From Legionella brunensis (lineage in GTDB: Bacteria; Pseudomonadota; Gammaproteobacteria; Legionellales; Legionellaceae), in NCBI RefSeq assembly GCF_001467025.1, contig NZ_LNXV01000034.1:1-64000 (forward strand): a DNA stretch of 64,000 bases. Direction: 5' to 3'. Position 1 is the stretch's first letter, and each line of letters begins with the position of its first letter. This document shows, one piece after another, positions 1-64,000 of the stretch. Below the pieces are notes generated by a model. That model was given only the letters and a program-made list of their open reading frames with translations. It was not told the origin of the DNA and searched no databases. Made by a program: the position numbers and the translations under genes.

Positions 1-95
1 CGTACTTCTACTTCTATTTCGTCGCACTCGTTATCAACGAAGTGCCCACACAGTTTGTCTTCTCTCTTCTTAATGAACCCGCCCCGAAAGCGTAG
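1..95 (-). other. rRNA operon leader (5' part, continues out of window)
   Basis: Read on the minus strand, 38-59 is nearly identical to the conserved segment of the E. coli rrn leader that follows boxA (core ACAAACTGTGTGGGCAC), and 67-75 (CATTAAGAA) resembles boxA itself. This segment acts in rRNA antitermination and processing. It lies just downstream of a strong promoter (102-129), so a ribosomal RNA operon should begin just left of base 1, reading away from the window. The 16S gene itself is not present here. No ORF of note fits this stretch. Confidence 0.75.
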
Positions 96-101
96 ATGCG
101 T

Positions 102-129
102 ATTCTACTCATCTGCGCCGTCTTGTCAA
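102..129 (-). promoter_or_regulatory. rrn P2-like sigma70 promoter
   Basis: On the minus strand there is a perfect -35 TTGACA (124-129), a 16-bp spacer and a -10 TAGAAT (102-107), preceded by A-rich tracts (about 130-165) like an UP element. Start of transcription should be near 95. The architecture and the leader downstream match rRNA operon promoters. Other rrn promoters may lie further upstream. Confidence 0.75.
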
Positions 130-367
130 ACACTTTTTTCCGTTCTGTAGATTTTTTTTTAAGATTCATATTCATATCGATACCTAGCAGACGATTATAT
201 ATGAATGCTACTCTTATAAATTTCTCTTACCTATTATTTCTTAAAATACGATAATGATGATGGCATACATCATTAAAATTTCTAATGAATAACTCAAGCA
301 AAAAAAGTCACCGTACATAAAGCTGGCGATCTTCATTATTTTTTGCTACTCTTCGCAGTTCAACAAT
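130..367. other. intergenic region between rrn promoter and SRP RNA
   Basis: No coding region is seen. It holds the A/T-rich upstream element of the leftward rrn promoter and must hold the rightward promoter of the SRP RNA; a TACTCT-like -10 is visible near 345-352 without a convincing -35. A perfect 8-bp inverted repeat (TAATGATG at 252-259 and CATCATTA at 268-275) could be an operator or a small hairpin. Its role is unknown. Confidence 0.5.
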
Positions 368-480
368 GGTGGCTCTATTGGTCCCTCCGCGACGATAGAT
401 TGTGAACCCCGTCAGGCCCGGAAGGGAGCAGCGGTAACAATTGATTCGGGCGCCGGGGTGCGGCTCTTAGAGCTGCCGCC
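368..480 (+). ncRNA. ffs: 4.5S signal recognition particle RNA
   Basis: The segment contains the universally conserved SRP RNA domain IV core (GTCAGGCCCGGAAGGGAGCA at 410-429), with the GGAA tetraloop and the asymmetric internal loop bound by Ffh. The flanking arms GGTGGCTCT (from 368) and AGAGCTGCCGCC (to 480) pair to close a single long hairpin of about 113 nt, the size of a bacterial 4.5S RNA. Its protein partner Ffh is encoded at 11384-12763. The RNA ends only 17 nt before the dnaX start, with no separate terminator visible, so RNA and mRNA are probably cut from one transcript. Exact ends are estimated from the pairing. Confidence 0.95.
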
Positions 481-497
481 CAACTTGTGAAAGCCCT

Positions 498-2165
498 ATG
501 AGCTATCTGGCATTAGCACGTAAATGGCGACCACGCACTTTTTCGCAACTGGTTGGCCAAGAACACATTAATAAGGTACTTATTAATTCGCTTACTCAAC
601 AGCGATTACATCATGCTTATCTTTTTACAGGAACCCGCGGTGTTGGTAAAACCAGTGTCGCTCGACTTTTGGCAAAATCACTTAATTGCGAGCAGGGCAT
701 TAGTGCAGAACCTTGTTTACAGTGTGAAACCTGTATTGCAATAGAGCAAGGGCGTTTTCTGGATTTAATTGAAATTGACGGAGCATCAAGAACACGCGTT
801 GAAGATACACGTGAGCTTTTGGACAATGTGCAGTATGCTCCAACAAATGGTCGCTTTAAAATTTATTTAATTGATGAAGTACATATGCTGTCACAGCATA
901 GTTTTAATGCTTTATTAAAGACCTTAGAAGAGCCTCCAGAGCATGTGAAGTTTTTATTAGCGACGACTGATCCCCAAAAATTACCAGTGACAGTGCTTTC
1001 CCGTTGTCTACAGTTTCATCTTAAGCATTTGGCAACCAAATTAATAAGTCAGCATTTAAAACATATTCTCAATGAAGAGCATTTAAGTTTTGAGACAGAA
1101 GCCTTAGATATCTTAGCAAAAGCTGCGAAAGGAAGTATGCGCGATGCTTTAAGCCTATTGGATCAAGCCATTGCCAGCTGTAATGGCCATCTAAATGCCC
1201 TGGAAGTTAAGGCAATTTTGGGTCACACCCAGCAAGATTATGCATCTCAGCTACTAGAAGCCTTAGCCACTGCCAATCCAGAAAAACTTATTCATCTTAG
1301 CCGACAAATTGCATTAGAGGGGGGGCATTTTCGATATGTGCTTGATGAGCTCTTACAGTCTCTGCATCAGATTACCGTTTTCCAAAGCCTTTCTGGTACT
1401 AACCCCTTAATTCATATTGAACCTCAGCTTATTGCGTTATCTAAACAATTCAGCCCAGAAGATATTCAATTATTTTATCAAATTGGGATCAAAGGCACTG
1501 AGGAAATGTACTTGGCGCCAACGTTGGCAATTGGTTTTGAAATGACATTATTACGGATGTTAACTTTCAGACCAGCCCCAAAGGAAACATCCCCTACATT
1601 GGTCTATGAAACTATCATTAGTAATAAACCCGCAATAGATTCGACGGAACACGAGTCTTTTCCTGCTATTGCACCACCATCACTTGCCCTTAAAGAATCG
1701 TATGAAAACGAGCCTATGGAAGAGGCTCCCGAAGAAGTGGACTCGCTTCCTCCGTTACAAGAGGAGGAGGCTCCGGACGAAGAAAATTGGATGCAGATAT
1801 TAAGCAAGCTTCAATTAACCGGTTTAGCTTTAAATGCAGCCGAAAATGCGGAGTTAGTAGCAAAATCGGGGCGTGAAATCGTCTTTCGAGTTGCAAAAGG
1901 CCATCAGTCCTTATTTACTCCGACGGTAATCAATCGCATTGAACAAGCTTTAGCGACATATTATAAGGAAGCTGTTAAAATTGCTCTAACTAGTGATGAA
2001 GTGGTACAGTCATCGCCAGCTCAACAAAAACAAATTATGCAAAACCAACGTCAGCTGGAAGCTGAGTTTTCTATACAGCAGGACGTATTTTTTCAGCAAT
2101 TAAAACAAGAATTTTCAGCCGAAGTGGTCAAAAATTCTATTGTCCCAATTAAAGATGAATTATAA
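498..2165 (+). CDS. dnaX: DNA polymerase III subunit gamma/tau
   Basis: Clamp-loader ATPase of the replicative polymerase; the long tau form also ties the core polymerases to the DnaB helicase. The N-terminal AAA+ domain shows Walker A GTRGVGKT (45-52), four zinc-ligand cysteines (C64, C73, C76, C79), a Walker B of LIDEVH type and the SRC sensor motif. An acidic, proline-rich linker (about 395-430) leads to the C-terminal tau-specific domain. At 555 aa it is somewhat shorter than E. coli tau. I saw no A6G slippery heptamer in the linker region (about 1500-1900), so gamma may not be made by the E. coli frameshift. It is first in a dnaX-ybaB-recR operon, right behind the SRP RNA. Confidence 0.97.
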   Translation: MSYLALARKWRPRTFSQLVGQEHINKVLINSLTQQRLHHAYLFTGTRGVGKTSVARLLAKSLNCEQGISAEPCLQCETCIAIEQGRFLDLIEIDGASRTRVEDTRELLDNVQYAPTNGRFKIYLIDEVHMLSQHSFNALLKTLEEPPEHVKFLLATTDPQKLPVTVLSRCLQFHLKHLATKLISQHLKHILNEEHLSFETEALDILAKAAKGSMRDALSLLDQAIASCNGHLNALEVKAILGHTQQDYASQLLEALATANPEKLIHLSRQIALEGGHFRYVLDELLQSLHQITVFQSLSGTNPLIHIEPQLIALSKQFSPEDIQLFYQIGIKGTEEMYLAPTLAIGFEMTLLRMLTFRPAPKETSPTLVYETIISNKPAIDSTEHESFPAIAPPSLALKESYENEPMEEAPEEVDSLPPLQEEEAPDEENWMQILSKLQLTGLALNAAENAELVAKSGREIVFRVAKGHQSLFTPTVINRIEQALATYYKEAVKIALTSDEVVQSSPAQQKQIMQNQRQLEAEFSIQQDVFFQQLKQEFSAEVVKNSIVPIKDEL

Positions 2166-2195
2166 TTAACAAAATAACCCTACTGAGAGGTCAAC

Positions 2196-2534
2196 ATGGA
2201 TATTAATCAAAATCTTGGCAACATTATGAAAGAAGCGCAAAAGATGCAACAACGCATGCAAGAAGCGCAAAAGCAATTGAGCCAATTAGTTGTTAAAGGT
2301 GTTTCTGGCGGTGGCATGGTGGAAGTTGAAATGAATGGCAGACACGAAGTTAATAAAGTTAAGATTAGCCCGTCATTAATGGAAGAAGATGTTGAAATGG
2401 TAGAAGATTTAGTGACAGCAGCCTTTAACGATGCCGCTCGTAAAGTCGAACAAGCCTCTAAGCAAAAAATCAGTGAGTTGACCGCCGGTCTTAATATTCC
2501 TACTGATTTCATGAAGGATGAAGAGAAGGAATAA
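2196..2534 (+). CDS. ybaB: YbaB/EbfC family nucleoid-associated protein
   Basis: A 112-aa protein with the family layout: an N-terminal helix rich in Gln, Met and Lys (about 1-38), then the [14 protein letters not shown] strand segment and a C-terminal helix. YbaB/EbfC forms dimeric 'tweezers' that bind DNA and help compact the nucleoid; in many bacteria the gene sits between dnaX and recR as here. It is 30 nt after dnaX, with an AGAGG ribosome site at about 2185, and 8 nt before recR, so it is co-transcribed with both. Confidence 0.95.
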
Positions 2535-2542
2535 GATAGGTA

Positions 2543-3136
2543 ATGGATGCACTGAGTCGCTTGGTAGATGCTCTCCGTTGCCTGCCTGGAGTTGGTCCCA
2601 AATCAGCACAACGTATGGTGTTCCACTTGTTGCAACACCAACGCCAACGCGGCTTGCATCTGGCCTCTTGTCTAGAAGAAGCGATGCAAGTTATTGATCA
2701 TTGCAAACGCTGCAATAATTATACTGAATCAGAATTATGTAAACTCTGTCAAAATCCTTCTCGGGATAGAAAAACGCTTTGTATTGTGGAAACACCTGCA
2801 GATGTTACAGCAGTTGAACAAAGTAACGCTTTTAGTGGTACTTACTATGTATTAATGGGCAAAATCTCACCACTTGATGGCATGGGTCCTGAGGATATAG
2901 GCTTGCCACGATTGCGCAATCTTGTTATCGAAGAAAATATTACTGAAGTGATTTTAGCTTTAAGCCCTACGGTAGAGGGCCAAACAACCGTACATTTTAT
3001 CCATGATTTATTAAGTGAACATTCAGTACGTATTAGTCAACTAGCTCATGGCATTCCTTCTGGAGGCGAGTTAGAATTTTTAGATGGTAATACCATAGGC
3101 AATGCATTGCGAAATCGAGCCACTGTGAATGTATAA
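2543..3136 (+). CDS. recR: Recombination mediator protein RecR
   Basis: The 197-aa length is standard. It shows the N-terminal helix-hairpin-helix (LPGVGPKSAQR, about 14-24), a four-cysteine zinc finger (C54, C57, C66, C69) and a Toprim domain starting at LCIVETPADV. With RecF and RecO it helps load RecA onto SSB-coated single-stranded DNA during gap repair. It is last of the dnaX-ybaB-recR set, and the next gene starts inside its last codons. Confidence 0.97.
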   Translation: MDALSRLVDALRCLPGVGPKSAQRMVFHLLQHQRQRGLHLASCLEEAMQVIDHCKRCNNYTESELCKLCQNPSRDRKTLCIVETPADVTAVEQSNAFSGTYYVLMGKISPLDGMGPEDIGLPRLRNLVIEENITEVILALSPTVEGQTTVHFIHDLLSEHSVRISQLAHGIPSGGELEFLDGNTIGNALRNRATVNV

Positions 3137-3983
3137 AATGTATAATATGAATCGATTACTACAGGGTTGTAGTCTATTTATCTTAATTTTCATCGCTAAC
3201 ATTGCGAATGCTTCTTTCAACAAAAGCCTTTGGCCTATTTGGGAAACAAACAATCCTTTATCACAAGCTATTATCCCCCACGACGAATGGCAAGAGTTTT
3301 TAAATAGACGCGTTATTACGGATGATGAAGGTATCAATCTGGTTGATTATGCCAACCTTACCGATGCAGACTACGATTTGCTTAAAAGTTACATCACAAA
3401 AATGAGTCATATTGATATTGATGCCTATAATCGTGATGAGCAACTTGCTTTTTGGTTGAATCTTTATAATGCACTCACCGTGCAAATTATTGCAGATTAT
3501 TATCCTGTTGGTAGCATTGAAGAAATTAACATTTCCCCTGGATTATTTAGTATCGGTCCTTGGGGAGCCAAGTTAGTCACTATCAATGGCACACCTTTAT
3601 CACTTGATGAAATAAATAATCGTATTATCCGGCCTGTTTGGAATGATCCTCGTACCCATTATGCTACTAATAATGGTTCAATCGGTGCAGCTAACCTCGG
3701 TAAAAAAGCCTATCGTGGTACAACCATAGAAACCGCGCTCAACGATGCTGCCTCCGAATATATTAATTCTCTTCGCGGGGCTCAAGTGATTGAAGGTGAA
3801 TTAATCGTGTCAAAAATTTATGAATGGTATAACGAGGATTTTGGTGGATCTAAAGCAGATATTATTACGCATCTTAAGCAATTTGCTAAAGAACCGCTTC
3901 GCAGCCAGTTGAAACATATCAATACTATTGATGGTTATGTCTATAATTGGCATTTAAACAGTACAATTGTACCAAAACCGTGA
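3129..3983 (+). CDS. Secreted DUF547 domain protein
   Basis: A 284-aa protein with an N-terminal signal peptide (hydrophobic SLFILIFIANIANA segment, cleavage probably after ANA). The rest matches the DUF547 pattern, with the typical AFWLNLYNALTVQ motif and the DPRTHYA...SIGAANLG region. The function of DUF547 is not established; a conserved Cys/His set seen in other members is not complete here. Three in-frame ATGs (3129, 3138, 3147) could start it; none has a clear ribosome site, so the start is uncertain and may rely on coupling to recR. Its stop overlaps the GTG of the next gene, suggesting that the two act together in the periplasm or envelope. Confidence 0.8.
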   Translation: MYKMYNMNRLLQGCSLFILIFIANIANASFNKSLWPIWETNNPLSQAIIPHDEWQEFLNRRVITDDEGINLVDYANLTDADYDLLKSYITKMSHIDIDAYNRDEQLAFWLNLYNALTVQIIADYYPVGSIEEINISPGLFSIGPWGAKLVTINGTPLSLDEINNRIIRPVWNDPRTHYATNNGSIGAANLGKKAYRGTTIETALNDAASEYINSLRGAQVIEGELIVSKIYEWYNEDFGGSKADIITHLKQFAKEPLRSQLKHINTIDGYVYNWHLNSTIVPKP

Positions 3984-6013
3984 AAACGAACTTTTTTCGC
4001 CATTACTTACTAAACTTCAGTCTGTTTAATCTGCTTTTTTTAATTTTGCAATTTATTTATGTCCTTGCTCAAGGTGGTAGTTTTCTTAAAACTATCCCAC
4101 TTCCATTGGCTGTTTATCTACAAATTGCAACAGCAGGACTGATTCAACTCGTTCTTTACTTCTTACTAACATTACTGCAAATTTTTTGGCTTTGGGGATT
4201 AAAAGATAGTTATCTTGAAAAAATATCACTAGAGTGCTGGCAATTTATTATTTATTTTCTCTCAGTCACTGCAGTAATTACTCTAAATTGCTATTTTTTC
4301 CCCTTAAGTCTCTTTAGTCGTTTATTTTTACCGGATATACCCATAACATTAATTCAAATAATTATGATGTCCGTTTTATTGGGTTTATGTTTTTTAACAA
4401 TGCATGCCTTGTTTAAAATCTATAAACAATATTCAATCTTTATGACTTTTTTATTAGGAGCCATTCTTTTTGCATCGATGGTGACATACTGGCAAAAGCC
4501 TACACCACCAAGTCGGCGCCAAACTGCGCAACCTAATATTATAATTATCGGTGTTGACTCATTAAGTCCAGAGCGCATCAATAAAATTAGCACCCCTAAT
4601 CTCTATCAATTTTTTAATAATGGGGTTCATTTTAGAGAAACCATTACCCCGTTAGCACGAACCTATTCCGCCTGGGCAAGCATTCTTACTGGACTTTACC
4701 CTCTAGACCACCGTGCACGCTATAATTTAATGCCGCCTGAACTTGTAAACAGCTCGGAAAGTATTGCATGGACCTTGCAAAAGATGGGTTATCAAACGAT
4801 ATATGCCACTGACGAACGCAGATTTAGCCCTATTGATAGTGATTTTGGTTTTCAAAAAATTATTGGCCCTAGATTAGGGGTCAATGATATTTTATTAGGA
4901 ACCTTTTACGATTTTCCTTTGAGTAACTTCCTCATCAATCTCCCTATTAGTCATTGGTTATTTCCTTACAATTACCTCAATCGCGCTAGTCATTTTTCTT
5001 ACTATCCAAGTAGTTTTGATGATGCTTTAAATAGGGCAATAAAGCAAAGTAATCCAAAAAAACCGCTATTTTTTGCTGTTCATTTTGCCTTACCTCATTG
5101 GCCCTATGCTTGGGCAGCCTCATCACCAGCTGAGGTTGGTGATGTATACAGTGTGCAAGAACGGGAGGGATTATATTTTTCCTCTGTCCACGAAGCAGAT
5201 AAGCAAGTGGGAGCGCTCCTAAAAAATCTGCAACAAGCAGGACTGTTAGAAAATAGTATGGTGATTGTACTAAGTGATCATGGTGAATCTCTGTATGAGG
5301 TAGGGAGCCGCAAAACAAATCTTCAGAACTATCAAGGCAAGCAGAAAAGTCAGCTCATTGATTATTTTAAACGAAAGACATCCACAGCTCTTGAGATGAG
5401 TGCAGGACATGGCTCTGATCTATTAAGTCCATCGCAATTCCATTGTTTATTAGGTTTTAATGTTTTTCATAACAATCAGTCTCTTATTTCGCCTAAAGAA
5501 ATCAGTACCCGTGTTGCTCTAATTGATATTGCCCCCACGATCTACTCTTTCCTTAAAATTCCTTTAAAAAGGAATTTTGACGGTATTTCTCTGCTTAATG
5601 CCATTACAAATAACCAGACACTACCAGAAAAAAGAGTATTTATCTTAGAAAGCGGCGAGCTCCCTAACCAAATTGTTTCTCGAGAACGAGCCAGAATTTT
5701 AGGTAAATTGTTATACATGGTTAATCCAGAAAACAATCAGCTGCAATTAAGAAAAGATAAATTGCCGGTACTTGATGCCCTGAAATTATATGGCATCTTA
5801 GATGGCGATTGGCTTGTTGCTTTGTATCCTGATGACTATAAGTATATTACGGTGATTTTACGTCTAAGTGATGGCAAGTGGACTGATGATTTAAGCTCTT
5901 CATTTGCACAGAATTCGCCCATGCACCCACTGCTTATGGAACTATTGCAATTTTACCAACAAGAACTTGCTTCCTACCCCAAGTCAAAAGTCACCCCCGA
6001 CCTCCTTGAATAA
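3980..6013 (+). CDS. Membrane sulfatase-family (alkaline phosphatase superfamily) enzyme
   Basis: I place the start at GTG 3980, whose GTGA overlaps the stop of the DUF547 gene; upstream in-frame codons lie inside that gene. The 677-aa product has about four or five N-terminal membrane segments (to about residue 170) and then a periplasmic sulfatase-fold domain. This begins PNIIIIGVDSLSPE (metal-binding Asp), has TYSAWASILTGLYP where the nucleophile lies, and the metal-binding LSDHGE. The nucleophile region has Thr/Ser and no CxPxR, so a phosphoglycerol or phosphoethanolamine transferase is as likely as a true sulfatase. The 3' end overlaps the convergent gene by 30 bp. Confidence 0.8.
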   Translation: MKTNFFRHYLLNFSLFNLLFLILQFIYVLAQGGSFLKTIPLPLAVYLQIATAGLIQLVLYFLLTLLQIFWLWGLKDSYLEKISLECWQFIIYFLSVTAVITLNCYFFPLSLFSRLFLPDIPITLIQIIMMSVLLGLCFLTMHALFKIYKQYSIFMTFLLGAILFASMVTYWQKPTPPSRRQTAQPNIIIIGVDSLSPERINKISTPNLYQFFNNGVHFRETITPLARTYSAWASILTGLYPLDHRARYNLMPPELVNSSESIAWTLQKMGYQTIYATDERRFSPIDSDFGFQKIIGPRLGVNDILLGTFYDFPLSNFLINLPISHWLFPYNYLNRASHFSYYPSSFDDALNRAIKQSNPKKPLFFAVHFALPHWPYAWAASSPAEVGDVYSVQEREGLYFSSVHEADKQVGALLKNLQQAGLLENSMVIVLSDHGESLYEVGSRKTNLQNYQGKQKSQLIDYFKRKTSTALEMSAGHGSDLLSPSQFHCLLGFNVFHNNQSLISPKEISTRVALIDIAPTIYSFLKIPLKRNFDGISLLNAITNNQTLPEKRVFILESGELPNQIVSRERARILGKLLYMVNPENNQLQLRKDKLPVLDALKLYGILDGDWLVALYPDDYKYITVILRLSDGKWTDDLSSSFAQNSPMHPLLMELLQFYQQELASYPKSKVTPDLLE

Positions 6014-7444
6014 TTGTTCAAGCATTTTATTTTCTAAAACTACCGCACCCGAATAAAGTTCCATAATGCGATTGATAGCATTTAAATTACGACGTCCCGG
6101 TTTCAATGGTTTGTGGGTACTATGACGCTCATAAGGCGTTGTGGTTATTAAGCGATTCATTAACTCCTCACGTACGGCTTCCATGATGCAATCAAGAACA
6201 TGGTAAACCCGACCGATAGCTTCTTTTTGTTGCAGTGTTGCTAACGGCAAGGAGGCAATTTTTTGATCTTCTAATACCGCCGCCAATGTCCTCATCAAGT
6301 AGCAACTATCCTTATTAGCGAAATAACCATAGAGATCCAAGCATTCAGTAGTTGAGAAATGCTGAAAAAGGCTCAGCATGTATAAAGAAAATTTCTTATA
6401 ATTCTCATTACTGTCGCCACTATTAGCAAATTGTTGTTGCAAAGTCATTGCTGTATCAATCAAACGATTTGGGTTAAACCAAAATTTATAAGCAAGAAAT
6501 AAATCATTTAATTTATTTCTTATCACTAACTCATCCGAACCATCCAAAACAGGCAGACGCCACTCCTTCAAAGCGGCAATAATTAAATGCTGTGTTTCAC
6601 TCTCAACATTAATGGTAATTCCAGGTGATAATTCTTCCCCATGGAATAAGTGATCATGCAACTCTCCTAGTCTCCGCTGCTTTAAAGTCTGCATCACTGT
6701 TAGATACATGCTTTCAATAAACTGATGAAGCATCGCAAGCCTTGCTTTAACAGATAATAATTTTTCTGGATGAAGAACTTGTTTGAATAGTTTATGAGGA
6801 TTTACTTTAAAGAAAAAAATGTGGTTAATAGTCAAAGTAACTTCCTGTTGCTCAAACAATGCAGCTAATCGCAATATTTCCTTGTCATCTAACTGTGTCA
6901 GAAGCGCTAATGAAGAAAGAATATTCTCCCCAGCGTCATTGGCAAACGCCACGATTGCAAGAAGCCAATCAGAACAAGTATTAGCCTCTACTAACGTTTT
7001 AAGTTGCCCTGTCAGTGAGCGTTGTAAATATTCCACCGATTGTGGTTTAAGTCCATTTAACTGCTCCTGGAGGTATTTATAATGATATCTTAATTTGCGA
7101 ATTATTTTGATCTCTTGCAACGGTGTCATGCTTAAGCAAATTTGTTGCTTCAGTGTTTGAATCGTAACATAACAACGTGAAGGACTATTCTCTGAAATAG
7201 AAATTGATATCTCTGACTCTTTTGAGCAATCAGGCTTCAATAAATGTAAAAGGTCTTGATATCTTAATGCCAGTTCCGAACAAAATTGAGCTGCTTCCTG
7301 AACGCGCATGCGCACATTTTTGCCATCTCCCATTGCTTTCTGCAAACGGCTTTCAATTTGTTTGATTTCATACTTAATTAATGCTTTTTCCCGGCAAGAA
7401 TCAGTGACCAACCAATTTATTACAAATTGCTTAGCATCAACCAT
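5984..7444 (-). CDS. Hypothetical protein, 486 aa
   Basis: I do not recognise this family. The protein is soluble (no signal peptide or membrane segment), rich in Leu, Gln, Glu and Lys, and looks almost entirely helical, with a possible coiled coil near the N terminus (about 20-60). A GGGGAAAG ribosome site sits before the ATG. It stands alone, convergent with the sulfatase gene, with a long empty stretch upstream. Long helical cytosolic proteins without relatives are common among Dot/Icm effectors in Legionella, but nothing in the C terminus proves secretion. Confidence 0.75.
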   Translation of the reverse strand: MVDAKQFVINWLVTDSCREKALIKYEIKQIESRLQKAMGDGKNVRMRVQEAAQFCSELALRYQDLLHLLKPDCSKESEISISISENSPSRCYVTIQTLKQQICLSMTPLQEIKIIRKLRYHYKYLQEQLNGLKPQSVEYLQRSLTGQLKTLVEANTCSDWLLAIVAFANDAGENILSSLALLTQLDDKEILRLAALFEQQEVTLTINHIFFFKVNPHKLFKQVLHPEKLLSVKARLAMLHQFIESMYLTVMQTLKQRRLGELHDHLFHGEELSPGITINVESETQHLIIAALKEWRLPVLDGSDELVIRNKLNDLFLAYKFWFNPNRLIDTAMTLQQQFANSGDSNENYKKFSLYMLSLFQHFSTTECLDLYGYFANKDSCYLMRTLAAVLEDQKIASLPLATLQQKEAIGRVYHVLDCIMEAVREELMNRLITTTPYERHSTHKPLKPGRRNLNAINRIMELYSGAVVLENKMLEQLFKEVGGDF

Positions 7445-7835
7445 AGACTTTCCCCAACTATCATCCTGAAGCTGGAGCGCTTGACATGATTCAGAGCTTA
7501 TCTTTTAGTCCGTGTTTTGCGCTCTAAAACTATCCTTTGCCAGGAGATTCAAAGGATAAATAAAATCCTACCCTACTATAGAACCCTGCTTTTAATAGCC
7601 TTAAGCCAATATCTCTAATTGCAGATAAGTATGATAGTTAATATTTATTTAAGCACGATGCTCCCATTTCTGCCACTTTGTCTTTAATTTAAAATCTCTA
7701 GCTACTATTTTTAGAAACTTCCGTTTCAAATAAGGATACTATCTTGGCAAGCTCTTGTGATTACCTGTTGAGGGAAAGCCTGCTTGTTAATGGACTTATC
7801 TAATTAGACTTTGCTAAGGTTTCAAGATAATTAGT
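7445..7835. other. intergenic stretch, no gene seen
   Basis: No ORF above about 20 codons with a ribosome site is visible on either strand. It should contain the promoter of the leftward gene ending at 5984. A 9-bp inverted repeat (TATCCTTTG at 7531-7539, CAAAGGATA at 7550-7558; 10-nt loop) is the only clear structure. On the minus strand it is followed by a short T-run (GTTTTAG), so it could be a weak terminator or a leader hairpin of the leftward gene. Confidence 0.4.
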
Positions 7836-7877
7836 TTTTAAAAAAATAGGAGATACCAATTATTGGTATCTCCTATT
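7836..7877 (-). terminator. Rho-independent terminator of the lipoprotein gene
   Basis: A 15-bp perfect stem (7845-7859 with 7863-7877, 3-nt loop) starts 4 nt after the stop codon of the minus-strand lipoprotein gene. On that strand it is followed directly by TTTTTTAAAAAC. This is a strong intrinsic terminator. Confidence 0.85.
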
Positions 7878-7881
7878 GAAG

Positions 7882-8250
7882 CTACATGTCAGCACCACTA
7901 TCTGGCAGTAGGCGGGTAGTCTTGCCGTAAACAACTAATACTTTTTGTTTCACTTTCAGGTTTAAATCTTCTGCTTGTGCTACAGAAACGATCGCCCCGC
8001 TATTTAACTTGATAACATAAACGTAACCACGACCACCATCTAGATATTCACTACCAGGAGTCCTATCGTTTTTACCAGCTGTAGCAGTTTTGCTATGAAA
8101 TTTTACAGGGCGCTTGGAGATAATCACTCCAGAAGCTACTTTTTTTAATTTGCCAACTTCATTAACATCATAGTCGCCAGGGGGAACATCCTTACATCCT
8201 GTCAATACTAGGCATAACGCTATTCCGAGGGCATAAAACAATTTATTCAT
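7882..8250 (-). CDS. SlyB/Pcp-like outer-membrane lipoprotein, short form
   Basis: A 122-aa lipoprotein with a signal sequence ending in the lipobox LTGC (Cys19). The C-terminal part (YVYVIKLNSGAIVSVAQAEDLNLKVKQKVLVVYG) resembles the small beta domain that ends SlyB/Pcp lipoproteins (pattern: charged strand, 'SG..VSV.Q', 'V.V.YG'). The glycine-zipper membrane segment found in full-length SlyB is absent. The homology call is moderate. It has its own terminator and is divergent from the response regulator across 252 bp. Confidence 0.6.
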   Translation of the reverse strand: MNKLFYALGIALCLVLTGCKDVPPGDYDVNEVGKLKKVASGVIISKRPVKFHSKTATAGKNDRTPGSEYLDGGRGYVYVIKLNSGAIVSVAQAEDLNLKVKQKVLVVYGKTTRLLPDSGADM

Positions 8251-8502
8251 TTCTTACTTTCTCCTGATTAAAAATTTAAATAGGTTCTGTTTACAATTCT
8301 GCTCTATTCTACAAATTAGACTCTCGTATTACCAGTGACCCCGCTTTGGTTAACCCATCAGACAAAAATTTCATTGAGATTGAGGCAAATAACAAGCAAA
8401 CTGAGAATATTATTAAAATTCTATGGGACTACGATGCAAATTGTTTCACAGACAGTATATAATTTCGAAACTCTTAGAGGATCAAATTGGAGAACAAACT
8501 AA

Positions 8503-9234
8503 ATGTTATCGCATCGAAAATATCTGTTAATTATTGACGATGCCCCCATGGACGAGCAACTAGTCGAATACTTTGCTAAATTTGACTATGATATCGTACA
8601 GTACTCCAATCTCTCAAAATTAGCCAAAGAAGACATGCCACCAACTGCATTATTGGTAAACTGGTCGTCCATTCATGCAGACCCTGCTACGATAGATAAT
8701 TTATTTCATCGGTATGCCATCCCCCTCGTGGTAATCAGTGAGAAAATGGATGAAGATATTTGTGTAAAAATGTTAGAAGCAGGCGCAGATGATTTTTTGG
8801 TAAAACCAATTCATCCCCGTGAACTCCATGCTCGAATCAGTGCCATATCAAGAAGAGTACAACGCTCCACAAAAGAAATTGAACAGGAGAAAGAAGTTTT
8901 ATTATTTGCCAATTGGCGTTTGTATCCAGCTTCGCGTCAAGTTTTTGATGATACCAGTCGTGGAGAGCTCCAATTAAGTGCTGGTGAATATGACTTACTG
9001 CTGGCTTTTGTACGACAGCCCCAGCGTGTTTTAGGACGCGAGTTCTTATTACAGTTGACTAAAAACAGTGATTTGACTCCTTTCGATAGGCGTATTGATG
9101 TCCAAATTAGCCGATTAAGACAGAAAATTGAAACTGACGCGAAAAAACCTGCGCTCATTAAAACTATTAGAAACGGCGGTTATTTATTCACTGCGCGAGT
9201 TTTGACCATAAAAGAAAATAGTGAAGTCAAATAG
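8503..9234 (+). CDS. OmpR-family response regulator with altered receiver
   Basis: A 243-aa two-domain regulator: receiver (about 5-120) and winged-helix DNA-binding domain (about 135-235, with the FDRRIDVQISRLRQKIE and IRNGGYLF motifs). The acidic pair D12-D13, the Ser/Thr position (VVISE) and the switch Lys (LVKPIHPREL) are present. At the phospho-acceptor site, where PhoB has LLDW, the sequence reads LVNW, with Asn53 in place of Asp. The receiver therefore probably cannot be phosphorylated in the usual way. No histidine kinase is adjacent. GGAG lies 10 nt before the ATG. Confidence 0.9.
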   Translation: MLSHRKYLLIIDDAPMDEQLVEYFAKFDYDIVQYSNLSKLAKEDMPPTALLVNWSSIHADPATIDNLFHRYAIPLVVISEKMDEDICVKMLEAGADDFLVKPIHPRELHARISAISRRVQRSTKEIEQEKEVLLFANWRLYPASRQVFDDTSRGELQLSAGEYDLLLAFVRQPQRVLGREFLLQLTKNSDLTPFDRRIDVQISRLRQKIETDAKKPALIKTIRNGGYLFTARVLTIKENSEVK

Positions 9235-9253
9235 TTGCAACGACCTCATGTAA

Positions 9254-10522
9254 TTATTTAGTTCTCCATTTGTTAGTTTTGAGCATACGCACGGTTTTAA
9301 TCATATTTTCACTAACTTTTAAAATTTCGATTTGAAAGTTTTCTATTTGTAAACAACAATCCGATGGGGGAATATAACCCAGATGTTCAATAATTAAACC
9401 ACTTAATGTCCTTGGCCCTATTGTAGGGAGTTGCCAACTGAGTAGTCGTTTTAAGTGACGAAGGGTAATACTAGCATCAACTATCACAGAACCATCTTCT
9501 TGCTGAATGATGTCTTTACTTAAATCCGCTACATCTGTGGTGAATTCACCAACTACTTCCTCAAGAATATCCTCCATCGTTACCAAGCCAAGCAAATCAC
9601 CATATTCATCAACAACGAAGCAACTACGCTTTTTCACTTTTTGAAAATTTAATATTTGCACATTAAGAGGCGTAGCTTCAGGAATAAAATATGGCGCATC
9701 TGCAATCTTCAATAGATTATCCATGTCCAAACGCTCTTCAAGAACAAGATTTAAAACACTTCTAACATGCACTAGACCGACTAAATTATCAATCGTATCC
9801 CTATAAAGAGGTAACCGTGTATGTTGTGCTGTCTCTAATTCTTCCAATAATTTATGCCAGGGTTGATCTAAATCAAGGCCAACAACATCTGCCTTGGGTA
9901 TCATGATATCTTCTACTGTTGCCAGCTCTAAATCCAATAAGCTTAACAGCATACTTTTATGTTCAACTGGCAATAATCCCCCAGCTTCATGCACCACCGA
10001 ACGTAATTCTTCCCCCGATAATGCTTCCCGCTGATTTTTTTCAATTGACACGCCTAATAAGCGCAATATTAATGTTGTTATCGAACTGATAATTTGAACA
10101 ATGGGGGCAAGAAGCGTTTGTAATAGTTTTAAAGGTAATGAGGCAGCAAAAGCAATCTGTTGAGGATGAAGAGCTGCCAATGTTTTAGGTGCCATTTCAG
10201 AGAACACTAGTATAATAAATGTCAGCAAAATGGTTGCAATTACCACACCCGCATCACCATATAAGCGTTGACCGATTAATGTAGCCACCATCGACGCTAC
10301 GATATTGGCGAAGGTATTACCAATTAAAATAACACTGAGTAATCGATCAGGTCTCGTAAGCATCTGGTTGACTCGAATTGCTTGCTTATTATTTTTTTTT
10401 ACCAGATAGCGTAACCGATAGCGGTTTAGAGACATCATTCCAATTTCTGAACCTGAAAAAAAGGCTGAAATAAGAATTAATACCACTAATACCAGTGAAA
10501 GGGTTGTTAAAGAGAACTGCAC
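9254..10522 (-). CDS. CorB/CorC-type (HlyC/CorC, CNNM) transporter
   Basis: A 422-aa membrane protein with an N-terminal DUF21 domain of three to four membrane segments (about 1-190), two CBS domains (about 200-330, including DIMIPKADVVGLDL and VVDEYGDLLGLVTMEDILEE) and a C-terminal CorC_HlyC domain (about 340-420). Members are linked to Mg2+ or Co2+ efflux and magnesium homeostasis. The length fits YfjD/CorB. It lies convergent with the response regulator (19-bp gap). Confidence 0.9.
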   Translation of the reverse strand: MQFSLTTLSLVLVVLILISAFFSGSEIGMMSLNRYRLRYLVKKNNKQAIRVNQMLTRPDRLLSVILIGNTFANIVASMVATLIGQRLYGDAGVVIATILLTFIILVFSEMAPKTLAALHPQQIAFAASLPLKLLQTLLAPIVQIISSITTLILRLLGVSIEKNQREALSGEELRSVVHEAGGLLPVEHKSMLLSLLDLELATVEDIMIPKADVVGLDLDQPWHKLLEELETAQHTRLPLYRDTIDNLVGLVHVRSVLNLVLEERLDMDNLLKIADAPYFIPEATPLNVQILNFQKVKKRSCFVVDEYGDLLGLVTMEDILEEVVGEFTTDVADLSKDIIQQEDGSVIVDASITLRHLKRLLSWQLPTIGPRTLSGLIIEHLGYIPPSDCCLQIENFQIEILKVSENMIKTVRMLKTNKWRTK

Positions 10523-10581
10523 CGTGTCTCCCTCAGGTAATTAAGAACTTTCATCATAGCAAACCAGCTTTAATTCTCCTA

Positions 10582-11262
10582 TCAAAGAGGCCATTCTTTG
10601 TCACCGAAAAGAGGACCAAATACGGCAGATTGTCCTACTGCTGTTGCCCAAAGCACATTGCCCATATCAAAATGCCACCACTCATAACGATAGGAAACAA
10701 AGCCCACCCCCTCCATCACCTTGCGTAAACAATCCCGCCTATCTTTTATTTCACTCTCTTCAAAAGATAGCTTGCTTTTTAAATCAAAATAACTGCTATG
10801 AGCTTTCTCACTGCAATCATCAAAGGATGTCCCCATATCCAATGGTTGGCCTTGGACAAGATCATACAACGTTAAATCGATAGCTCCTCCGCTAAGATGA
10901 GGGGAACAATAGTTATCACCAATTTTTGCTGGCGCAGCAACATATTTCAAAACCTCTGCTTGGTGTTCTTGCTCATTTAAATTTGGATATCTTTGGCGAA
11001 TTTCTCGGCTCATCCAATCAAAGAGTTTTCTCTGCACCTCTCTAGGTCTATAAACATCCCAAATGAGAAAACCATAAGTCGCAGGCAAATTTGCTAGAGC
11101 TTTCAACAAGCCATCAAGAACGGCATATCGGCCAAAAATAAATGGATAGGGGCTAAATCCTTGTTCAAAATACGCGGAGCATATCAAGATACGTGGATGG
11201 ATTTGGTTAGTAAATTCAACTGCCTCAAAGTCTTTTGACGAAAATTCTTTCTTAGACAACAT
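10582..11262 (-). CDS. VanX/DdpX-like D-alanyl-D-alanine dipeptidase
   Basis: A 226-aa zinc dipeptidase with the family's motifs: YRP (Arg72), SPHLSGGAIDL (zinc ligands His122 and Asp129), and YEWWHFD (catalytic Glu194, zinc ligand His197). It should cleave D-Ala-D-Ala. No vanH, vanA or regulator lies nearby, so the role is more likely recycling of cell-wall dipeptide than glycopeptide resistance. No signal peptide is seen, so it acts in the cytoplasm. It is divergent from ffh. Confidence 0.9.
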   Translation of the reverse strand: MLSKKEFSSKDFEAVEFTNQIHPRILICSAYFEQGFSPYPFIFGRYAVLDGLLKALANLPATYGFLIWDVYRPREVQRKLFDWMSREIRQRYPNLNEQEHQAEVLKYVAAPAKIGDNYCSPHLSGGAIDLTLYDLVQGQPLDMGTSFDDCSEKAHSSYFDLKSKLSFEESEIKDRRDCLRKVMEGVGFVSYRYEWWHFDMGNVLWATAVGQSAVFGPLFGDKEWPL

Positions 11263-11383
11263 CTTTTAATAAGGTGGTTAAGCACATTATTGATTATTCT
11301 ATGAGAATGGAATGATTTATAAAAGCAGTCAAAACCTATTTTAAATATGATATAGTAACTGTTTTTGTACTTGAGTAATCGTC

Positions 11384-12763
11384 ATGTTTGAAAATTTAAC
11401 GGAACGTTTAACCCGCGCTTTTAAAACCTTGAGTGGCCAGGCACGTTTGACAGAAGACAATGTCCACGAAGCATTACGAGAAGTCAGACTATCCTTACTT
11501 GAAGCAGATGTGGCATTTCCTGTAGTTAAAGAATTTATAGATCAAGTTAAACAGAAAGCGTTAGGCCAGGAAGTTTCCAATAACTTAAAGCCTGAGCAAA
11601 CCCTAGTTAAAATTGTCCACGATGAATTAATCCATGTACTGGGCGATACCCGTGCAGAATTAAATTTTAAAACACAGCCCCCTGCAGTCTTTTTAATGGC
11701 AGGTCTGCAAGGCTCTGGTAAAACCACTAGTGCCGCAAAATTAGCTCGTTACTTGAAAGAAACGGAAAATAAAAAAGTCATGCTCGTAAGTTTGGACGTG
11801 TATAGACCTGCAGCTATTGAGCAGCTTCAGTTGCTAGCCAACCAACTTGATGTCACCTTTTACCCTGCGCAAACACATGAACAACCATTAGCCATTGCAC
11901 AAAAAGCTTTAGACAGTGCCAAAAAGCAATTTATCGATGTCGTAATTTTTGATACAGCAGGACGCCTGCATGTCGATATGGAAATGATGACGGAAATTAA
12001 AGCGATACATAAAGCCGTCAATCCCATAGAAACGCTGTTTGTTGTAGATAGTATGACAGGTCAAGATGCAGTCAATACCGCTAAAGCATTTCATGAAGCC
12101 CTTGCCTTAACTGGGATTATCCTGACAAAAACAGATGGTGATGCTCGTGGTGGTGCAGCTCTTTCTGTAAAATTTATCACAGGCCAACCTATTAAATTTT
12201 TAGGAAGCGGCGAAAAAATCGATCCACTTGAACCCTTCCATCCAGATCGCATTGCCTCACGTATCTTGGGTATGGGCGATATTCTTACTTTAATCGAAGA
12301 AGTTGAGCGTAAAGCCGATAAACAAGCCAGCGAAAAATTAGCTAAAAAACTGAAGAAAGGAAAAGGCTTCGATTTAGAGGATTTCAAACAACAATTACTG
12401 CAAATGAATAAAATGGGTGGTGTTGCAGGCATGATGAGTAAACTGCCCGGAATGAGTCAATTACCTCAGCAGGCAATGAGTCAAATCAATGATAAGGCGA
12501 TGTCTCACACCATAGCAATCATTAACTCCATGACACCGAAGGAACGCCGTATTCCCAAAATTATTGTGGGCTCGCGTAAAAAACGTATTGCCCTAGGGTC
12601 TGGAACTCAAATCCAAGACGTGAATCGGTTGTTAAAGCAATTTGAACAGATGCAAAAAATGATGAAAAAATTTACCAAACCAGGCGGTATAAAGCAAATG
12701 ATGCGTGGGATGGGTGGAATGACTGGTTTGAAGGGCATGTTCCCTGAGGATGACCGTAAATAA
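11384..12763 (+). CDS. ffh: Signal recognition particle protein Ffh
   Basis: The 459-aa protein has the full Ffh layout: helical N domain (1-90), G domain with GLQGSGKTT (107-115), DTAGR and TKTDGDARGG, and a methionine-rich M domain (from about 300) that binds the SRP RNA and signal peptides, ending in GMGGMTGLKGMFP. It works with the 4.5S RNA at 368-480 and targets nascent membrane proteins. It lies directly upstream of the rpsP operon in the same direction, an arrangement common in gammaproteobacteria. Confidence 0.97.
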   Translation: MFENLTERLTRAFKTLSGQARLTEDNVHEALREVRLSLLEADVAFPVVKEFIDQVKQKALGQEVSNNLKPEQTLVKIVHDELIHVLGDTRAELNFKTQPPAVFLMAGLQGSGKTTSAAKLARYLKETENKKVMLVSLDVYRPAAIEQLQLLANQLDVTFYPAQTHEQPLAIAQKALDSAKKQFIDVVIFDTAGRLHVDMEMMTEIKAIHKAVNPIETLFVVDSMTGQDAVNTAKAFHEALALTGIILTKTDGDARGGAALSVKFITGQPIKFLGSGEKIDPLEPFHPDRIASRILGMGDILTLIEEVERKADKQASEKLAKKLKKGKGFDLEDFKQQLLQMNKMGGVAGMMSKLPGMSQLPQQAMSQINDKAMSHTIAIINSMTPKERRIPKIIVGSRKKRIALGSGTQIQDVNRLLKQFEQMQKMMKKFTKPGGIKQMMRGMGGMTGLKGMFPEDDRK

Positions 12764-12780
12764 TTCCAATAATCACTTCC

Positions 12781-12818
12781 AATGCCGAGTTAATTTTCGT
12801 ACAATACACGGCATTTTT
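12781..12818 (+). terminator. Possible weak terminator/attenuator between ffh and rpsP
   Basis: AATGCCG (12781-12787) can pair with CGGCATT (12809-12815), which runs into a short T tract. The loop is long (21 nt). The same stretch holds a TACAAT (12800-12805) that could be the -10 of an rpsP promoter. It may therefore be a mixed termination/initiation site. Confidence 0.35.
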
Positions 12819-12847
12819 ACGTAAACACTCTTAAAGTAGAGGAAATA

Positions 12848-13105
12848 ATGGTCGTTATACGTTTATCAAGAGCTGGCGCTAAAAAGCGTCCTTTTTACAA
12901 TATGGTTGTTACTGACAGTCGCAAGCGTCGCGATGGTAACTACATCGAACGGATTGGCTATTTCAATCCAGTTGCGCGCGGTCAAGAACCTCGCTTGCAC
13001 TTGGAAATGGATAAGTTAACTCATTGGCAAAGCGTCGGTGCACAACTTTCTGATCGCGTTCGTGCTTTGGTTAAAGAATACAACAAGAAGAACAAAGACG
13101 CTTAA
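12848..13105 (+). CDS. rpsP: 30S ribosomal protein S16
   Basis: An 85-aa protein with the S16 signature [25 protein letters not shown] at its start and IERIGYFNP in the middle. It is a primary 16S-binding assembly protein. An AGAGGAAA ribosome site precedes the ATG. It is first of the rpsP-rimM-trmD-rplS operon, whose genes are 5 nt apart or overlap, except for the 25-nt gap before rplS. Confidence 0.98.
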
Positions 13106-13110
13106 TAATA

Positions 13111-13620
13111 GTGGACAAGGTTATTGATTGGCTCGTTATCGGTCGTTTTGGTCGCCCACATGGGATTAAAGGATTTGTTACTGTTCATTCTTTCACAGAG
13201 CCTCGTGATAACATCCTGCGTTACACTGATTGGCATGTCTATATCAACAAGCAGTGGCAACCTCTGAAGTTGCTTCGTGTAGAGATGAATGAAAAGTCAA
13301 TTCTTGCGCAAATCGATGGCTATAGTGAACGTGAACAGGTAGCAGCTTTAACTCATGTTGAGATTGCTGTCGATCGCAAGCAATTACCACCACTAAAGGA
13401 AGGTGAATACTACTGGCATGAGCTTATTGGCATGCAAGTGGTGAATCAGCAAGGAATGTTGCTTGGTAGCGTCGCGGAGATTATGCCAACTGGTGCTAAC
13501 GATGTTTTAGTGGTCGAAGGCGAAAAGCGGCACTTGATTCCGTACCTGCCAGGTCAGTTTGTTTCTGACATTAACTCTAGTCAACGTATCATCACTGTTG
13601 ATTGGGACGCGGATTTTTAA
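13111..13620 (+). CDS. rimM: 16S rRNA processing protein RimM
   Basis: A 169-aa protein with GTG start. It has the N-terminal RimM domain (VIGRFGRPHGIKGFV) and the C-terminal PRC-barrel (YYWHELIGMQV... and ANDVLVVEG... IPYLPG). It assists 30S head assembly and binds S19. It starts 5 nt after rpsP, and its TAA overlaps the trmD ATG. Confidence 0.97.
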   Translation: MDKVIDWLVIGRFGRPHGIKGFVTVHSFTEPRDNILRYTDWHVYINKQWQPLKLLRVEMNEKSILAQIDGYSEREQVAALTHVEIAVDRKQLPPLKEGEYYWHELIGMQVVNQQGMLLGSVAEIMPTGANDVLVVEGEKRHLIPYLPGQFVSDINSSQRIITVDWDADF

Positions 13621-14372
13621 TGAAGTTACATTTGGGTGTAATCACCCTCATGCCCGAGATGTTTGACATTTTAAAACACGGTGTAGTTGGACGGGCAATT
13701 GAACAAAATTTGGCAAGGGTTGACTGTTGGAACCCGCGCGACTGGGCCCCAAGACCATATCGGCAAGTTGATGATAAGCCTTATGGCGGTGGCCCAGGCA
13801 TGGTTATGATGTATGAGCCGTTGTATGGGGCAATTAGTCATGCAAAAACGCAAATGCCAACCTCTTGCAAGACTATTTATTTAAGTCCGCAAGGTAAGGT
13901 AATTCGCCAATCTGATTTAAATCAGGTGGCGAAAGAACATACTTCCCTGCTTTTCATTGCGGGTCGGTATGAAGGAATAGATGAACGGATCATTACTCAT
14001 CATGCTGATGAGGAATGGTCGTTAGGAGATTTTGTTTTAAGCGGCGGTGAATTGGCAGCCCTGGTATTTATTGATGCGATTATTCGCTTATTACCTGGAA
14101 GCTTAGGGCATTTAAGGTCAGCGGAACAAGATTCATTTATGAACGGTTTGCTAGATTGTCCTCATTACACCAGACCAGCAACTATTAATGGCTTGGATGT
14201 GCCACCAGTACTATTGGGGGGTAATCATCGGGACATCGAGCGCTGGCGCCGAAAACAAAGTCTTGGTAAGACCTGGCTTAAACGCCCAGATTTATTAGAG
14301 AAAATACAGTTAAGTGATACTGATAAGCAATTGCTTATCGAGTTTAAAAGCGAACAGGGTAATTCCTGCTAA
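13620..14372 (+). CDS. trmD: tRNA (guanine-N1)-methyltransferase TrmD
   Basis: I choose ATG 13620, which shares one base with the rimM stop (TAATG), giving a 250-aa protein that begins MKLHLGVITLMPEMF as in the family. Knot motifs are present (YLSPQG, IAGRYEGIDER, LGDFVLSGGELAAL). It methylates G37 of tRNAs reading CNN codons and prevents +1 frameshifting. It is a trefoil-knot SAM enzyme acting as a dimer. Confidence 0.97.
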   Translation: MKLHLGVITLMPEMFDILKHGVVGRAIEQNLARVDCWNPRDWAPRPYRQVDDKPYGGGPGMVMMYEPLYGAISHAKTQMPTSCKTIYLSPQGKVIRQSDLNQVAKEHTSLLFIAGRYEGIDERIITHHADEEWSLGDFVLSGGELAALVFIDAIIRLLPGSLGHLRSAEQDSFMNGLLDCPHYTRPATINGLDVPPVLLGGNHRDIERWRRKQSLGKTWLKRPDLLEKIQLSDTDKQLLIEFKSEQGNSC

Positions 14373-14397
14373 AGGAATACCAATTTGAGGAGTGACC

Positions 14398-14763
14398 ATG
14401 AGCAAAATTATTGATCAATTAAATGCTGAGCAAATGCAAGGCAAAAACATTCCTGATTTCAGTCCAGGCGATACAGTTTTAGTGCAAGTAAAAGTTAAAG
14501 AAGGTACTCGTGAACGTTTACAGGCATTCGAAGGCATCGTAATTGCTAAAAGAAATCGTGGCCTAAACTCTGCTTTTACCGTACGCAAAATTTCTCATAG
14601 CGTCGGTGTTGAGCGTGTTTTCCAAACTTATAGTCCAGTCGTTGATAGCATTATTGTTAAGCGTCGTGGTGATGTACGTCGTGCCAAGCTCTATTACCTA
14701 CGTGATTTAGCTGGTCGTGCAGCTCGTATTAAAGAAAAATTGGCTGGCAAAAAAGAAGATTAA
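14398..14763 (+). CDS. rplS: 50S ribosomal protein L19
   Basis: The start is ATG 14398, with GAGGAG 7 nt upstream; an in-frame GTG two codons earlier lies on the ribosome site. The 121-aa product carries the L19 signatures ([57 protein letters not shown]). It sits at the subunit interface near the L14 site. It is the last gene of the rpsP operon proper. Confidence 0.98.
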
Positions 14764-14774
14764 TACTTACCTTT

Positions 14775-15308
14775 ATGCTCATTGTTACTGCATTCACTAC
14801 CCCTTTAGGTTGGCTTGAAATTGCGTACGATGAGCATTACGTTTATCGTGCAATTTTTACCGAATCCCCATCGCAAAACAAGCAAGAAAATCAATTAACA
14901 CAAGTAATCTTACAAGAACTCCAAGCCTACTTTAGCAACCCACAACATCGTTTCCAGTTGTCCTTAAAGCCACAAGGGACTAGTTTTCAACAACTTGTCT
15001 GGCATGCTTTATTAGTAATACCTATTGGTCGTACTATTAGTTATGGTGAATTGGCTAAAACTCTGCAGTCCAGTCCTCGCGCAATAGGACAAGCCTGCAA
15101 AAATAATCCCATCGTTTTATTTATCCCTTGTCATCGCGTAGTTGGTAAAAATGATCAGGGGGGCTACATGGGACGCCCCGAGGCATTACCTTATAAAATC
15201 CACTTGCTTAACCATGAAAGTAAGGATTCTTATGGTCCTTTAGGCAGGGAGTCTTTCAGCTCTACTGAGGGTAAAAGAGTACCTATCACTTTAACTGCAA
15301 AAAACTGA
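14775..15308 (+). CDS. ogt: Methylated-DNA-protein-cysteine methyltransferase
   Basis: A 177-aa suicide repair protein for O6-alkylguanine. It has the active-site IPCHRVV (Cys119), the DNA-binding RAIGQACKNNP helix and GGYMG loop. It starts 11 nt after rplS and may share its transcript. Family members normally end near HLLNHE (about 148); here the frame runs on for about 29 residues, into the convergent gene (79-bp overlap). That suggests a lost original stop codon or a harmless tail extension. Confidence 0.92.
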   Translation: MLIVTAFTTPLGWLEIAYDEHYVYRAIFTESPSQNKQENQLTQVILQELQAYFSNPQHRFQLSLKPQGTSFQQLVWHALLVIPIGRTISYGELAKTLQSSPRAIGQACKNNPIVLFIPCHRVVGKNDQGGYMGRPEALPYKIHLLNHESKDSYGPLGRESFSSTEGKRVPITLTAKN

Positions 15309-16090
15309 AACTGTTCTGCTGATTTATCAAAAAACCAAGTAATAAAAGGTTTGGTGGATTTAGCGGCTAGCTTGGTTAAGATATCTTCTTCCCATTTATA
15401 AGGCTCCATTTTTTGAATAGTGCCGATAAATACAGTGATGGTCTTCATCACTTCAGAAGTAGCAATTGTTTGTTCCTTTAAAAAACTGAGTAAAGAATTA
15501 ATTACACCAAGTCGTACTGCAGAGAAATCATCTTTATTTTGTAATTTTGCTAACTCACACGAATAGTCCTGAAGAAGAAGTTGACAATCCAAAACATAAT
15601 TAATTTTATCTCTAATGATACGGGCTTGCTTTTGTAAACCAACACTAGCCTTGTTTAGAGCCGTATATTTTTTCATCAATTCTTCACTATTTCTTCCCTG
15701 TTCAAGTTGAGGAGCAGTACGCTGCATCCACTCTTTGATGACCTCGGCGTTATCCATATAGATATCGGTTTTATAAAAGTTGAGTAAATCATGTTCCTCA
15801 AAAACCATATATTGCATTGCTGCATTACACAATACCGTAGCATTGTAAGAAACTCTTTCAACAAAGGGCGGCAGTTGTTCATAGAGTAACGTATATAGCA
15901 TTTCAATATAGTGGAAATCGTCTACTATGAAGCCATGGTGAATAAGTTCATAGATAGCAAGTTGCAAGACAGTATCCGCATCCCCTTCCGGAACAGAATA
16001 ATGGGCAACAATATACTCCAACCATTTAAGTGCTTGTAAGTAATCATTCTTTCTTAATGCCTCTAGACATTCTTTTGTAGTTACAGGCAT
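15230..16090 (-). CDS. Hypothetical protein, 286 aa
   Basis: I do not recognise this protein. It is cytosolic and mostly helical, opens with a TPR-like stretch (CLEALRKNDYLQALKWLEYIV, split as two helices) and has no signal peptide. AAGGAG sits 6 nt before the ATG, so the start is good. Its 3' end overlaps the methyltransferase gene tail. In a Legionella-like genome it is a possible effector, but this is only inferred from length, helical make-up and isolation. Confidence 0.7.
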   Translation of the reverse strand: MPVTTKECLEALRKNDYLQALKWLEYIVAHYSVPEGDADTVLQLAIYELIHHGFIVDDFHYIEMLYTLLYEQLPPFVERVSYNATVLCNAAMQYMVFEEHDLLNFYKTDIYMDNAEVIKEWMQRTAPQLEQGRNSEELMKKYTALNKASVGLQKQARIIRDKINYVLDCQLLLQDYSCELAKLQNKDDFSAVRLGVINSLLSFLKEQTIATSEVMKTITVFIGTIQKMEPYKWEEDILTKLAAKSTKPFITWFFDKSAEQFQFFAVKVIGTLLPSVELKDSLPKGP

Positions 16091-16163
16091 GGCATCTCCT
16101 TATGATCTAAAGAATTTCAAACCAAAGACGATAAATATCTAAAGCTAATGTGGAGTGGTCATC

Positions 16164-16457
16164 ATGAAAAAATTGAGTATAGCCACACTATTGCTCATAT
16201 TGCCACTAAATTATGCCCTTGCAAATTGTGACCTTACTCGCTTTCGTTGGGAATGCGACCTTCCTGGTCGGGTTAAACCTTCTTCATCGGCTTATTCTTT
16301 AGTTTACTGCGGCAATACCCGCGTTTATATTAGTCAGGCAGAATATGAAGTGTTAGCACGCTATCAACGAGCTAATGTCAATATGGTGCTCAAGGTCAAT
16401 GGGGAATATGTTGATGCTCCCTGCATTCCAGCCGAACGATTTCTATCCTTCCCTTGA
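16164..16457 (+). CDS. Small secreted protein with four cysteines
   Basis: The likely start is ATG 16164, giving a 97-aa protein with a clear signal peptide ([20 protein letters not shown], cleaved before NCDL). The mature part has four cysteines (NCDL, WECD, VYCG, APCI), which could form two disulfides in the periplasm. I do not recognise the family. Its stop overlaps the TTG of the next frame by 4 nt, hinting at coupling. Confidence 0.7.
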
Positions 16458-16834
16458 ATTTGTTGACTGTTACTCTCACCTCTATTAAAAGGACAGCTAT
16501 TACCGAAATAAGAGAGGAAATCGCGGGCATAAAAAGTAAGAGAGAATTACGATTTAATTATTCTATACCACAAATTAGCGCTATTTCATTTAGGAAAACC
16601 GCCAACATACCTCAAGGGACAGTTGAATTTGTTGCCCCATCATATGTCGATTGCCACAGTAGTTATTTACAACAAGTTTTTCTCAATAACTTAGCCAAAG
16701 ATGCGCATGAACACACTACGGTACATGAGTTGCTAACTTTAGATTCGCAAGACAGAGAGACTTTGTTATCAAAACTGCTAACAGGCCCAGTAAAACTTTC
16801 CTGGGCAAGGCATTTATCTGCCAGTGGCGCTTAG
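16454..16834 (+). CDS. Hypothetical protein, 126 aa, TTG start
   Basis: This frame opens with TTG inside the stop of the secreted protein gene (TTGA overlap) and encodes a mixed alpha/beta-looking protein with no signal peptide. Composition is protein-like (ordinary Lys/Glu/Ser content, no low complexity). No family is recognised. The pair 16164-16834 may be one transcription unit. Coding status rests on frame length and coupling only. Confidence 0.5.
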
Positions 16835-17014
16835 TGTAACTCGTTTAGAAAACCAGACAATGCGCATGAGGTCTTTACCAAGAGCTATTCCCAATAGCTC
16901 TGCGATTTCTTGGCCATTCAGTTTTTTTACTGCTGAGCCGATGAAGCCTTTGTCTGTAGACAATGAAGAGAATACTGCTATTGATCCCCCTCTGAGACGG
17001 CCAAAACCATCCAT
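16814..17014 (-). CDS. Possible small protein (66 aa) or gene remnant
   Basis: Both strands are open here. The minus-strand frame reads like a real protein (AVKKLNGQEIAELLGIALGKDL segment with a helix-like pattern, balanced composition), while the plus-strand frame is Ser/Pro-rich, like an antisense shadow. It begins 6 nt after the stop of the metallo-hydrolase gene, in the same direction. It could be a small cotranscribed protein or the tail of a decayed gene. Confidence 0.35.
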   Translation of the reverse strand: MDGFGRLRGGSIAVFSSLSTDKGFIGSAVKKLNGQEIAELLGIALGKDLMRIVWFSKRVTLSATGR

Positions 17015-17020
17015 TCTGGT

Positions 17021-17776
17021 TTAAAAATTAAAGAGTTGCCCCTGAGTAACAAAACCGAGAAAACCATCTTTTTCAGCCTCAGGTAATTTTCCCTGATTAT
17101 AATGATATAACCACATCTTTTTTTTAATTTTACTATCCAATGTTCTTAGATCGCTATAATGAGCATGCTGCCCACTTGCTTGTTCCGAAATTTCACAGTC
17201 GTTAAAAATGAGATCCACTTTCTCATAAATTGGCAGTAAAGATTCACGATGTAATCTCGTATCTGTACTGATAAAAATTGACTTCGTATCCCCTTCAATT
17301 AATAAACCATAGCTCGGTAGCAACTTATGGTTATTAAAGGTGTGGTACGTTTTAATGAGTTGGAATAAATGATTTTCCCAAGTAAAACAATTATTATCGA
17401 TAGGCATTACCTCAAAGAATGTTTCTAAGCCAGCTTGCTCATTTTCCAAGGACATCATTCCACCTGATAACACATTTTGCCACAATTTATGAACCAGATC
17501 GGGACTGGTATATAATGCCGGTATCTTTTTTTCAATAAAAAATTTCGAGAACCCCAACCATTCCAGACCACCGGCATGATCGGCATGCAAATGGCTAACA
17601 TAAACAGCCTCTATATCCGTATGACTATAACCTTGTGCGTAAAGAGAGTGTCGAATATCACTTCCACAATCAATCAAGAATTTACGGCTTGACTTGCTTT
17701 CAAGCAACATGTTTGAATGAAATTTGTCTTTGCCCACTGTCAGGGCAGATGATACTCCTAAAAATAAAAGTTTCAT
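17021..17776 (-). CDS. Metallo-beta-lactamase-fold hydrolase (RNase Z-like)
   Basis: A 251-aa enzyme with the zinc-binding HLHADHAGG motif (about residues 62-70), an upstream LIDCGSD strand, and later metal sites (STDTR, NDCE, YSDL and HYNQ). The layout is that of RNase Z/ElaC-like or phosphodiesterase-like MBL proteins without the long exosite arm. The substrate is unknown. It follows the patatin gene by 18 bp in the same direction, so the two are probably one operon. Confidence 0.8.
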   Translation of the reverse strand: MKLLFLGVSSALTVGKDKFHSNMLLESKSSRKFLIDCGSDIRHSLYAQGYSHTDIEAVYVSHLHADHAGGLEWLGFSKFFIEKKIPALYTSPDLVHKLWQNVLSGGMMSLENEQAGLETFFEVMPIDNNCFTWENHLFQLIKTYHTFNNHKLLPSYGLLIEGDTKSIFISTDTRLHRESLLPIYEKVDLIFNDCEISEQASGQHAHYSDLRTLDSKIKKKMWLYHYNQGKLPEAEKDGFLGFVTQGQLFNF

Positions 17777-17794
17777 CGTTAATCCTTTCGTTGG

Positions 17795-18814
17795 TTAAAG
17801 GTACTCATTAATATCAATACTTGATTTTTTACCAATATGGTGAAAATTGGCTTTCAACCATTTTTCTCCTTCATGACGCCCCTCTTCAAACAAGCGACTA
17901 ATAAACTCCCAGGAGGGATTTAATTTGCTGGCAACAGAGTAAGACTGCATAGTCACATCCGCACGAATAGCATGAATGTAGACTCGCTTCATCTTTTTTC
18001 TATACCTCTCTTTTATCCAGCCATCATCAAGCATTTTACTCACAAATGCCACAGCCCTCATTTCGCGCAATAAAGAGGAGTTAAAACTTATTTCTCCCAT
18101 GCGATTTAAAATATCTGTGGCCGTATTTGGAACCTGCTCACGATAAATAGGATTAATATGCAGAATCAAAATATCATTGCATGGTGAATGATAAATCAAA
18201 GGATAAAGCGCTGGATTCCCCATATAGCCACCATCCCAATAATAATCATTACCAACCTTCACTGCGGCAAACATTGTAGGGATACAGGCAGAAGCCATGA
18301 TAGTAGCAACCGATAACTCTTTATTCTCAAAGATTTTAATCTTACCTGTTTTTACATTCGTTGCAGAAATAAACACTTTTAAAGTCTTGGACGCTTTGAT
18401 TCTTTCAAAGTCGATATTGCTTTCTAAAATATTTCTTAATGGATTTAAATCAAAAGGGTTTAATTGGGAAGGGGCAAAAATTTTGCTTAAAAAATCAAAC
18501 CATAAAAAGGATAGAGATTGCTCAGATTTTATGCCTAATAGCGCTTCTAAAGGAGTACGTTTAATGGGATTATAATACTCTCCAACCTTACTCACTGTTT
18601 GCCAAAACTTATATAGGGATTCACGAGCCCCGTCATTACCTCCCGTTAATAGGCCATGCGCTAATATTGCAGCATTCATTGCTCCAGCACTTGTTGCTGA
18701 AATAGCATCAATTTCAATGCGGCCATCCTCTAGAAGCTTATCAAGAATCCCCCAAGCAAGAGCACCATGTGCCCCTCCTCCTTGTAAAGCAAGTGTGATT
18801 ACTTTCTTAGCCAT
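17795..18814 (-). CDS. Patatin-like phospholipase
   Basis: A 339-aa lipid acyl hydrolase. It shows the oxyanion-hole GGGAHG (12-17), the nucleophile elbow ATSAG (Ser42; the first Gly of GxSxG is Ala) and the catalytic Asp in WDGGYMGNP (Asp194). It has no signal peptide. Patatins are widespread in Legionella, and several are Dot/Icm effectors that cut host phospholipids; others are ordinary bacterial enzymes. Its pairing with the MBL hydrolase speaks for a bacterial metabolic role, though not decisively. Confidence 0.88.
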   Translation of the reverse strand: MAKKVITLALQGGGAHGALAWGILDKLLEDGRIEIDAISATSAGAMNAAILAHGLLTGGNDGARESLYKFWQTVSKVGEYYNPIKRTPLEALLGIKSEQSLSFLWFDFLSKIFAPSQLNPFDLNPLRNILESNIDFERIKASKTLKVFISATNVKTGKIKIFENKELSVATIMASACIPTMFAAVKVGNDYYWDGGYMGNPALYPLIYHSPCNDILILHINPIYREQVPNTATDILNRMGEISFNSSLLREMRAVAFVSKMLDDGWIKERYRKKMKRVYIHAIRADVTMQSYSVASKLNPSWEFISRLFEEGRHEGEKWLKANFHHIGKKSSIDINEYL

Positions 18815-18991
18815 ATTAGCTATTCCATTGCCTAGAGATATTCAATTGCAATTTTCTTTAGTATAGATTCTTGGATACACAATGAAACCATTTAGTTCAA
18901 TATCTAGACAATAAATTGTGAGTGTCATTTGCACTTTACAGTTGAAAAGACCAATATTATTTAATGATCGTCTAAATATAGATCAGCTAAA

Positions 18992-21100
18992 ATGAAGGGA
19001 AGGCTATATAAAAAATCCCAAGCGGGAGGCTTTAAAGTCAGCATTCACGTAAGCATAATTACTTTATTTGTATTGCTGTTAAGCTTGGTTGGATTCTCCA
19101 TCATTGGTCTTCAATACTATGCTTTGAATAAAATTCTTAGCTCAAGTGCCAAGCATTTGATTGAACAAACTTCATTACTGGTGAAAGAACGCCTTCTTTA
19201 TTATCTGCTTCCTTTATCCCATGATCTTATGGAAATCAAAAATATGGTGGATTACGGTATTGTTGACCCCGAGAATACAAAACAATTTGATCTTTTCTTG
19301 ATGGAATCTATTCAACATAGCGATGAAATATTTATGGTCTATTATGGTACAGCCGCAGGAGATTTTTATGGTGTCGACCGGGAAAAACAAGGGATTATTG
19401 GCTTAAATCATATCGTTAACTCACAAAAACCACCCTCAAAAATTCGCTATGAGTATGATAAGGACGGGCATTTGCTTAGCCAACATTCACTTTCGCAAGC
19501 ATATGATCCACGCCCACGCCCCTGGTATCAACAAGCAATTAGAGCCGGGAAACCTGTCTGGACTGACATCTATCCTTTTTATTTATTTGGTAAGGGTAGC
19601 CCTTCTACACCAGGTATCACTGCTGCTGCTCCCATTTATGACGATCATAATCAATTAAAAGGAGTCATTGCTCTGGATTTGACAATAGAAAGCTTACAGT
19701 ACTTTATTCAAAATTTAGAAGTGACTAAAAACACAATTATCTACATTATCAATGAGAAGAAGCAGGTTATCGCTTATCGTGACAACAACTATAAAAAAGA
19801 CATACGTGGACAGATTTTGTTACCGGAAATGAGTAAACATTTTCCCTCGTTTCCCGCCAATAAAGCCCCCCCGCAATTTTTAGTAACCTCTTATCGAGAT
19901 AAGGGGCAAGACTTTTTTTTAGCCTATCAGACCATTAGTAATAAAGAAACCAACTCCTTGTGGCAGATTATTATTATTGTTCCTGCTAATGATATTCTAG
20001 CGCCACTTAAATCAGTCAGTATCCATAACTTTCTATTAACCCTCCTTATTCTTTTTCTAGGAATTTTAATTGTTCGCTATATTTCTCAAAAAATCTCACG
20101 CCCTATTATCTACCTGGCAAAAGAAGCCAAAGAAATTACTAGACTGGATCTTACTCCTCGTCCTCTGCTTAAAACGATTATCAGAGAAATTAGTTATATG
20201 GATAAAAGCTTGAAGGCAGTACGCTCCAGTTTGACCTCATTTCAACGTTACGTTCCAAGTTCATTAGTGAAAAAATTAATGCGCAGCGGAAAAATTGCCA
20301 AGGTAGGAGGAGAGAGTCAAGATATCACCATCTTATTTTCGGATATCAAAGATTTCACAAAATTGGCAGAAGAAACAGAGCCTAAACAATTAATGACTTA
20401 TCTGTCTGAGTATTTTCAATTAATGACAGAAACCGTAATCCAACACCAAGGAACCCTGGATAAATATATTGGTGATGCCGTTATGGCCATTTGGAATGCG
20501 CCCACTCTTGATCGCCATCACGCGCTTCACGCCTGCCAAACAGCAGTATGCATGATAGAACGCGTGAAGGAATTGAATCAAAAAAATCAAGGGATTGGCT
20601 TTCCTAACTTTTCAATACGAATAGGAATTAACTCTGGCGAGGCAGTCATTGGTAATGTCGGCTCAGAAGATAGGCTTAGTTTTACTGCTTTAGGAGACAC
20701 TGTTAATTTGGCGAATCGCCTAGAAGGCATTAATAAGATATACCATACCCAGATCATAATTACCCAATCCACTTTCAAACAGGTTGAAAACTCGTTTGTT
20801 TTTCGTTTACTTGATGAAGTCGCAATGCGAGGAAAGCAAGTGAGCACCACCATTTATGAATTAATAACCGAACCTAATATCCCTAATTTGGCACAACATA
20901 AGGAAGAATTTGCGTTGGCTTTTGCCAAGTATCAAAGTGGTGATTGGATAGAAAGTTTAAAATTATTTGAAAACCTCACACCAGCATACAATGGGGATGC
21001 TCTAGCTTTAATTTATATTAATCGCTGCCAAGATTTAATCAATTCCCCACCGACTTACTGGGATGGTATTTGGCGACCTTACCAAGATAAACCCTCTTAA
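18992..21100 (+). CDS. Membrane class III adenylate cyclase with Cache and HAMP domains
   Basis: A 702-aa receptor cyclase. An N-terminal membrane segment (about 15-40) is followed by a periplasmic Cache sensor (about 45-340, with RPRPWYQQAI and GVIALDLTI), a second membrane segment (about 345-365), a HAMP-like linker (SRPIIYLAKEAKEITRLDL), and a cyclase domain with metal ligands Asp451 and Asp495, the adenine-selecting Lys491 (DKYIGD) and LGDTVNLANRLE. A short tail has a TPR-like look. It should make cAMP in response to an external small ligand. Confidence 0.92.
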   Translation: MKGRLYKKSQAGGFKVSIHVSIITLFVLLLSLVGFSIIGLQYYALNKILSSSAKHLIEQTSLLVKERLLYYLLPLSHDLMEIKNMVDYGIVDPENTKQFDLFLMESIQHSDEIFMVYYGTAAGDFYGVDREKQGIIGLNHIVNSQKPPSKIRYEYDKDGHLLSQHSLSQAYDPRPRPWYQQAIRAGKPVWTDIYPFYLFGKGSPSTPGITAAAPIYDDHNQLKGVIALDLTIESLQYFIQNLEVTKNTIIYIINEKKQVIAYRDNNYKKDIRGQILLPEMSKHFPSFPANKAPPQFLVTSYRDKGQDFFLAYQTISNKETNSLWQIIIIVPANDILAPLKSVSIHNFLLTLLILFLGILIVRYISQKISRPIIYLAKEAKEITRLDLTPRPLLKTIIREISYMDKSLKAVRSSLTSFQRYVPSSLVKKLMRSGKIAKVGGESQDITILFSDIKDFTKLAEETEPKQLMTYLSEYFQLMTETVIQHQGTLDKYIGDAVMAIWNAPTLDRHHALHACQTAVCMIERVKELNQKNQGIGFPNFSIRIGINSGEAVIGNVGSEDRLSFTALGDTVNLANRLEGINKIYHTQIIITQSTFKQVENSFVFRLLDEVAMRGKQVSTTIYELITEPNIPNLAQHKEEFALAFAKYQSGDWIESLKLFENLTPAYNGDALALIYINRCQDLINSPPTYWDGIWRPYQDKPS

Positions 21101-21117
21101 ACTTCTAGTATAAAACT

Positions 21118-21987
21118 CTAGTTACTTTGCTTACTATCAGTTTGACCAAGCTCTTTTTTGGATAAAAAAGACAGCATTGAATCGAGCATTCTAACGCTCA
21201 GTATGCGTTTTAAAAATGTAAACAGATGGGCTGGAAAAGTAACTCGATATCTTGCCTTTGGGGCTTTAGACTCAATGGCATGCACTAATTTCTTAATCAC
21301 AGCGTCTGTTTTGCGAGTAAAAATGGATTGATTTTTATTTTGACGATAGTCGCCAAGCATCATGTGATATTGCACCTGAAAATGGCTTTTCTCACTATCA
21401 ATTTTCTTCAAAGAATGATCGATCACATTATCCCTAAAACGGCTTTCAATAGGACCAGGTACAATAGTGATTACTTTTATCCCTGATGGCTTAAGTTCAA
21501 GACGCAGTGTATCACTCAACCCCTCTACAGCATATTTTGAAGCATTATAGGCTCCGCGAAAAGGCATACTAATTACACCTAAAATTGAGCTGATATTAAT
21601 GATGCGTCCATGGCCTTGTTTGCGCATGACAGGTATTGCCAAACGAGTTAGATCCATGAGACCAAAAACATTGGTTTCAAATTGCGAACGCATAACATCA
21701 CGAGAGACATCCTCTAAAGCTCCTGCCTGACCATAACCGGCATTATTAATTAGGATATCTAAACGTCCATTTGTTTTTTTGATGATAGCGTAAAAAGCCA
21801 AAGTAATCGAATGCGTGTCATCCATATTCATCTGCACTGCCTCAAGCCCCAAAGCTTTTAATTTTTTTACGTCCTCTTCCTTGCGACATGCAGCAAAAAC
21901 CTGATGCCCCCGTTGTGACAAAGCGAGTGCTGCGTCATAGCCTATACCAGTTGAACAGCCGGTAATTAAAATGACTTGAGGTTTCAT
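21118..21987 (-). CDS. Short-chain dehydrogenase/reductase
   Basis: A classical SDR of 289 aa: the Rossmann motif TGCSTGIG (9-16), NNAG (81-84), catalytic Ser near 133, Tyr147 and Lys151 (YNASK). The Arg in ACRKEED at the end of strand 2 favours NADPH. The C-terminal extension (about 220-289, basic) resembles retinol/steroid dehydrogenase-like SDRs. Substrate is unknown. It is convergent with the adenylate cyclase gene. Confidence 0.9.
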   Translation of the reverse strand: MKPQVILITGCSTGIGYDAALALSQRGHQVFAACRKEEDVKKLKALGLEAVQMNMDDTHSITLAFYAIIKKTNGRLDILINNAGYGQAGALEDVSRDVMRSQFETNVFGLMDLTRLAIPVMRKQGHGRIINISSILGVISMPFRGAYNASKYAVEGLSDTLRLELKPSGIKVITIVPGPIESRFRDNVIDHSLKKIDSEKSHFQVQYHMMLGDYRQNKNQSIFTRKTDAVIKKLVHAIESKAPKARYRVTFPAHLFTFLKRILSVRMLDSMLSFLSKKELGQTDSKQSN

Positions 21988-22073
21988 AAATTTTTACCGT
22001 TCTATTTATAAGAATTCTTATATTAGCAATAGATGGTATTATATGCATTATTTTGTACTTTATGCTTTTCCCT

Positions 22074-22748
22074 ATGGTCAAACACCAGCTTGAAATTGAT
22101 GGAATTTTGATAGAAGTCTTAAGAAAACCAATAAAAAATATGCACTTGCGTATTTACCCACCCGATGGTCAGGTTAAAGTGAGTGCCCCTCTTAAGTTTC
22201 GCCTAGAAACAATACGAAAACAAGTTGAAGCACGACTTGATTGGATTCATAACCAACGAAAGCGCTTAAAAATACCACAACCTACCTTTACAGTAGGGGA
22301 CTCATGCGATTTTTTAGGCAAGTCCTACCCCTTATTGATCGAAGAAAATCTGCGCTCTGGTGTCATTTTTGACGGTAGCTTTATTCAATGCCGCATAAAA
22401 CCACAGGCCACTTTGGCAGAAAAAAAACAACTCGTGGATAGGTGGTATCGCCAAGAAATGAAAAAATTATTACCCGCACTCATTGATAAATGGCAGCCGA
22501 TCCTTGGTGTAGACGTGAAAGCTTGGGGCATAAAAACCATGAACACCCGTTGGGGTTCGTGTAATATTCATGCACGGCGTATTTGGCTCAATTTACGCTT
22601 AATAAGAAAGCCATTATCCTGTTTAGAATATGTCTTGGTTCATGAAATGGTACACCTTCTGGAAACCAATCACAGCAAGCGATTTTACGCGTTAATGGAC
22701 AAATTTTTGCCTGATTGGCGATATCAACAAATATTACTAGAGAGCTAG
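22074..22748 (+). CDS. YgjP-like metallopeptidase-fold protein (DUF45)
   Basis: From ATG 22074 the protein is 224 aa (ATG 22062 is an alternative, neither with a strong ribosome site). It has the family's WGSC motif and zinc-binding HEMVH (190-194) with ETNHSKRF following. DUF45/YgjP proteins have the minigluzincin fold; their substrates are poorly known. It is followed 72 bp later by the dioxygenase gene in the same direction. Confidence 0.88.
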   Translation: MVKHQLEIDGILIEVLRKPIKNMHLRIYPPDGQVKVSAPLKFRLETIRKQVEARLDWIHNQRKRLKIPQPTFTVGDSCDFLGKSYPLLIEENLRSGVIFDGSFIQCRIKPQATLAEKKQLVDRWYRQEMKKLLPALIDKWQPILGVDVKAWGIKTMNTRWGSCNIHARRIWLNLRLIRKPLSCLEYVLVHEMVHLLETNHSKRFYALMDKFLPDWRYQQILLES

Positions 22749-22820
22749 GGTTCGATGTCATTAGTCATAGAGTTTAACCATATCCCCAATACTACCCGCA
22801 AATTTTCGAGAGTATAATAA

Positions 22821-23423
22821 ATGAGCGATAACAATAGATTGATAGAGGATATTTATCAACTGGGATTCCATATCATTGATAATTTTTTGCCCCTCCAGCA
22901 TTTTCAATCCCTACAAACGACTGCAAAATCTCTTGCTGCCGAAGGCCAATTTAGAAGCGCTAAAATTGGGCGTCAGCAGCAAGCTGCTCACAATTATACA
23001 GTTAGAACGGATCAAATTTGTTGGGTTGATGAATATCAGGAAAATCCAGCAATCCATACCTATTTAACAAAAATTAATGATATTGCAGCCACACTTAACC
23101 AATCTTTGTTTTTAGGTCTTGTGGACTTTGAAACTCATTTTGCCATTTATAAACCCGGTTCTTTTTATAAAAAACACATCGACCAATTTAAAACCACACA
23201 AGATAGGCGTATTTCTTGTGTCTTTTATTTAAACGATACCTGGGAAGAAGCTTTTGGGGGCGAATTAAAACTTTATGACCGCAATGATGATTATCTTTCA
23301 AGCATCATACCTATTGGCAATCGCTTTATTTGTTTCATTAGTGATTTGCCTCATGAAGTATGCCAAACCAAAAAGACACGTTACAGCATTGCAGGCTGGA
23401 TGAAAACAAGAGCCTTTAGGTAA
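22821..23423 (+). CDS. 2-oxoglutarate/Fe(II) dioxygenase, prolyl-4-hydroxylase type
   Basis: A 200-aa protein of the SM-20/PHD-like group. The iron ligands His119, Asp121 and His178 and the 2-oxoglutarate Arg187 are all visible (YKKHIDQF; DLPHEV; TRYSIAGW). Related bacterial enzymes hydroxylate proline in translation factor EF-Tu (Pseudomonas PPHD); the target here is not known. No signal peptide, so cytoplasmic. Confidence 0.9.
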   Translation: MSDNNRLIEDIYQLGFHIIDNFLPLQHFQSLQTTAKSLAAEGQFRSAKIGRQQQAAHNYTVRTDQICWVDEYQENPAIHTYLTKINDIAATLNQSLFLGLVDFETHFAIYKPGSFYKKHIDQFKTTQDRRISCVFYLNDTWEEAFGGELKLYDRNDDYLSSIIPIGNRFICFISDLPHEVCQTKKTRYSIAGWMKTRAFR

Positions 23424-23501
23424 TTTTTTTATCGACTAGTCATCCTCGTTACTAGAAGACATAGGATGACCTTTTGATCGCAGCCAAACTCTGATTTTCC
23501 T

Positions 23502-25160
23502 CTAAATGCTACTGGTTAAATTACCCAACTTATCAGTTAATTTTACATTCTCTGAGTAGTCAACAGGACAATCGATCAAAACAATCTCATTGCTTGCTAA
23601 TGCAGACTTTAAAGTTGGCAATAATTCATCGGCAGACTTAATACTATGGGCTTGAATACCGAAACTCTGTGCATATTGGATAAAATCAGGGTTAGTAAAT
23701 GTCACATGAGCGGAATGCCCAAATTCCAAATTTTGTTTCCATTGAATAAGACCATAGGCTTCATCACGCCAAATTAAAATGACAAAGGGAATTTTTTCTC
23801 GTTTTGCCGTTTCAATTTCTTGTGAATTCATGAGAAATGAACCATCCCCCATAACAGCTACCACATGCCTTTCTGGATGCACCAATTTGGCAGCAATGGC
23901 TCCTGGTAAAGTAAATCCCATGGTTGCCAGGCTATTGGAAATAATACAAGTATTAGATTGATAACAAGGATATAGACGTGCCATCCACATTTTTAGCGCA
24001 CCTGTATCACAAAGAACAATGTCTGATTTCCCCATCGCTTTGCGTAGATCGGCAATGATTCGTTGTGGTTTCACCGGAAAAGAATCATCTTTTTCATGAT
24101 CTGTAATTTCTTTCTCTAACATAGCGCGCAAAGAGCGCATCTCTTTGGATAAGTGCTCACGAGGCTTTATCTCTTTTGCTAATGCATCCAAACATGCGGT
24201 AATGCTACCTTCAATACCGACTTCTAAAATATAGTTAGTATCCACTTCGGCAACAGTACCATGAATATGAATAATTTTTTTATCATTCACTGGATTCCAA
24301 GATTTAGGCGAATACTCTACTAAATCGTAACCTACAGTAATGACAACGTCGGCTTCATCAAAACCAAAATTACTGTAATCATGCCGCATAAAACCAATGG
24401 TTCCAATTGCCATAGGATCATCTGCTGATACCACCCCCTTGGCCATGAATGTTGTTGCGACAGGGATTTTAGTCTGTTTAACAAAGCGTGTTAGAGCTTC
24501 TTCTGCTTTATGGCGATAAACACCTGCCCCAGCAAGAATGATCACTTTTTTAGCCTCATTAATACAAGTCGCTGCTTTCTTGATTTGCCCAAGATTAGGC
24601 ATTGTTTGTTTAGGTAATTGGGGCTTTAAAGGAATACTAGTCGTTGTTTGTGCAGCTACATCTTCTGGAAGAATTAAAGCAACAGCACCAGTACGTTCAG
24701 ATTGAGCTAATTTAAACGCTTTACGAACTAACTCCGAGGTAACAGAAGGCAATGAGATCATTGCATTCCATTTGGTCACTGGAGCGAATAAGCGATTTAA
24801 GTCAATAATTTGATGTGACTCTTTATTTAAACGATCTAACGAGGCCTGCGCAGCAATTGCTACTAAAGGAGAACTGTCCAAGTTTGCATCTGCCGTGCCT
24901 AATATGAGGTTAATCGCGCCAGGTCCTAATGTAGCAAGGCAGACTCCAGCCTTACCAGTTAATCTTCCGTAAATATCTGCCATAAATGAAGCACCCTGCT
25001 CGTGCCTAGTCAATACAAAACGAATTTTATGAGAACCTGATAGCGCTTCAATAAAATCAATGTTTTCTTCCCCAGGTAAGCCAAAAATGTACTCTACGCC
25101 TTCTTCCTCCAAACATTTAACAATCAACTGGGAGACATTTTGCGCATTTTGACTATTCAT
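23502..25160 (-). CDS. Acetolactate synthase-like thiamine diphosphate enzyme
   Basis: A 552-aa protein with the three domains of ThDP enzymes. Glu54 (RHEQGASF) activates the cofactor, and GDGSFLMNS begins the ThDP-binding motif, completed by RDEAYGLI. It is closest in pattern to catabolic acetolactate synthase (AlsS/BudB), which makes 2-acetolactate from two pyruvates without FAD control. No alsD decarboxylase and no small regulatory subunit lie nearby, so pathway assignment is open. Start ATG is at 25160. Confidence 0.85.
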   Translation of the reverse strand: MNSQNAQNVSQLIVKCLEEEGVEYIFGLPGEENIDFIEALSGSHKIRFVLTRHEQGASFMADIYGRLTGKAGVCLATLGPGAINLILGTADANLDSSPLVAIAAQASLDRLNKESHQIIDLNRLFAPVTKWNAMISLPSVTSELVRKAFKLAQSERTGAVALILPEDVAAQTTTSIPLKPQLPKQTMPNLGQIKKAATCINEAKKVIILAGAGVYRHKAEEALTRFVKQTKIPVATTFMAKGVVSADDPMAIGTIGFMRHDYSNFGFDEADVVITVGYDLVEYSPKSWNPVNDKKIIHIHGTVAEVDTNYILEVGIEGSITACLDALAKEIKPREHLSKEMRSLRAMLEKEITDHEKDDSFPVKPQRIIADLRKAMGKSDIVLCDTGALKMWMARLYPCYQSNTCIISNSLATMGFTLPGAIAAKLVHPERHVVAVMGDGSFLMNSQEIETAKREKIPFVILIWRDEAYGLIQWKQNLEFGHSAHVTFTNPDFIQYAQSFGIQAHSIKSADELLPTLKSALASNEIVLIDCPVDYSENVKLTDKLGNLTSSI

Positions 25161-25305
25161 AATACTTATTCCTTGTAATTGGTAGATTTAGTCGATCAGT
25201 TTTGTATATCCTCTTTTTAAGATTCTAGATGTTATAGCGAGTTTTACAAACCTCATATTTACTCACCCTACCAGATCCTTTTGTCATGTAGGTCGAATTC
25301 ACGTT

Positions 25306-25334
25306 ATTTATGCTCTTAATTTCTCGTGTATAAT
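25306..25334 (+). promoter_or_regulatory. Likely promoter of the yadGH operon
   Basis: A consensus -10 TATAAT (25329-25334) lies 28 nt before the yadG ATG; the -35 region (near 25306) is weak. The A of the start codon would lie about 20 nt from the transcription start. Confidence 0.45.
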
Positions 25335-25361
25335 GTTTTTTTTCCTTAAAACTGTCCTTTT

Positions 25362-26276
25362 ATGTACGCTCTGGAAATTAAGCAGCTACAAAAAATCTAT
25401 GCCAATGGTATTGAGGCTCTTAAGGGTATTGACTTAACCGTTAAACAAGGAGATTTTTTTGCTTTATTAGGGGCTAATGGCGCAGGAAAATCCACAACAA
25501 TTGGTTTAATTACAACATTACTAACCAAAACTTCGGGCAGCATTTATATTCACGGCTATAACCTTGATAAAAACCCAGAGTTAGCAAAATCATGCTTAGG
25601 ATTAGTACCACAAGAATTTAATCTGAATATCTTTGAAAATTGCGTACAAATCCTCATTAGCCAGGCAGGCTTTTATGGGATTGGGCGTAGAGAGGCAAAA
25701 ATAAGAGCAGAGTTGTTACTGCAACAATTAGGCTTATGGGAAAAAAGAGAGACCATTGTGCGACATTTATCTGGAGGAATGAAACGACGCCTAATGATAG
25801 CTCGCGCATTGATTCATCAACCCAAGGTTTTAATTCTTGATGAACCAACAGCCGGGGTAGATATCGAAATTCGCCGTAGCATGTGGGATTTTCTCACCCG
25901 CACAAACAAAGAAGGCACCACAATTATTTTAACGACACATTATCTTGAAGAAGCAGAACAACTTTGTAAGCATATTGCGATCATTGATCAAGGACAAATT
26001 ATTGAAAATACATCAATGAAAAGCTTATTAAAAACCTTAAATCATCAAACCTTTATCTTTAATACTATAAAACCTATCGTTGAATTGCCCCCTATGCCTC
26101 CTTTTGTTGTTACTTTAATTGATAGCAACACTTTTGAGTTGCGTGTTGACAATCAATGGTCTTTAAATGAAGTGTTTGCTGAACTAACCAAACATGGTCT
26201 TGTCATTCATAGCATGCGCAATAAGACCAACCGCTTGGAAGAACTTTTTCTGGATCTTATTAATCATGGCCATTAA
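25362..26276 (+). CDS. yadG: ABC transporter ATP-binding protein YadG
   Basis: A 304-aa ATPase with Walker A GANGAGKST (37-45), signature LSGGMKRR, Walker B LILDEP and switch TTHYLEEAE. It closely follows E. coli YadG over the whole length, including the end MRNKTNRLEELF. With YadH it forms an ABC-2 type exporter of unknown substrate (drug, lipid or polysaccharide). It overlaps yadH by 11 nt. Confidence 0.93.
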   Translation: MYALEIKQLQKIYANGIEALKGIDLTVKQGDFFALLGANGAGKSTTIGLITTLLTKTSGSIYIHGYNLDKNPELAKSCLGLVPQEFNLNIFENCVQILISQAGFYGIGRREAKIRAELLLQQLGLWEKRETIVRHLSGGMKRRLMIARALIHQPKVLILDEPTAGVDIEIRRSMWDFLTRTNKEGTTIILTTHYLEEAEQLCKHIAIIDQGQIIENTSMKSLLKTLNHQTFIFNTIKPIVELPPMPPFVVTLIDSNTFELRVDNQWSLNEVFAELTKHGLVIHSMRNKTNRLEELFLDLINHGH

Positions 26277-27039
26277 AGAACAAGTCATTGCCCTTAATAC
26301 TGTTGTAAGACGAGAGTTAGTCAGAATGTTTCGTATTGCCAGTCAGGTATTTTTACCACCAGTCATTACTACAGCGCTTTATTTTTTAATTTTTGGCAGT
26401 CTCATTGGTCAGCGGATAGGCCCTATTCAAGGGGTTGATTATTCGCAATTTATAGCTCCTGGGTTAATTATGATGTCGGTAATTACCAATGCTTACAGCA
26501 ATGTTTCAACCTCCTTGTTCAGCGTGCGCTTTCAGAAAAGTATCGAAGAAATATTGGTGAGCCCAATGCACGATGGCCTCTTACTATTGGGCTATGTCTT
26601 AGGGGGCGTCTTACGGGGATTTATCGTAGCCTTATTAGTTTTTTTAGTATCCTGCTTTTTCTTAAAAGTTGAATTTACCAATCTTGGGTTGAGTATATTC
26701 GTTGTTCTCTTAGTATCAGCTCTTTTTTCTTTGGCCGGATTTACCAATGCCATGGTGGCTCGCAATTTTGATGATGTGATGATTATTCCTACCTTCATTC
26801 TTGCTCCTCTGACTTACCTAGGGGGCGTATTTTATGCCACGAATATGCTTTCCCCGTTCTGGCGTACCGTCTCTCACTTCAACCCAATCCTTTATATGGT
26901 TAATGCGCTGCGTTATGCGATGATCGGACAACAAGAAGTAAATATACTGACTGCAATGATTGTTATTTGCATTATGGTCATTCTACTAACTGTACTGAAT
27001 ATGATCTTATTAAAGAGAGGCATAGGTTTACGAGATTAG
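26266..27039 (+). CDS. yadH: ABC-2 type permease YadH
   Basis: The start is ATG 26266 inside the end of yadG (11-nt overlap), giving 257 aa, equal to E. coli YadH. Six membrane segments are visible, with the ABC-2 motif LAPLTYLGGVFYATNML near residue 180. It is the membrane half of the YadGH exporter. Confidence 0.92.
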   Translation: MAIKEQVIALNTVVRRELVRMFRIASQVFLPPVITTALYFLIFGSLIGQRIGPIQGVDYSQFIAPGLIMMSVITNAYSNVSTSLFSVRFQKSIEEILVSPMHDGLLLLGYVLGGVLRGFIVALLVFLVSCFFLKVEFTNLGLSIFVVLLVSALFSLAGFTNAMVARNFDDVMIIPTFILAPLTYLGGVFYATNMLSPFWRTVSHFNPILYMVNALRYAMIGQQEVNILTAMIVICIMVILLTVLNMILLKRGIGLRD

Positions 27040-27151
27040 TCATAGGCACCAGGTAAGGTAAAAAATTAGACGAAACTCCAGTGGTTTTTGATTTGAAATT
27101 ATAATTTTTACTTGTTATGGTTGGCCCCATCGAATTTTTTAAGGATTAAAA

Positions 27152-27508
27152 ATGAGTAAATTTCTTACTTTTTACCTACTGTTACTAAGCCAGTTTGCTT
27201 TTGCTGAGACTTGTGAAACTAAGCGTGAGCTCTTTATTGAAAATGCAGCAACCAAAGTTTGGAAAACAACCATTTGCCCACAACAACAACTCCCTTTCCA
27301 TACCCATGAATATGCACGCGTGGTTATCCCTGAAGAAACTGGAAGCTTAAAAGTTACTTATGCATCAGGACATGAAGTGATGATAACTCTTGAAAAACAA
27401 GTACCTATTTTTTTAAGTAAAGTCCAAGGACAAGAATCACATCAGGACTTAAATACAGGCAACAATGCCTTACATGTGACAGTGATTGAGCTAAGAGAAC
27501 AAGGCTAA
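27152..27508 (+). CDS. Small periplasmic cupin-like protein
   Basis: A 118-aa protein with a signal peptide (cleavage after AFA) and a mature part that reads as a small beta barrel: PFHTHEYARVVIPEETGSL, with the His-x-His-x-Glu pattern of cupin motif 1, then a Gly-rich turn and HQDLNTGNNALHVTVIE like motif 2. Two cysteines (TCET, TICP) could pair. A cupin fold is inferred from this pattern; no enzyme activity can be assigned. Confidence 0.65.
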   Translation: MSKFLTFYLLLLSQFAFAETCETKRELFIENAATKVWKTTICPQQQLPFHTHEYARVVIPEETGSLKVTYASGHEVMITLEKQVPIFLSKVQGQESHQDLNTGNNALHVTVIELREQG

Positions 27509-27547
27509 TCAGCGCCAACCTCTATTCAACATTTTGGGTTATAAATA

Positions 27548-28114
27548 ATGATTATTATCATTAGTGGTACTTCTTCTTCTGGAAAATCAACCATTTGCCA
27601 AGAGCTGCAAAACAAACTGGGCGATGGTTGGATAAATTTTAGTACCGATGGTTATTTAGGTATGTTGGGTAACAAATTCTTCGATTTACACCCCAATAAT
27701 GAAGAGGTTTGTATACCCAATGACATTTGTTATGCTAAAAAATACAGTGATGGAACCTATGAAATTGTCCCTGGAAAATGGTGTTCCAAACTCTATGAAA
27801 CAATACCCAATATCCTTAGGTTAATAGCCACGCAGGGCTTTAATATTATTGTTGACTCCTTTATTACCACGACAAATGAATTTAGCCATTACAAAGCGCT
27901 TTTAGAAAAATATGATCCCTTCTTTGTTTACCTCTACGCTTCTGAAGCTGTGATTGCTCAAAGAGAAGAAGCCAGAGGAGATCGCTTAAAAGGCTCAGCC
28001 CTTCATTGGCTAAAGCAGTTTGATTATCAAGACCAATGTGATCTCATTATTAATACCGAGGCAATCAATACTCATGAAGTTTGCGCGTCTATTTTAGAGA
28101 AGCTTAACTTATAG
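27548..28114 (+). CDS. Chloramphenicol phosphotransferase-like P-loop kinase
   Basis: A 188-aa protein with a P-loop at the N terminus (GTSSSGKS, 7-14), STDGYL after strand 2 (the catalytic Asp position in CPT kinases), IIVDSF and YASEAVIAQREEARGDR lid region. The layout is that of the CPT family (chloramphenicol 3-O-phosphotransferase and relatives), most of which have unknown substrates. I would not infer resistance from this. Confidence 0.75.
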   Translation: MIIIISGTSSSGKSTICQELQNKLGDGWINFSTDGYLGMLGNKFFDLHPNNEEVCIPNDICYAKKYSDGTYEIVPGKWCSKLYETIPNILRLIATQGFNIIVDSFITTTNEFSHYKALLEKYDPFFVYLYASEAVIAQREEARGDRLKGSALHWLKQFDYQDQCDLIINTEAINTHEVCASILEKLNL

Positions 28115-28117
28115 GTT

Positions 28118-28320
28118 CTACCATCCTTGTGCCTCTTTTCCGCGAAGTGTCATGACCGTGCTCGTGACTTGCGCAACCAGTTTCCCATCACTGCGAAGTA
28201 GGTCACAAACATAATAACGACTCACTGTTTTTCCTACATTGGGTAATTAAACCTAGAGCCTGGTGGCGTTACACCTCCCTGAGCCACAATTCCCTGTAGT
28301 TCCACGAGATTTTTGGTCAT
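28118..28320 (-). pseudogene. Remnant of a PaaI-like hotdog thioesterase
   Basis: Read on the minus strand from ATG 28320, the first 28 codons (containing VTPPGSRF) resemble the start of PaaI-type thioesterases. They end at a TAG, and a second frame from about 28236 to the stop at 28118 reads VGKTVSRYYVCDLLRSDGKL followed by VAQVTSTVMTLRGKE, matching the last two strands of the same fold. The central half (about 80-90 residues with the catalytic site) is missing, and the two pieces are out of frame. It is a decayed gene filling the gap between two intact genes. Confidence 0.7.
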
Positions 28321-28445
28321 CCCTCTATCCTTACCATAAACTCTTTACTTAAAAATTTATCTTCTCGCAATTTTATAGTTTTGTCTTTGCAATAGAGGTT
28401 TATTGTTGCTATAAATCGCATGAATTGATAACTTGCTTCATTTTC

Positions 28446-29375
28446 ATGGAAACACGAGAGAACATCACTGCCATTTACATTGCAAAACCTGAATTTCTTA
28501 CTGAGCTTTGCGAAGAGTTAGAAGATGTTTCAGAGATTATTGAGAATTTGCTTTTCTCTCCTCATACCAAGCTTGATGTTTGCTTTGCTCAAGATATTTG
28601 GCTAGAACCCCACTTTGTTAGATTCCAATCTATTTCAGAGGCAGTAAAAATTCTTCGTCAGGCTGGAAAATTCTGGTATTTACATCCTATTAGTCAAGTT
28701 AGGCGCTCTCGCTTGATAGTCGAACAATTACGAAAATGTCCACCGCTAACTCATCATTTTCCCATTACTGAAATTCCCCCAGTGGGCTGTTTTAGTCTTT
28801 TGGATCAGAACACCTTAATTTACAGCACGAAACGCCTTAAAAAATGGCCGCTTGGGAAATGTTTTTTTATTGAAGATAAAATTAATCCGCCGAATCGTGC
28901 CTATTTAAAGCTATGGGAAGCGCTGACACTGTTGGAAAAATACCCTCAGCCGGGTGAATCCGCATTAGATTTAGGAGCCTCACCCGGTGGTTGGACTTAT
29001 GTCATGCAATCTTTGGGTGCTACAGTCACCGCAGTTGATAAAGCGTTACTTGACCCCAAAATTGCGAGACTTCCTCGCGTGAATTTTTTACAGCAAAGTG
29101 CATTTGCATTAGACCCTGACAAATTGGAGCAAACTTACGATTGGGTATTATCTGATGTAGCCTGCTATCCCGAACGAGCCTATGCATTAATTATGAAATG
29201 GATAACTTCTGGCAAAGCAAAACAAATGATTTTCACCATAAAATTGCAAGGTAAAACAGATATAGCTACCATTAAACAATTTAAAGCTATTCCTAACTCA
29301 CGCATTATGAATTTGTTTTATAACAAGCACGAAGCTACGTTTTTTTATCCTGTACCTAATAAAACACCGTTGTAG
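28446..29375 (+). CDS. RlmM-like ribose 2'-O-methyltransferase family protein
   Basis: The start is ATG 28446, giving 309 aa. The C-terminal half is a Rossmann SAM methyltransferase of the FtsJ/RlmM class, with motif I ALDLGASPGGWTYVM, an acidic strand-2 end (VTAVDKALL), SDVACYP and a Lys in FTIKLQG completing a K-D-K-type set. The N-terminal part is unlike standard THUMP domains in what I can see. E. coli RlmM modifies C2498 of 23S rRNA; this shorter relative may act on the same or another RNA. Confidence 0.8.
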   Translation: METRENITAIYIAKPEFLTELCEELEDVSEIIENLLFSPHTKLDVCFAQDIWLEPHFVRFQSISEAVKILRQAGKFWYLHPISQVRRSRLIVEQLRKCPPLTHHFPITEIPPVGCFSLLDQNTLIYSTKRLKKWPLGKCFFIEDKINPPNRAYLKLWEALTLLEKYPQPGESALDLGASPGGWTYVMQSLGATVTAVDKALLDPKIARLPRVNFLQQSAFALDPDKLEQTYDWVLSDVACYPERAYALIMKWITSGKAKQMIFTIKLQGKTDIATIKQFKAIPNSRIMNLFYNKHEATFFYPVPNKTPL

Positions 29376-29393
29376 TTGCTTAAGGACTTTTGA

Positions 29394-30293
29394 ATGTCAG
29401 ATTATGAAACCATTTTCAATAAACAGGAAAAAAAATGGCTTGCTGAACAACGAGTAATGAGACTTACTGATAATAAGGAAGTGCAAATTTACCCTATGGG
29501 TGCAGAAAGATACTTATCATCCGTTTTATTTACTAAACCGAAAGAACGATACAATATTCGCGCCGATATAGAAGATAAAGATGTTTTAATAATTCCAGGT
29601 CATGGCAATAGCAGCTTTTTATTTGCACAAGCAGATGCAAAATCCATTACCGTCTATGATAAAGATCCTGTCACCATCGCTTGGATGAAAGCATTTAAGA
29701 AATATTACAATTTCAGGGAGTATGATGCCCAAGGAAAGCCCTTCCCTTCAATTGGCGAGTTATTGGCTGCATTGACCTGCTGGTACCCTCCACTTCTTCG
29801 TTTACCTTCAGGGAAATACAGTAACTTTATATTTTGGGCTATTAACCCCCAATCCTTAAGGCGTTCCTATCTTTTCTACATGTTGTCACTGGTGCGACAG
29901 GCAATCCGCAATACCCCCCAAGAAAATTTTGAATTAAACAAAAATATTCAATTTCACGCAGGAGAGATTAATCTGCTTCTAATGAACTCCGCACAACAAA
30001 CTTTTGACACCGCCTTTGTCCCCTATCTTCTAGGGGTGCGAAACGGAATTGAAAAAAAAGAAGACATAATCACGTTTATAAAACAATTACTCAAACTGGT
30101 TCCTCACGGACATATCTTAGTCAATCCCTCAAGAGATACGAAAGAGTTTCATGTTATCGGTAAACGCTATTTTGTAACCACGGGTTACCCACATATTCAA
30201 AGTATTCCTGAGTTACAAATCTATGCCATCGACGAGGATAGAAATTGGTTCCGGACTCAAGGACTTGCCGTTTTTGGCACCCCCAGAAATTAG
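29394..30293 (+). CDS. Hypothetical protein, possible SAM-methyltransferase-like fold
   Basis: A 299-aa soluble protein. A stretch near 60-95 (DVLIIPGHGNSSFLFAQA then ITVYDKDPVTIAWMKAF) resembles the SAM-binding loop and acidic strand end of class I methyltransferases, and is the basis of this call. The catalytic part is not recognisable. It starts 18 nt after the RlmM-like gene with the same orientation, and 40 nt before the SDR gene, suggesting one transcription unit (28446-31659). Confidence 0.55.
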   Translation: MSDYETIFNKQEKKWLAEQRVMRLTDNKEVQIYPMGAERYLSSVLFTKPKERYNIRADIEDKDVLIIPGHGNSSFLFAQADAKSITVYDKDPVTIAWMKAFKKYYNFREYDAQGKPFPSIGELLAALTCWYPPLLRLPSGKYSNFIFWAINPQSLRRSYLFYMLSLVRQAIRNTPQENFELNKNIQFHAGEINLLLMNSAQQTFDTAFVPYLLGVRNGIEKKEDIITFIKQLLKLVPHGHILVNPSRDTKEFHVIGKRYFVTTGYPHIQSIPELQIYAIDEDRNWFRTQGLAVFGTPRN

Positions 30294-30333
30294 AATTAAA
30301 CTATTTTTTGCATATAACCTCAGCAGGAGCTTT

Positions 30334-31122
30334 ATGAGCAGACTCAGTAACAAAGTTATTATTATCACCGGTGGCGCTTCAGGTATTGGTGAAGCTACTT
30401 GCCGTTTACTCGCAAAAGAAGGGGCTCAAATTGCTTTATTAGATATTAATCGAGAGAAAGGGCAGCACATCATTGATGACATTCATGCTCAAGGCGGACA
30501 AGCCGCATTTTGGTCAATGAATGCTAGTTTGGAAAAAGAGGTACAAACAGTTATCGCCGAGGTCATTCAAAAGTGGGGAAGAATTAATGTACTTGTTAAC
30601 AATGTAGGGATCATTGGTGACAATAAACCTACTCATGAAATTAGCGAAGCTGAATGGGATAAGGTCATGAATATTAATGTTAAAAGCGTTTTATTCTGTA
30701 CCAAATACGTTGTCCCCTATCTACAAAAAGCAGGTGGCGGCAGTATCATTAACATTTCTTCTGTTCACGGATTAATTGGTACTCCTGATTATCCAGCGAA
30801 TCATGCCTCGAAAGCTGCCGTTCGCCTAATGACTAAAACCGATGCCATGCTCTACGCCAAAGACAACATTCGCGTGAACTCCATTCATCCAGGTTATATC
30901 TGGACGCCATTATTGGAAGAAATTGCCCGCAAATCTGCCCTGGGTTATGAAGCTTTTCGTACCCAACATGAAAAAATTCAACCACTTGGCTATATGGGAC
31001 AGCCCAACGATGTGGCCTATGCAATTGCCTACCTTGCCTCTGATGAATCCCGTTTCATGACTGCAAGTGAACTTGTCATTGATGGCGGCTTGTCTGGCGG
31101 ACAATTAGTTAATAGCATTTGA
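30334..31122 (+). CDS. Short-chain dehydrogenase with substituted catalytic tyrosine
   Basis: Start ATG 30334 with CAGGAG just upstream; product 262 aa. Family features are clear: TGGASGIG (12-19), Asp37 for NAD(H), NNVG (89-92), NISS (140-143) and the C-terminal VIDGG. At the YxxxK site the sequence reads NHASK: Asn156 replaces Tyr and Lys160 is kept. The codon is AAT at 30799-30801, one base from TAT. The enzyme is probably inactive as an oxidoreductase unless a nearby residue (Tyr153) takes over. Confidence 0.88.
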   Translation: MSRLSNKVIIITGGASGIGEATCRLLAKEGAQIALLDINREKGQHIIDDIHAQGGQAAFWSMNASLEKEVQTVIAEVIQKWGRINVLVNNVGIIGDNKPTHEISEAEWDKVMNINVKSVLFCTKYVVPYLQKAGGGSIINISSVHGLIGTPDYPANHASKAAVRLMTKTDAMLYAKDNIRVNSIHPGYIWTPLLEEIARKSALGYEAFRTQHEKIQPLGYMGQPNDVAYAIAYLASDESRFMTASELVIDGGLSGGQLVNSI

Positions 31123-31131
31123 TTGAATAGA

Positions 31132-31659
31132 ATGAACGATAACAAACTAGAGGAACATCCACTAACCAATCCTTTTTGGCAATTTTCATTGAAAGTCTAT
31201 CAATCTGAGCCAGTAAAAAAGCAGTGTTTAAGTTTGCAAAATAACACTTGCGCGAATGTCAATTTATTACTCTTTTGTTGTTGGCTATCAGGTTCTTTAG
31301 CACCAATTCCTCATTCCGAATTTATTCTTGTCTGTGACTCAATTAATGATTGGCACACCAAGGTGACACTCCCATTGCGTCAAGTCCGTCAATATTTAAA
31401 AGAATCGCAAACCAATCCCTGGGTTAAGAGTTTTTATCAGCATTTGTTGACACAAGAAATTCATTCGGAAGCCTATCAACAACAAATGCTTTATGCTCAT
31501 TTTAAACAAAAAAAGCTATTACACTCTTTTCACAGCAATAAAGAATTAGCACTTCGCTATCTTACGTGGCTTTTTGAGCATATGGGAATTATTATCGACA
31601 AAAACCTTGATCTACAGCTTAGAAAGTTGGTTGATCTAGCACTCACATTCGTTGTCTAA
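31132..31659 (+). CDS. TIGR02444/DUF2390 family protein
   Basis: The start is ATG 31132, with TTG 31123 an alternative. The roughly 175-aa product has the family's opening pattern (NPFWQFSLKVYQ, then CANVNLLLFCCWLSG). Members are small helical proteins found in many Proteobacteria, without known function. It follows the SDR gene by 9 nt and probably ends that transcription unit. Confidence 0.75.
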   Translation: MNDNKLEEHPLTNPFWQFSLKVYQSEPVKKQCLSLQNNTCANVNLLLFCCWLSGSLAPIPHSEFILVCDSINDWHTKVTLPLRQVRQYLKESQTNPWVKSFYQHLLTQEIHSEAYQQQMLYAHFKQKKLLHSFHSNKELALRYLTWLFEHMGIIIDKNLDLQLRKLVDLALTFVV

Positions 31660-31728
31660 CAGCCCATAGCAAGTTGCAAGTAGATACTGACTTTAAACAT
31701 ATTTTTAAGACAGTATCTAGGCTTAACG

Positions 31729-33048
31729 TTAGATCGTAGGGGATGAACGTTGCGAAAGAGATTCGTAGTTATGTAATTCTTCTATAAATGACTCATAACC
31801 TTCGGACTCTATGATTTTGATAACACTAAATAGAGTGGGATTATTAATTTCTTTGACTACTTCGTGCAATTCAGCACTTCTGTTAGTAACTGCATAGGTA
31901 TGATACATAATGGACACCGGGAACAAACGATTTTTTATCTCATCCTCCTTGTCGGCATATCTTTGAATTAATCGACTGCAGTCATCCAGTTTAGGAAAAT
32001 TTGCATGGAAATAACGAAACAATAACAACATATAGGTAGTAAAAATAAAGAACTCACGGCTTCTTTGTACTTCACCTGGAAGATATAGCTGTCTTCTAAC
32101 ATTTGCAACAAAAGGATAACTCATTGGTCTTCTATCAGGATTAAGTAGGACTGAGGCGGTCAATTCATTCTGGGGAAATTTTTTATGAATAAGCTTTACC
32201 GTCTCTATTAATAAGGGAGTGCCATTCTTGTTCCAAACCTCTGTAAGTACAGGTATAAGAGTCTTTAACTTACCTATTATTGGCGCAGTAATATCTTTAT
32301 TTTCTTTATCTAAATCCTCAGCATGCTGAAAAAAAAGCTGCGGTACATTGTTTTCTTTTAAGTATTCATTAAATGATTTATCTGCAACGATTGATTTAGT
32401 TTGAGTTGCAAACAAACTTTCTAAAATCAACTGATAAGAATTGGTATCTACTACTAATAGCTTCCAAGCGCTCTTCATTTCACACTCACGCATTGGCTCA
32501 AATATTAGTTCCATTACCTTACTGCCAGGAAATGTTATTTGATAAGCTGAGAGCATAATTGCCATAAGAATAAGATTCCTTTTGAACTCCTTAGATTTTC
32601 CCTTAAATATTTCCAGGGAGTAAATTTGATCGAGATCCGTAAAATGCTCATCCACATAGAGAGAGAGTAATGAGCGATAAACTTCGCAGACAAAAGGATC
32701 GAACGCCCTTTCCGATATATTTTTCACCCCCAAATATGCCAAATAAGGAAGTACAGAAATCATCAGCGGGTTACTCATCGGCTCATCTTTGTGCGTTAAT
32801 ACCAATGAGACAGCAAGCTCATTTCGGGAAAACTGTTTTCCCAGCAATTTTATAGTATTTGTTAAAAGACGCTCTCCTTTTTCCTTCCATACTTGTGAGA
32901 ATGTTTCAATTTCGGCTTCTAATTTTTTTATTTCCCGTTTGTCTATGGGAGGGATACTACCCCAATCAAAAACAACTCCATATTCAAACCTAAGTGATGG
33001 AATTGAGAGCTCGATATTCGATTCATTAAAAAATTTTACCTGATACAT
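31729..33048 (-). CDS. Hypothetical protein with two copies of one domain
   Basis: The start is ATG 33048 with AGGGAG 6 nt upstream (439 aa); a longer frame from 33090 lacks such a site. The protein is cytosolic. Its two halves look homologous: 'VWKEKGERLLTNTIKLL' near 54 and 'VWNKNGTPLLIETVKLI' in the second half are each followed by KxFxxNEL, a 'PMSxP' stretch and a long helical region. I know no family for it. Such an isolated duplicated helical protein is a reasonable effector candidate, with no direct proof. Confidence 0.7.
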   Translation of the reverse strand: MYQVKFFNESNIELSIPSLRFEYGVVFDWGSIPPIDKREIKKLEAEIETFSQVWKEKGERLLTNTIKLLGKQFSRNELAVSLVLTHKDEPMSNPLMISVLPYLAYLGVKNISERAFDPFVCEVYRSLLSLYVDEHFTDLDQIYSLEIFKGKSKEFKRNLILMAIMLSAYQITFPGSKVMELIFEPMRECEMKSAWKLLVVDTNSYQLILESLFATQTKSIVADKSFNEYLKENNVPQLFFQHAEDLDKENKDITAPIIGKLKTLIPVLTEVWNKNGTPLLIETVKLIHKKFPQNELTASVLLNPDRRPMSYPFVANVRRQLYLPGEVQRSREFFIFTTYMLLLFRYFHANFPKLDDCSRLIQRYADKEDEIKNRLFPVSIMYHTYAVTNRSAELHEVVKEINNPTLFSVIKIIESEGYESFIEELHNYESLSQRSSPTI

Positions 33049-33209
33049 TTTTATCTCCCTATTTGGTCCTTTCATTTCTAGAATGTGCATTTTAGAGAAG
33101 TAATATTCGGAAAAGCATGGGTAAAAATACCCATTATTGGAATTAACCTTTCTTGATTGAAATATCTCCTATCAATCTTCTTACCAATAACCGAAATTTA
33201 TTTATCCAA

Positions 33210-33227
33210 AATGAATATAAAGTCATT
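33210..33227 (+). promoter_or_regulatory. Candidate ArgR operator (ARG box)
   Basis: AATGAATATAAAGTCATT matches the ARG box pattern (TGAAT-4xA/T-ATTCA) in all but one of the core positions. It lies about 60-80 bp upstream of the predicted start of transcription of the transporter-argGH operon. No second adjacent box of equal quality is seen. Confidence 0.45.
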
Positions 33228-33252
33228 TTTTAGAGTTTATATGCATTAATCA

Positions 33253-33282
33253 TTGACAATGACCGCCTAAATTCAATATATT
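33253..33282 (+). promoter_or_regulatory. Promoter of the amino-acid ABC transporter-argGH operon
   Basis: Perfect -35 TTGACA (33253-33258), an 18-bp spacer and -10 TATATT (33277-33282), 31 nt before the ATG of the first gene. All genes to argH (37781) follow with overlaps or no gap. Confidence 0.7.
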
Positions 33283-33313
33283 CTGAAAATGCATAAATTT
33301 TGGATACAAAACC

Positions 33314-34048
33314 ATGCCGAGACTTATACACGGTATTACATTATTAATGACTTTAATTATTTCCTCTTGTAGTAGTGAAAAAGATGCCAAAAGTATATAC
33401 TTTGCCATCTCCGCAGAATATCCACCTTTTGAATATCAAGAGCATGGGAAAGTCAAAGGTTTTGACATCGATTTGGCAACATTAATCGCCAATCACTTAG
33501 GAAAAAAAGCAGTATTCGACAATATGCAATTTAGCACGATCTTACCCGCACTCACCTCCGAACAAGTCGATGCAGCAATTTCTACCATCACCATAACACC
33601 AGATCGCCAAGAAAATTTTGACTTCACATCGCCTTATTACTTTGAAACCATGGCGACCGTATTCAAAAAAGGTAGTCCTGTTACCACACCGGATGCATTA
33701 AAAGGCAAGAAAATAGCCTGTCAACTGGGAAGTACCATGGAAATATGGCTGAAAAAAAATGTCCCTGACGCAGCTATCACTGCTATGGATAATAACAATC
33801 AAGCCATAGAAGCTTTGAAAGCAGGACATGTCGATGTGGTGTTAATGGACGGTCCTCAAGGCGCCATTTTTAGCCAGAAAAATCCTATTCTCACTTATGC
33901 CATTATTGCACAATCAGAAGATGGCTATGGTATTGCTTTTAAGAAACACTCCCAGCTTACTGCACAAATTAACCGTGCTCTTAATACCCTTAAAGCGAAT
34001 GGTCAACTTGAGAAACTAAAACACAAATGGTTCACAGGTGCAAAATGA
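33314..34048 (+). CDS. Amino-acid ABC transporter substrate-binding lipoprotein
   Basis: A 244-aa SBP of the polar amino acid family (ArtJ/HisJ-like). It has a signal sequence with lipobox ISSC (Cys19), the signature GFDIDLATLIANHLG (about 53-67) and the two-lobe pattern (ISTITITPDR; the Arg there binds the substrate carboxylate). By context with argG and argH the substrate is probably arginine, citrulline or ornithine. It overlaps the permease start by 4 nt (ATGA). Confidence 0.9.
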   Translation: MPRLIHGITLLMTLIISSCSSEKDAKSIYFAISAEYPPFEYQEHGKVKGFDIDLATLIANHLGKKAVFDNMQFSTILPALTSEQVDAAISTITITPDRQENFDFTSPYYFETMATVFKKGSPVTTPDALKGKKIACQLGSTMEIWLKKNVPDAAITAMDNNNQAIEALKAGHVDVVLMDGPQGAIFSQKNPILTYAIIAQSEDGYGIAFKKHSQLTAQINRALNTLKANGQLEKLKHKWFTGAK

Positions 34049-34689
34049 CAGAACTCTCAACAATGCTTTTATTTATTGCCCAAGGAATTATTCTTACCTT
34101 GGAACTTTTGGCAGGTGGACTAATCATTGGTCTTTTATTTGGCACACTACTCGCAATCTTGCGCCATCAAAAGATTGCCAAAGTCATTATTGATCGCTTT
34201 ATTTCAATAATGCGTGGTACTCCGTTAATCCTGCAGCTTAGTTTTGTCTATTTTGCAGTTCCAACCCTACTTGGCTTCAGAGCGAATATATTAGTAGCAG
34301 GCATCCTTACCTTTGGTCTTAATAGCTCTGCTTATATCGCAGAGATTTTAAGAGCAGGCATTGACAGTATACCCAAGGGACAATTTGAGGCAGCAAAAAC
34401 GCTACAGATTCCCGATTTTTATTTGTGGAAAGATATTATCTTACCGCAAGTCATTAAGAATGTTTTACCGGCGATAACGAATGAAATGATAGCGCTTCTT
34501 AAAGAAACGGCCTTAATATCGACGATTGGAGGCATGGATTTAATGCGTAAAGCACAATCGATTGCAGCCGAGCAATTTACTTATTTTTTACCACTTTGCA
34601 TTGCTGGCTGCTATTACTATGGACTCGTTTTATTCATTGAGTTTTTAGGTAAACGACTTGAACAGGGGGGGCATCATGTTACACATTAA
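34045..34689 (+). CDS. Amino-acid ABC transporter permease
   Basis: Starts at ATG 34045 in an ATGA overlap; 214 aa. HisM/ArtQ-type inner-membrane permease with about five membrane segments and the conserved EAA-type loop (EILRAGIDSIPKGQFEAAKTL) that contacts the ATPase. A single permease gene implies a homodimeric channel. Confidence 0.92.
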   Translation: MTELSTMLLFIAQGIILTLELLAGGLIIGLLFGTLLAILRHQKIAKVIIDRFISIMRGTPLILQLSFVYFAVPTLLGFRANILVAGILTFGLNSSAYIAEILRAGIDSIPKGQFEAAKTLQIPDFYLWKDIILPQVIKNVLPAITNEMIALLKETALISTIGGMDLMRKAQSIAAEQFTYFLPLCIAGCYYYGLVLFIEFLGKRLEQGGHHVTH

Positions 34690-35338
34690 TAATGCCTGCA
34701 AAACCTTTGGTTCTTTGCAAGTACTCGCCAACATCAATCTTACTATTGAAAGCCATCAAGTCATTGGACTAGCAGGCCCATCAGGAAGTGGTAAATCAAC
34801 CCTGTTAAGATGCATACAAAAATTGGATAACTTGAATTCAGGAAGTATTGATTTTGCAGGAACCAGTGGTTTTATGTTTCAGGATTTCCAACTTTTTCCC
34901 CATCTGACAGTACTACAAAACCTGACCTATGCTCCTTCCTTACAAAATAAGACAAAAAATCACGATGAAGAAGCACGGCAGTTATTAGCCACGTTGGGAA
35001 TCAGTGATAAAGCCTGTTCTTATCCGCAGCAATTATCAGGTGGCCAAAAGCAACGAGTTGCATTGGCACGCAGTTTAATGATGCGTCCTTCTCTTTTGCT
35101 TTGTGACGAACCCACTTCAGGCTTGGATCTTGCAACAATTGATGATGTAATTTCACTACTCAATGCAGTGAAAGCAGGAGTAATTATGGTCATTGCTTCT
35201 CATGACTTGGATTTCCTGACTAAAATGACAGATCGTTTACTCATTCTTAAGCGGGGACAAATCGTCGCCGATGTCCAGCCAAAAAATTTAAAAAACCCAG
35301 TACAAGAATTAAAAATCTATTATCAGGAGACCTTTTAA
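34676..35338 (+). CDS. Amino-acid ABC transporter ATP-binding protein
   Basis: The start is ATG 34676, 14 nt inside the permease gene, with a GGGGGG tract as ribosome site. The 220-aa ATPase has Walker A GPSGSGKST, signature LSGGQKQR, Walker B LLLCDEPTSGLD and switch ASHDLDF. It energises uptake through the permease at 34045-34689. Its TAA abuts the argG ATG. Confidence 0.93.
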   Translation: MLHINNACKTFGSLQVLANINLTIESHQVIGLAGPSGSGKSTLLRCIQKLDNLNSGSIDFAGTSGFMFQDFQLFPHLTVLQNLTYAPSLQNKTKNHDEEARQLLATLGISDKACSYPQQLSGGQKQRVALARSLMMRPSLLLCDEPTSGLDLATIDDVISLLNAVKAGVIMVIASHDLDFLTKMTDRLLILKRGQIVADVQPKNLKNPVQELKIYYQETF

Positions 35339-36562
35339 ATGCCAAAACCTATCACCAAAATTGCCTTGGCCTACTCTGGCGGGCTTGATACCTCCGTGAT
35401 GATTCCTTGGCTACGGGAAAATTACCAACAAGCCGAAATTATTGCCGTCATTTGTGATGTAGGACAACAAGAAAATCTTGCAGCCATTAAACAAAAAGCG
35501 ATTGCCAGTGGTGCTGCCAAAGCTTATGTGATCGATATCCAGGAAGAGTTCGCCACCAAATACCTATGGCAGTTAGTCAAAGCTGGCGCTTTATACGAAA
35601 ACCAATACGTCTTAGGAACGATATCAAGACCACTTATCGCGCAAAAATTAGTTGAAATTGCTCATAGCGAAAATGCCGAGGCAGTGGCTCATGGCGCCAC
35701 AGGCAAAGGGAATGATCAAGTTCGCTTCGAATATACAATTAAGGCGCTTGCTCCACAATTAAAAATTATTGCTCCTTGGCGAATATGGGAAATTAAATCT
35801 CGACAAGAGGCCATTAATTATGCCCAAATGCATGGCATTGAGGTTCCAGTCACACCCAAATCGCCTTATTCACGCGACCATAATCTCTGGTACATTTCTC
35901 ATGAAGGGGGAGTGATAGAGGACCCGGCTCAAGAACGTCCTGAGGATTTATTATTAATGACAGCGCCACTTGAACAAACACCAAACACAGCAGAAGAAAT
36001 CAGTATTCAATTTGAAAAAGGTGTTCCTGTAGCCGTCAATGAAACAGCGCTCTCTCCTGTTAAGTTACTAAAGACTCTCAATGAAAAAGCAGGGGCTCAT
36101 GGAGTTGGTGTTTGTGATATTATTGAAAATCGTTTAGTCGGTATGAAAATACGGGGAATTTATGAGGCTCCAGCGGCGGCAGTGCTTTATAAAGCCCATC
36201 AAATGCTGGAAAGTTTGTGTCTTGACCGTCAGTTATTACATCTTAAGCAATCTTTACAACAAACTTATGCCAATCTTGTTTATGAAGGCCGTTGGTTTTC
36301 ACAGACCAAAGAAGCACTCGATGCCTTCATCGAGACTACACAAAAACATATTACTGGAACAGTAAAATTAAAACTGTTTAAAGGTAATTTAATTCCTTGT
36401 GGCATGTATTCCCCTTTTAGCCTACATGACCCAGACCTCGCTACATTTGAGGAAGATAGCGTTTACAATCAAAAAGATGCAGAAGGTTTCATTAACCTTT
36501 TTTCCTTGCCAGCCAAAGTCTATGGCATGGTTCATAGTGGAGGAAAAACTCATGACGAATAA
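35339..36562 (+). CDS. argG: Argininosuccinate synthase
   Basis: A 407-aa enzyme joining citrulline and aspartate with ATP. It shows the N-type ATP pyrophosphatase motif AYSGGLDTS (about 11-19), [14 protein letters not shown] and [10 protein letters not shown]. It starts directly at the stop of the ABC ATPase gene, so import and arginine synthesis are under one promoter. Confidence 0.97.
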
Positions 36563-37781
36563 AACCTGGGGAGGCCGATTTAAAAAACCACTAGCCCCAG
36601 AGGTAGTTCAATTTAATGCATCTTTATCTTTTGATCATATTCTTTATCAATATGACATCGCCGGCAGTCAGGTGCATGCGAAAATGCTTGAGCGCCAAGG
36701 ATTAATCAGTGCAGAAGAAGCGCAAATGATTAATGATGGGTTAACGGCAATTGCCACAGAAATTGAGCAGGGACAACATGCTCTTGATGCTAATTGTGAA
36801 GATATTCACATGTTTATTGAACATTTGCTCATCACCAAAATTGGCGAAACTGGTAAAAAATTGCATACGGGCAGAAGTCGCAATGATCAGGTTGCTCTTG
36901 ATCTGCGACTTTATACGCGAGATGCTGCGACAACAGTTAAAGGGCTCTTACAACAATTAATCGATACGCTGCTCACACTCGCTAATAAACATGAAAACGA
37001 TAAGTTACCTGGCTACACTCACTTGCAGCAAGCGCAGCCTATTCGTTTAAGTTGGTTTTTAAATGCCTACCGTTCAATGTTTGAACGCGATATCAGCCGC
37101 ATCAATGATTGTTATGAGCGGATGAATTTTTCGCCTCTGGGTGCTGGCGCATTAGCAGGCAGCAGTTTACCTTTAGATAGAAATTGGGTTGCACAATCTC
37201 TTAATTTTAAAGGTATTATTGAAAATACGCTTGATGCAGTCAGTGATAGAGATTTTGTGATAGAATTCTGCAGTATCGCCTCGATTATCATGATGCATCT
37301 ATCACGGTTATGTGAAGATCTGATTTTATGGGCCACACAAGAATTTAATTTCCTCACTCTCGATGACGCTTTTGCCACAGGCTCTTCCCTTATGCCTAAC
37401 AAAAAAAATCCTGATGTCCTAGAGCTTATTCGCGGTAAAACAGGTCGCGTATTTGGTCATCTTATGGGCATCTTAACTGTCATGAAAGCCTTGCCTCTGG
37501 CTTATAATAAGGACATGCAAGAAGATAAAGAAGGCCTTTTTGACACCGTTAATACTTTAAGCACTTGCTTAAAGCTAATCATTCCTTTTCTGCAGAGTCT
37601 CCATTTCAACACTGAATTGATGCAGAAAAAAGCGGATAGTGGCTACTTGAATGCGACTGCTATACTAGAATCGCTAGTGTTACAAGGGATACCGTTTAGA
37701 GATGCTCATCATCAGGTTGGCCAATGGGTCAGTGAAGCAATTGAGAAAAACTGCCCTCTTTCAGAGGTCATTAAAAAATAA
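36552..37781 (+). CDS. argH: Argininosuccinate lyase
   Basis: The start is ATG 36552, overlapping argG by 11 nt (upstream frame lies within argG); 409 aa. Fumarase-superfamily signature [12 protein letters not shown], plus THLQQAQP and the [10 protein letters not shown] opening. It releases arginine and fumarate. It is somewhat shorter at the C terminus than the 457-aa E. coli enzyme, but all core motifs are present. Confidence 0.96.
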
Positions 37782-37785
37782 AATA

Positions 37786-37828
37786 GGGTTAGCCTCTTTT
37801 CGGCTACCCCCCCGCTATTTATTTTTCT
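37786..37828 (+). terminator. Probable terminator after argH
   Basis: GGGTTAGCC (37786-37794) pairs with GGCTACCC (37802-37809), with one bulged T and a 7-nt T-rich loop. A T-rich tail (37817-37828) follows after a C run, a little distant from the stem. It begins 5 nt after the argH stop. Confidence 0.45.
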
Positions 37829-37898
37829 TCAAAACCACCTCTGGATTATCGCTGCCGAGTACGTTAATTTAAATAATCTATTTTAAAATGAGACAGTG

Positions 37899-38876
37899 AT
37901 GATAACTGCTTACGTGGATCATGTGACCCTACAAGCTCATGTGATTACCAAAAATAATCTATCTTTGATAGAGGAAGCAATTTGGCTAGATTTACTATGC
38001 CCGACTCACGAAGAAGAACAAATGCTCGAGCACAACTTAGGGATAGGTATTCCCACGCGCGAAGAAATGCTTGAGATTGAATTATCCAGCCGTCTTTATA
38101 AAACCAAAGAGGCGCTCTTTATGACAGCCAATATGATTGCGCAATCAGACTCTCCTAATCCCAAGCATGAAGCAGTCAGTTTTGTTCTCACCAAAGAAAA
38201 ACTAATTACCATTCGTTACATTGAACCGTTAGCTTTTAAACTTTTTATTATGCAATTGTCCCAATTCGATTTTGATCACGACAACGCTGCTGTTTTGCTA
38301 ATTACCTTATTGGAAGCCACAGTAGACAGATTAGCCGATATCTTGGAAACGATTAGTCATAACCTTGAAAAAATCTCTAAAATTATTTTTCGCTCACCGC
38401 AGAACTCACCTGAAGAGGAAAAACTAAACTACCAACAATTGATCCAGCGAGTGGGAATCTATGCGGATTTGAATACTAATACCCGCGAAGGTCTTGTTGC
38501 GTTCAGCCGCCTAATTACTTTTTTTAGCCAATCAGCTGGAACACAAGTTGACGCTGAAGGCCAAACACGATTGGCCACACTCAGTAAAGATATTAACTCC
38601 CTAAGTGATCACTCAAGTTTTATCTCCAGTAAAGTTAATTTCCTTCTTGATGCAACGCTGGGAATGATTAATATCGAGCAAAACGCCATCATTAAAATAT
38701 TTTCCGTGGCAGCAGTCATTTTTTTACCCCCCACCTTGATTGCAAGTATTTATGGTATGAATTTTAAATGGATGCCGGAACTGGATTATAAATGGGGATA
38801 TTGGGTTGCAATTAGCGTCATGCTACTTTCCGCCTTGCTCCCTTACAAATTCTTTAAGTATAAGAAGTGGTTATAA
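37899..38876 (+). CDS. corA: CorA-type divalent metal ion channel
   Basis: From ATG 37899 (GTG 37896 just before it is an alternative) about 325 aa. It has the long cytoplasmic alpha/beta domain, the central coiled helix (about 170-250), and two C-terminal membrane segments, the first ending in the signature YGMN followed by FKWMPELDYKWGY loop. It mediates Mg2+ (and Co2+/Ni2+) influx as a pentamer. The basic tail FFKYKKW is typical. Confidence 0.95.
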   Translation: MITAYVDHVTLQAHVITKNNLSLIEEAIWLDLLCPTHEEEQMLEHNLGIGIPTREEMLEIELSSRLYKTKEALFMTANMIAQSDSPNPKHEAVSFVLTKEKLITIRYIEPLAFKLFIMQLSQFDFDHDNAAVLLITLLEATVDRLADILETISHNLEKISKIIFRSPQNSPEEEKLNYQQLIQRVGIYADLNTNTREGLVAFSRLITFFSQSAGTQVDAEGQTRLATLSKDINSLSDHSSFISSKVNFLLDATLGMINIEQNAIIKIFSVAAVIFLPPTLIASIYGMNFKWMPELDYKWGYWVAISVMLLSALLPYKFFKYKKWL

Positions 38877-38890
38877 ACCTTATCTAGAAT

Positions 38891-38927
38891 ACAAACAATT
38901 AGGAGCATGATGTCGCTAATTGTTTGT
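38891..38927. terminator. Hairpin between convergent corA and Deg-like genes
   Basis: A perfect 12-bp inverted repeat (ACAAACAATTAG at 38891-38902, CTAATTGTTTGT at 38916-38927; 13-nt loop) lies 15 nt after the corA stop and 28 nt before the end of the convergent gene. There is no long T-run on either side, so a two-way terminator is likely but not certain. Confidence 0.5.
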
Positions 38928-38955
38928 CTCTGTATCTTAAATTCGCAATTAAATA

Positions 38956-40587
38956 TTATGAAGTCTGTCTCAGTGTAGAGGGGGCAATATTACCATCCTC
39001 TTGTCTTAAAGAATTGAGCTCATCCAAGAAAAGTTTTCGTGGTATAGGAGCCACACGTGGACTGGTAAAAAACGCAATTTGATATCGTGACCTCAATTCC
39101 TCGCGTGTAGTCTTGTTTTCAGGAGGAATAACCAATTGTTTTCCATTAGCAAATTTAATTAAAGAGGGCTTCGTAGAGTTCTCTGTGAGCGCTGTTACCA
39201 AATCCCATAAGTTAGTGATGGTTTTACCATTCGCCTCGACTACACGATGACTCTCACACAGTGAGCCTCGGCTTAAGGCAAAATTTTCATATCCATCCGT
39301 TTCTTCGGAAGCCAAGATATTTTGTAAGACGACAATTTCGCAAAGGTCAGTATCATTCGATAAGTTAGTAAAGTCATAAAACATCGCAGGAACATTGGAG
39401 TTATCGACAATTGTCTTAGAGCCAGTGGAATAATGGCCTTTAAAAGTATCCATCAGCGACTGAGTACAACGAACGAAAACAAAGCCACCATTTTTCCCAG
39501 AGGGTTGAATATGATATTTAAGCGATTTATCGTCTCTAGGACCCAATAAGCTTCGTCCCAATTGCTCAGTCAATTTAATCTGAATTTTAAGAGTTTCAAG
39601 TGCATTGCCACTTTTTCGCTGTATAACAAACTCTAAACTATCAAGATATTTTTTTCTCTGAAATAGGTAGAGATGAGATATAGGATGTTCCAGCTCCTGA
39701 ACTTGCACATTGCCATCTGCTTGAATGGGATGTCCATCTATTTCAAGAATAATATCACCCTCCTGCAAACAGTTTTGTGCACAAGAATTTTGGGGAACTT
39801 TAGAGACATAAATCCCTGTTAACTCATTACCTAAGAGTACAGGTTCCATCCCCAATTGCGCTCTGAAAGAGGGATTCTTTAAGGATTGCCATTGGAAACT
39901 AACGTGGGGCACTGTCACATAATCAATAAATTTTGCATTCCTAAGTTTACCAAAGCGGTTATAGTTCTCTATGCATTGCACAACCACACATGCAGGAATA
40001 AAATAACCAACATTGCTCAAAGAAGAAGCACCTTGACTCACTATACCAATACACTCTTCTGCTCCTGAGTCAATTACTCTCGTAATAGGTCCACCACTAT
40101 TTCCTGGATTAATAGGCGCACTTGTTTGAATGGTAATACCGGGAAGACGAGAAAGCGCAATTTGCGATATTTCCGTTCTGGAAATATGGCCTTTCGTGAA
40201 AGAGAGCCCTTTGCCACCAGCAGGATAGCCATAGGCATTAACCTCTGTTGATGAAGGCTGAAATGCTACGTTGATTTCTAGCGGTTTAGTTTTCTTTAAG
40301 ATTAAATCTTGAGCATCAGACGAGGTAGCTTGAAGTATAGCTACATCCATAATGGGATCAACCCAAACTTGTTTTACTGGTAGTTCTGTTGAGCCTTGAT
40401 TAAATTTCACCTTGAGATAAGTTGCATTGAGAACTGCATGAGCATTGGTTACAAGATAGACCTTCTCCCCATATTTTATGACAGTTACCGTAGCACTTGA
40501 CTTCGAAGGTTGGCCAATGGACCAAGCCGTTGTGTAATTGGTAGTTTGCTTGTCTACTTCGAGCTTTAACGTTGAATTTGTTAACAT
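38956..40587 (-). CDS. Deg/HtrA-like serine protease without signal peptide
   Basis: A 543-aa protease with the trypsin-fold triad His50 (TNAHAV), Asp81 (MDVAIL) and Ser164 (PGNSGGP), then one clear PDZ domain (about 265-345: GIYVSKV, LQEGDIILEIDG) and a further C-terminal part with a second, divergent PDZ-like end (SHRVVEANGKTI). The arrangement resembles plant Deg9/Deg10-type proteases, more than periplasmic DegP. It has no signal sequence, so it is cytosolic or exported by another route, for example as an effector. Confidence 0.82.
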   Translation of the reverse strand: MLTNSTLKLEVDKQTTNYTTAWSIGQPSKSSATVTVIKYGEKVYLVTNAHAVLNATYLKVKFNQGSTELPVKQVWVDPIMDVAILQATSSDAQDLILKKTKPLEINVAFQPSSTEVNAYGYPAGGKGLSFTKGHISRTEISQIALSRLPGITIQTSAPINPGNSGGPITRVIDSGAEECIGIVSQGASSLSNVGYFIPACVVVQCIENYNRFGKLRNAKFIDYVTVPHVSFQWQSLKNPSFRAQLGMEPVLLGNELTGIYVSKVPQNSCAQNCLQEGDIILEIDGHPIQADGNVQVQELEHPISHLYLFQRKKYLDSLEFVIQRKSGNALETLKIQIKLTEQLGRSLLGPRDDKSLKYHIQPSGKNGGFVFVRCTQSLMDTFKGHYSTGSKTIVDNSNVPAMFYDFTNLSNDTDLCEIVVLQNILASEETDGYENFALSRGSLCESHRVVEANGKTITNLWDLVTALTENSTKPSLIKFANGKQLVIPPENKTTREELRSRYQIAFFTSPRVAPIPRKLFLDELNSLRQEDGNIAPSTLRQTS

Positions 40588-40766
40588 TTATCAGCCTTAC
40601 ATAATGAATTAAATATTTCTTCTTAGTCCTGTGAGAGACAATCATCCTTATACCCCTGATCGTATAAACGATTGAGCGGGCAAGGGCAGATTGTATTATC
40701 ATGACAAAATTTAGTCCATTAAGTTCACATTATTCATTAACTGATTAATATCGGCAAAATTAGAGA

Positions 40767-40910
40767 TTACAACCAAAAGGCATTCACATAAATATATAAC
40801 AAAGTCATGCCTACGACAGGGACAATGACAAAACCAAGAAATACACGGACTTGCGTTTTATTTTCTGAGGAAGCATTATAAAATTTTTTAAATTGTTTAA
40901 AGAGTGACAT
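40767..40910 (-). CDS. Small membrane protein, 47 aa
   Basis: A short minus-strand ORF, MSLFKQFKKFYNAS at the start and YIYVNAFWL at the end. A basic, polar N-terminal third is followed by one hydrophobic segment (VRVFLGFVIVPVVGM, then TLLYIYV). A GGGGATAGG tract precedes the ATG. Composition and layout are those of a single-pass inner-membrane microprotein. No homolog is recognised. The rest of the 40588-41028 gap shows nothing else clear. Confidence 0.55.
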   Translation of the reverse strand: MSLFKQFKKFYNASSENKTQVRVFLGFVIVPVVGMTLLYIYVNAFWL

Positions 40911-41031
40911 CCTATCCCCAGTGATAGTCATTGCAGTAAGTATAAACTAAATTAATCGCATAAAGTTTAATTTTATATCAAAAGAGGTAGTAAAAAAGTA
41001 TATCAATGCTCGAATAATTTAAGGAAGAATG

Positions 41032-41229
41032 ATGCTAGGATGGACCTTCGTTTTTTTTGCCATTGCAGGTATTTCTGCAATATTTGCTTTCCGCAAGCCT
41101 GCATTTACCACGACTTACATAGCAAAACTTGTATTTTATATATCCTTAGCTCTCTTCATCATATGGCTATTTGCAACAATAATGAATTCGGCTCCGCCAC
41201 CCCCACGAGACTCTGTATTACCTATATAA
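41032..41229 (+). CDS. DUF1328-like small membrane protein
   Basis: From ATG 41032 (AAGGAA 5 nt upstream; ATG 41029 is an alternative) 65 aa. It has two hydrophobic segments and the DUF1328/YtjA pattern: MLGWTFVFFAIAGISAIF, then AKLVFYISLALFIIWL. Family members are two-helix inner-membrane proteins of unknown role, often stress-linked. The proline-rich tail (APPPPRD) is unusual. Confidence 0.75.
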   Translation: MLGWTFVFFAIAGISAIFAFRKPAFTTTYIAKLVFYISLALFIIWLFATIMNSAPPPPRDSVLPI

Positions 41230-41273
41230 GGCTTGGGTCTTCGCCGTAGCAATAAAAATACTAAGATTTATCG

Positions 41274-42305
41274 TTAAGGTTTAGCTTTTCGTTTAAATCC
41301 TAAAGCCCGCAAACGTTCTTCTAAACTTGGGTGCGTTGAAAATGCATTATTCAATGACTTAATTGGGTCAATACTGGAGGGATCGAATAGATAGGACGCT
41401 TGCCGTACCTGCTCATGAGGCGTACTACCATACGCTTGGGTATATTCCTCTGCATGTTGCTGATGATCATCGCTGATCTTTAGTAAAGCGCGTGCCATCG
41501 GTTCATTGTCACGCATTAATTCAACTGCTCCTGAATCAGCCATATATTCACGTGTCCGACTCAAGAAAAGCGCAAGAACCACCGTAATTAAGGGTAATAG
41601 ATACCGTAGTAGCATAATTACCATAAATAAGCGATTCGTGTCATTACGCCTGTCTCTGCGGTAAAGCATGGAATAAAACATCACATCAATGACAATTAAT
41701 AAAATATTACTCAAAACAGCTACAGTCAGAGTTAATTTAATATCATGATGACGAATATGACTTAGCTCATGCGACATCACTGCTTGCATTTCAGCGCGAT
41801 TTAACTTTTCCATTAAGCCACGTGTAATAGCAACCATTGCAGATTTTTCACTGTAGCCACTGGCAAAAGCATTCATATAATTGGCTTCAATTAAGTATAC
41901 CTTCGGCATGAACTGCAACCCAGCAGCCACTTTCATCTCCTCTACAACATTATACAGTTGCTTCTCCTCAAGACTCTGGGCCGTCTCAGGAGTTATTTCA
42001 CGAAAATCGGTACCGAGTAGCATGATGCGATCATAAAGTGAATAAGTAATTAACAGCGAAATAATAGCGATACCTATCATGATCAATGTGGCATAAGGCA
42101 CCACTTTAAGCGTGATTAAGGCAACAATGCAATCTTGAATTGAAGCACGAGGATATAAATAATCTAAAATAACGGTATCAGCAAATAAGCCAATACCAAT
42201 ATATACTGCAAAGAATATCGCAATAACCATGCGGGTTTTGCGTTCATTGCGTCGCAATTGCTCTCGCCAGTTGCTGGTAGACGCATGATAATCATTTAAG
42301 CTCAT
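41274..42305 (-). CDS. htpX: HtpX-like M48 family membrane metalloprotease
   Basis: A 343-aa protease with zinc motif HELSH (179-183), the third ligand in REYMADSGAVEL, and four or so membrane segments (two before, two after the zinc motif). The N terminus is longer than E. coli HtpX. HtpX degrades misfolded inner-membrane proteins. It follows lemA by 8 bp; a LemA-HtpX pair is a common operon in bacteria. Confidence 0.88.
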   Translation of the reverse strand: MSLNDYHASTSNWREQLRRNERKTRMVIAIFFAVYIGIGLFADTVILDYLYPRASIQDCIVALITLKVVPYATLIMIGIAIISLLITYSLYDRIMLLGTDFREITPETAQSLEEKQLYNVVEEMKVAAGLQFMPKVYLIEANYMNAFASGYSEKSAMVAITRGLMEKLNRAEMQAVMSHELSHIRHHDIKLTLTVAVLSNILLIVIDVMFYSMLYRRDRRNDTNRLFMVIMLLRYLLPLITVVLALFLSRTREYMADSGAVELMRDNEPMARALLKISDDHQQHAEEYTQAYGSTPHEQVRQASYLFDPSSIDPIKSLNNAFSTHPSLEERLRALGFKRKAKP

Positions 42306-42313
42306 GATTAAAC

Positions 42314-42895
42314 TCAGAATTTAACCGTATAATCTTCATGCGCCTTAATTTGCTCCTCAGGTAAAGACCAATATTCAAATTCTTTATCTAACTTGCTAGG
42401 GAATAAGCCAACGATAAATGACTCAAAGAAAGATTTTTTCTTGGCATAGTAGCGCTCAATACTGTCATTGTAAGCTTGTTTTGCATAAGAGAGCTTGTTT
42501 TCGGTGTTAACAATTTCTTCTTGTAATTGCAAAGCATTGGTATTGGCCTTCAAGTCAGGGTATTGCTCAAAAACTATATTTAGACCAGAGGCAATTTGTG
42601 AAATGCCATTCTCTGCGGCGATACGTCCTTTCTCATCACCCGCCGCCTTCGCCGCCTGCGCCTGATTACGTAAAGCTACCACATCTTTCAACGTAGTCTG
42701 CTCATAATCCATATATTTTTTAACAGTTTCGATTAGTGACTCAAAAACTTTAAAACGCCGATCTAATTGGATGTCTATTTGCCGCTTATTATTGTTAATC
42801 GCCTCCATCATGCCAATTAAGGTATTGAAAATACCGATTGACCAGAAAAATAGGAGTGCAGCAATGATAATAATGGCAATGAGAAAAGTACCCAT
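42314..42895 (-). CDS. lemA: LemA family protein
   Basis: A 193-aa protein with an N-terminal membrane segment and long cytosolic helices. It shows the LemA signatures NNKRQIDIQLDRRFKVFESLIETVK (read as two parts) and FEQYPDLKAN, and ends with EFWSLP-like residues. Function is unknown; it is often linked with the membrane protease encoded next to it. Confidence 0.93.
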   Translation of the reverse strand: MGTFLIAIIIIAALLFFWSIGIFNTLIGMMEAINNNKRQIDIQLDRRFKVFESLIETVKKYMDYEQTTLKDVVALRNQAQAAKAAGDEKGRIAAENGISQIASGLNIVFEQYPDLKANTNALQLQEEIVNTENKLSYAKQAYNDSIERYYAKKKSFFESFIVGLFPSKLDKEFEYWSLPEEQIKAHEDYTVKF

Positions 42896-43026
42896 TTTTT
42901 CTTTCCCTGTTGTTAATCTCCTCCCTAATTTATAGCTCTAAAATAGATGAAAAAGCAAACCGTTATCGTCATCACCAATCTTCTCGAGGAATGCAGAGCT
43001 TGGTGAAATTACTCATATATTACGCC

Positions 43027-43096
43027 TCCACATTGCCATTAAACACGACCCGAAACAGCAAGAGTGAGTAGCTTTACTCACTCTTGGCAATGTGGA
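43027..43096. repeat. Nested inverted repeat (double palindrome)
   Basis: An 11-bp perfect outer repeat (TCCACATTGCC at 43027-43037, GGCAATGTGGA at 43086-43096) encloses a 12-bp perfect inner hairpin (43059-43070 with 43075-43086, loop GCTT). The inner hairpin lies just beyond the stop of the 56-aa ORF on the minus strand and could be its terminator, though the T-run is poor. The double architecture suggests a mobile palindromic unit or a structured RNA. Confidence 0.6.
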
Positions 43097-43099
43097 TTT

Positions 43100-43270
43100 C
43101 TAAGGACTAGCACTGCTCGTATTTGGCTCTGGTGCTTCTACAGGAACGTCGGGAGTTGTATCAATCGTACTTGTAACCGGTGTAGTGACATGGCTGAAAT
43201 AGAAAAAGCCAAGCACTGCCAAAAGGACAACAATAATTATGGTAGCGATACCTACATTTTTATTCTTCAT
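43100..43270 (-). CDS. Small single-pass membrane protein, 56 aa
   Basis: A minus-strand ORF starting MKNKNVGIATIIIVVLLAVL, with AGGGAG 7 nt before the ATG. A membrane anchor (about 6-26) is followed by a Pro/Thr/Ser-rich outer tail (VTTPVTSTIDTTPDVP...), a typical low-complexity periplasmic stalk. The antisense frame has no such logic. No family is recognised; many gammaproteobacteria encode similar small anchored proteins. Confidence 0.6.
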   Translation of the reverse strand: MKNKNVGIATIIIVVLLAVLGFFYFSHVTTPVTSTIDTTPDVPVEAPEPNTSSASP

Positions 43271-43399
43271 AGCTCACTCCCTAATCTATTCTTCTTAATT
43301 ATAGCTATAACTGGCAATATTGAATTATAAAAGAAATTTTAAATTTAATTAATGATCACTTTGCACTATAACCTTATAAAATATACGCAGAAGATAAAT

Positions 43400-43567
43400 A
43401 TGCTAAAGCTTCTCAATTTCAAAGCTAGTAAAGCCATCAATAAGTGTCTATCTTTTCTCCAACATAGTGCCGGCGCCCTTAATTTAACAACAATGATAGA
43501 CAAATGCTGGGAGGAGGCTTTTACCTCTAGCATACCGAGACTTAGAAGCAAGGAAAGTAGTGAGTAG
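43400..43567 (+). CDS. Possible small protein, 55 aa
   Basis: ATG 43400 with AGAAGAT upstream opens a 55-codon frame (MLKLLNFKASKAINKC at its start) of ordinary composition, helical in look. It is convergent with the homospermidine synthase gene. There is no family or conservation evidence, so coding status is doubtful. The rest of 42896-43583 holds the promoter of lemA and nothing else clear. Confidence 0.25.
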   Translation: MLKLLNFKASKAINKCLSFLQHSAGALNLTTMIDKCWEEAFTSSIPRLRSKESSE

Positions 43568-43583
43568 ATAAAAGGTAATTACA

Positions 43584-44987
43584 TCAATAAACACGAATAT
43601 TAAGAAACTGCCAAGGATCCTTAAAATCCAGTTTTTCCTGAAATAATTTTTCCCTATTTTTGAGAGGGGTCCAATCCGTATAATATCCAGCTATATCCCC
43701 AAGGTAAGGTAAAGCAATTTCTAAAATAAATTGATAATCAAGTTCCTCTGGCTCCACAACTCCTGCCTGTGGATTGTGTATCGCCCAAAAGAGTCCGGCC
43801 AAAATACCTGCGGCCACTTGAAGGCTGGTTGCATTGTTGTGAGAAGCTAATTGACGAGCCTCGTGAATGGAGAGTTGGGACCCATACCAATAAGCTCCTT
43901 TCTCATTTCCCATGAGTAATACTCCAAGCTCATCCCTCCCCTCAGTAATTTCAGCAAAAATAAGTCGTTTATTCTTTTGCTCATACCATTCATTTCCTTG
44001 AAATTCATGCAAAGAAAGTTCTGCATCAGGACATGGCAGATAAGCATAATGAACGGTAGGACGATAAGGTTCATTCTCGTTTAAAGCTAAATAACTACCA
44101 ATAGAGATTGACTCTGCATGAGTAATTAAATACCCGTGATAAGTACCTAAGGCAGGGGTCCATGAACGTACTTTAATGCTGGCCCCAGGACGATTGAGGT
44201 AGATAGCGTTCTGATTACCAAAGCTATGATGAGACGCATCCTCTGGCCAATGACGCTCATGAGTTCCCCAACTCAGCTCTGCTGGCTGCCCTGCCTCAGC
44301 AATAAACCCACTCACCGACCAAGTATTTACAAATTCTCCAGGTAACTTCTCTCGAGGAGTTACTTGCGTATCATGCTCAGCGATATGAATTACTTTTATA
44401 CCAAGCGACTTAGCAAGCAATGCCCACTCTCTTGAACCCCCTGGGTGATTTACATTTAACTGCATGTCATTTGCCATGTTCCACAGCGCTTGCTTTACAA
44501 AATGAGAGACCAATCCAGGATTAGCACCATGTGTCACCACGGCGGTAGGACTTTTATTTCGCTTAAGCTTCAGAATCTCCGATCGCAATGCATAATTCGT
44601 ACGTAAAGAGGGTGGTAATGATTTATCGACATATTGCCCTTCCCAAGGTTCTGTACTAGCGTCTAAATAAAGAGCTCCTATTTCTTGACAAAGTTTAATC
44701 AGTTCTAAACTAGAGATATCAACGGATAAATTTAATAGGAAATCACCTTCATTAAGTTTACTTAGCAATAGCTCGGCATAATTTTTTTTATTAATTGTCA
44801 CGATTTGCAAAGTCAGGCCGAATTCTTTGGCGATTTCTTCACCATCATACTCTTTTGCCATGATAATAAGCTGGGATGACTTAAGTTTAAGATGACGAAA
44901 TAATAATGGGAGGACTGCTTGGCCAACACTACCAAACCCTATCATTATAATTTTTTTAGACAAAGATATGCATTTATTATTTCTCAT
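43584..44987 (-). CDS. hss: Homospermidine synthase
   Basis: A 467-aa NAD-dependent enzyme of the saccharopine-dehydrogenase-like group. It has the Rossmann motif GFGSVGQAVLPLL (about 18-30), STEPWEGQY, THGANPGLVSHF and the RPGASIKVRSWTP region typical of bacterial homospermidine synthase (EC 2.5.1.44). It makes sym-homospermidine from putrescine. It is transcribed alone. Confidence 0.92.
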   Translation of the reverse strand: MRNNKCISLSKKIIMIGFGSVGQAVLPLLFRHLKLKSSQLIIMAKEYDGEEIAKEFGLTLQIVTINKKNYAELLLSKLNEGDFLLNLSVDISSLELIKLCQEIGALYLDASTEPWEGQYVDKSLPPSLRTNYALRSEILKLKRNKSPTAVVTHGANPGLVSHFVKQALWNMANDMQLNVNHPGGSREWALLAKSLGIKVIHIAEHDTQVTPREKLPGEFVNTWSVSGFIAEAGQPAELSWGTHERHWPEDASHHSFGNQNAIYLNRPGASIKVRSWTPALGTYHGYLITHAESISIGSYLALNENEPYRPTVHYAYLPCPDAELSLHEFQGNEWYEQKNKRLIFAEITEGRDELGVLLMGNEKGAYWYGSQLSIHEARQLASHNNATSLQVAAGILAGLFWAIHNPQAGVVEPEELDYQFILEIALPYLGDIAGYYTDWTPLKNREKLFQEKLDFKDPWQFLNIRVY

Positions 44988-45221
44988 GTTTTCCTCACAG
45001 CAAAACTATAAGAAACACATTTGGTTTATTATCCTAGCCCTCACGATTTAAGCGTAGAAGAAGTTTCGATAGAAAACAAAATAATATAAGGTTACTCCTT
45101 TTATCGATGACGGAGTTAGAAAATAGAAAGGTGTTCAAGAAAATGATTTAGAAACAGGAAGTTTTGAATATTGAAATGGCATTATAAGTTCTTTATGATC
45201 GAAAGAACCTTATTATTAAAA

Positions 45222-46640
45222 ATGGACTTTCTCATGTTAAAGAAAGCCTTGTGCCTGGCTTTATTATCGAGTAGTACGGTATCCGCACTCTACGCTACCG
45301 AATCACCCGCGACCCAATCCACTTCAAAGACGCCCCCATCCAGTTACATGCCTGTTGTTATTAAAGAAACGTTTCAAACCATTATGGAACGTATGATTAA
45401 TGAGAAATCTGCAATTAACAATCGCCAAAAAGATCTTCTTAATCAACGTTACGACCTAAGCAATAAACCCTCCACCGACACCAAAATGTCAAATGGAAAA
45501 GCCATACAGGAAGGAGTGCGTGTTAAATTGCCCGCAGGAGTTACCTGGGACATGTTAGCCAACATGTCTCCTGAAGACATTAAAGAGAAGGGCGTGTACC
45601 CTCAAGGATTTTTACCTTTACCCCATCCTAATCACCCTGAAGGTGGGATGCTTTTTCCCAAATTTGCTATTGATGAAATCAATAAACAAGAAAACCGCGA
45701 TCTAACGCGCTTTGACTTGGATTATGACTTACCTGATCATTTCCTCCCCCCCTTTCCTGCGCCAATCTTCTTAACGACACGACCGGATTTGGGTGATGTT
45801 TCTCAAGGAAAATTAGTCACTATTAACAATTATTTTGAACTGTTTAATGGCATACTTAATCCAAAGCAATTGGAAGGCTTGCGATTATTAGTAACACCAT
45901 TTCCGCAGCAACAGTTTAACCAAACTGACGATCGGCGCACAAAAATACCAAGCCGCGGTGTTGCATGCCTTGATTGCCATGCCAATGGCCATACGAATGC
46001 CTCCACTCATCTTGTTGGTGACATTCGCCCCCAAGAAATTCGCCATCGCATTGATACACCCAGTTTGAGAGGTGTAAACATTCAGCGCTTATTTGGTTCT
46101 CAACGTGCACTGAAAAATGTTGAGGATTTTACAGAGTTTGAACAACGTGCCGCCTATTTTGATGGGGATCCGGTGATTGCCACTAAGAAAGGGGTTAATA
46201 TTCTTGAGCGAGGCAGTCAAGTCCATTTCATGGCTGAATTCCAAGCACTGTTAGATTTCCCACCCGCACCTAAGTTAGCTATCGATGGTCATTTAGATCC
46301 CACCAAAGCTACGGAAGCAGAACTACGCGGAGAAGCTTTGTTCTTTGGAAAAGCAAAATGCGCGACTTGCCACGAGCCGCCTTATTATACCGATAATAGC
46401 ATGCACAATTTACAAACAGAGCGTTTCTTTAAACCCGTTATGATTAATAATATGAAAGCAATCGGTGATGGTTCTATTAAGACCTTCCCCCTGCGCGGAA
46501 TTAAAGATTCACCTCCCTATCTTCATGACGGCCGCTTGTTGACCCTGGCCGATACAGTAGAATTCTTCAATTTAATTTTACAGTTGAAGTTAACACAACA
46601 AGAGAAAGAAGACTTAACAACTTTCATGAAAGCGTTATAA
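45222..46640 (+). CDS. Di-heme cytochrome c peroxidase-like protein
   Basis: From ATG 45222 (ATG 45234 also possible) about 472 aa. A signal peptide ends near ALYA. Two CxxCH heme sites are present: CLDCH (about 249-253) and CATCH (about 380-384), with SLRGV and FPLRGIKDSPPYLHDGR segments that match the MauG/CCP family. The first heme domain sits unusually late, behind a Pro-rich N-terminal region (about 30-230) of unknown role. It acts in the periplasm as a peroxidase or redox enzyme. Confidence 0.85.
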   Translation: MDFLMLKKALCLALLSSSTVSALYATESPATQSTSKTPPSSYMPVVIKETFQTIMERMINEKSAINNRQKDLLNQRYDLSNKPSTDTKMSNGKAIQEGVRVKLPAGVTWDMLANMSPEDIKEKGVYPQGFLPLPHPNHPEGGMLFPKFAIDEINKQENRDLTRFDLDYDLPDHFLPPFPAPIFLTTRPDLGDVSQGKLVTINNYFELFNGILNPKQLEGLRLLVTPFPQQQFNQTDDRRTKIPSRGVACLDCHANGHTNASTHLVGDIRPQEIRHRIDTPSLRGVNIQRLFGSQRALKNVEDFTEFEQRAAYFDGDPVIATKKGVNILERGSQVHFMAEFQALLDFPPAPKLAIDGHLDPTKATEAELRGEALFFGKAKCATCHEPPYYTDNSMHNLQTERFFKPVMINNMKAIGDGSIKTFPLRGIKDSPPYLHDGRLLTLADTVEFFNLILQLKLTQQEKEDLTTFMKAL

Positions 46641-46760
46641 GAAAATAACAAGATGGCCAGCCACAGCCACATACTGGCCATCTTGTCATTCAAGTGCACC
46701 TATAAATTGATTGCACCGCAATTATCAAAAACATGACATAAAAATGATTATGAGGGTGTT

Positions 46761-47201
46761 ATGTCCAATTCACGACTCGATTTCTACAAAGCGTCGCCCG
46801 AAGCAGTTAACGCCATGCTTGGACTTGAGCGTTTTGTTAATAATTCAGGCCTCGAACAATCGTTAATAAATCTCGTCAAACTTCGCGCATCCCAGATTAA
46901 TGGCTGCGCTTACTGTGTTGATATGCATGCCAGTGAAGCACTTAAAGCAGGCGAATCACAGCAACGACTGAATGCTGTTGTCGTATGGCAAGAAACTCCT
47001 TTTTTTAATGAGCGCGAACGTGCAGCCTTAGCTTGGACAGAAACAGTAACCTTACTTGCACAAACCCACGTACATGAAAATCTTTATCAGGAAGTTCTTC
47101 AATATTTTTCTGAAAAAGAAGCGGTAGATTTAACAATAGTCATTATCACTATTAATGGTTGGAATCGCTTGGCAGTCAGTTTTCGCAAATTACCCAAATA
47201 A
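46761..47201 (+). CDS. AhpD-like carboxymuconolactone decarboxylase family protein
   Basis: A 146-aa protein with the family's redox motif INGCAYCVDMHASEA (Cys49, Cys52, His56). Such proteins are small helical peroxidases or peroxidase partners. It stands 120 bp after the di-heme peroxidase gene, so both could serve peroxide defence. Confidence 0.9.
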   Translation: MSNSRLDFYKASPEAVNAMLGLERFVNNSGLEQSLINLVKLRASQINGCAYCVDMHASEALKAGESQQRLNAVVVWQETPFFNERERAALAWTETVTLLAQTHVHENLYQEVLQYFSEKEAVDLTIVIITINGWNRLAVSFRKLPK

Positions 47202-47290
47202 CAAATCCTCACTTGTTTAGTAGCAAAAAAGATATTTACGTTTACTTTTGTCCGAATAACTTGAACTAGATCTCGTATAAATGCTTCTTA

Positions 47291-47374
47291 TCCCTGCCTT
47301 CGCAGGGACAAGCTTTACTGGATAACGTTCGTTACGACATAAAGGCATTTTGCCTTTATATCGAACTCACGTTA
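47291..47374. repeat. Two inverted repeats downstream of uvrA
   Basis: First, TCCCTGC (47291-47297) and GCAGGGA (47302-47308) form a 7-bp hairpin with a 4-nt loop, like the short REP palindromes scattered in many proteobacterial genomes. Second, 47323-47347 and 47351-47374 form an imperfect inverted repeat of about 24 bp per arm, with a 9-bp perfect tip (ATAAAGGCA/TGCCTTTAT), and its right arm reaches into the uvrA stop codon. On the minus strand they could end uvrA transcription. Confidence 0.55.
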
Positions 47375-50194
47375 CTTAAGAAGAGATTTTAAAAATTGTC
47401 CTGTGTAGGAGTTTTTACAACGCGCCACCTCTTCAGGCGTACCTGTTGCAATGACTTGCCCACCTTTGCTACCACCTTCTGGCCCAAGATCAATAATCCA
47501 GTCAGCTGTTTTTATCACGTCAAGGTTGTGTTCAATAATGATAATGGTATTACCTTGCTCACGCAGGCGGAATAATACACTCAGAAGTTGCTTAGTATCA
47601 TGAAAATGCAATCCTGTGGTTGGCTCATCGAGAATATACAGGGTATTTCCTGTATCGCGCTTTGATAACTCACGAGCTAATTTGATTCGTTGTGCCTCAC
47701 CGCCGGATAAGGTGGTTGCACTTTGGCCCAAGCGAATGTAGGAAAGTCCTACGTCAATGAGCGTCTGACACTTTCTTGCTAATACAGGGATAGCATCAAA
47801 GAAAACACGTGCATCCTCAACGGTCATATCGAGGATTTCGTGAATATTTTTGCCTTTGTATTGAATTTCCAGTGTTTCCCTATTGTAACGTTTTCCTTTG
47901 CAAACATCACAAGCAACATAAATATCCGGTAGGAAATGCATTTCTACTTTGATTAAACCATCACCTTGACATGCTTCACAACGCCCGCCTCGAACATTAA
48001 AACTGAAGCGCCCCGGCTGATAACCGCGTGCACGTGCCTCCGGTGTTCCCGAGAACAACTCACGAATGGGAGTAAAAAGCCCAGTGTATGTTGCTGGGTT
48101 TGAGCGGGGGGTTCGCCCTATGGGGCTTTGATCAATATCGATAACCTTGTCACAAAACTGCAATCCTTTAATTTCTTGAAGAGAACCTGGCGTAAGTAGG
48201 CTTGCGCGATTCAATTTATTAGCCGCTATTGGATATAGCGTGTCATTAATCAAACTGGATTTACCAGAGCCAGAAACCCCGGTGACACAAGTTATAACAC
48301 CCAAAGGAATACTCACCGTAACATTTTGCAGATTATTACATCTCACTCCAATTAAATGGATTAAGCGTTCTTTATCAACTGGGAAACGATTTGCAGGCAC
48401 CGGAATAGACTGGGTACCCGCCAAATATTGGCCAGTCAGTGACTTCTGATTTGCCATAATTTCATTTGGGGATCCTTTGGCTACTATCTGTCCCCCATGA
48501 ATGCCAGCCCCAGGCCCTATATCCAAAACAAAATCAGCGGAACGAATAGCATCCTCATCATGCTCTACCACAATCACAGTGTTACCCAGGTTACGTAAGT
48601 GTAACAACGTTTTTAATAATCGATCATTATCACGTTGATGCAAACCAATAGAGGGCTCATCAAGAATATACATCACCCCAACCAAGCCTGAGCCAATCTG
48701 ACTTGCTAAACGAATGCGCTGTGCTTCTCCTCCTGATAAAGTTTCAGCACTGCGCGTTAAAGATAAGTAATCTAAACCTACATTGACTAAAAAACCCAAA
48801 CGCTCAACAATCTCCTTATTAATCTTGGCAGCAATTTCCCCACGATATCCAGTCAATTGTAACGCTTGGAAAAACTCATAAGCCTGTTCGATAGGATAAG
48901 CAGTAATTTCAGGTAAATTTTTATCGGCAACAAAAACATGCCTGGCTTCTTCGCGTAATCTCGTGCCATGGCAAGTTTCACAAGGTCGAGAAGAAAGGTA
49001 TTTAGCAAGCTCTTCTCGTACCATTGACGAATCAGATTCCCGGTAGCGTCGCTGCATATTAGGAATAACTCCCTCAAAGGTATGTCTTTTAGACATAAAG
49101 CCTCCATGAGGGCGCTGATAATGAAATTCAACTACTTCCTGCCCACTGCCATAAAGGATGATATTTTGAATTGTCTCTGGTAAATCACAAAATGGGGTTT
49201 CTATGTCGAAATTAAAATGACGCGCCAATGATTCCAACATAGGATAATAATAAGTCGTTTTTTTATCCCAACCTCGAATCGCCCCATCCGCTAAACTTGC
49301 AGCAGGGTCATGAACAACACGATCCGGGTCAAAAAATTGGTTAACCCCTAAACCATCGCATGTGGGGCAAGCCCCCATAGGATTATTAAAGGAAAAAAGC
49401 CTAGGCTCCAATTCGCTCAAACTATAGCCGCATTCAGAACATGCAAACTTTGAGGAAAAAACAAGTTCTTCAAAATCGTTATCCACAGCCGAAACAATTG
49501 CTAATCCGTCAGCCAGATTTAAGGCATTCTCAAATGATTCACTCAAGCGTTGTGCTAAATCTTTACGCACCTTGAAGCGATCGACGACGACTTCAATAGT
49601 ATGTTTTTGCCGTAGGCTTAACTTAGGAGGTTCATCCAATTCATAAATTTCTCCATCTATTCGTGCTCGCACATACCCCTGCGCCTGTAATTGCTGCAAA
49701 AGCTGTACATGCTCTCCCTTACGTTCCCGAACAACTGGAGCAAGAATCATTGCCTTGGCACCATCTGGCATTGTTAAAACCTGATCAACCATTTGACTGA
49801 CTGTTTGCGCATGCAGGCTTATAGCATGGGTAGGACAACGCGGCTCTCCAACCCGAGCGAACAAAAGGCGTAAATAATCATAAATCTCGGTGATGGTGCC
49901 AACCGTTGAGCGAGGATTATGAGAAGTCGCTTTTTGCTCAATAGAGATAGCAGGTGACAACCCTTCGATGGAGTCAACTTCTGGCTTCTCCATCATCGAT
50001 AAAAACTGGCGAGCATAAGCGGAAAGCGACTCCACGTAGCGCCGTTGCCCCTCAGCATATAGGGTATCAAACGCTAAGGAAGATTTCCCAGAACCTGAAA
50101 GACCAGTAATTACTGTGAGCTGATTACGAGGAATTTCAACGTCAATGTTTTTTAAATTGTGAGTTTTTGCGCCGCGTATGCTGATATAGTTCAT
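47372..50194 (-). CDS. uvrA: UvrABC excinuclease subunit A
   Basis: I start at ATG 50194 ([16 protein letters not shown]), giving 940 aa, as in E. coli; an upstream in-frame start adds nine residues. It has two ABC ATPase halves (GLSGSGKSS near 31; GVSGSGKSS near 640), two signatures (LSGGEAQR), and zinc-finger CxxC pairs (CSECGYSL... [14 protein letters not shown]... CDVCKG). It scans DNA for bulky lesions with UvrB. Confidence 0.97.
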
Positions 50195-50305
50195 GGACCA
50201 TTTTGATGCAAAAAAAACCAAATTATAGCTCTGCTATACTTTTTAAACAAACGATTATTTCGCGATAGCTATAAAGCAGAAAGATGCTAACTACAAGGAA
50301 CAGTC

Positions 50306-50761
50306 ATGAATCATACGCGATTACTACCCTTCATTTTTTTAATTAGTATTGTACTTCCCTCTGCTCCTTATGCAGATAGTAGTCACTTAGATGTAACCAC
50401 CTGGACAGAAGAAACTTTACTCTCTACTTTATCTGTTGATTACAGCAAAACAGCTAGTGACTTTGGCCCCATTCAACATCGATATTCCATGAATGCCTGG
50501 ATAACCTTACGCAATTTTTTTAGTGAACAAATTATAACTATAAAAGAGCAGCAATTAACGCTCCACCCCCAACCATTAACTCAACCAACCATTGTTGGGG
50601 AAGGGATATTTTCAGGTATTCAATATTGGCGAGTAAATCAATCTTTCAGTATTCCTGAATTAAACTCCATACTTAATTTTTCCTTACTTGTTATTAAAGG
50701 AAACAACCCGCCTTTCATGATACAAAGCCTAAGCTTAAAAAGAGATAAACCTAATCAATAG
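50306..50761 (+). CDS. Secreted DotI/IcmL-like protein
   Basis: A 151-aa protein with signal peptide (cleavage after PYA). The mature part follows the pattern of the periplasmic domain of DotI/IcmL: a VTTWTEETL start, 'DYSK..SDF..IQHRYS', 'AWITLRNFF', and 'QYWRVNQSFSIPELN', with the Tyr/Trp strand. DotI is an inner-membrane part of the Dot/Icm type IVB secretion system. Legionella genomes carry several extra secreted copies of unknown role. This one is a single gene, away from the main dot/icm clusters. Confidence 0.75.
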   Translation: MNHTRLLPFIFLISIVLPSAPYADSSHLDVTTWTEETLLSTLSVDYSKTASDFGPIQHRYSMNAWITLRNFFSEQIITIKEQQLTLHPQPLTQPTIVGEGIFSGIQYWRVNQSFSIPELNSILNFSLLVIKGNNPPFMIQSLSLKRDKPNQ

Positions 50762-50763
50762 CT

Positions 50764-51120
50764 TCAAGAAACACCATATTTGCCTGTAAAACCCATCTCA
50801 TCACCAACAAGGGCAATTTCAGTGTTCTCTTCTATAACTGTTACAATTGGTTTTTCTATGGGGTTACGTGGATTGATAATCGCTTCTCTTATAATTTGAT
50901 TTTCTTCAAATTTGAAATGCCACCTATCTTCTACCTCTACAATTGTAGAAACCGTAATCGGAATAGTGCTGTTCTTACCATATATCTCCTCATAAAAATC
51001 TCTATCCTTATCCACATATTTTACCAAAGCAAGTTTAATCCTCTCTTTTACTTGCCCTCGAGTGTAATTTTTCGGGGTAAATTTCCAGGTGGAGTTTTCA
51101 TATTTAATATGTAATTTCAT
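50764..51120 (-). CDS. Hypothetical protein, 118 aa
   Basis: A small soluble protein with a charged N-terminal region (KYENSTWKFTPKNYTRGQVKERIKLAL as an apparent alpha unit) and a beta-rich second half (TVSTIVEVEDRWHFKFEENQII). No signal peptide and no known family. It is convergent with the IcmL-like gene (2-bp gap). Confidence 0.6.
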   Translation of the reverse strand: MKLHIKYENSTWKFTPKNYTRGQVKERIKLALVKYVDKDRDFYEEIYGKNSTIPITVSTIVEVEDRWHFKFEENQIIREAIINPRNPIEKPIVTVIEENTEIALVGDEMGFTGKYGVS

Positions 51121-51285
51121 GTTTTCTCACGAAATCATCAAAGAGAAAAAATAATAGCCAAAGTGGCTTAAAATGTAAATGCATTCTCCTCTAATGCTCA
51201 AGATTTTGTAAATTACAAGGAAAAATATTGGTCTACAGAATTAAAATGATATACTTTGAACCTGTCTTTCTAAAATAAACTTAGC

Positions 51286-51840
51286 ATGCGAGCGATATTT
51301 AATCTTTTTATTAGTCTTTTACTTACTGTAGTAGTTGCCTGCGCTCACGCTGATAATAATCTAAAAGACTTCGAACAAGAGTTTAGCGACTCGGTAATCA
51401 CTACCAAGATAACTGCTAAATTTACTAAAAACCGCAATCTAAACCCGCTAAAAATTTACGTATCGACCAAAGATGGGATAGTCACTTTGAAAGGTCACGT
51501 AAAAGACCGCCAAGCTTTTGTGGATGCGCTAAAACTTGCCAAGATGACTAAAGGCGTAAAAGAAGTCGATAGCGAAGAGTTAATTATCAAACAAGTCAAC
51601 ACAGCATTTACCGATGCTTATATTACTGCCAAAGTCGAGACAGCTGTTTTAAAGGCCAAAGTCTTCGACGATGAATCAATTCCTTTAGTAGGTATTAATG
51701 CAACAACCAGCAATGGCACAGTCACTCTGTCGGGTAATCTTAAACAAGAAAAAGCGATTAGCGCCATCATAAAAAGAGTCACTGCCGTTCACGGCGTAAA
51801 AAAGATCATTTCGAGGTTACAAGTCGATAAGGAAGCTTAA
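51286..51840 (+). CDS. Periplasmic protein with two BON domains
   Basis: A 184-aa OsmY-like protein: signal peptide (cleaved near ACAHA; a Cys there could also be lipidated), then two BON repeats (about 35-105 and 108-180), each with the DGIVTLKGHV / NGTVTLSGNL core and GVK(E/K) end. BON proteins bind phospholipid membranes and protect the envelope under stress. It abuts the next gene. Confidence 0.88.
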   Translation: MRAIFNLFISLLLTVVVACAHADNNLKDFEQEFSDSVITTKITAKFTKNRNLNPLKIYVSTKDGIVTLKGHVKDRQAFVDALKLAKMTKGVKEVDSEELIIKQVNTAFTDAYITAKVETAVLKAKVFDDESIPLVGINATTSNGTVTLSGNLKQEKAISAIIKRVTAVHGVKKIISRLQVDKEA

Positions 51841-52311
51841 ATGAATGCCCTCACTCGCTTTAAACTTTTTCTTTGGACTTTTGGTCATTTTAAGGTACCA
51901 CTGATTGGTCATTTACGACCTAAATTAATTAAACTCAATGGTCAGGAAATTGTCGTAAAACTTCCCTTGAGTAGACGTAGTAAAAATCATTTACACTCCA
52001 TGTATTTTGGCGCATTAGCAGTGGGGGCCGATCTTGCTGGGGGAATGCATAGTTTTTATCATGCCGAGCAAGCAAAAGTAAAAGCATCCGTTGTTTTTAA
52101 ATCGTTTCAAGCTCACTTTTTACATCGACCTGAAACTGATGTTTATTTTATCTGTACTCAGGGCGACACTGTAAAAGCAATGGTTGAGGAATCGAAAGCA
52201 ACACAACAGCGCATTAATAAGCCCATAGAAATTAAGGCAGTAACCCACTACCCTTCAAACCCAGAGGAAGTGGCTAATTTTATATTGGAGTTATCTGTAA
52301 AAGTGGTGTAA
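51841..52311 (+). CDS. DUF4442 hotdog-fold protein
   Basis: A 156-aa protein in direct contact with the BON gene (stop followed by ATG). Its pattern (LIKLNGQEIVVKLPLSRRSKN, then SMYFGALAVGADLAGGM) matches DUF4442, a thioesterase-like hotdog group related to PaaI. The substrate is unknown. Confidence 0.8.
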   Translation: MNALTRFKLFLWTFGHFKVPLIGHLRPKLIKLNGQEIVVKLPLSRRSKNHLHSMYFGALAVGADLAGGMHSFYHAEQAKVKASVVFKSFQAHFLHRPETDVYFICTQGDTVKAMVEESKATQQRINKPIEIKAVTHYPSNPEEVANFILELSVKVV

Positions 52312-52375
52312 CCAAGTCATAAACGACTAGTTTAAACTATACTTAAGCTAAAATAATATCTCTAGGGAAAAAATT

Positions 52376-52699
52376 ATGCTTACTCTAAAGCATATTTCTA
52401 TAATCACCCTTTTATTTTGGCCATTTCAAAGCGCTCTTGCTGATTCTTATATGGATTCCTTGGCAACTGTTATGAAGCAATGCTATAGCAAAGAAAAAAA
52501 AATTAATGGCAGTTTAGCAGAGTGTATTTCCAACACCATGGATAAGTACCCCAATCCCAAAGGTTATCAACTCCTTTTACGTGCGGAATCAGAAACGTCT
52601 GATCAAATGCTATTGACCGTGTTTAATCCACAGGTGCGAATAAAATGCCTGGTTACTGTTGGAGAAACACTGGAAATAAAAATATGTGATCAAGAATAG
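52376..52699 (+). CDS. Small secreted protein, 107 aa
   Basis: It has a signal peptide (cleavage after ALA) and a mature part of about 85 residues with four cysteines (QCYS, ECIS, KCLV, ICDQ). I do not recognise the family. It may be a small periplasmic protein with two disulfides. A TAGGGA site precedes the ATG. Confidence 0.65.
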   Translation: MLTLKHISIITLLFWPFQSALADSYMDSLATVMKQCYSKEKKINGSLAECISNTMDKYPNPKGYQLLLRAESETSDQMLLTVFNPQVRIKCLVTVGETLEIKICDQE

Positions 52700-52816
52700 C
52701 TTTTTTCCAATTCACTGTAATCGTTTCCAGACAATTCCTTTTATTCTTTAATCACAGTTTGCAATTATTATTAATTTATCAATAAAATAAAATTCTAGTT
52801 TTTAAAATAATTAATA

Positions 52817-54118
52817 ATGAATCCAGGCTATTGGCAACGTACCGCATTTCTATTCCTACTCGCAATCTATGGCCTATTGTTTTATTTTATTTTAACTTTC
52901 CAACAAGGAATCGATTTCGCCTCATTCTATTCAGCCTCACAAATGCTAACGATAGGAGATAACCCTTACCAAAGTTTATTCGCTACTTATTTGCCTATTG
53001 CTAAAAAATTAGCGGCTAATCTTAACCCCCCCATTGTATTAATACTATTCAATCCTTTAATACAGTTTAACTACAATACAGCTTTAACCATCTGGTGGCT
53101 GACTTCTTTGATTGTAGGGTTAATTGCAGCCCGAATAACCTTTAAACACGTTTTTTCACCTGATTTTTTTAAAAATAATTGGGCAACCTTGTACCTCATT
53201 TATTTAGCCTTTTTTGCCACCCTCATGGACGCAGCCATTACGCAATTAGGAGCCTTGCTACTATTTTGTATCATGTTTGGCTATCACTTCTATCTGAAAG
53301 GCAGCGATTATTTTGCAGGAATTCTTTGGGGATTTATTATTGCCCTAAAATTTTTTCCAGCGTTATTGTTTTTATGGGTTTTGCTGCAAAAGCGTTATAA
53401 AGTATTTACAGTAATGCTTTCTGTTTCAGCGCTGCTGTCCATTATTCCCATATTTATCTGCGGAATTGATATTTATCAGCAATATTTTTCCATGATGTCA
53501 CAGGTATCATGGTATGGTGACAGTTGGAATGCTTCACTTTATGGTTTTCTCTTTCGTATACTCATTAATGTCCATGATAAGACACAAACTTTTTTATTTG
53601 TGAATCTTGTTTACGGCATTCTATTTCTAATTTTTTTGCTATGGTACTTAAAAAGTATCGTTAAGATGTCTGTCGATTCAAAGAATGAACAATCATTTGC
53701 CCTAACCTTATGCATGATGTTGTTGTTGAGTCCTTTTGGGTGGTTATATTATTTTTCCTTACTGCTTTTCCCTCTGGCATTTACCTGGAAAGTTAACTTT
53801 GCTGATGCCGAAAATACTAAAAATAAAATATTATGGTTTTGCAGTTTATTTCTGCTCAACTTTCCCATGGACTATCTATCAAGCAAAAAAATGTTCACTG
53901 TCACGAACAAACTTTGCTTAAGCTCACTTTATTTTTACGGATTATTACTACTGATATATCTTCTCCGTGCACAAAAAATTCCCCTCTATCATGATCAGAA
54001 ATCTTTAAAAGCCAATTTCAAATATTTACCTATCCTAGGAATTATTTTTGGCTTTGGCATTTTCGTGCCTACTTTGAGTTTTGTCGGTCGACTTTTTGAT
54101 ATCAACTGGTCAAATTAA
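52817..54118 (+). CDS. GT87-family (DUF2029) membrane glycosyltransferase
   Basis: A 433-aa protein with about ten membrane segments. The first periplasmic loop has the motif DFASFYSASQMLTIGDNPYQS (the catalytic acidic residue is in the FQQGIDF stretch), and KFFPALLF is typical. Such enzymes transfer mannose or another sugar from a polyprenyl-linked donor. It is a single gene. Confidence 0.82.
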   Translation: MNPGYWQRTAFLFLLAIYGLLFYFILTFQQGIDFASFYSASQMLTIGDNPYQSLFATYLPIAKKLAANLNPPIVLILFNPLIQFNYNTALTIWWLTSLIVGLIAARITFKHVFSPDFFKNNWATLYLIYLAFFATLMDAAITQLGALLLFCIMFGYHFYLKGSDYFAGILWGFIIALKFFPALLFLWVLLQKRYKVFTVMLSVSALLSIIPIFICGIDIYQQYFSMMSQVSWYGDSWNASLYGFLFRILINVHDKTQTFLFVNLVYGILFLIFLLWYLKSIVKMSVDSKNEQSFALTLCMMLLLSPFGWLYYFSLLLFPLAFTWKVNFADAENTKNKILWFCSLFLLNFPMDYLSSKKMFTVTNKLCLSSLYFYGLLLLIYLLRAQKIPLYHDQKSLKANFKYLPILGIIFGFGIFVPTLSFVGRLFDINWSN

Positions 54119-54165
54119 CCTATTGAAAATAATATTTTTTTGAAAAATCCCTATTGAATTGATGA

Positions 54166-54194
54166 TTGACAAATGCTCTCTTGAGGTCTAACGT
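54166..54194 (+). promoter_or_regulatory. Probable promoter of the amidoligase operon
   Basis: A perfect -35 TTGACA (54166-54171), 17-bp spacer and a weak -10 TAACGT (54189-54194), 43 nt before the ATG at 54238. The A/T-rich stretch before it is UP-like. Confidence 0.5.
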
Positions 54195-54237
54195 TAAACG
54201 CATGCATAGATAAATATCTGGTTCAACCAATCTGACC

Positions 54238-54957
54238 ATGATCGATCTGACTATACATACTCAACCTGACGATGAAACGTGTGGTCCTACGAGTTTGCAC
54301 GCAATTTATCGTTATTATGGTTTAGATCTTGACTTGGCTGAGGTCATTAAAAACGTAGAGCGCTCTCTTTCTGGAGGTACACTTGCGCCAATGTTAGGCA
54401 AGCATGCGCTACTTCATGGTTTTAAAGTGATCCTTTATATCAATAACCTTAACATTTTTGATCCCACCTGGTTTGACTACGAACAGGGGAAAGCTTGCCA
54501 GAATTTATTACGCATTAAATTGAATGCCCAAATGAAACACAAAAGAACAAAAGGAATTGTACACGCAAGCAGAGCCTATCTTGATTATCTTGAATTAGGG
54601 GGTGAGGTACGTTTTCGCACCCTAAGTGTGCAATTACTTAAAGATTATTTTGCTCAAAATATTCCTATTCTAACTGGTTTGAGCGCCACTTACCTTTATC
54701 GTAGCTCCCGTGAGCGTTACATTAATAGCGAAGCTATCTACGATGATATTCGCGGCACCCCTTGTGGGCATTTTGTTGTTTTATGTGGCTATGACGATAA
54801 GAAAAGGCTAGTAGTAGTCGCTGATCCTCATCGAGAAAACCCTATTTCTGAGGATAATTATTATAAAGTAAGTAGTAATCGTTTAATTAATGCCATCATG
54901 GTTGGGGTATTAACCTATGATGCTAACTTAATCATAATTCAACCCAAAGAGCACTGA
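54238..54957 (+). CDS. C39-like cysteine peptidase
   Basis: A 239-aa papain-fold peptidase. Cys15 lies in DDETCGPTSLHAIYRYYG, His178 in CGHFVVLCGYDD and Asp196 in VADPH, making a full Cys-His-Asp triad. It has no signal peptide and no transporter fusion, unlike bacteriocin C39 peptidases. It is first in a four-gene operon, 0 nt ahead of the ATP-grasp gene. Its likely job is to trim or release a peptide built by the ligases. Confidence 0.85.
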   Translation: MIDLTIHTQPDDETCGPTSLHAIYRYYGLDLDLAEVIKNVERSLSGGTLAPMLGKHALLHGFKVILYINNLNIFDPTWFDYEQGKACQNLLRIKLNAQMKHKRTKGIVHASRAYLDYLELGGEVRFRTLSVQLLKDYFAQNIPILTGLSATYLYRSSRERYINSEAIYDDIRGTPCGHFVVLCGYDDKKRLVVVADPHRENPISEDNYYKVSSNRLINAIMVGVLTYDANLIIIQPKEH

Positions 54958-56412
54958 ATGGAAACACTAATTATAACGGACGACCCCTCGGGGTGGGAGT
55001 TTTTAAGCCCACTTGCTACCATAGTCCAAGCTTCAGAGTATTTATCCAGTGAGAATTATTATCAAAGCAAATCAATCCGAGTTATAAATCTCTGCCACTC
55101 CTACAACCACCAAACTATAGGTTACTATGTGTCCTTACTTGCGCATGCTCGTGATCATAAGGCCATACCCTCTGTGCACAGCATTCAAGATGCACTTAAT
55201 GCAGAATTATCTAAATTCATATCTCAGGATGTAGATGAGGAGATTCAAAATAGTCTACATGAAATTAAAGCAGACGAGTTCATTTTAAGTGTCTACTTCG
55301 GTCAAAATATGGCCAAGTGTCATGCAAATCTTGCCAAAAAACTCCATAGCTTATTCCCGTTGCCATTGATGAGATTTACTTTAGAGAAAAAGAAACAATG
55401 GCGCATCAAAACATTACAAATTTTATCTCTGGCAGAAATTCCGGAACATCATCGAGATTTCATGCAACAATCTGCCGAGAGTTATTTATCTAAAAAACGC
55501 TTTCACCAGTGGCGTAAAAAGCAACGCTTCCATGACCTCGCTATTTTGATTGATCCAAGTGAAGCCAATGCGCCTTCCAATAAAAAAGCTCTGGAAATCT
55601 TTGTAACTACTGGCGAGGCGATGGGCTTAAATGTTGATTTCATTGAAAAAAGTGACACTAAATCTCTCGCGGAATATGATGCATTATTTATTCGAGCGAC
55701 AACATCTGTTAATCACTACACTTATCGAATGGCAAGACGGGCTGCACAAGAAAATCTGGTAGTCATCGATGATCCCCAATCTATTATCAAATGCAGTAAC
55801 AAAGTGTACTTGGCTGAGTTAATGCGCAGCCATCAAATCTTAACCCCGGAAACCATTTTCATCAGTAAATTTGATAAAGAAATTCCCAATATCCAGTTTC
55901 CTTGTGTACTCAAAAGACCTGATAGTGCTTTCTCCCATGGGGTAGTTAAACTTGATGATAGTAAAGCATTGCAAAAGTCATTAACCCAGTTTTTCAAAAT
56001 TTCTGATTTGGTATTGATTCAGCCCTTTATTCCTACAGAATATGATTGGCGAATCGGTATTCTAGATAATAAACCTATTTTTGCTTGCCATTATTATATG
56101 GCAAAAAATCATTGGCAAATTTACAACTGGGATGCCAACAATGAAAAACGTGAGGGAGCCACAGAAACTATTCCATTACATGAAGTGCCTGAAGCTATCA
56201 TTAAAACAGCACTAAAATGTACACGTCTAATTGGAGATGGCTTGTATGGTGTCGATATAAAAAGTCATGGCGACAAACATTATGTCATTGAAGTCAATGA
56301 TAATCCAAATATAGACTTCGGAATTGAGGACAAGATTTTGGGTGAATCTCTCTATCAACATGTCATGAGTGTATTTTTACAACGCATTCGTAGGAAACAT
56401 GGCTATGTCTAA
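54958..56412 (+). CDS. RimK-like ATP-grasp ligase with RLAN-type N-terminal domain
   Basis: A 484-aa protein. The N-terminal half (about 1-190) resembles the domain found before RimK-like ATP-grasp modules (RLAN). The second half (about 195-484) is an ATP-grasp fold: VLKRPDSAFSHGVVKL glycine-rich loop, LIQPFIPTEYDWRIGILD, and the Mg-binding VIEVNDNPN (Glu445, Asn447). Such enzymes form peptide or amide bonds, typically adding glutamate or other amino acids to a carboxylate through an acyl phosphate. It overlaps the next gene by 14 nt. Confidence 0.88.
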   Translation: METLIITDDPSGWEFLSPLATIVQASEYLSSENYYQSKSIRVINLCHSYNHQTIGYYVSLLAHARDHKAIPSVHSIQDALNAELSKFISQDVDEEIQNSLHEIKADEFILSVYFGQNMAKCHANLAKKLHSLFPLPLMRFTLEKKKQWRIKTLQILSLAEIPEHHRDFMQQSAESYLSKKRFHQWRKKQRFHDLAILIDPSEANAPSNKKALEIFVTTGEAMGLNVDFIEKSDTKSLAEYDALFIRATTSVNHYTYRMARRAAQENLVVIDDPQSIIKCSNKVYLAELMRSHQILTPETIFISKFDKEIPNIQFPCVLKRPDSAFSHGVVKLDDSKALQKSLTQFFKISDLVLIQPFIPTEYDWRIGILDNKPIFACHYYMAKNHWQIYNWDANNEKREGATETIPLHEVPEAIIKTALKCTRLIGDGLYGVDIKSHGDKHYVIEVNDNPNIDFGIEDKILGESLYQHVMSVFLQRIRRKHGYV

Positions 56413-57628
56413 TTACCCTATTTTTTCTGTCCTTGGAATTGAAATTGAGTACATGCTTGTCGATTGCCACAATCTTAATGTGCAACCCCAAAGTGATCTT
56501 GTCCTGCAAACCTTGGCCGGTGAACTCATTAATGAAGTGAAATTGGATGATATTGCCGTTAGTAATGAACTCGTTATGCATGTATTGGAGCTAAAAAATA
56601 ATGGCCCTAAACCACCCGATGCGCCTATTGCCAAGCAATTTCAGCAAACTATAGAACAATTACAACCATTGCTGGCTGCTCATAATCTTCAACTGCTACC
56701 AACCGGTGCGCATCCATGGATGAATCCGCTCAAAGAAACTAAACGCTGGCCCCATGGCAATCGTGATATATATCACCAATTTGATGCCATTTTTAATTGC
56801 CAAGGCCATGGATGGGCAAATCTGCAAAGTATGCATGTCAATTTACCTTTTGCTAATGATGAAGAATTTTGCCAGCTACATAATGCTATTCGTTTGCTTC
56901 TCCCCCTATTACCTGCCTTAGCTGCAAGTACCCCTTTCTTAGACGGCAAGAAAACTGGAATGAAGGATTCTCGTTTATATTTTTATGGAAAAAATCAACA
57001 AAGCATCCCCCTAATCAGCGGCGACATTATTCCTGAGTTTATTGGCAGCGAAGCACAATACCGACAAGAGATCTTAGACCCAATGTACCAAGCCATTAGC
57101 CCTTTTGATCCACAAGGAATTCTGCAGTACGAATGGCTTAATTCAAGGGCTGCTATTCCCAAATTTGAGTACAATGCTATTGAAATTCGAATCCTAGATT
57201 CACAAGAATGCGTACAAGCAGACATTGCCATTGCCTTAACCATCCATGCAATCCTAAAATATTGGCAAAATAATTCTTCATACCATTTAGATAACCCCTG
57301 TGAAACCAAGCGTTTAAAGAGCATTTATGATCAAACTATTAAAGACGGCTTTGCGGTGCTCGTGGAGGACAGTGAATTATTTAGACAATGGCAGTTACCT
57401 TCACGCACGATGAGCACTCGTAACGTTTGGTCACATTTGATTGAGAAAGTCAGTGGCGAACTTGATCAAAGTACACAGCAAGTATTGGAATTTATCTTAA
57501 GTCAAGGAAACTTAAGTGAACGTCTTTTAAGTGCTTGTGGCAATGTAATTCAACATACTACGCTAACCCATATTTATCGCCAGCTTACTCAATGCTTGTT
57601 GACTAATCAATTATTTAATCCAACATGA
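56399..57628 (+). CDS. GCS2-type glutamate-cysteine ligase-like carboxylate-amine ligase
   Basis: Start ATG 56399 (ATG 56405 is also possible), 409 aa. It belongs to the GCS2/YbdK-like group: the metal-binding GIEIEYML (Glu15, Glu17), LLPTGAHPWM, WANLQSMHVNLPF and the ILDSQECVQ region. Enzymes of this fold activate a glutamate gamma-carboxyl as phosphate and join it to an amine. It is not next to gshB, so classic glutathione synthesis is unlikely. Confidence 0.85.
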   Translation: MAMSNYPIFSVLGIEIEYMLVDCHNLNVQPQSDLVLQTLAGELINEVKLDDIAVSNELVMHVLELKNNGPKPPDAPIAKQFQQTIEQLQPLLAAHNLQLLPTGAHPWMNPLKETKRWPHGNRDIYHQFDAIFNCQGHGWANLQSMHVNLPFANDEEFCQLHNAIRLLLPLLPALAASTPFLDGKKTGMKDSRLYFYGKNQQSIPLISGDIIPEFIGSEAQYRQEILDPMYQAISPFDPQGILQYEWLNSRAAIPKFEYNAIEIRILDSQECVQADIAIALTIHAILKYWQNNSSYHLDNPCETKRLKSIYDQTIKDGFAVLVEDSELFRQWQLPSRTMSTRNVWSHLIEKVSGELDQSTQQVLEFILSQGNLSERLLSACGNVIQHTTLTHIYRQLTQCLLTNQLFNPT

Positions 57629-58326
57629 AAGCTAAGCTCCTTGTTTTAAGTTGCGAGCATGCAGTAAATACTGTTCCTTCTATTTACCAAAAGTATTTTA
57701 ATGGAAATGAAGCATTATTGGATACTCATCGAGCCATAGATTTCGGCGCGCTTACAATTGCCAATTATTTAAGCAATTTTTTTGGCTGTGAACTGATCCA
57801 AGCTCGCGCTACCAGATTACTTATTGATTGTAATCGTCGTTTGTCTAACCCTAATTGTTTCTCAGAAATTACTGCCTCTTTACCTAAAGCAGAGAAGCAA
57901 GCGATTATTCAAGAATACTACACGCCTTTTCGCGAACAGGTCGTCAACCTTGTCAAACATCACATCCGTCGAGGATATCAAGTCTGGCATCTATCGATAC
58001 ATAGTTTTACGCCTATTATGAATAACCTTGTTCGAAATGCAGATGTTAGCTTCCTTTATGACCCAAGACGAAGCCCTGAAAAAAATTTGGCTAAACAATG
58101 GCAATTGGCATTTAAACAGCAAGTGAAAGACTTGCGTGTTCGTCTGAATTATCCTTATCGTGGGGTTACTGATGGTTTTACCAGTTTTTTACGTACTCAA
58201 TTTAATGAAGATAAATACCTGGGCCTCGAAATTGAGAGCAATCAAGCATTAATGCGCGACAACCAATCTGTCGCTTACGTTGCCAAAGCTTTAGCGACCA
58301 CTCTTAAATCCGTATATGTGCGCTAA
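57625..58326 (+). CDS. N-formylglutamate amidohydrolase-like zinc enzyme
   Basis: A 233-aa protein with the FGase family pattern: VLSCEHA (Glu11, His12), HRAIDFGA, LLIDCNRR (Asp68, Asn70, Arg71) and HLSIHSFTP (His126). Family members split acyl-glutamate bonds with zinc. No other histidine-degradation gene is present, so it is more likely a partner of the ligases, working on a glutamate-containing product. It overlaps the preceding gene by an ATGA. Confidence 0.85.
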   Translation: MKAKLLVLSCEHAVNTVPSIYQKYFNGNEALLDTHRAIDFGALTIANYLSNFFGCELIQARATRLLIDCNRRLSNPNCFSEITASLPKAEKQAIIQEYYTPFREQVVNLVKHHIRRGYQVWHLSIHSFTPIMNNLVRNADVSFLYDPRRSPEKNLAKQWQLAFKQQVKDLRVRLNYPYRGVTDGFTSFLRTQFNEDKYLGLEIESNQALMRDNQSVAYVAKALATTLKSVYVR

Positions 58327-58375
58327 TTGCAATTAAATCTTGCTCATATCGCTTTATTATAATCCTATTATGTTA

Positions 58376-58412
58376 AGCCTGTATTTCCCGCATGCATCAT
58401 ACAGGCTATTTC
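58376..58412 (+). terminator. Probable terminator of the amidoligase operon
   Basis: AGCCTGTAT (58376-58384) and ATACAGGCT (58399-58407) pair perfectly (9 bp, 14-nt loop) and are followed on the plus strand by ATTTCTT. It begins 50 nt after the last stop and ends just before the convergent yjgR-like gene. Confidence 0.5.
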
Positions 58413-59921
58413 TTAGCGCTTTCGTTTTATACCAATTGCTGACAAGATAGAGTTGGTTATATCGCGAATAATTTGCCTTATTATTTGGCGGAAAAGTGTG
58501 TTTTTACTCATTTGCTCAATCATTGATGGGTCTTTAGGTTCTTTTTTGACTCCTGGAGTATTCTTATTTTGATTAGTAATTGCCATTTCCGCCGCCAAAA
58601 TTTCTTTTGCAGAATTTCGCTCTAAACGCTGTTCATATTTCGGGAGTAATGTAGATGCTGCTATCGCTGCATTTAGCTCATCTTGACTCAATACTCCCAT
58701 CCGTGATTCGGGAGGTCTAACCAGACACTGCACCAGCGGTGTTGGTTGCCCCTTGGCATCTAATGCACTTAATAAAGCCTCTCCAATTCCTAAAGCGGTT
58801 AATAATTGCTCGGTTTGATAGTATGAAGAAGGAGGAAAATTCTGAGATACCAACTTCAACGCTTTGCGATCTTTGGCAGTAAATGCTCGCAGAGCATGTT
58901 GTATTTTTAATCCCAATTGACTCAAAACAGCCTCTGGCACATCATCTGGTGTTTGCGTACAAAAAACCAGACCAATACCTTTCGAACGAATCAATTTAAC
59001 CATGGTTTCTAATAAATTAAGCAATGCTTTACTGGCATTATTAAAAATAAGGTGCGCCTCATCTATAAAAAAGACCAGTTTAGGTTTAGGAGGATCTCCT
59101 AATTCTGGCATTACCCGATAAACATCAGAAAGCATTTTAAGCATAAAAGTGGAGAATAGTTTGGGCTTATCCTGCATATCACTGAGGCGTAAAATAGAAA
59201 TCACGCCCTTTCCTTCAGCGTCAGCACGAACCAAATCCATCACATTAAAAGCAGGTTCACCAAAGAATTCGTTTCCTCCTTGCGATTCAAGTTCGATGAT
59301 TTTGCGCACAATAGTACCCACTGAAGCAGTTGCGACACCACCGAATTGGCTTTCTATCTCTACTTTACCAGCATCAGTTTGCACAAATTGCAGCAAAGCT
59401 TTTATATCTGCCAAATCAATCAAGGGTAAATTCTTATTTTTTGCGTATTCAAACAGTACAGTGATTATACCAGTTTGGGTTTCATTCACATCCAGCATGC
59501 GTGAAAAAAGAAGTGCGCCAAAATCACTAACTGTCGAACGTAACGGTACGCCTTCACGAGCATCATTTAAAGTAAGTATTTCTACAGGAAAGGCACGAGG
59601 TGTATACGTTAAATTTAAGGATTGACAACGTGCTACCAAAGCATCCGTTGTTTCGCCAGGCACCGCCAATCCGGAAATATCACCCTTAATATCCATCACA
59701 AAACTAGAAACACCAGCTAAGGATAGCTGCTCGCTTAATACTTGCATGGTTTTTGTTTTACCACTGCCTGTCGCCCCAGCAATTAAGCCATGACGATTAA
59801 GTGCTTTAAGTACTAAGTTAATGGGAGCATTAGGGATTAAATGGTCATTGACCAAAATACCACCCAACTGCAAAACAGGCAGATCGGCAGCTTGGTATGG
59901 GCTAATTAAATCTTCATACAT
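58413..59921 (-). CDS. yjgR: YjgR/HerA-like ATPase (DUF853)
   Basis: A 502-aa P-loop ATPase of the FtsK-HerA superfamily: Walker A GATGSGKT (49-56), VMDIKGD, Walker B LVFFIDEAHLIF and a sensor-like FCTQTPDDVP. It matches E. coli YjgR in length and order. Function is not settled; such ATPases are thought to act on DNA or as pumping motors. Confidence 0.92.
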   Translation of the reverse strand: MYEDLISPYQAADLPVLQLGGILVNDHLIPNAPINLVLKALNRHGLIAGATGSGKTKTMQVLSEQLSLAGVSSFVMDIKGDISGLAVPGETTDALVARCQSLNLTYTPRAFPVEILTLNDAREGVPLRSTVSDFGALLFSRMLDVNETQTGIITVLFEYAKNKNLPLIDLADIKALLQFVQTDAGKVEIESQFGGVATASVGTIVRKIIELESQGGNEFFGEPAFNVMDLVRADAEGKGVISILRLSDMQDKPKLFSTFMLKMLSDVYRVMPELGDPPKPKLVFFIDEAHLIFNNASKALLNLLETMVKLIRSKGIGLVFCTQTPDDVPEAVLSQLGLKIQHALRAFTAKDRKALKLVSQNFPPSSYYQTEQLLTALGIGEALLSALDAKGQPTPLVQCLVRPPESRMGVLSQDELNAAIAASTLLPKYEQRLERNSAKEILAAEMAITNQNKNTPGVKKEPKDPSMIEQMSKNTLFRQIIRQIIRDITNSILSAIGIKRKR

Positions 59922-59952
59922 AAGATAACATCCATGTTAGGAGGATAACCGA

Positions 59953-61692
59953 TTATACTCGATTAAGAGAAAATTTTACATCTGCTGCAGACGTTGATTC
60001 CTCCACGAGTTTACTAACATCTTTTTGATTATAATGATTTTTTTCAGGTTTCAACTTATACCAAGGTAACTCTTCAATCTTTGTCAACTCATCCAGTAAG
60101 AAGGAAGAAAATGAATGGATATTATAGGCAGTTTTCTTATCCGTTAAGAAATCATTGATCTTTATCACACTAAAATCCAATATCTCATGTGACTCAAGAT
60201 CCCATTGCTGCATCTTATTTATTTGATCTTTTAACAGTTCCGCCCGTTTCTGGCCAAACGCCGTATGCCTAAACCATGTAAAGAACCCATTAGGTCCTCG
60301 CGAATTTTCAGTAGGTCTTTTGTGATACCAGTTCTCATAATTCGCTTGAGCTTTGTTAACTGCTGCCCTAATTTTTTCATACAATTCGGGAGAGTGTTCA
60401 GTGGTTTTTTCAAAACCATTATTACTATCTGTCTCTAATGTGGATCGAGCATTATTTTGTTGTGAGACCTCTTCTCTGCGTAGCGTCTCTTCGTTAACAG
60501 ATGAGGTGCGGTCTGTTCCTTCTGTTTGTACACCCGTTGTTTCCAATGCATTGAATTGCCGTTCAATCTCTGCAATCTCTTCGCTGGTTAAAGCATCCGA
60601 CCTTTGCCCTGTGTTTGCTGATTCCAACTCTTCAAATAGCTGCATAGCCTCTTCAATGGAAAGCTCTTCATTATTCCACTCTTCACTTTGTCTATCTCTG
60701 TATGTCGTTGTTTGTGAGCTTGTCGATTGTGGGAACGGAGGAAATTGTATGTTAGGAAAATCGATGTCAATACCCAATTCTTGCGCAAGATATTCGCCTT
60801 CTGCTTTGAGTAAAGCCACAAAATACATTTCTTTCTGCTGAAATACAGTTTGTCTATCTTCGATTTTTAAAGCCAAAGCTTGATGCACCTCAGAGCGAGT
60901 CCTAGCCGCAGCCTTAACAATTTCATTTTGAGCTCTGGGTTTTTCAAGTAGCTCTTTCAAAGCAAATAGATAAGTTTTACCATCAACACAATCTTTCCAG
61001 TTACATCGAGGAAGTTCTGCCAATAAATCCTGCTGTAATTCATTCAAGAGTTCTGCTTGCTCGAGTTTAAGTACTTCGTCGGGTATTCCCTCATGTTTTG
61101 GTATGGGGAGAACATAGGCTTCGTTAACAGTTTCTTTTATCTTAGTGCGGTGGGCATCCATTGTACGTTGAAGAGCTTGCCATTTTTCAGCTTGCATTTT
61201 CAATAACTGGGCTTGTATTTCTGATACTTTTTCTGGTGTTAGCGGCAATTGCTCAAAGGGTATAAGTGCCTTGCCCTCTTCTTTTACAGTAGAGTTAGCC
61301 TCAATTTCCTCTTCCTTTTTTGAGGATTTTACTTCATCAGCAAAAGCAGGAGAAAAAAGATTAAGCTTTTCTTTTAAAGGATTATATCTTTGCCATCCCT
61401 TAGCAAGCGTATAATTATCAACTGCGAGAACATTATAACTGTACTTTCCTGTTGTACGATACAGGGCTTTATCCTTTAATAGGTAGTAAACTGCTTCATT
61501 ATCTTGTTTGTTTTCATAAAATAGCGTCCAACGACCTATTTCATCCGCTTTCAGCGCTATTGATTGCCAAGCGGTAGTCAGAGTCGGGTTAGCTTGATCC
61601 CGTGTTGCCTTTTCGACAGTTGTATTGTCTTCAGTTACATTAAATCGAATCCAACTATCAAGTTTTTGACACCAAAACGGTCCTATAATCAT
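59953..61692 (-). CDS. Long hypothetical protein, effector candidate
   Basis: A 579-aa cytosolic protein with no family I can name. It has a beta-rich N-terminal part (to about 110), a long charged, helical, coiled-coil-prone middle (about 120-310), a low-complexity Ser/Thr/Glu stretch (about 330-425), and a C-terminal segment with NGFFTWFRHTAFGQKRAE, a pattern that recalls C-terminal motifs in Legionella effector-like proteins (from memory, not checked). The C terminus is Glu/Ser-rich with few big hydrophobics, as in many Dot/Icm signals. No ribosome site is obvious. Confidence 0.65.
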   Translation of the reverse strand: MIIGPFWCQKLDSWIRFNVTEDNTTVEKATRDQANPTLTTAWQSIALKADEIGRWTLFYENKQDNEAVYYLLKDKALYRTTGKYSYNVLAVDNYTLAKGWQRYNPLKEKLNLFSPAFADEVKSSKKEEEIEANSTVKEEGKALIPFEQLPLTPEKVSEIQAQLLKMQAEKWQALQRTMDAHRTKIKETVNEAYVLPIPKHEGIPDEVLKLEQAELLNELQQDLLAELPRCNWKDCVDGKTYLFALKELLEKPRAQNEIVKAAARTRSEVHQALALKIEDRQTVFQQKEMYFVALLKAEGEYLAQELGIDIDFPNIQFPPFPQSTSSQTTTYRDRQSEEWNNEELSIEEAMQLFEELESANTGQRSDALTSEEIAEIERQFNALETTGVQTEGTDRTSSVNEETLRREEVSQQNNARSTLETDSNNGFEKTTEHSPELYEKIRAAVNKAQANYENWYHKRPTENSRGPNGFFTWFRHTAFGQKRAELLKDQINKMQQWDLESHEILDFSVIKINDFLTDKKTAYNIHSFSSFLLDELTKIEELPWYKLKPEKNHYNQKDVSKLVEESTSAADVKFSLNRV

Positions 61693-61753
61693 AGCGCGCT
61701 GCTTTAAAGAATAAACTTGCGGGAAATAATAGCACGCGAAACTTAAGTTTAGA

Positions 61754-62176
61754 TTAAGACTTACTTTGACAGCCTGGACAGAGGCCGTAGATATTCAATG
61801 CATGATCTGTCATTTTGAAGTTAGCATTCTGCGCAATCATTTTCTGACGCTGCTCAATAATGTCATCGATAAACTCTTCTACCTTGCCACATTTTACACA
61901 CACCAAGTGGTCATGATGTTCTCCCTGACTAAGCTCAAATACAGAGTGTCCACCTTCAAAATTATGACGATTAACCAAACCCGCCGCTTCAAACTGTGTT
62001 AAAACACGATAAACTGTAGCCAAACCAACATCTTCACCCATTTCCAGCAATGCCTTGTACACACCTTCGGCACTTAGATGATGATCGCGAGATTGCTCCA
62101 AGATTTGCAGAACTTTTAATCTTGGCATGGTTATTTTTAACCCAGCGTCTTTTAATTGTTGACTCTCTTCCACCAA
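61754..62176 (-). CDS. fur: Ferric uptake regulator
   Basis: A 140-aa regulator with the winged helix (GLKITMPRLKVLQIL; YRVLTQFEAAGLV) and the metal sites: HHDHLVC, CVKCGK (first CxxC) and CPGC near the C terminus. With Fe2+ it represses iron-uptake genes at Fur boxes. It is divergent from bamE, as in many gammaproteobacteria. I saw no clear Fur box in its own upstream region. Confidence 0.96.
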   Translation of the reverse strand: MVEESQQLKDAGLKITMPRLKVLQILEQSRDHHLSAEGVYKALLEMGEDVGLATVYRVLTQFEAAGLVNRHNFEGGHSVFELSQGEHHDHLVCVKCGKVEEFIDDIIEQRQKMIAQNANFKMTDHALNIYGLCPGCQSKS

Positions 62177-62264
62177 GCACTCCTCTGTGGGCTACACGTT
62201 AATCCAGGTGTCTTTCTATGGCTGACATGATATTATGGCCAAATTTTTCAAAACAGGCAAAAAA

Positions 62265-62588
62265 ATGCGAAGTAAAACTATTCTTGTGGCTTTCTTTTGT
62301 ATCGCTTTACCACTTAGCTTGACCCATTGCATTTCTTATGATTTTTCAAGACGTGTCGTTCAGCAGGGCAATTTATTGCCACAATCCAAAATTGAACGCT
62401 TGAAACTTGGCATGAATAAGCATGATGTTGCTATTCTAATGGGTACTAGTTTGTTAAGTCCTACTTTCAACAATGACCGCTGGGATTATGCCTATACTTT
62501 ACGCAAAGGCGCAGGCCCTCTTGTGGTTCGAAATATTACACTGTACTTTTCTCATGATAAGCTTGTACGTATAGAGCGCAAACCCTAA
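62265..62588 (+). CDS. bamE: Outer-membrane assembly lipoprotein BamE (SmpA/OmlA)
   Basis: The start is ATG 62265, with the ACAGGCA region ahead; upstream codons lack a site. The 107-aa lipoprotein has lipobox LTHC, and the BamE pattern QQGNLLPQSKIERLKLGMNKHDVAILMGTS (read in parts) with WDYAYTL. It belongs to the BAM complex that inserts beta-barrel proteins. It is convergent with rnfH. Confidence 0.95.
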   Translation: MRSKTILVAFFCIALPLSLTHCISYDFSRRVVQQGNLLPQSKIERLKLGMNKHDVAILMGTSLLSPTFNNDRWDYAYTLRKGAGPLVVRNITLYFSHDKLVRIERKP

Positions 62589-62620
62589 GCACTTGTTAAG
62601 CAATTCAAGACGTCTTTACA

Positions 62621-62646
62621 CTCCTCATAGCATTAGCTACGAGGAG
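62621..62646 (+). terminator. Hairpin between bamE and rnfH
   Basis: CTCCTCATAGC (62621-62631) pairs with GCTACGAGGAG (62636-62646) with one A-C mismatch and a 4-nt loop. It is a likely terminator for bamE and perhaps for the convergent rnfH, although the T-run (CTTTC) is short. Confidence 0.45.
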
Positions 62647-62679
62647 CTTTCACACTCTCAGTACAAGTCAAGTGGCTAG

Positions 62680-62952
62680 TTAGTCTTGCGACTTCGCTCG
62701 CTGCCTTCTCTTTTCCTTCGGATCAAGGGAAAGAGGCCTGTATATTTCAATGCGATCCCCGGGCTTTAAGACAGTATCCAGCGGCTTCTGTTTGGCAAAA
62801 ATGCCAACAGGAAGATTTTTAATTTCTGGATGTGTATGTAGTAAGTTGGACTCAGCAAGCGCATCAGCAATTGTAGAATCAGATTTTAAAGAAAGTTCCA
62901 GATGAATAGTTGCCTTATCTGATTTAATGTAAATGATTTCAACGTTTACCAT
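62680..62952 (-). CDS. rnfH: RnfH family protein
   Basis: The start is ATG 62952 (MVNVEIIY), 14 nt inside ratA; the longer frame runs through ratA. The 90-aa ubiquitin-like (beta-grasp) protein has VEIIYIKSDKATI, VGIFAKQKPLDTVLKPGDRIEIYRPL, and a basic tail. The function of RnfH is not known; it is typically linked to ratA and bamE as here. Confidence 0.92.
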   Translation of the reverse strand: MVNVEIIYIKSDKATIHLELSLKSDSTIADALAESNLLHTHPEIKNLPVGIFAKQKPLDTVLKPGDRIEIYRPLSLDPKEKRRQRAKSQD

Positions 62953-63373
62953 AGAGAACCTCAGCGCGCTCACAGAAAGCATCAACCATTTTTTCAGTAA
63001 CTTGCTCAAATACAGGCCCCAAAATTGCGGAAAACATCCAGCCTGCAAACTCAAACTCCAAATCAAAAGAGACTAGACAACCCTCTGGTGTTTCATCGAA
63101 ACGCCAAAAGCCCTCCAAATGTTTGAAGGGACCATCAACGAGACGAATTTCTATCATTTTGTTAAGCTGCAGGCGGTTACGAGTCGTGAATGACTTACTC
63201 ATGCCAGCAGCAGCTATGACTAAGGTTGCTTGCACTTCATCCTCATCACGATGATGTACTAAACTTTCAGAGCAATAAGGCAAGAATTGTGAATATTCCT
63301 CGACACGATTCACCAAGCCAAACATTTGCTCACAAGTAAAAGACACTTCACGATTTTTTTTTACAATGGTCAT
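62939..63373 (-). CDS. ratA: RatA-like START-domain protein (CoQ-binding Coq10 type)
   Basis: A 144-aa SRPBCC/START-fold protein with the family's opening (MFGLVNRVEEYSQFLPYC), LVIAAAGMSKSFTTRN and FEFAGWMFSAILGPVF. In E. coli RatA was described as inhibiting 70S formation; by homology with Coq10 it may bind ubiquinone. It starts in an ATGA overlap with the esterase gene upstream. Confidence 0.93.
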   Translation of the reverse strand: MTIVKKNREVSFTCEQMFGLVNRVEEYSQFLPYCSESLVHHRDEDEVQATLVIAAAGMSKSFTTRNRLQLNKMIEIRLVDGPFKHLEGFWRFDETPEGCLVSFDLEFEFAGWMFSAILGPVFEQVTEKMVDAFCERAEVLYGKR

Positions 63374-64000
63374 TTAGATACCCCTTTTACCAAATTCGCA
63401 AGCCATTCCGAGAGATCTTTAATTTCCTCAGCACAAATAGCATGCTCCATCGGGTAATCATGCCACGTTAAATTATGGTATGTTTTCTCCAAGAGCCAAT
63501 CGATTGTGAGCTTACTCCAAACTGGTAGAACAATCGTGTCATAGGTGCCATAACCAAAAAATATGGGTGTATCTGTTTTGAGAACTGGTTTGCATGCTAA
63601 GGCCAAAGGCAGATAGGCTGATAATGCAATCACTCCGCCAATAGGGACTGCCATCTGCAATGCAGTATGAAGAGCCATTGCTCCCCCTTGTGAAAAACCG
63701 GCAAGAAAAATTTTATTTGACGGCATCCCCTGCCCAATTTGGGCATGAACGATTTTAAGTATTTGCTCTTCAGAATCCAAAATCCCTTGTTGATCCTCTC
63801 TATTGGTAAACTTAAGATCATAAATATCATACCAAGCACGCATAGCTATGCCATTATTAATGGTCACAGGACGCATGGGAGCGTTAAGAAAAACATGGCG
63901 AATTGATGTCCCATCTAGCATTAATTGGCTAGCAAGTCCTGACATATCGGAAGCATCTGCACCCAAACCATGCATCCAGATTACACAAGCTTGTGCCTGT
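63370..64000 (-). CDS. Alpha/beta-hydrolase carboxylesterase (phospholipase/carboxylesterase family), partial
   Basis: The frame stays open to the window edge (the reading continues QAQACVIW before MHGLGADASDM), so the N terminus is missing. Family motifs are HGLGADASDM (oxyanion hole), nucleophile Ser in AGFSQGGAMAL, Asp in YGTYDTIVL and His in MEHAIC. This is the acyl-protein thioesterase/carboxylesterase group. It takes the place where many gammaproteobacteria have smpB before ratA. Confidence 0.9.
   Translation of the reverse strand, partial: QAQACVIWMHGLGADASDMSGLASQLMLDGTSIRHVFLNAPMRPVTINNGIAMRAWYDIYDLKFTNREDQQGILDSEEQILKIVHAQIGQGMPSNKIFLAGFSQGGAMALHTALQMAVPIGGVIALSAYLPLALACKPVLKTDTPIFFGYGTYDTIVLPVWSKLTIDWLLEKTYHNLTWHDYPMEHAICAEEIKDLSEWLANLVKGVSK

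What the first reader, a model, noticed from the sequence alone, without database searches (positions are those of the whole stretch)
54238..58326. Four-gene amidoligase operon: C39-like peptidase, RLAN/ATP-grasp ligase, GCS2-type ligase, N-formylglutamate amidohydrolase-like enzyme
Two ligases of unrelated folds (RimK-like ATP-grasp and GCS2) are flanked by two hydrolases that cut amide bonds. The gene junctions are 0 nt, a 14-nt overlap and an ATGA, so this is one unit behind a TTGACA promoter and before a hairpin. Key residues of all four look intact. From comparative genomics, such amidoligase clusters are predicted to make small peptides or peptide tags, but products are largely unknown. 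I infer a glutamate-containing oligopeptide, or glutamate tagging of a protein, that is built by the two ligases and edited by the two hydrolases. All four lack signal peptides, so the chemistry is cytosolic.
Basis: partly seen in the sequence, partly recalled or inferred. Interest (0 to 1): 0.85.

Follow-up and report, generated by a model that had tools for sequence, protein, structure and literature searches.

The report
Conserved two-ligase, two-hydrolase glutamyl operon
Four neighbouring genes encode two enzymes that build amide bonds and two that look able to cut them; the same set recurs in very distant bacteria, so it is probably an unstudied pathway for a small glutamate-type peptide.

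Summary
In detail: four intact, abutting genes for a C39-like cysteine hydrolase, RLAN/RimK-like ATP-grasp ligase, GCS2 ligase and FGase. The order is identical in 21 of 21 examined genus loci and recurs in Gammaproteobacteria MAGs and in the phyla of a Planctomycetota and a Leptospiraceae MAG. Operonic RLAN proteins group together. In some Planctomycetota-phylum loci both ligases form one ORF. Probable catalytic residues are nearly invariant. Separate gshA and gshB exist, so this is unlikely to be the glutathione route. A conserved promoter precedes the operon; a terminator is possible but unproven. Most other Pseudomonadota RLAN genes lack these partners; 32 of 74 sit beside a GNAT-DUF3335 protein whose DUF3335 is remotely homologous to the operon's C39. 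Best reading: a cytosolic glutamyl-peptide pathway with glutathione-like logic; the papain-fold enzyme resembles C39 peptidases and phytochelatin synthase equally. Substrates are unknown. A new variant of the amidoligase-cluster kind; whether it is already published could not be settled.

The parts
54166..54197 (+). conserved promoter-like element: TTGACA at 54166-54171, 17-nt spacer, TAACGT at 54189-54194 inside the invariant block GTCTAACGTTAA (54186-54197; contains the palindrome TAACGTTA)
   Evidence: invariant in 9 of 9 aligned upstream regions; 17 of 20 strict, 18 of 20 loose in genus loci; position
54238..54957 (+). C39-like papain-fold cysteine hydrolase or acyltransferase (Q9, C15, H178, D196)
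54958..56412 (+). RLAN domain plus RimK-like ATP-grasp ligase
56399..57628 (+). GCS2-type carboxylate-amine ligase
   Evidence: Pfam 3e-27; E15, E17, E262, R264 invariant where aligned, 130 rows; only two solved relatives up to E 0.01, YbdK and an unnamed protein
57625..58326 (+). FGase-family (N-formylglutamate amidohydrolase-like) hydrolase
   Evidence: Pfam 3e-21; closest solved relative 2ODF E 2.9e-31, 2Q7S (named N-formylglutamate amidohydrolase) 1.4e-3; E11, H12 and H126 in 104 of 104 rows
58376..58407 (+). hairpin after the operon, possible but unproven terminator
   Evidence: 9 pairs, 14-nt loop, then ATTTCTTA; region z -0.73; outside the loop limit of the terminator scan

Best explanation
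A co-transcribed cytosolic pathway that makes and trims a small non-ribosomal glutamyl peptide, with the same logic as glutathione metabolism but separate from it. Proposed steps: (1) GCS2 activates a carboxylate, probably the gamma-carboxylate of glutamate, and joins it to an amine; (2) the RLAN/ATP-grasp ligase, which resembles RimK, LysX and ArgX, joins the alpha-amine of an amino acid (probably Glu) to a carboxylate of the same scaffold; (3) the papain-fold C39-like enzyme uses its Cys-His-Asp site to cut or transfer an amide or isopeptide bond of the product, as phytochelatin synthase does with glutathione; (4) the FGase-like enzyme hydrolyses an N-acyl-glutamate-type amide, for turnover or removal of a cap. 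Shown: conserved linkage, conserved residues, RLAN and GCS2 in one ORF in some Planctomycetota-phylum loci, separate gshA/gshB in the genome, conserved promoter element, purifying selection. Inferred: co-transcription, all substrates, the order of steps, and the direction of the two hydrolases.
Against: No substrate or activity is known to me for any homolog found. FGase was not detected in 15 of 40 Planctomycetota-phylum loci and 8 of 22 of the other phylum; C39 was not detected in 6 of 40, and in 9 of 62 loci of the GCS2 scan; some of these lie at contig ends. GCS2 stands alone in 5 of 22. Outside Legionellaceae (19 loci) the four gene distances correlate only 0.25-0.81, so parts may have been exchanged. 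The C39 fold match does not separate peptidase from transpeptidase (rows tied). RLAN model pTM is only 0.57. The ATP-grasp part looks like RimK/LysX/ArgX, which also modify proteins or carrier proteins, so the glutathione analogy is loose. RLAN genes without any of the partners looked for are common (30 of 74).
Confidence: 0.45

Rival explanations
1. Protein modification: the ligases add glutamate or a glutamyl tag to a protein or small carrier protein, and C39 and FGase remove it or prepare the acceptor end.
For: The ATP-grasp part is closest in fold to ArgX and LysX (carrier protein LysW in titles 3vpb and 5k2m) and RimK (RpsF in title 5zk6). A ligase-eraser pair is published for RimK/RimB (passages of PMC12239564).
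Against: No carrier or substrate gene is evident: flanking genes differ between lineages and no convincing small ORF was seen in the gaps examined. The only named solved relative of GCS2 is YbdK.
Confidence: 0.2
2. Amine salvage or detoxification: GCS2 gamma-glutamylates an amine and the hydrolases recover Glu, as in gamma-glutamyl-amine utilisation.
For: Stand-alone GCS2 relatives sit beside amino-acid-type ABC transporter genes (Pfam of three L240 proteins; same clusters in L242 and L245).
Against: No flanking cluster is shared by more than 5 of 29 loci, so no oxidase or transporter is seen to travel with the set (most flanking genes were not annotated). A second ligase in one ORF with GCS2 points to building, not breakdown.
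Confidence: 0.12
3. Tailoring of a ribosomal peptide (RiPP-like) whose precursor gene lies elsewhere.
For: ATP-grasp ligases and C39 proteases occur in RiPP clusters (passages of PMC8939145).
Against: No precursor-like ORF was evident in the gaps examined. The C39 here is a free protein without an ABC transporter domain. The RLAN gene is in 22 of 22 genus genomes, unlike typical RiPP clusters (the last point is general knowledge).
Confidence: 0.06
4. Ordinary glutathione or gamma-glutamylcysteine synthesis with GCS2 as gshA.
For: GCS2 matches several glutamate-cysteine ligase models, all below cut-off.
Against: Own gshA (TIGR02049) and gshB present side by side. 42 of 50 genomes with the system or its ligases have no gshB over the cut-off, though 24 of these have weaker matches to that ATP-grasp model.
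Confidence: 0.04

Closest known systems
RLAN + GNAT-DUF3335 gene pairs of Pseudomonadota
   Same: RLAN/ATP-grasp ligase beside a papain-like C39-type domain; the operon C39 and DUF3335 are remote homologs (hhalign probability 97, E 8e-11, Cys and His motifs aligned). GNAT and DUF3335 within 1.5 kb on the same strand in 32 of 74 non-genus RLAN loci; 8 more have GNAT only, 1 DUF3335 only, 3 GNAT fused to RLAN, 30 none (eight proteins checked with Pfam).
   Different: They have GNAT instead of GCS2, no FGase by the operon profiles, and their RLAN proteins fall outside the operonic group.
Glutathione synthesis (gamma-GCS plus ATP-grasp GshB; fused GshF, recalled)
   Same: A glutamate ligase plus an ATP-grasp ligase, sometimes in one ORF.
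   Different: GCS2 and RLAN are not the gshA/gshB families of this genome; the fusion order is ATP-grasp first; the ATP-grasp part is RimK/LysX/ArgX-like.
RimK and LysX/ArgX ligases
   Same: ATP-grasp fold.
   Different: Extra RLAN domain and fixed partners; below the TIGR00768 cut-off (72.6 against 143.4 bits).
Phytochelatin synthase and C39 peptidases
   Different: 15 to 27% identity over the aligned residues of these rows; no Pfam phytochelatin-synthase hit at E up to 1; no ABC transporter domain.
Amidoligase clusters predicted by Iyer and others 2009 (PMID 20023723)
   Same: Title and citing passages only: amidoligases predicted to make novel metabolites and peptide modifications.
   Different: The paper itself is not held; whether it lists this exact four-gene set is unknown to me.

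Membership tests
RLAN/RimK-like ATP-grasp ligase | PF14401 and PF08443 over the gathering score | tested here: met
   157.7 bits against 25, 38.8 against 21; residues
RimK family model TIGR00768 | score over the curated cut-off | tested here: not met
   72.6 against 143.4 bits
GCS2 carboxylate-amine ligase | PF04107 over the gathering score | tested here: met
   96.2 against 21 bits; residues
Glutamate-cysteine ligase (GSH route) | score over a glutamate-cysteine ligase, YbdK or EgtA cut-off in NCBIfam | tested here: not met
   best TIGR02050 66.7 against 176.4 bits; separate gshA present
FGase superfamily | PF05013 over the gathering score | tested here: met
   77 against 28.9 bits; residues in 104 rows
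N-formylglutamate amidohydrolase (HutG) activity | hydrolysis of N-formylglutamate | not testable with these tools
   closest solved relative is 2ODF, a hypothetical protein; it is the only FGase match in the genome
C39-like peptidases | PF13529 over the gathering score, Q/C/H/D kept | tested here: met
   41.2 against 24 bits; residues
DUF3335 (PF11814) | Pfam match | tested here: not met
   not listed at E up to 1; profile-level homology only
Phytochelatin synthase-like fold | fold match standing above other papain folds | tested here: inconclusive
RLAN-GNAT-DUF3335 system | GNAT partner | tested here: not met
   no hit of my GNAT profile in any of the 21 genus loci; no GNAT in the four proteins
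Known or candidate defence system (PADLOC 2023) | PADLOC profile match | tested here: not met
   0 families at E up to 0.01 for all four proteins

The most novel reading that the evidence does not exclude
A previously uncharacterised class of small gamma-glutamyl peptide, built by a GCS2 plus RLAN/ATP-grasp pair and remodelled by a phytochelatin-synthase-like papain enzyme and an N-acyl-glutamate hydrolase, used as a core metabolite by Legionellaceae and by many bacteria of the Planctomycetota phylum and of the phylum of the Leptospiraceae-labelled MAG; in 41 of 42 tested genomes of the latter two no gshB over the cut-off was found.
Probability: 0.3. Interest if true: 0.82.

Novelty: new variant of a known kind. 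Interest (0 to 1): 0.6.

Why it matters
A four-enzyme unit kept in the same order in bacteria separated at phylum level, with nearly invariant probable catalytic residues and natural one-ORF forms of its two ligases, marks an unsolved biochemical pathway rather than a lineage curiosity. The one-ORF form gives a direct route to assay both ligases at once. GNAT in place of GCS2 beside the RLAN/papain-like pair suggests a modular family of amide-making systems in which the capping enzyme is exchanged. If the product is a glutathione-like metabolite, it would matter for stress physiology in groups where a typical gshB is seldom found.

Tried and rejected
Glutathione synthesis by GCS2: disfavoured because separate gshA/gshB exist (the PF04262 search was negative, but TIGR02049 was positive). 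Defence system: no PADLOC hit. Terminator: left open. Small precursor or carrier ORF: none convincing in the upstream gap or in five long C39/RLAN gaps; ORFs of 24-28 aa in two gaps only. A replacement for FGase where it is missing: Pfam of a downstream gene in ten such loci gave TPR, MFS, HEAT or menaquinone-synthesis hits in one locus each and nothing in six, so no consistent substitute. The long ORFs after FGase in some relatives first seemed to match FGase (iterated profile); with the single-pass profile only one still matches, at 1.8e-5, so I treat this as profile drift. In the RLAN fold comparison no glutathione synthetase appears among the 50 rows shown; a list filled by related families says little about others. 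Literature: searches showed no paper describing this operon; some searches listed papers (30 of 33, 20 and 3), of which I looked at passages of six. Most subscription papers are missing from the library. My recollection that Iyer 2009 discusses RLAN neighbourhoods is unverified.
Full report
Observation. The longest ORF for the third gene starts at GTG 56369, but ATG 56399 gives the 14-nt overlap. The promoter looked weak in the window alone, yet it stands up in comparison: TTGACAAA, 12 variable bases, then GTCTAACGTTAA are kept in 9 of 9 upstream regions that I chose from the 21 genus loci, at a mean column identity of 47%. In 20 genus loci besides the window the element is found strictly in 17 and loosely in 18, and those 17 are the only strict matches in 281,834 bases. 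In other Legionellaceae loci, a set that includes some of the same genomes, it is found in 11 (strict) or 16 (loose) of 54, so it is mainly a feature of this genus. The hairpin after the operon has 9 pairs, a 14-nt loop and the tail ATTTCTTA; the scan cannot list loops above 8, and the region folds no better than shuffles (z -0.73), so a terminator is possible but not shown.

Organism. The window's genus has 22 genomes in the held set and all 22 carry the RLAN gene. The window is therefore very probably a Legionella in the NCBI sense. In its order 81 of 143 genomes have a RLAN match at E up to 1e-40; all 81 are of the same family, and some of these copies are solo.

Linkage. In 21 of 21 genus loci examined (the window plus 20 of the 21 other genomes) the order C39-RLAN-GCS2-FGase is identical. 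A scan of public genomes with the GCS2 alignment gave 62 loci, some of them the same genomes; 52 have the full order (pieces of broken genes counted as one; in one, L197, FGase lies 6 kb away), 8 lack C39, 1 lacks C39 and RLAN, 1 lacks FGase. Several of these lie at contig ends. The set includes Legionellales MAGs, two Gammaproteobacteria MAGs, one Planctomycetota MAG, one Hinthialibacteria MAG (C39 and RLAN frames broken) and one Leptospiraceae MAG. In the phylum of the Leptospiraceae-labelled MAG 23 of 247 genomes have a GCS2 match at E up to 1e-50; of 22 loci fetched besides the seed, 14 have all four genes, 3 have C39-RLAN-GCS2 and 5 have GCS2 alone. In the phylum of the Planctomycetota MAG 56 of 294 genomes match (57 places); I fetched 40 of the 56 places other than the seed, favouring long frames. 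Of these 40, 22 have the full order, 10 have C39-RLAN-GCS2, 6 have RLAN and GCS2 in one ORF (L283, L288-L292; one of them, L291, with all four functions; L292 holds only the end of RLAN), 1 has RLAN-GCS2-FG and 1 RLAN-GCS2. Pfam independently finds RLAN, RimK and GCS2 in the four one-ORF proteins I scanned, L283, L289, L290 and L291. No flanking cluster is shared by more than 5 of the 29 loci compared, so the four genes are the conserved unit. I chose 12 further Legionellaceae loci for odd or low-scoring copies as well as typical ones: 4 have all four genes, 1 has C39-RLAN and 7 RLAN only.

Contrast set. Of 398 Pseudomonadota genomes, 72 have RLAN, including the window's own. None of the 74 RLAN places in the other 71 genomes has operon-type C39, GCS2 or FGase in the stretch of up to 7 kb on each side, some cut by contig ends. 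Pfam GCS2 occurs in 40 of the 71, the nearest about 14 kb from RLAN by my reading of the coordinates. Instead 32 of 74 have a GNAT and a DUF3335 hit close by, usually one protein, 8 GNAT only, 1 DUF3335 only, 3 a GNAT fused to RLAN, and 30 none of these (eight proteins checked with Pfam). DUF3335 and the operon C39 are remote homologs (probability 97, E 8e-11; with a single sequence, probability 87). In a tree of 162 RLAN proteins of at least 440 aa (shorter pieces dropped; the Planctomycetota-phylum loci other than L203 were fetched later and are not in it) the 78 operonic ones fall on one side of a branch with support 1.0, together with 8 non-operonic Legionellaceae copies; the other 76, among them all 74 of the contrast set, fall on the other side. 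RLAN plus a papain-like domain is thus a shared kernel, with GNAT in one form and GCS2 (often with FGase) in the other.

Relation to glutathione. The genome has gshA of the TIGR02049 type beside gshB (PF04262 absent). Of 50 genomes that carry the system or at least its ligases, 8 have a gshB over the cut-off: all 4 Legionella, the L199 genome, both Gammaproteobacteria MAGs and the Leptospiraceae MAG; 24 more have only weaker matches and 18 none. Completeness of most of these genomes is not given. The operon is therefore probably not the glutathione pathway of its host, and not tied to it. FGase occurs once in the genome, so there is no second HutG-like copy.

Mechanism. I favour a non-ribosomal glutamyl-peptide pathway: GCS2 joins a (gamma-)glutamyl carboxylate to an amine, the RimK-type ligase joins an amino acid to a carboxylate, and the two hydrolases trim or transfer. 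The one-ORF ligases argue for consecutive steps on one scaffold. The likeness of the C39 enzyme to phytochelatin synthase, the enzyme that works on glutathione, fits that logic but cannot be told from a plain peptidase by fold. Protein tagging remains a serious rival because RimK, LysX and ArgX act on proteins or carrier proteins.

Literature. I read passages only of PMC4431377, PMC10318531, PMC8939145, PMC12239564, PMC2922099 and PMC3765264. PMC10318531 notes that DUF3335 proteins are often fused to GNAT domains and cites Iyer 2009. Iyer 2009 itself is not held. I therefore cannot say that this gene set is unpublished, only that eight searches of the held library did not show it.

Noticed in passing
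L160, L163, L169, L174, L177, L181, L187, L209, starting about 55 nt after the FGase gene: A very long ORF (about 1,450-1,690 aa) follows the operon in these Legionella loci; the two scanned (L160, L177) have no Pfam family over the cut-off.
   Followed up: partly
L190:2583-4084; C39/RLAN gaps of L160, L174, L181, L187, L209: L190 has two C39 genes in tandem; the long C39/RLAN gaps of the other loci carry what looks by eye like a decayed C39 end, suggesting duplication and loss.
   Followed up: partly
L255:5648-10469 (G447): Three RLAN genes in tandem on one strand in a Legionellaceae genome, with no operon-type C39, GCS2 or FGase in the 16-kb stretch.
   Followed up: no
window 52817-54118: A GT87-family glycosyltransferase-like protein gene lies just upstream on the same strand; its cluster appears in all 21 genus loci, upstream of C39 in 20 of them. 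Whether it accompanies the operon elsewhere was not tested.
   Followed up: partly
L237:4379-6001 and L239:7167-8717: In L237 the FGase is followed in the same ORF by an extra C-terminal part; in L239 the related part is a separate ORF with no Pfam hit.
   Followed up: partly
L240, L242, L245: Stand-alone GCS2 relatives sit beside amino-acid-type ABC transporter genes, a possible substrate clue.
   Followed up: no
window 31723-31734: A one-mismatch copy of the promoter block GTCTAACGTTAA on the minus strand; two or more such matches in the window occur in 5 of 100 shuffles. Whether it serves another gene was not examined.
   Followed up: no
L205:4862-5833: A histone-deacetylase-family gene lies immediately upstream of the operon in the Leptospiraceae MAG.
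   Followed up: no
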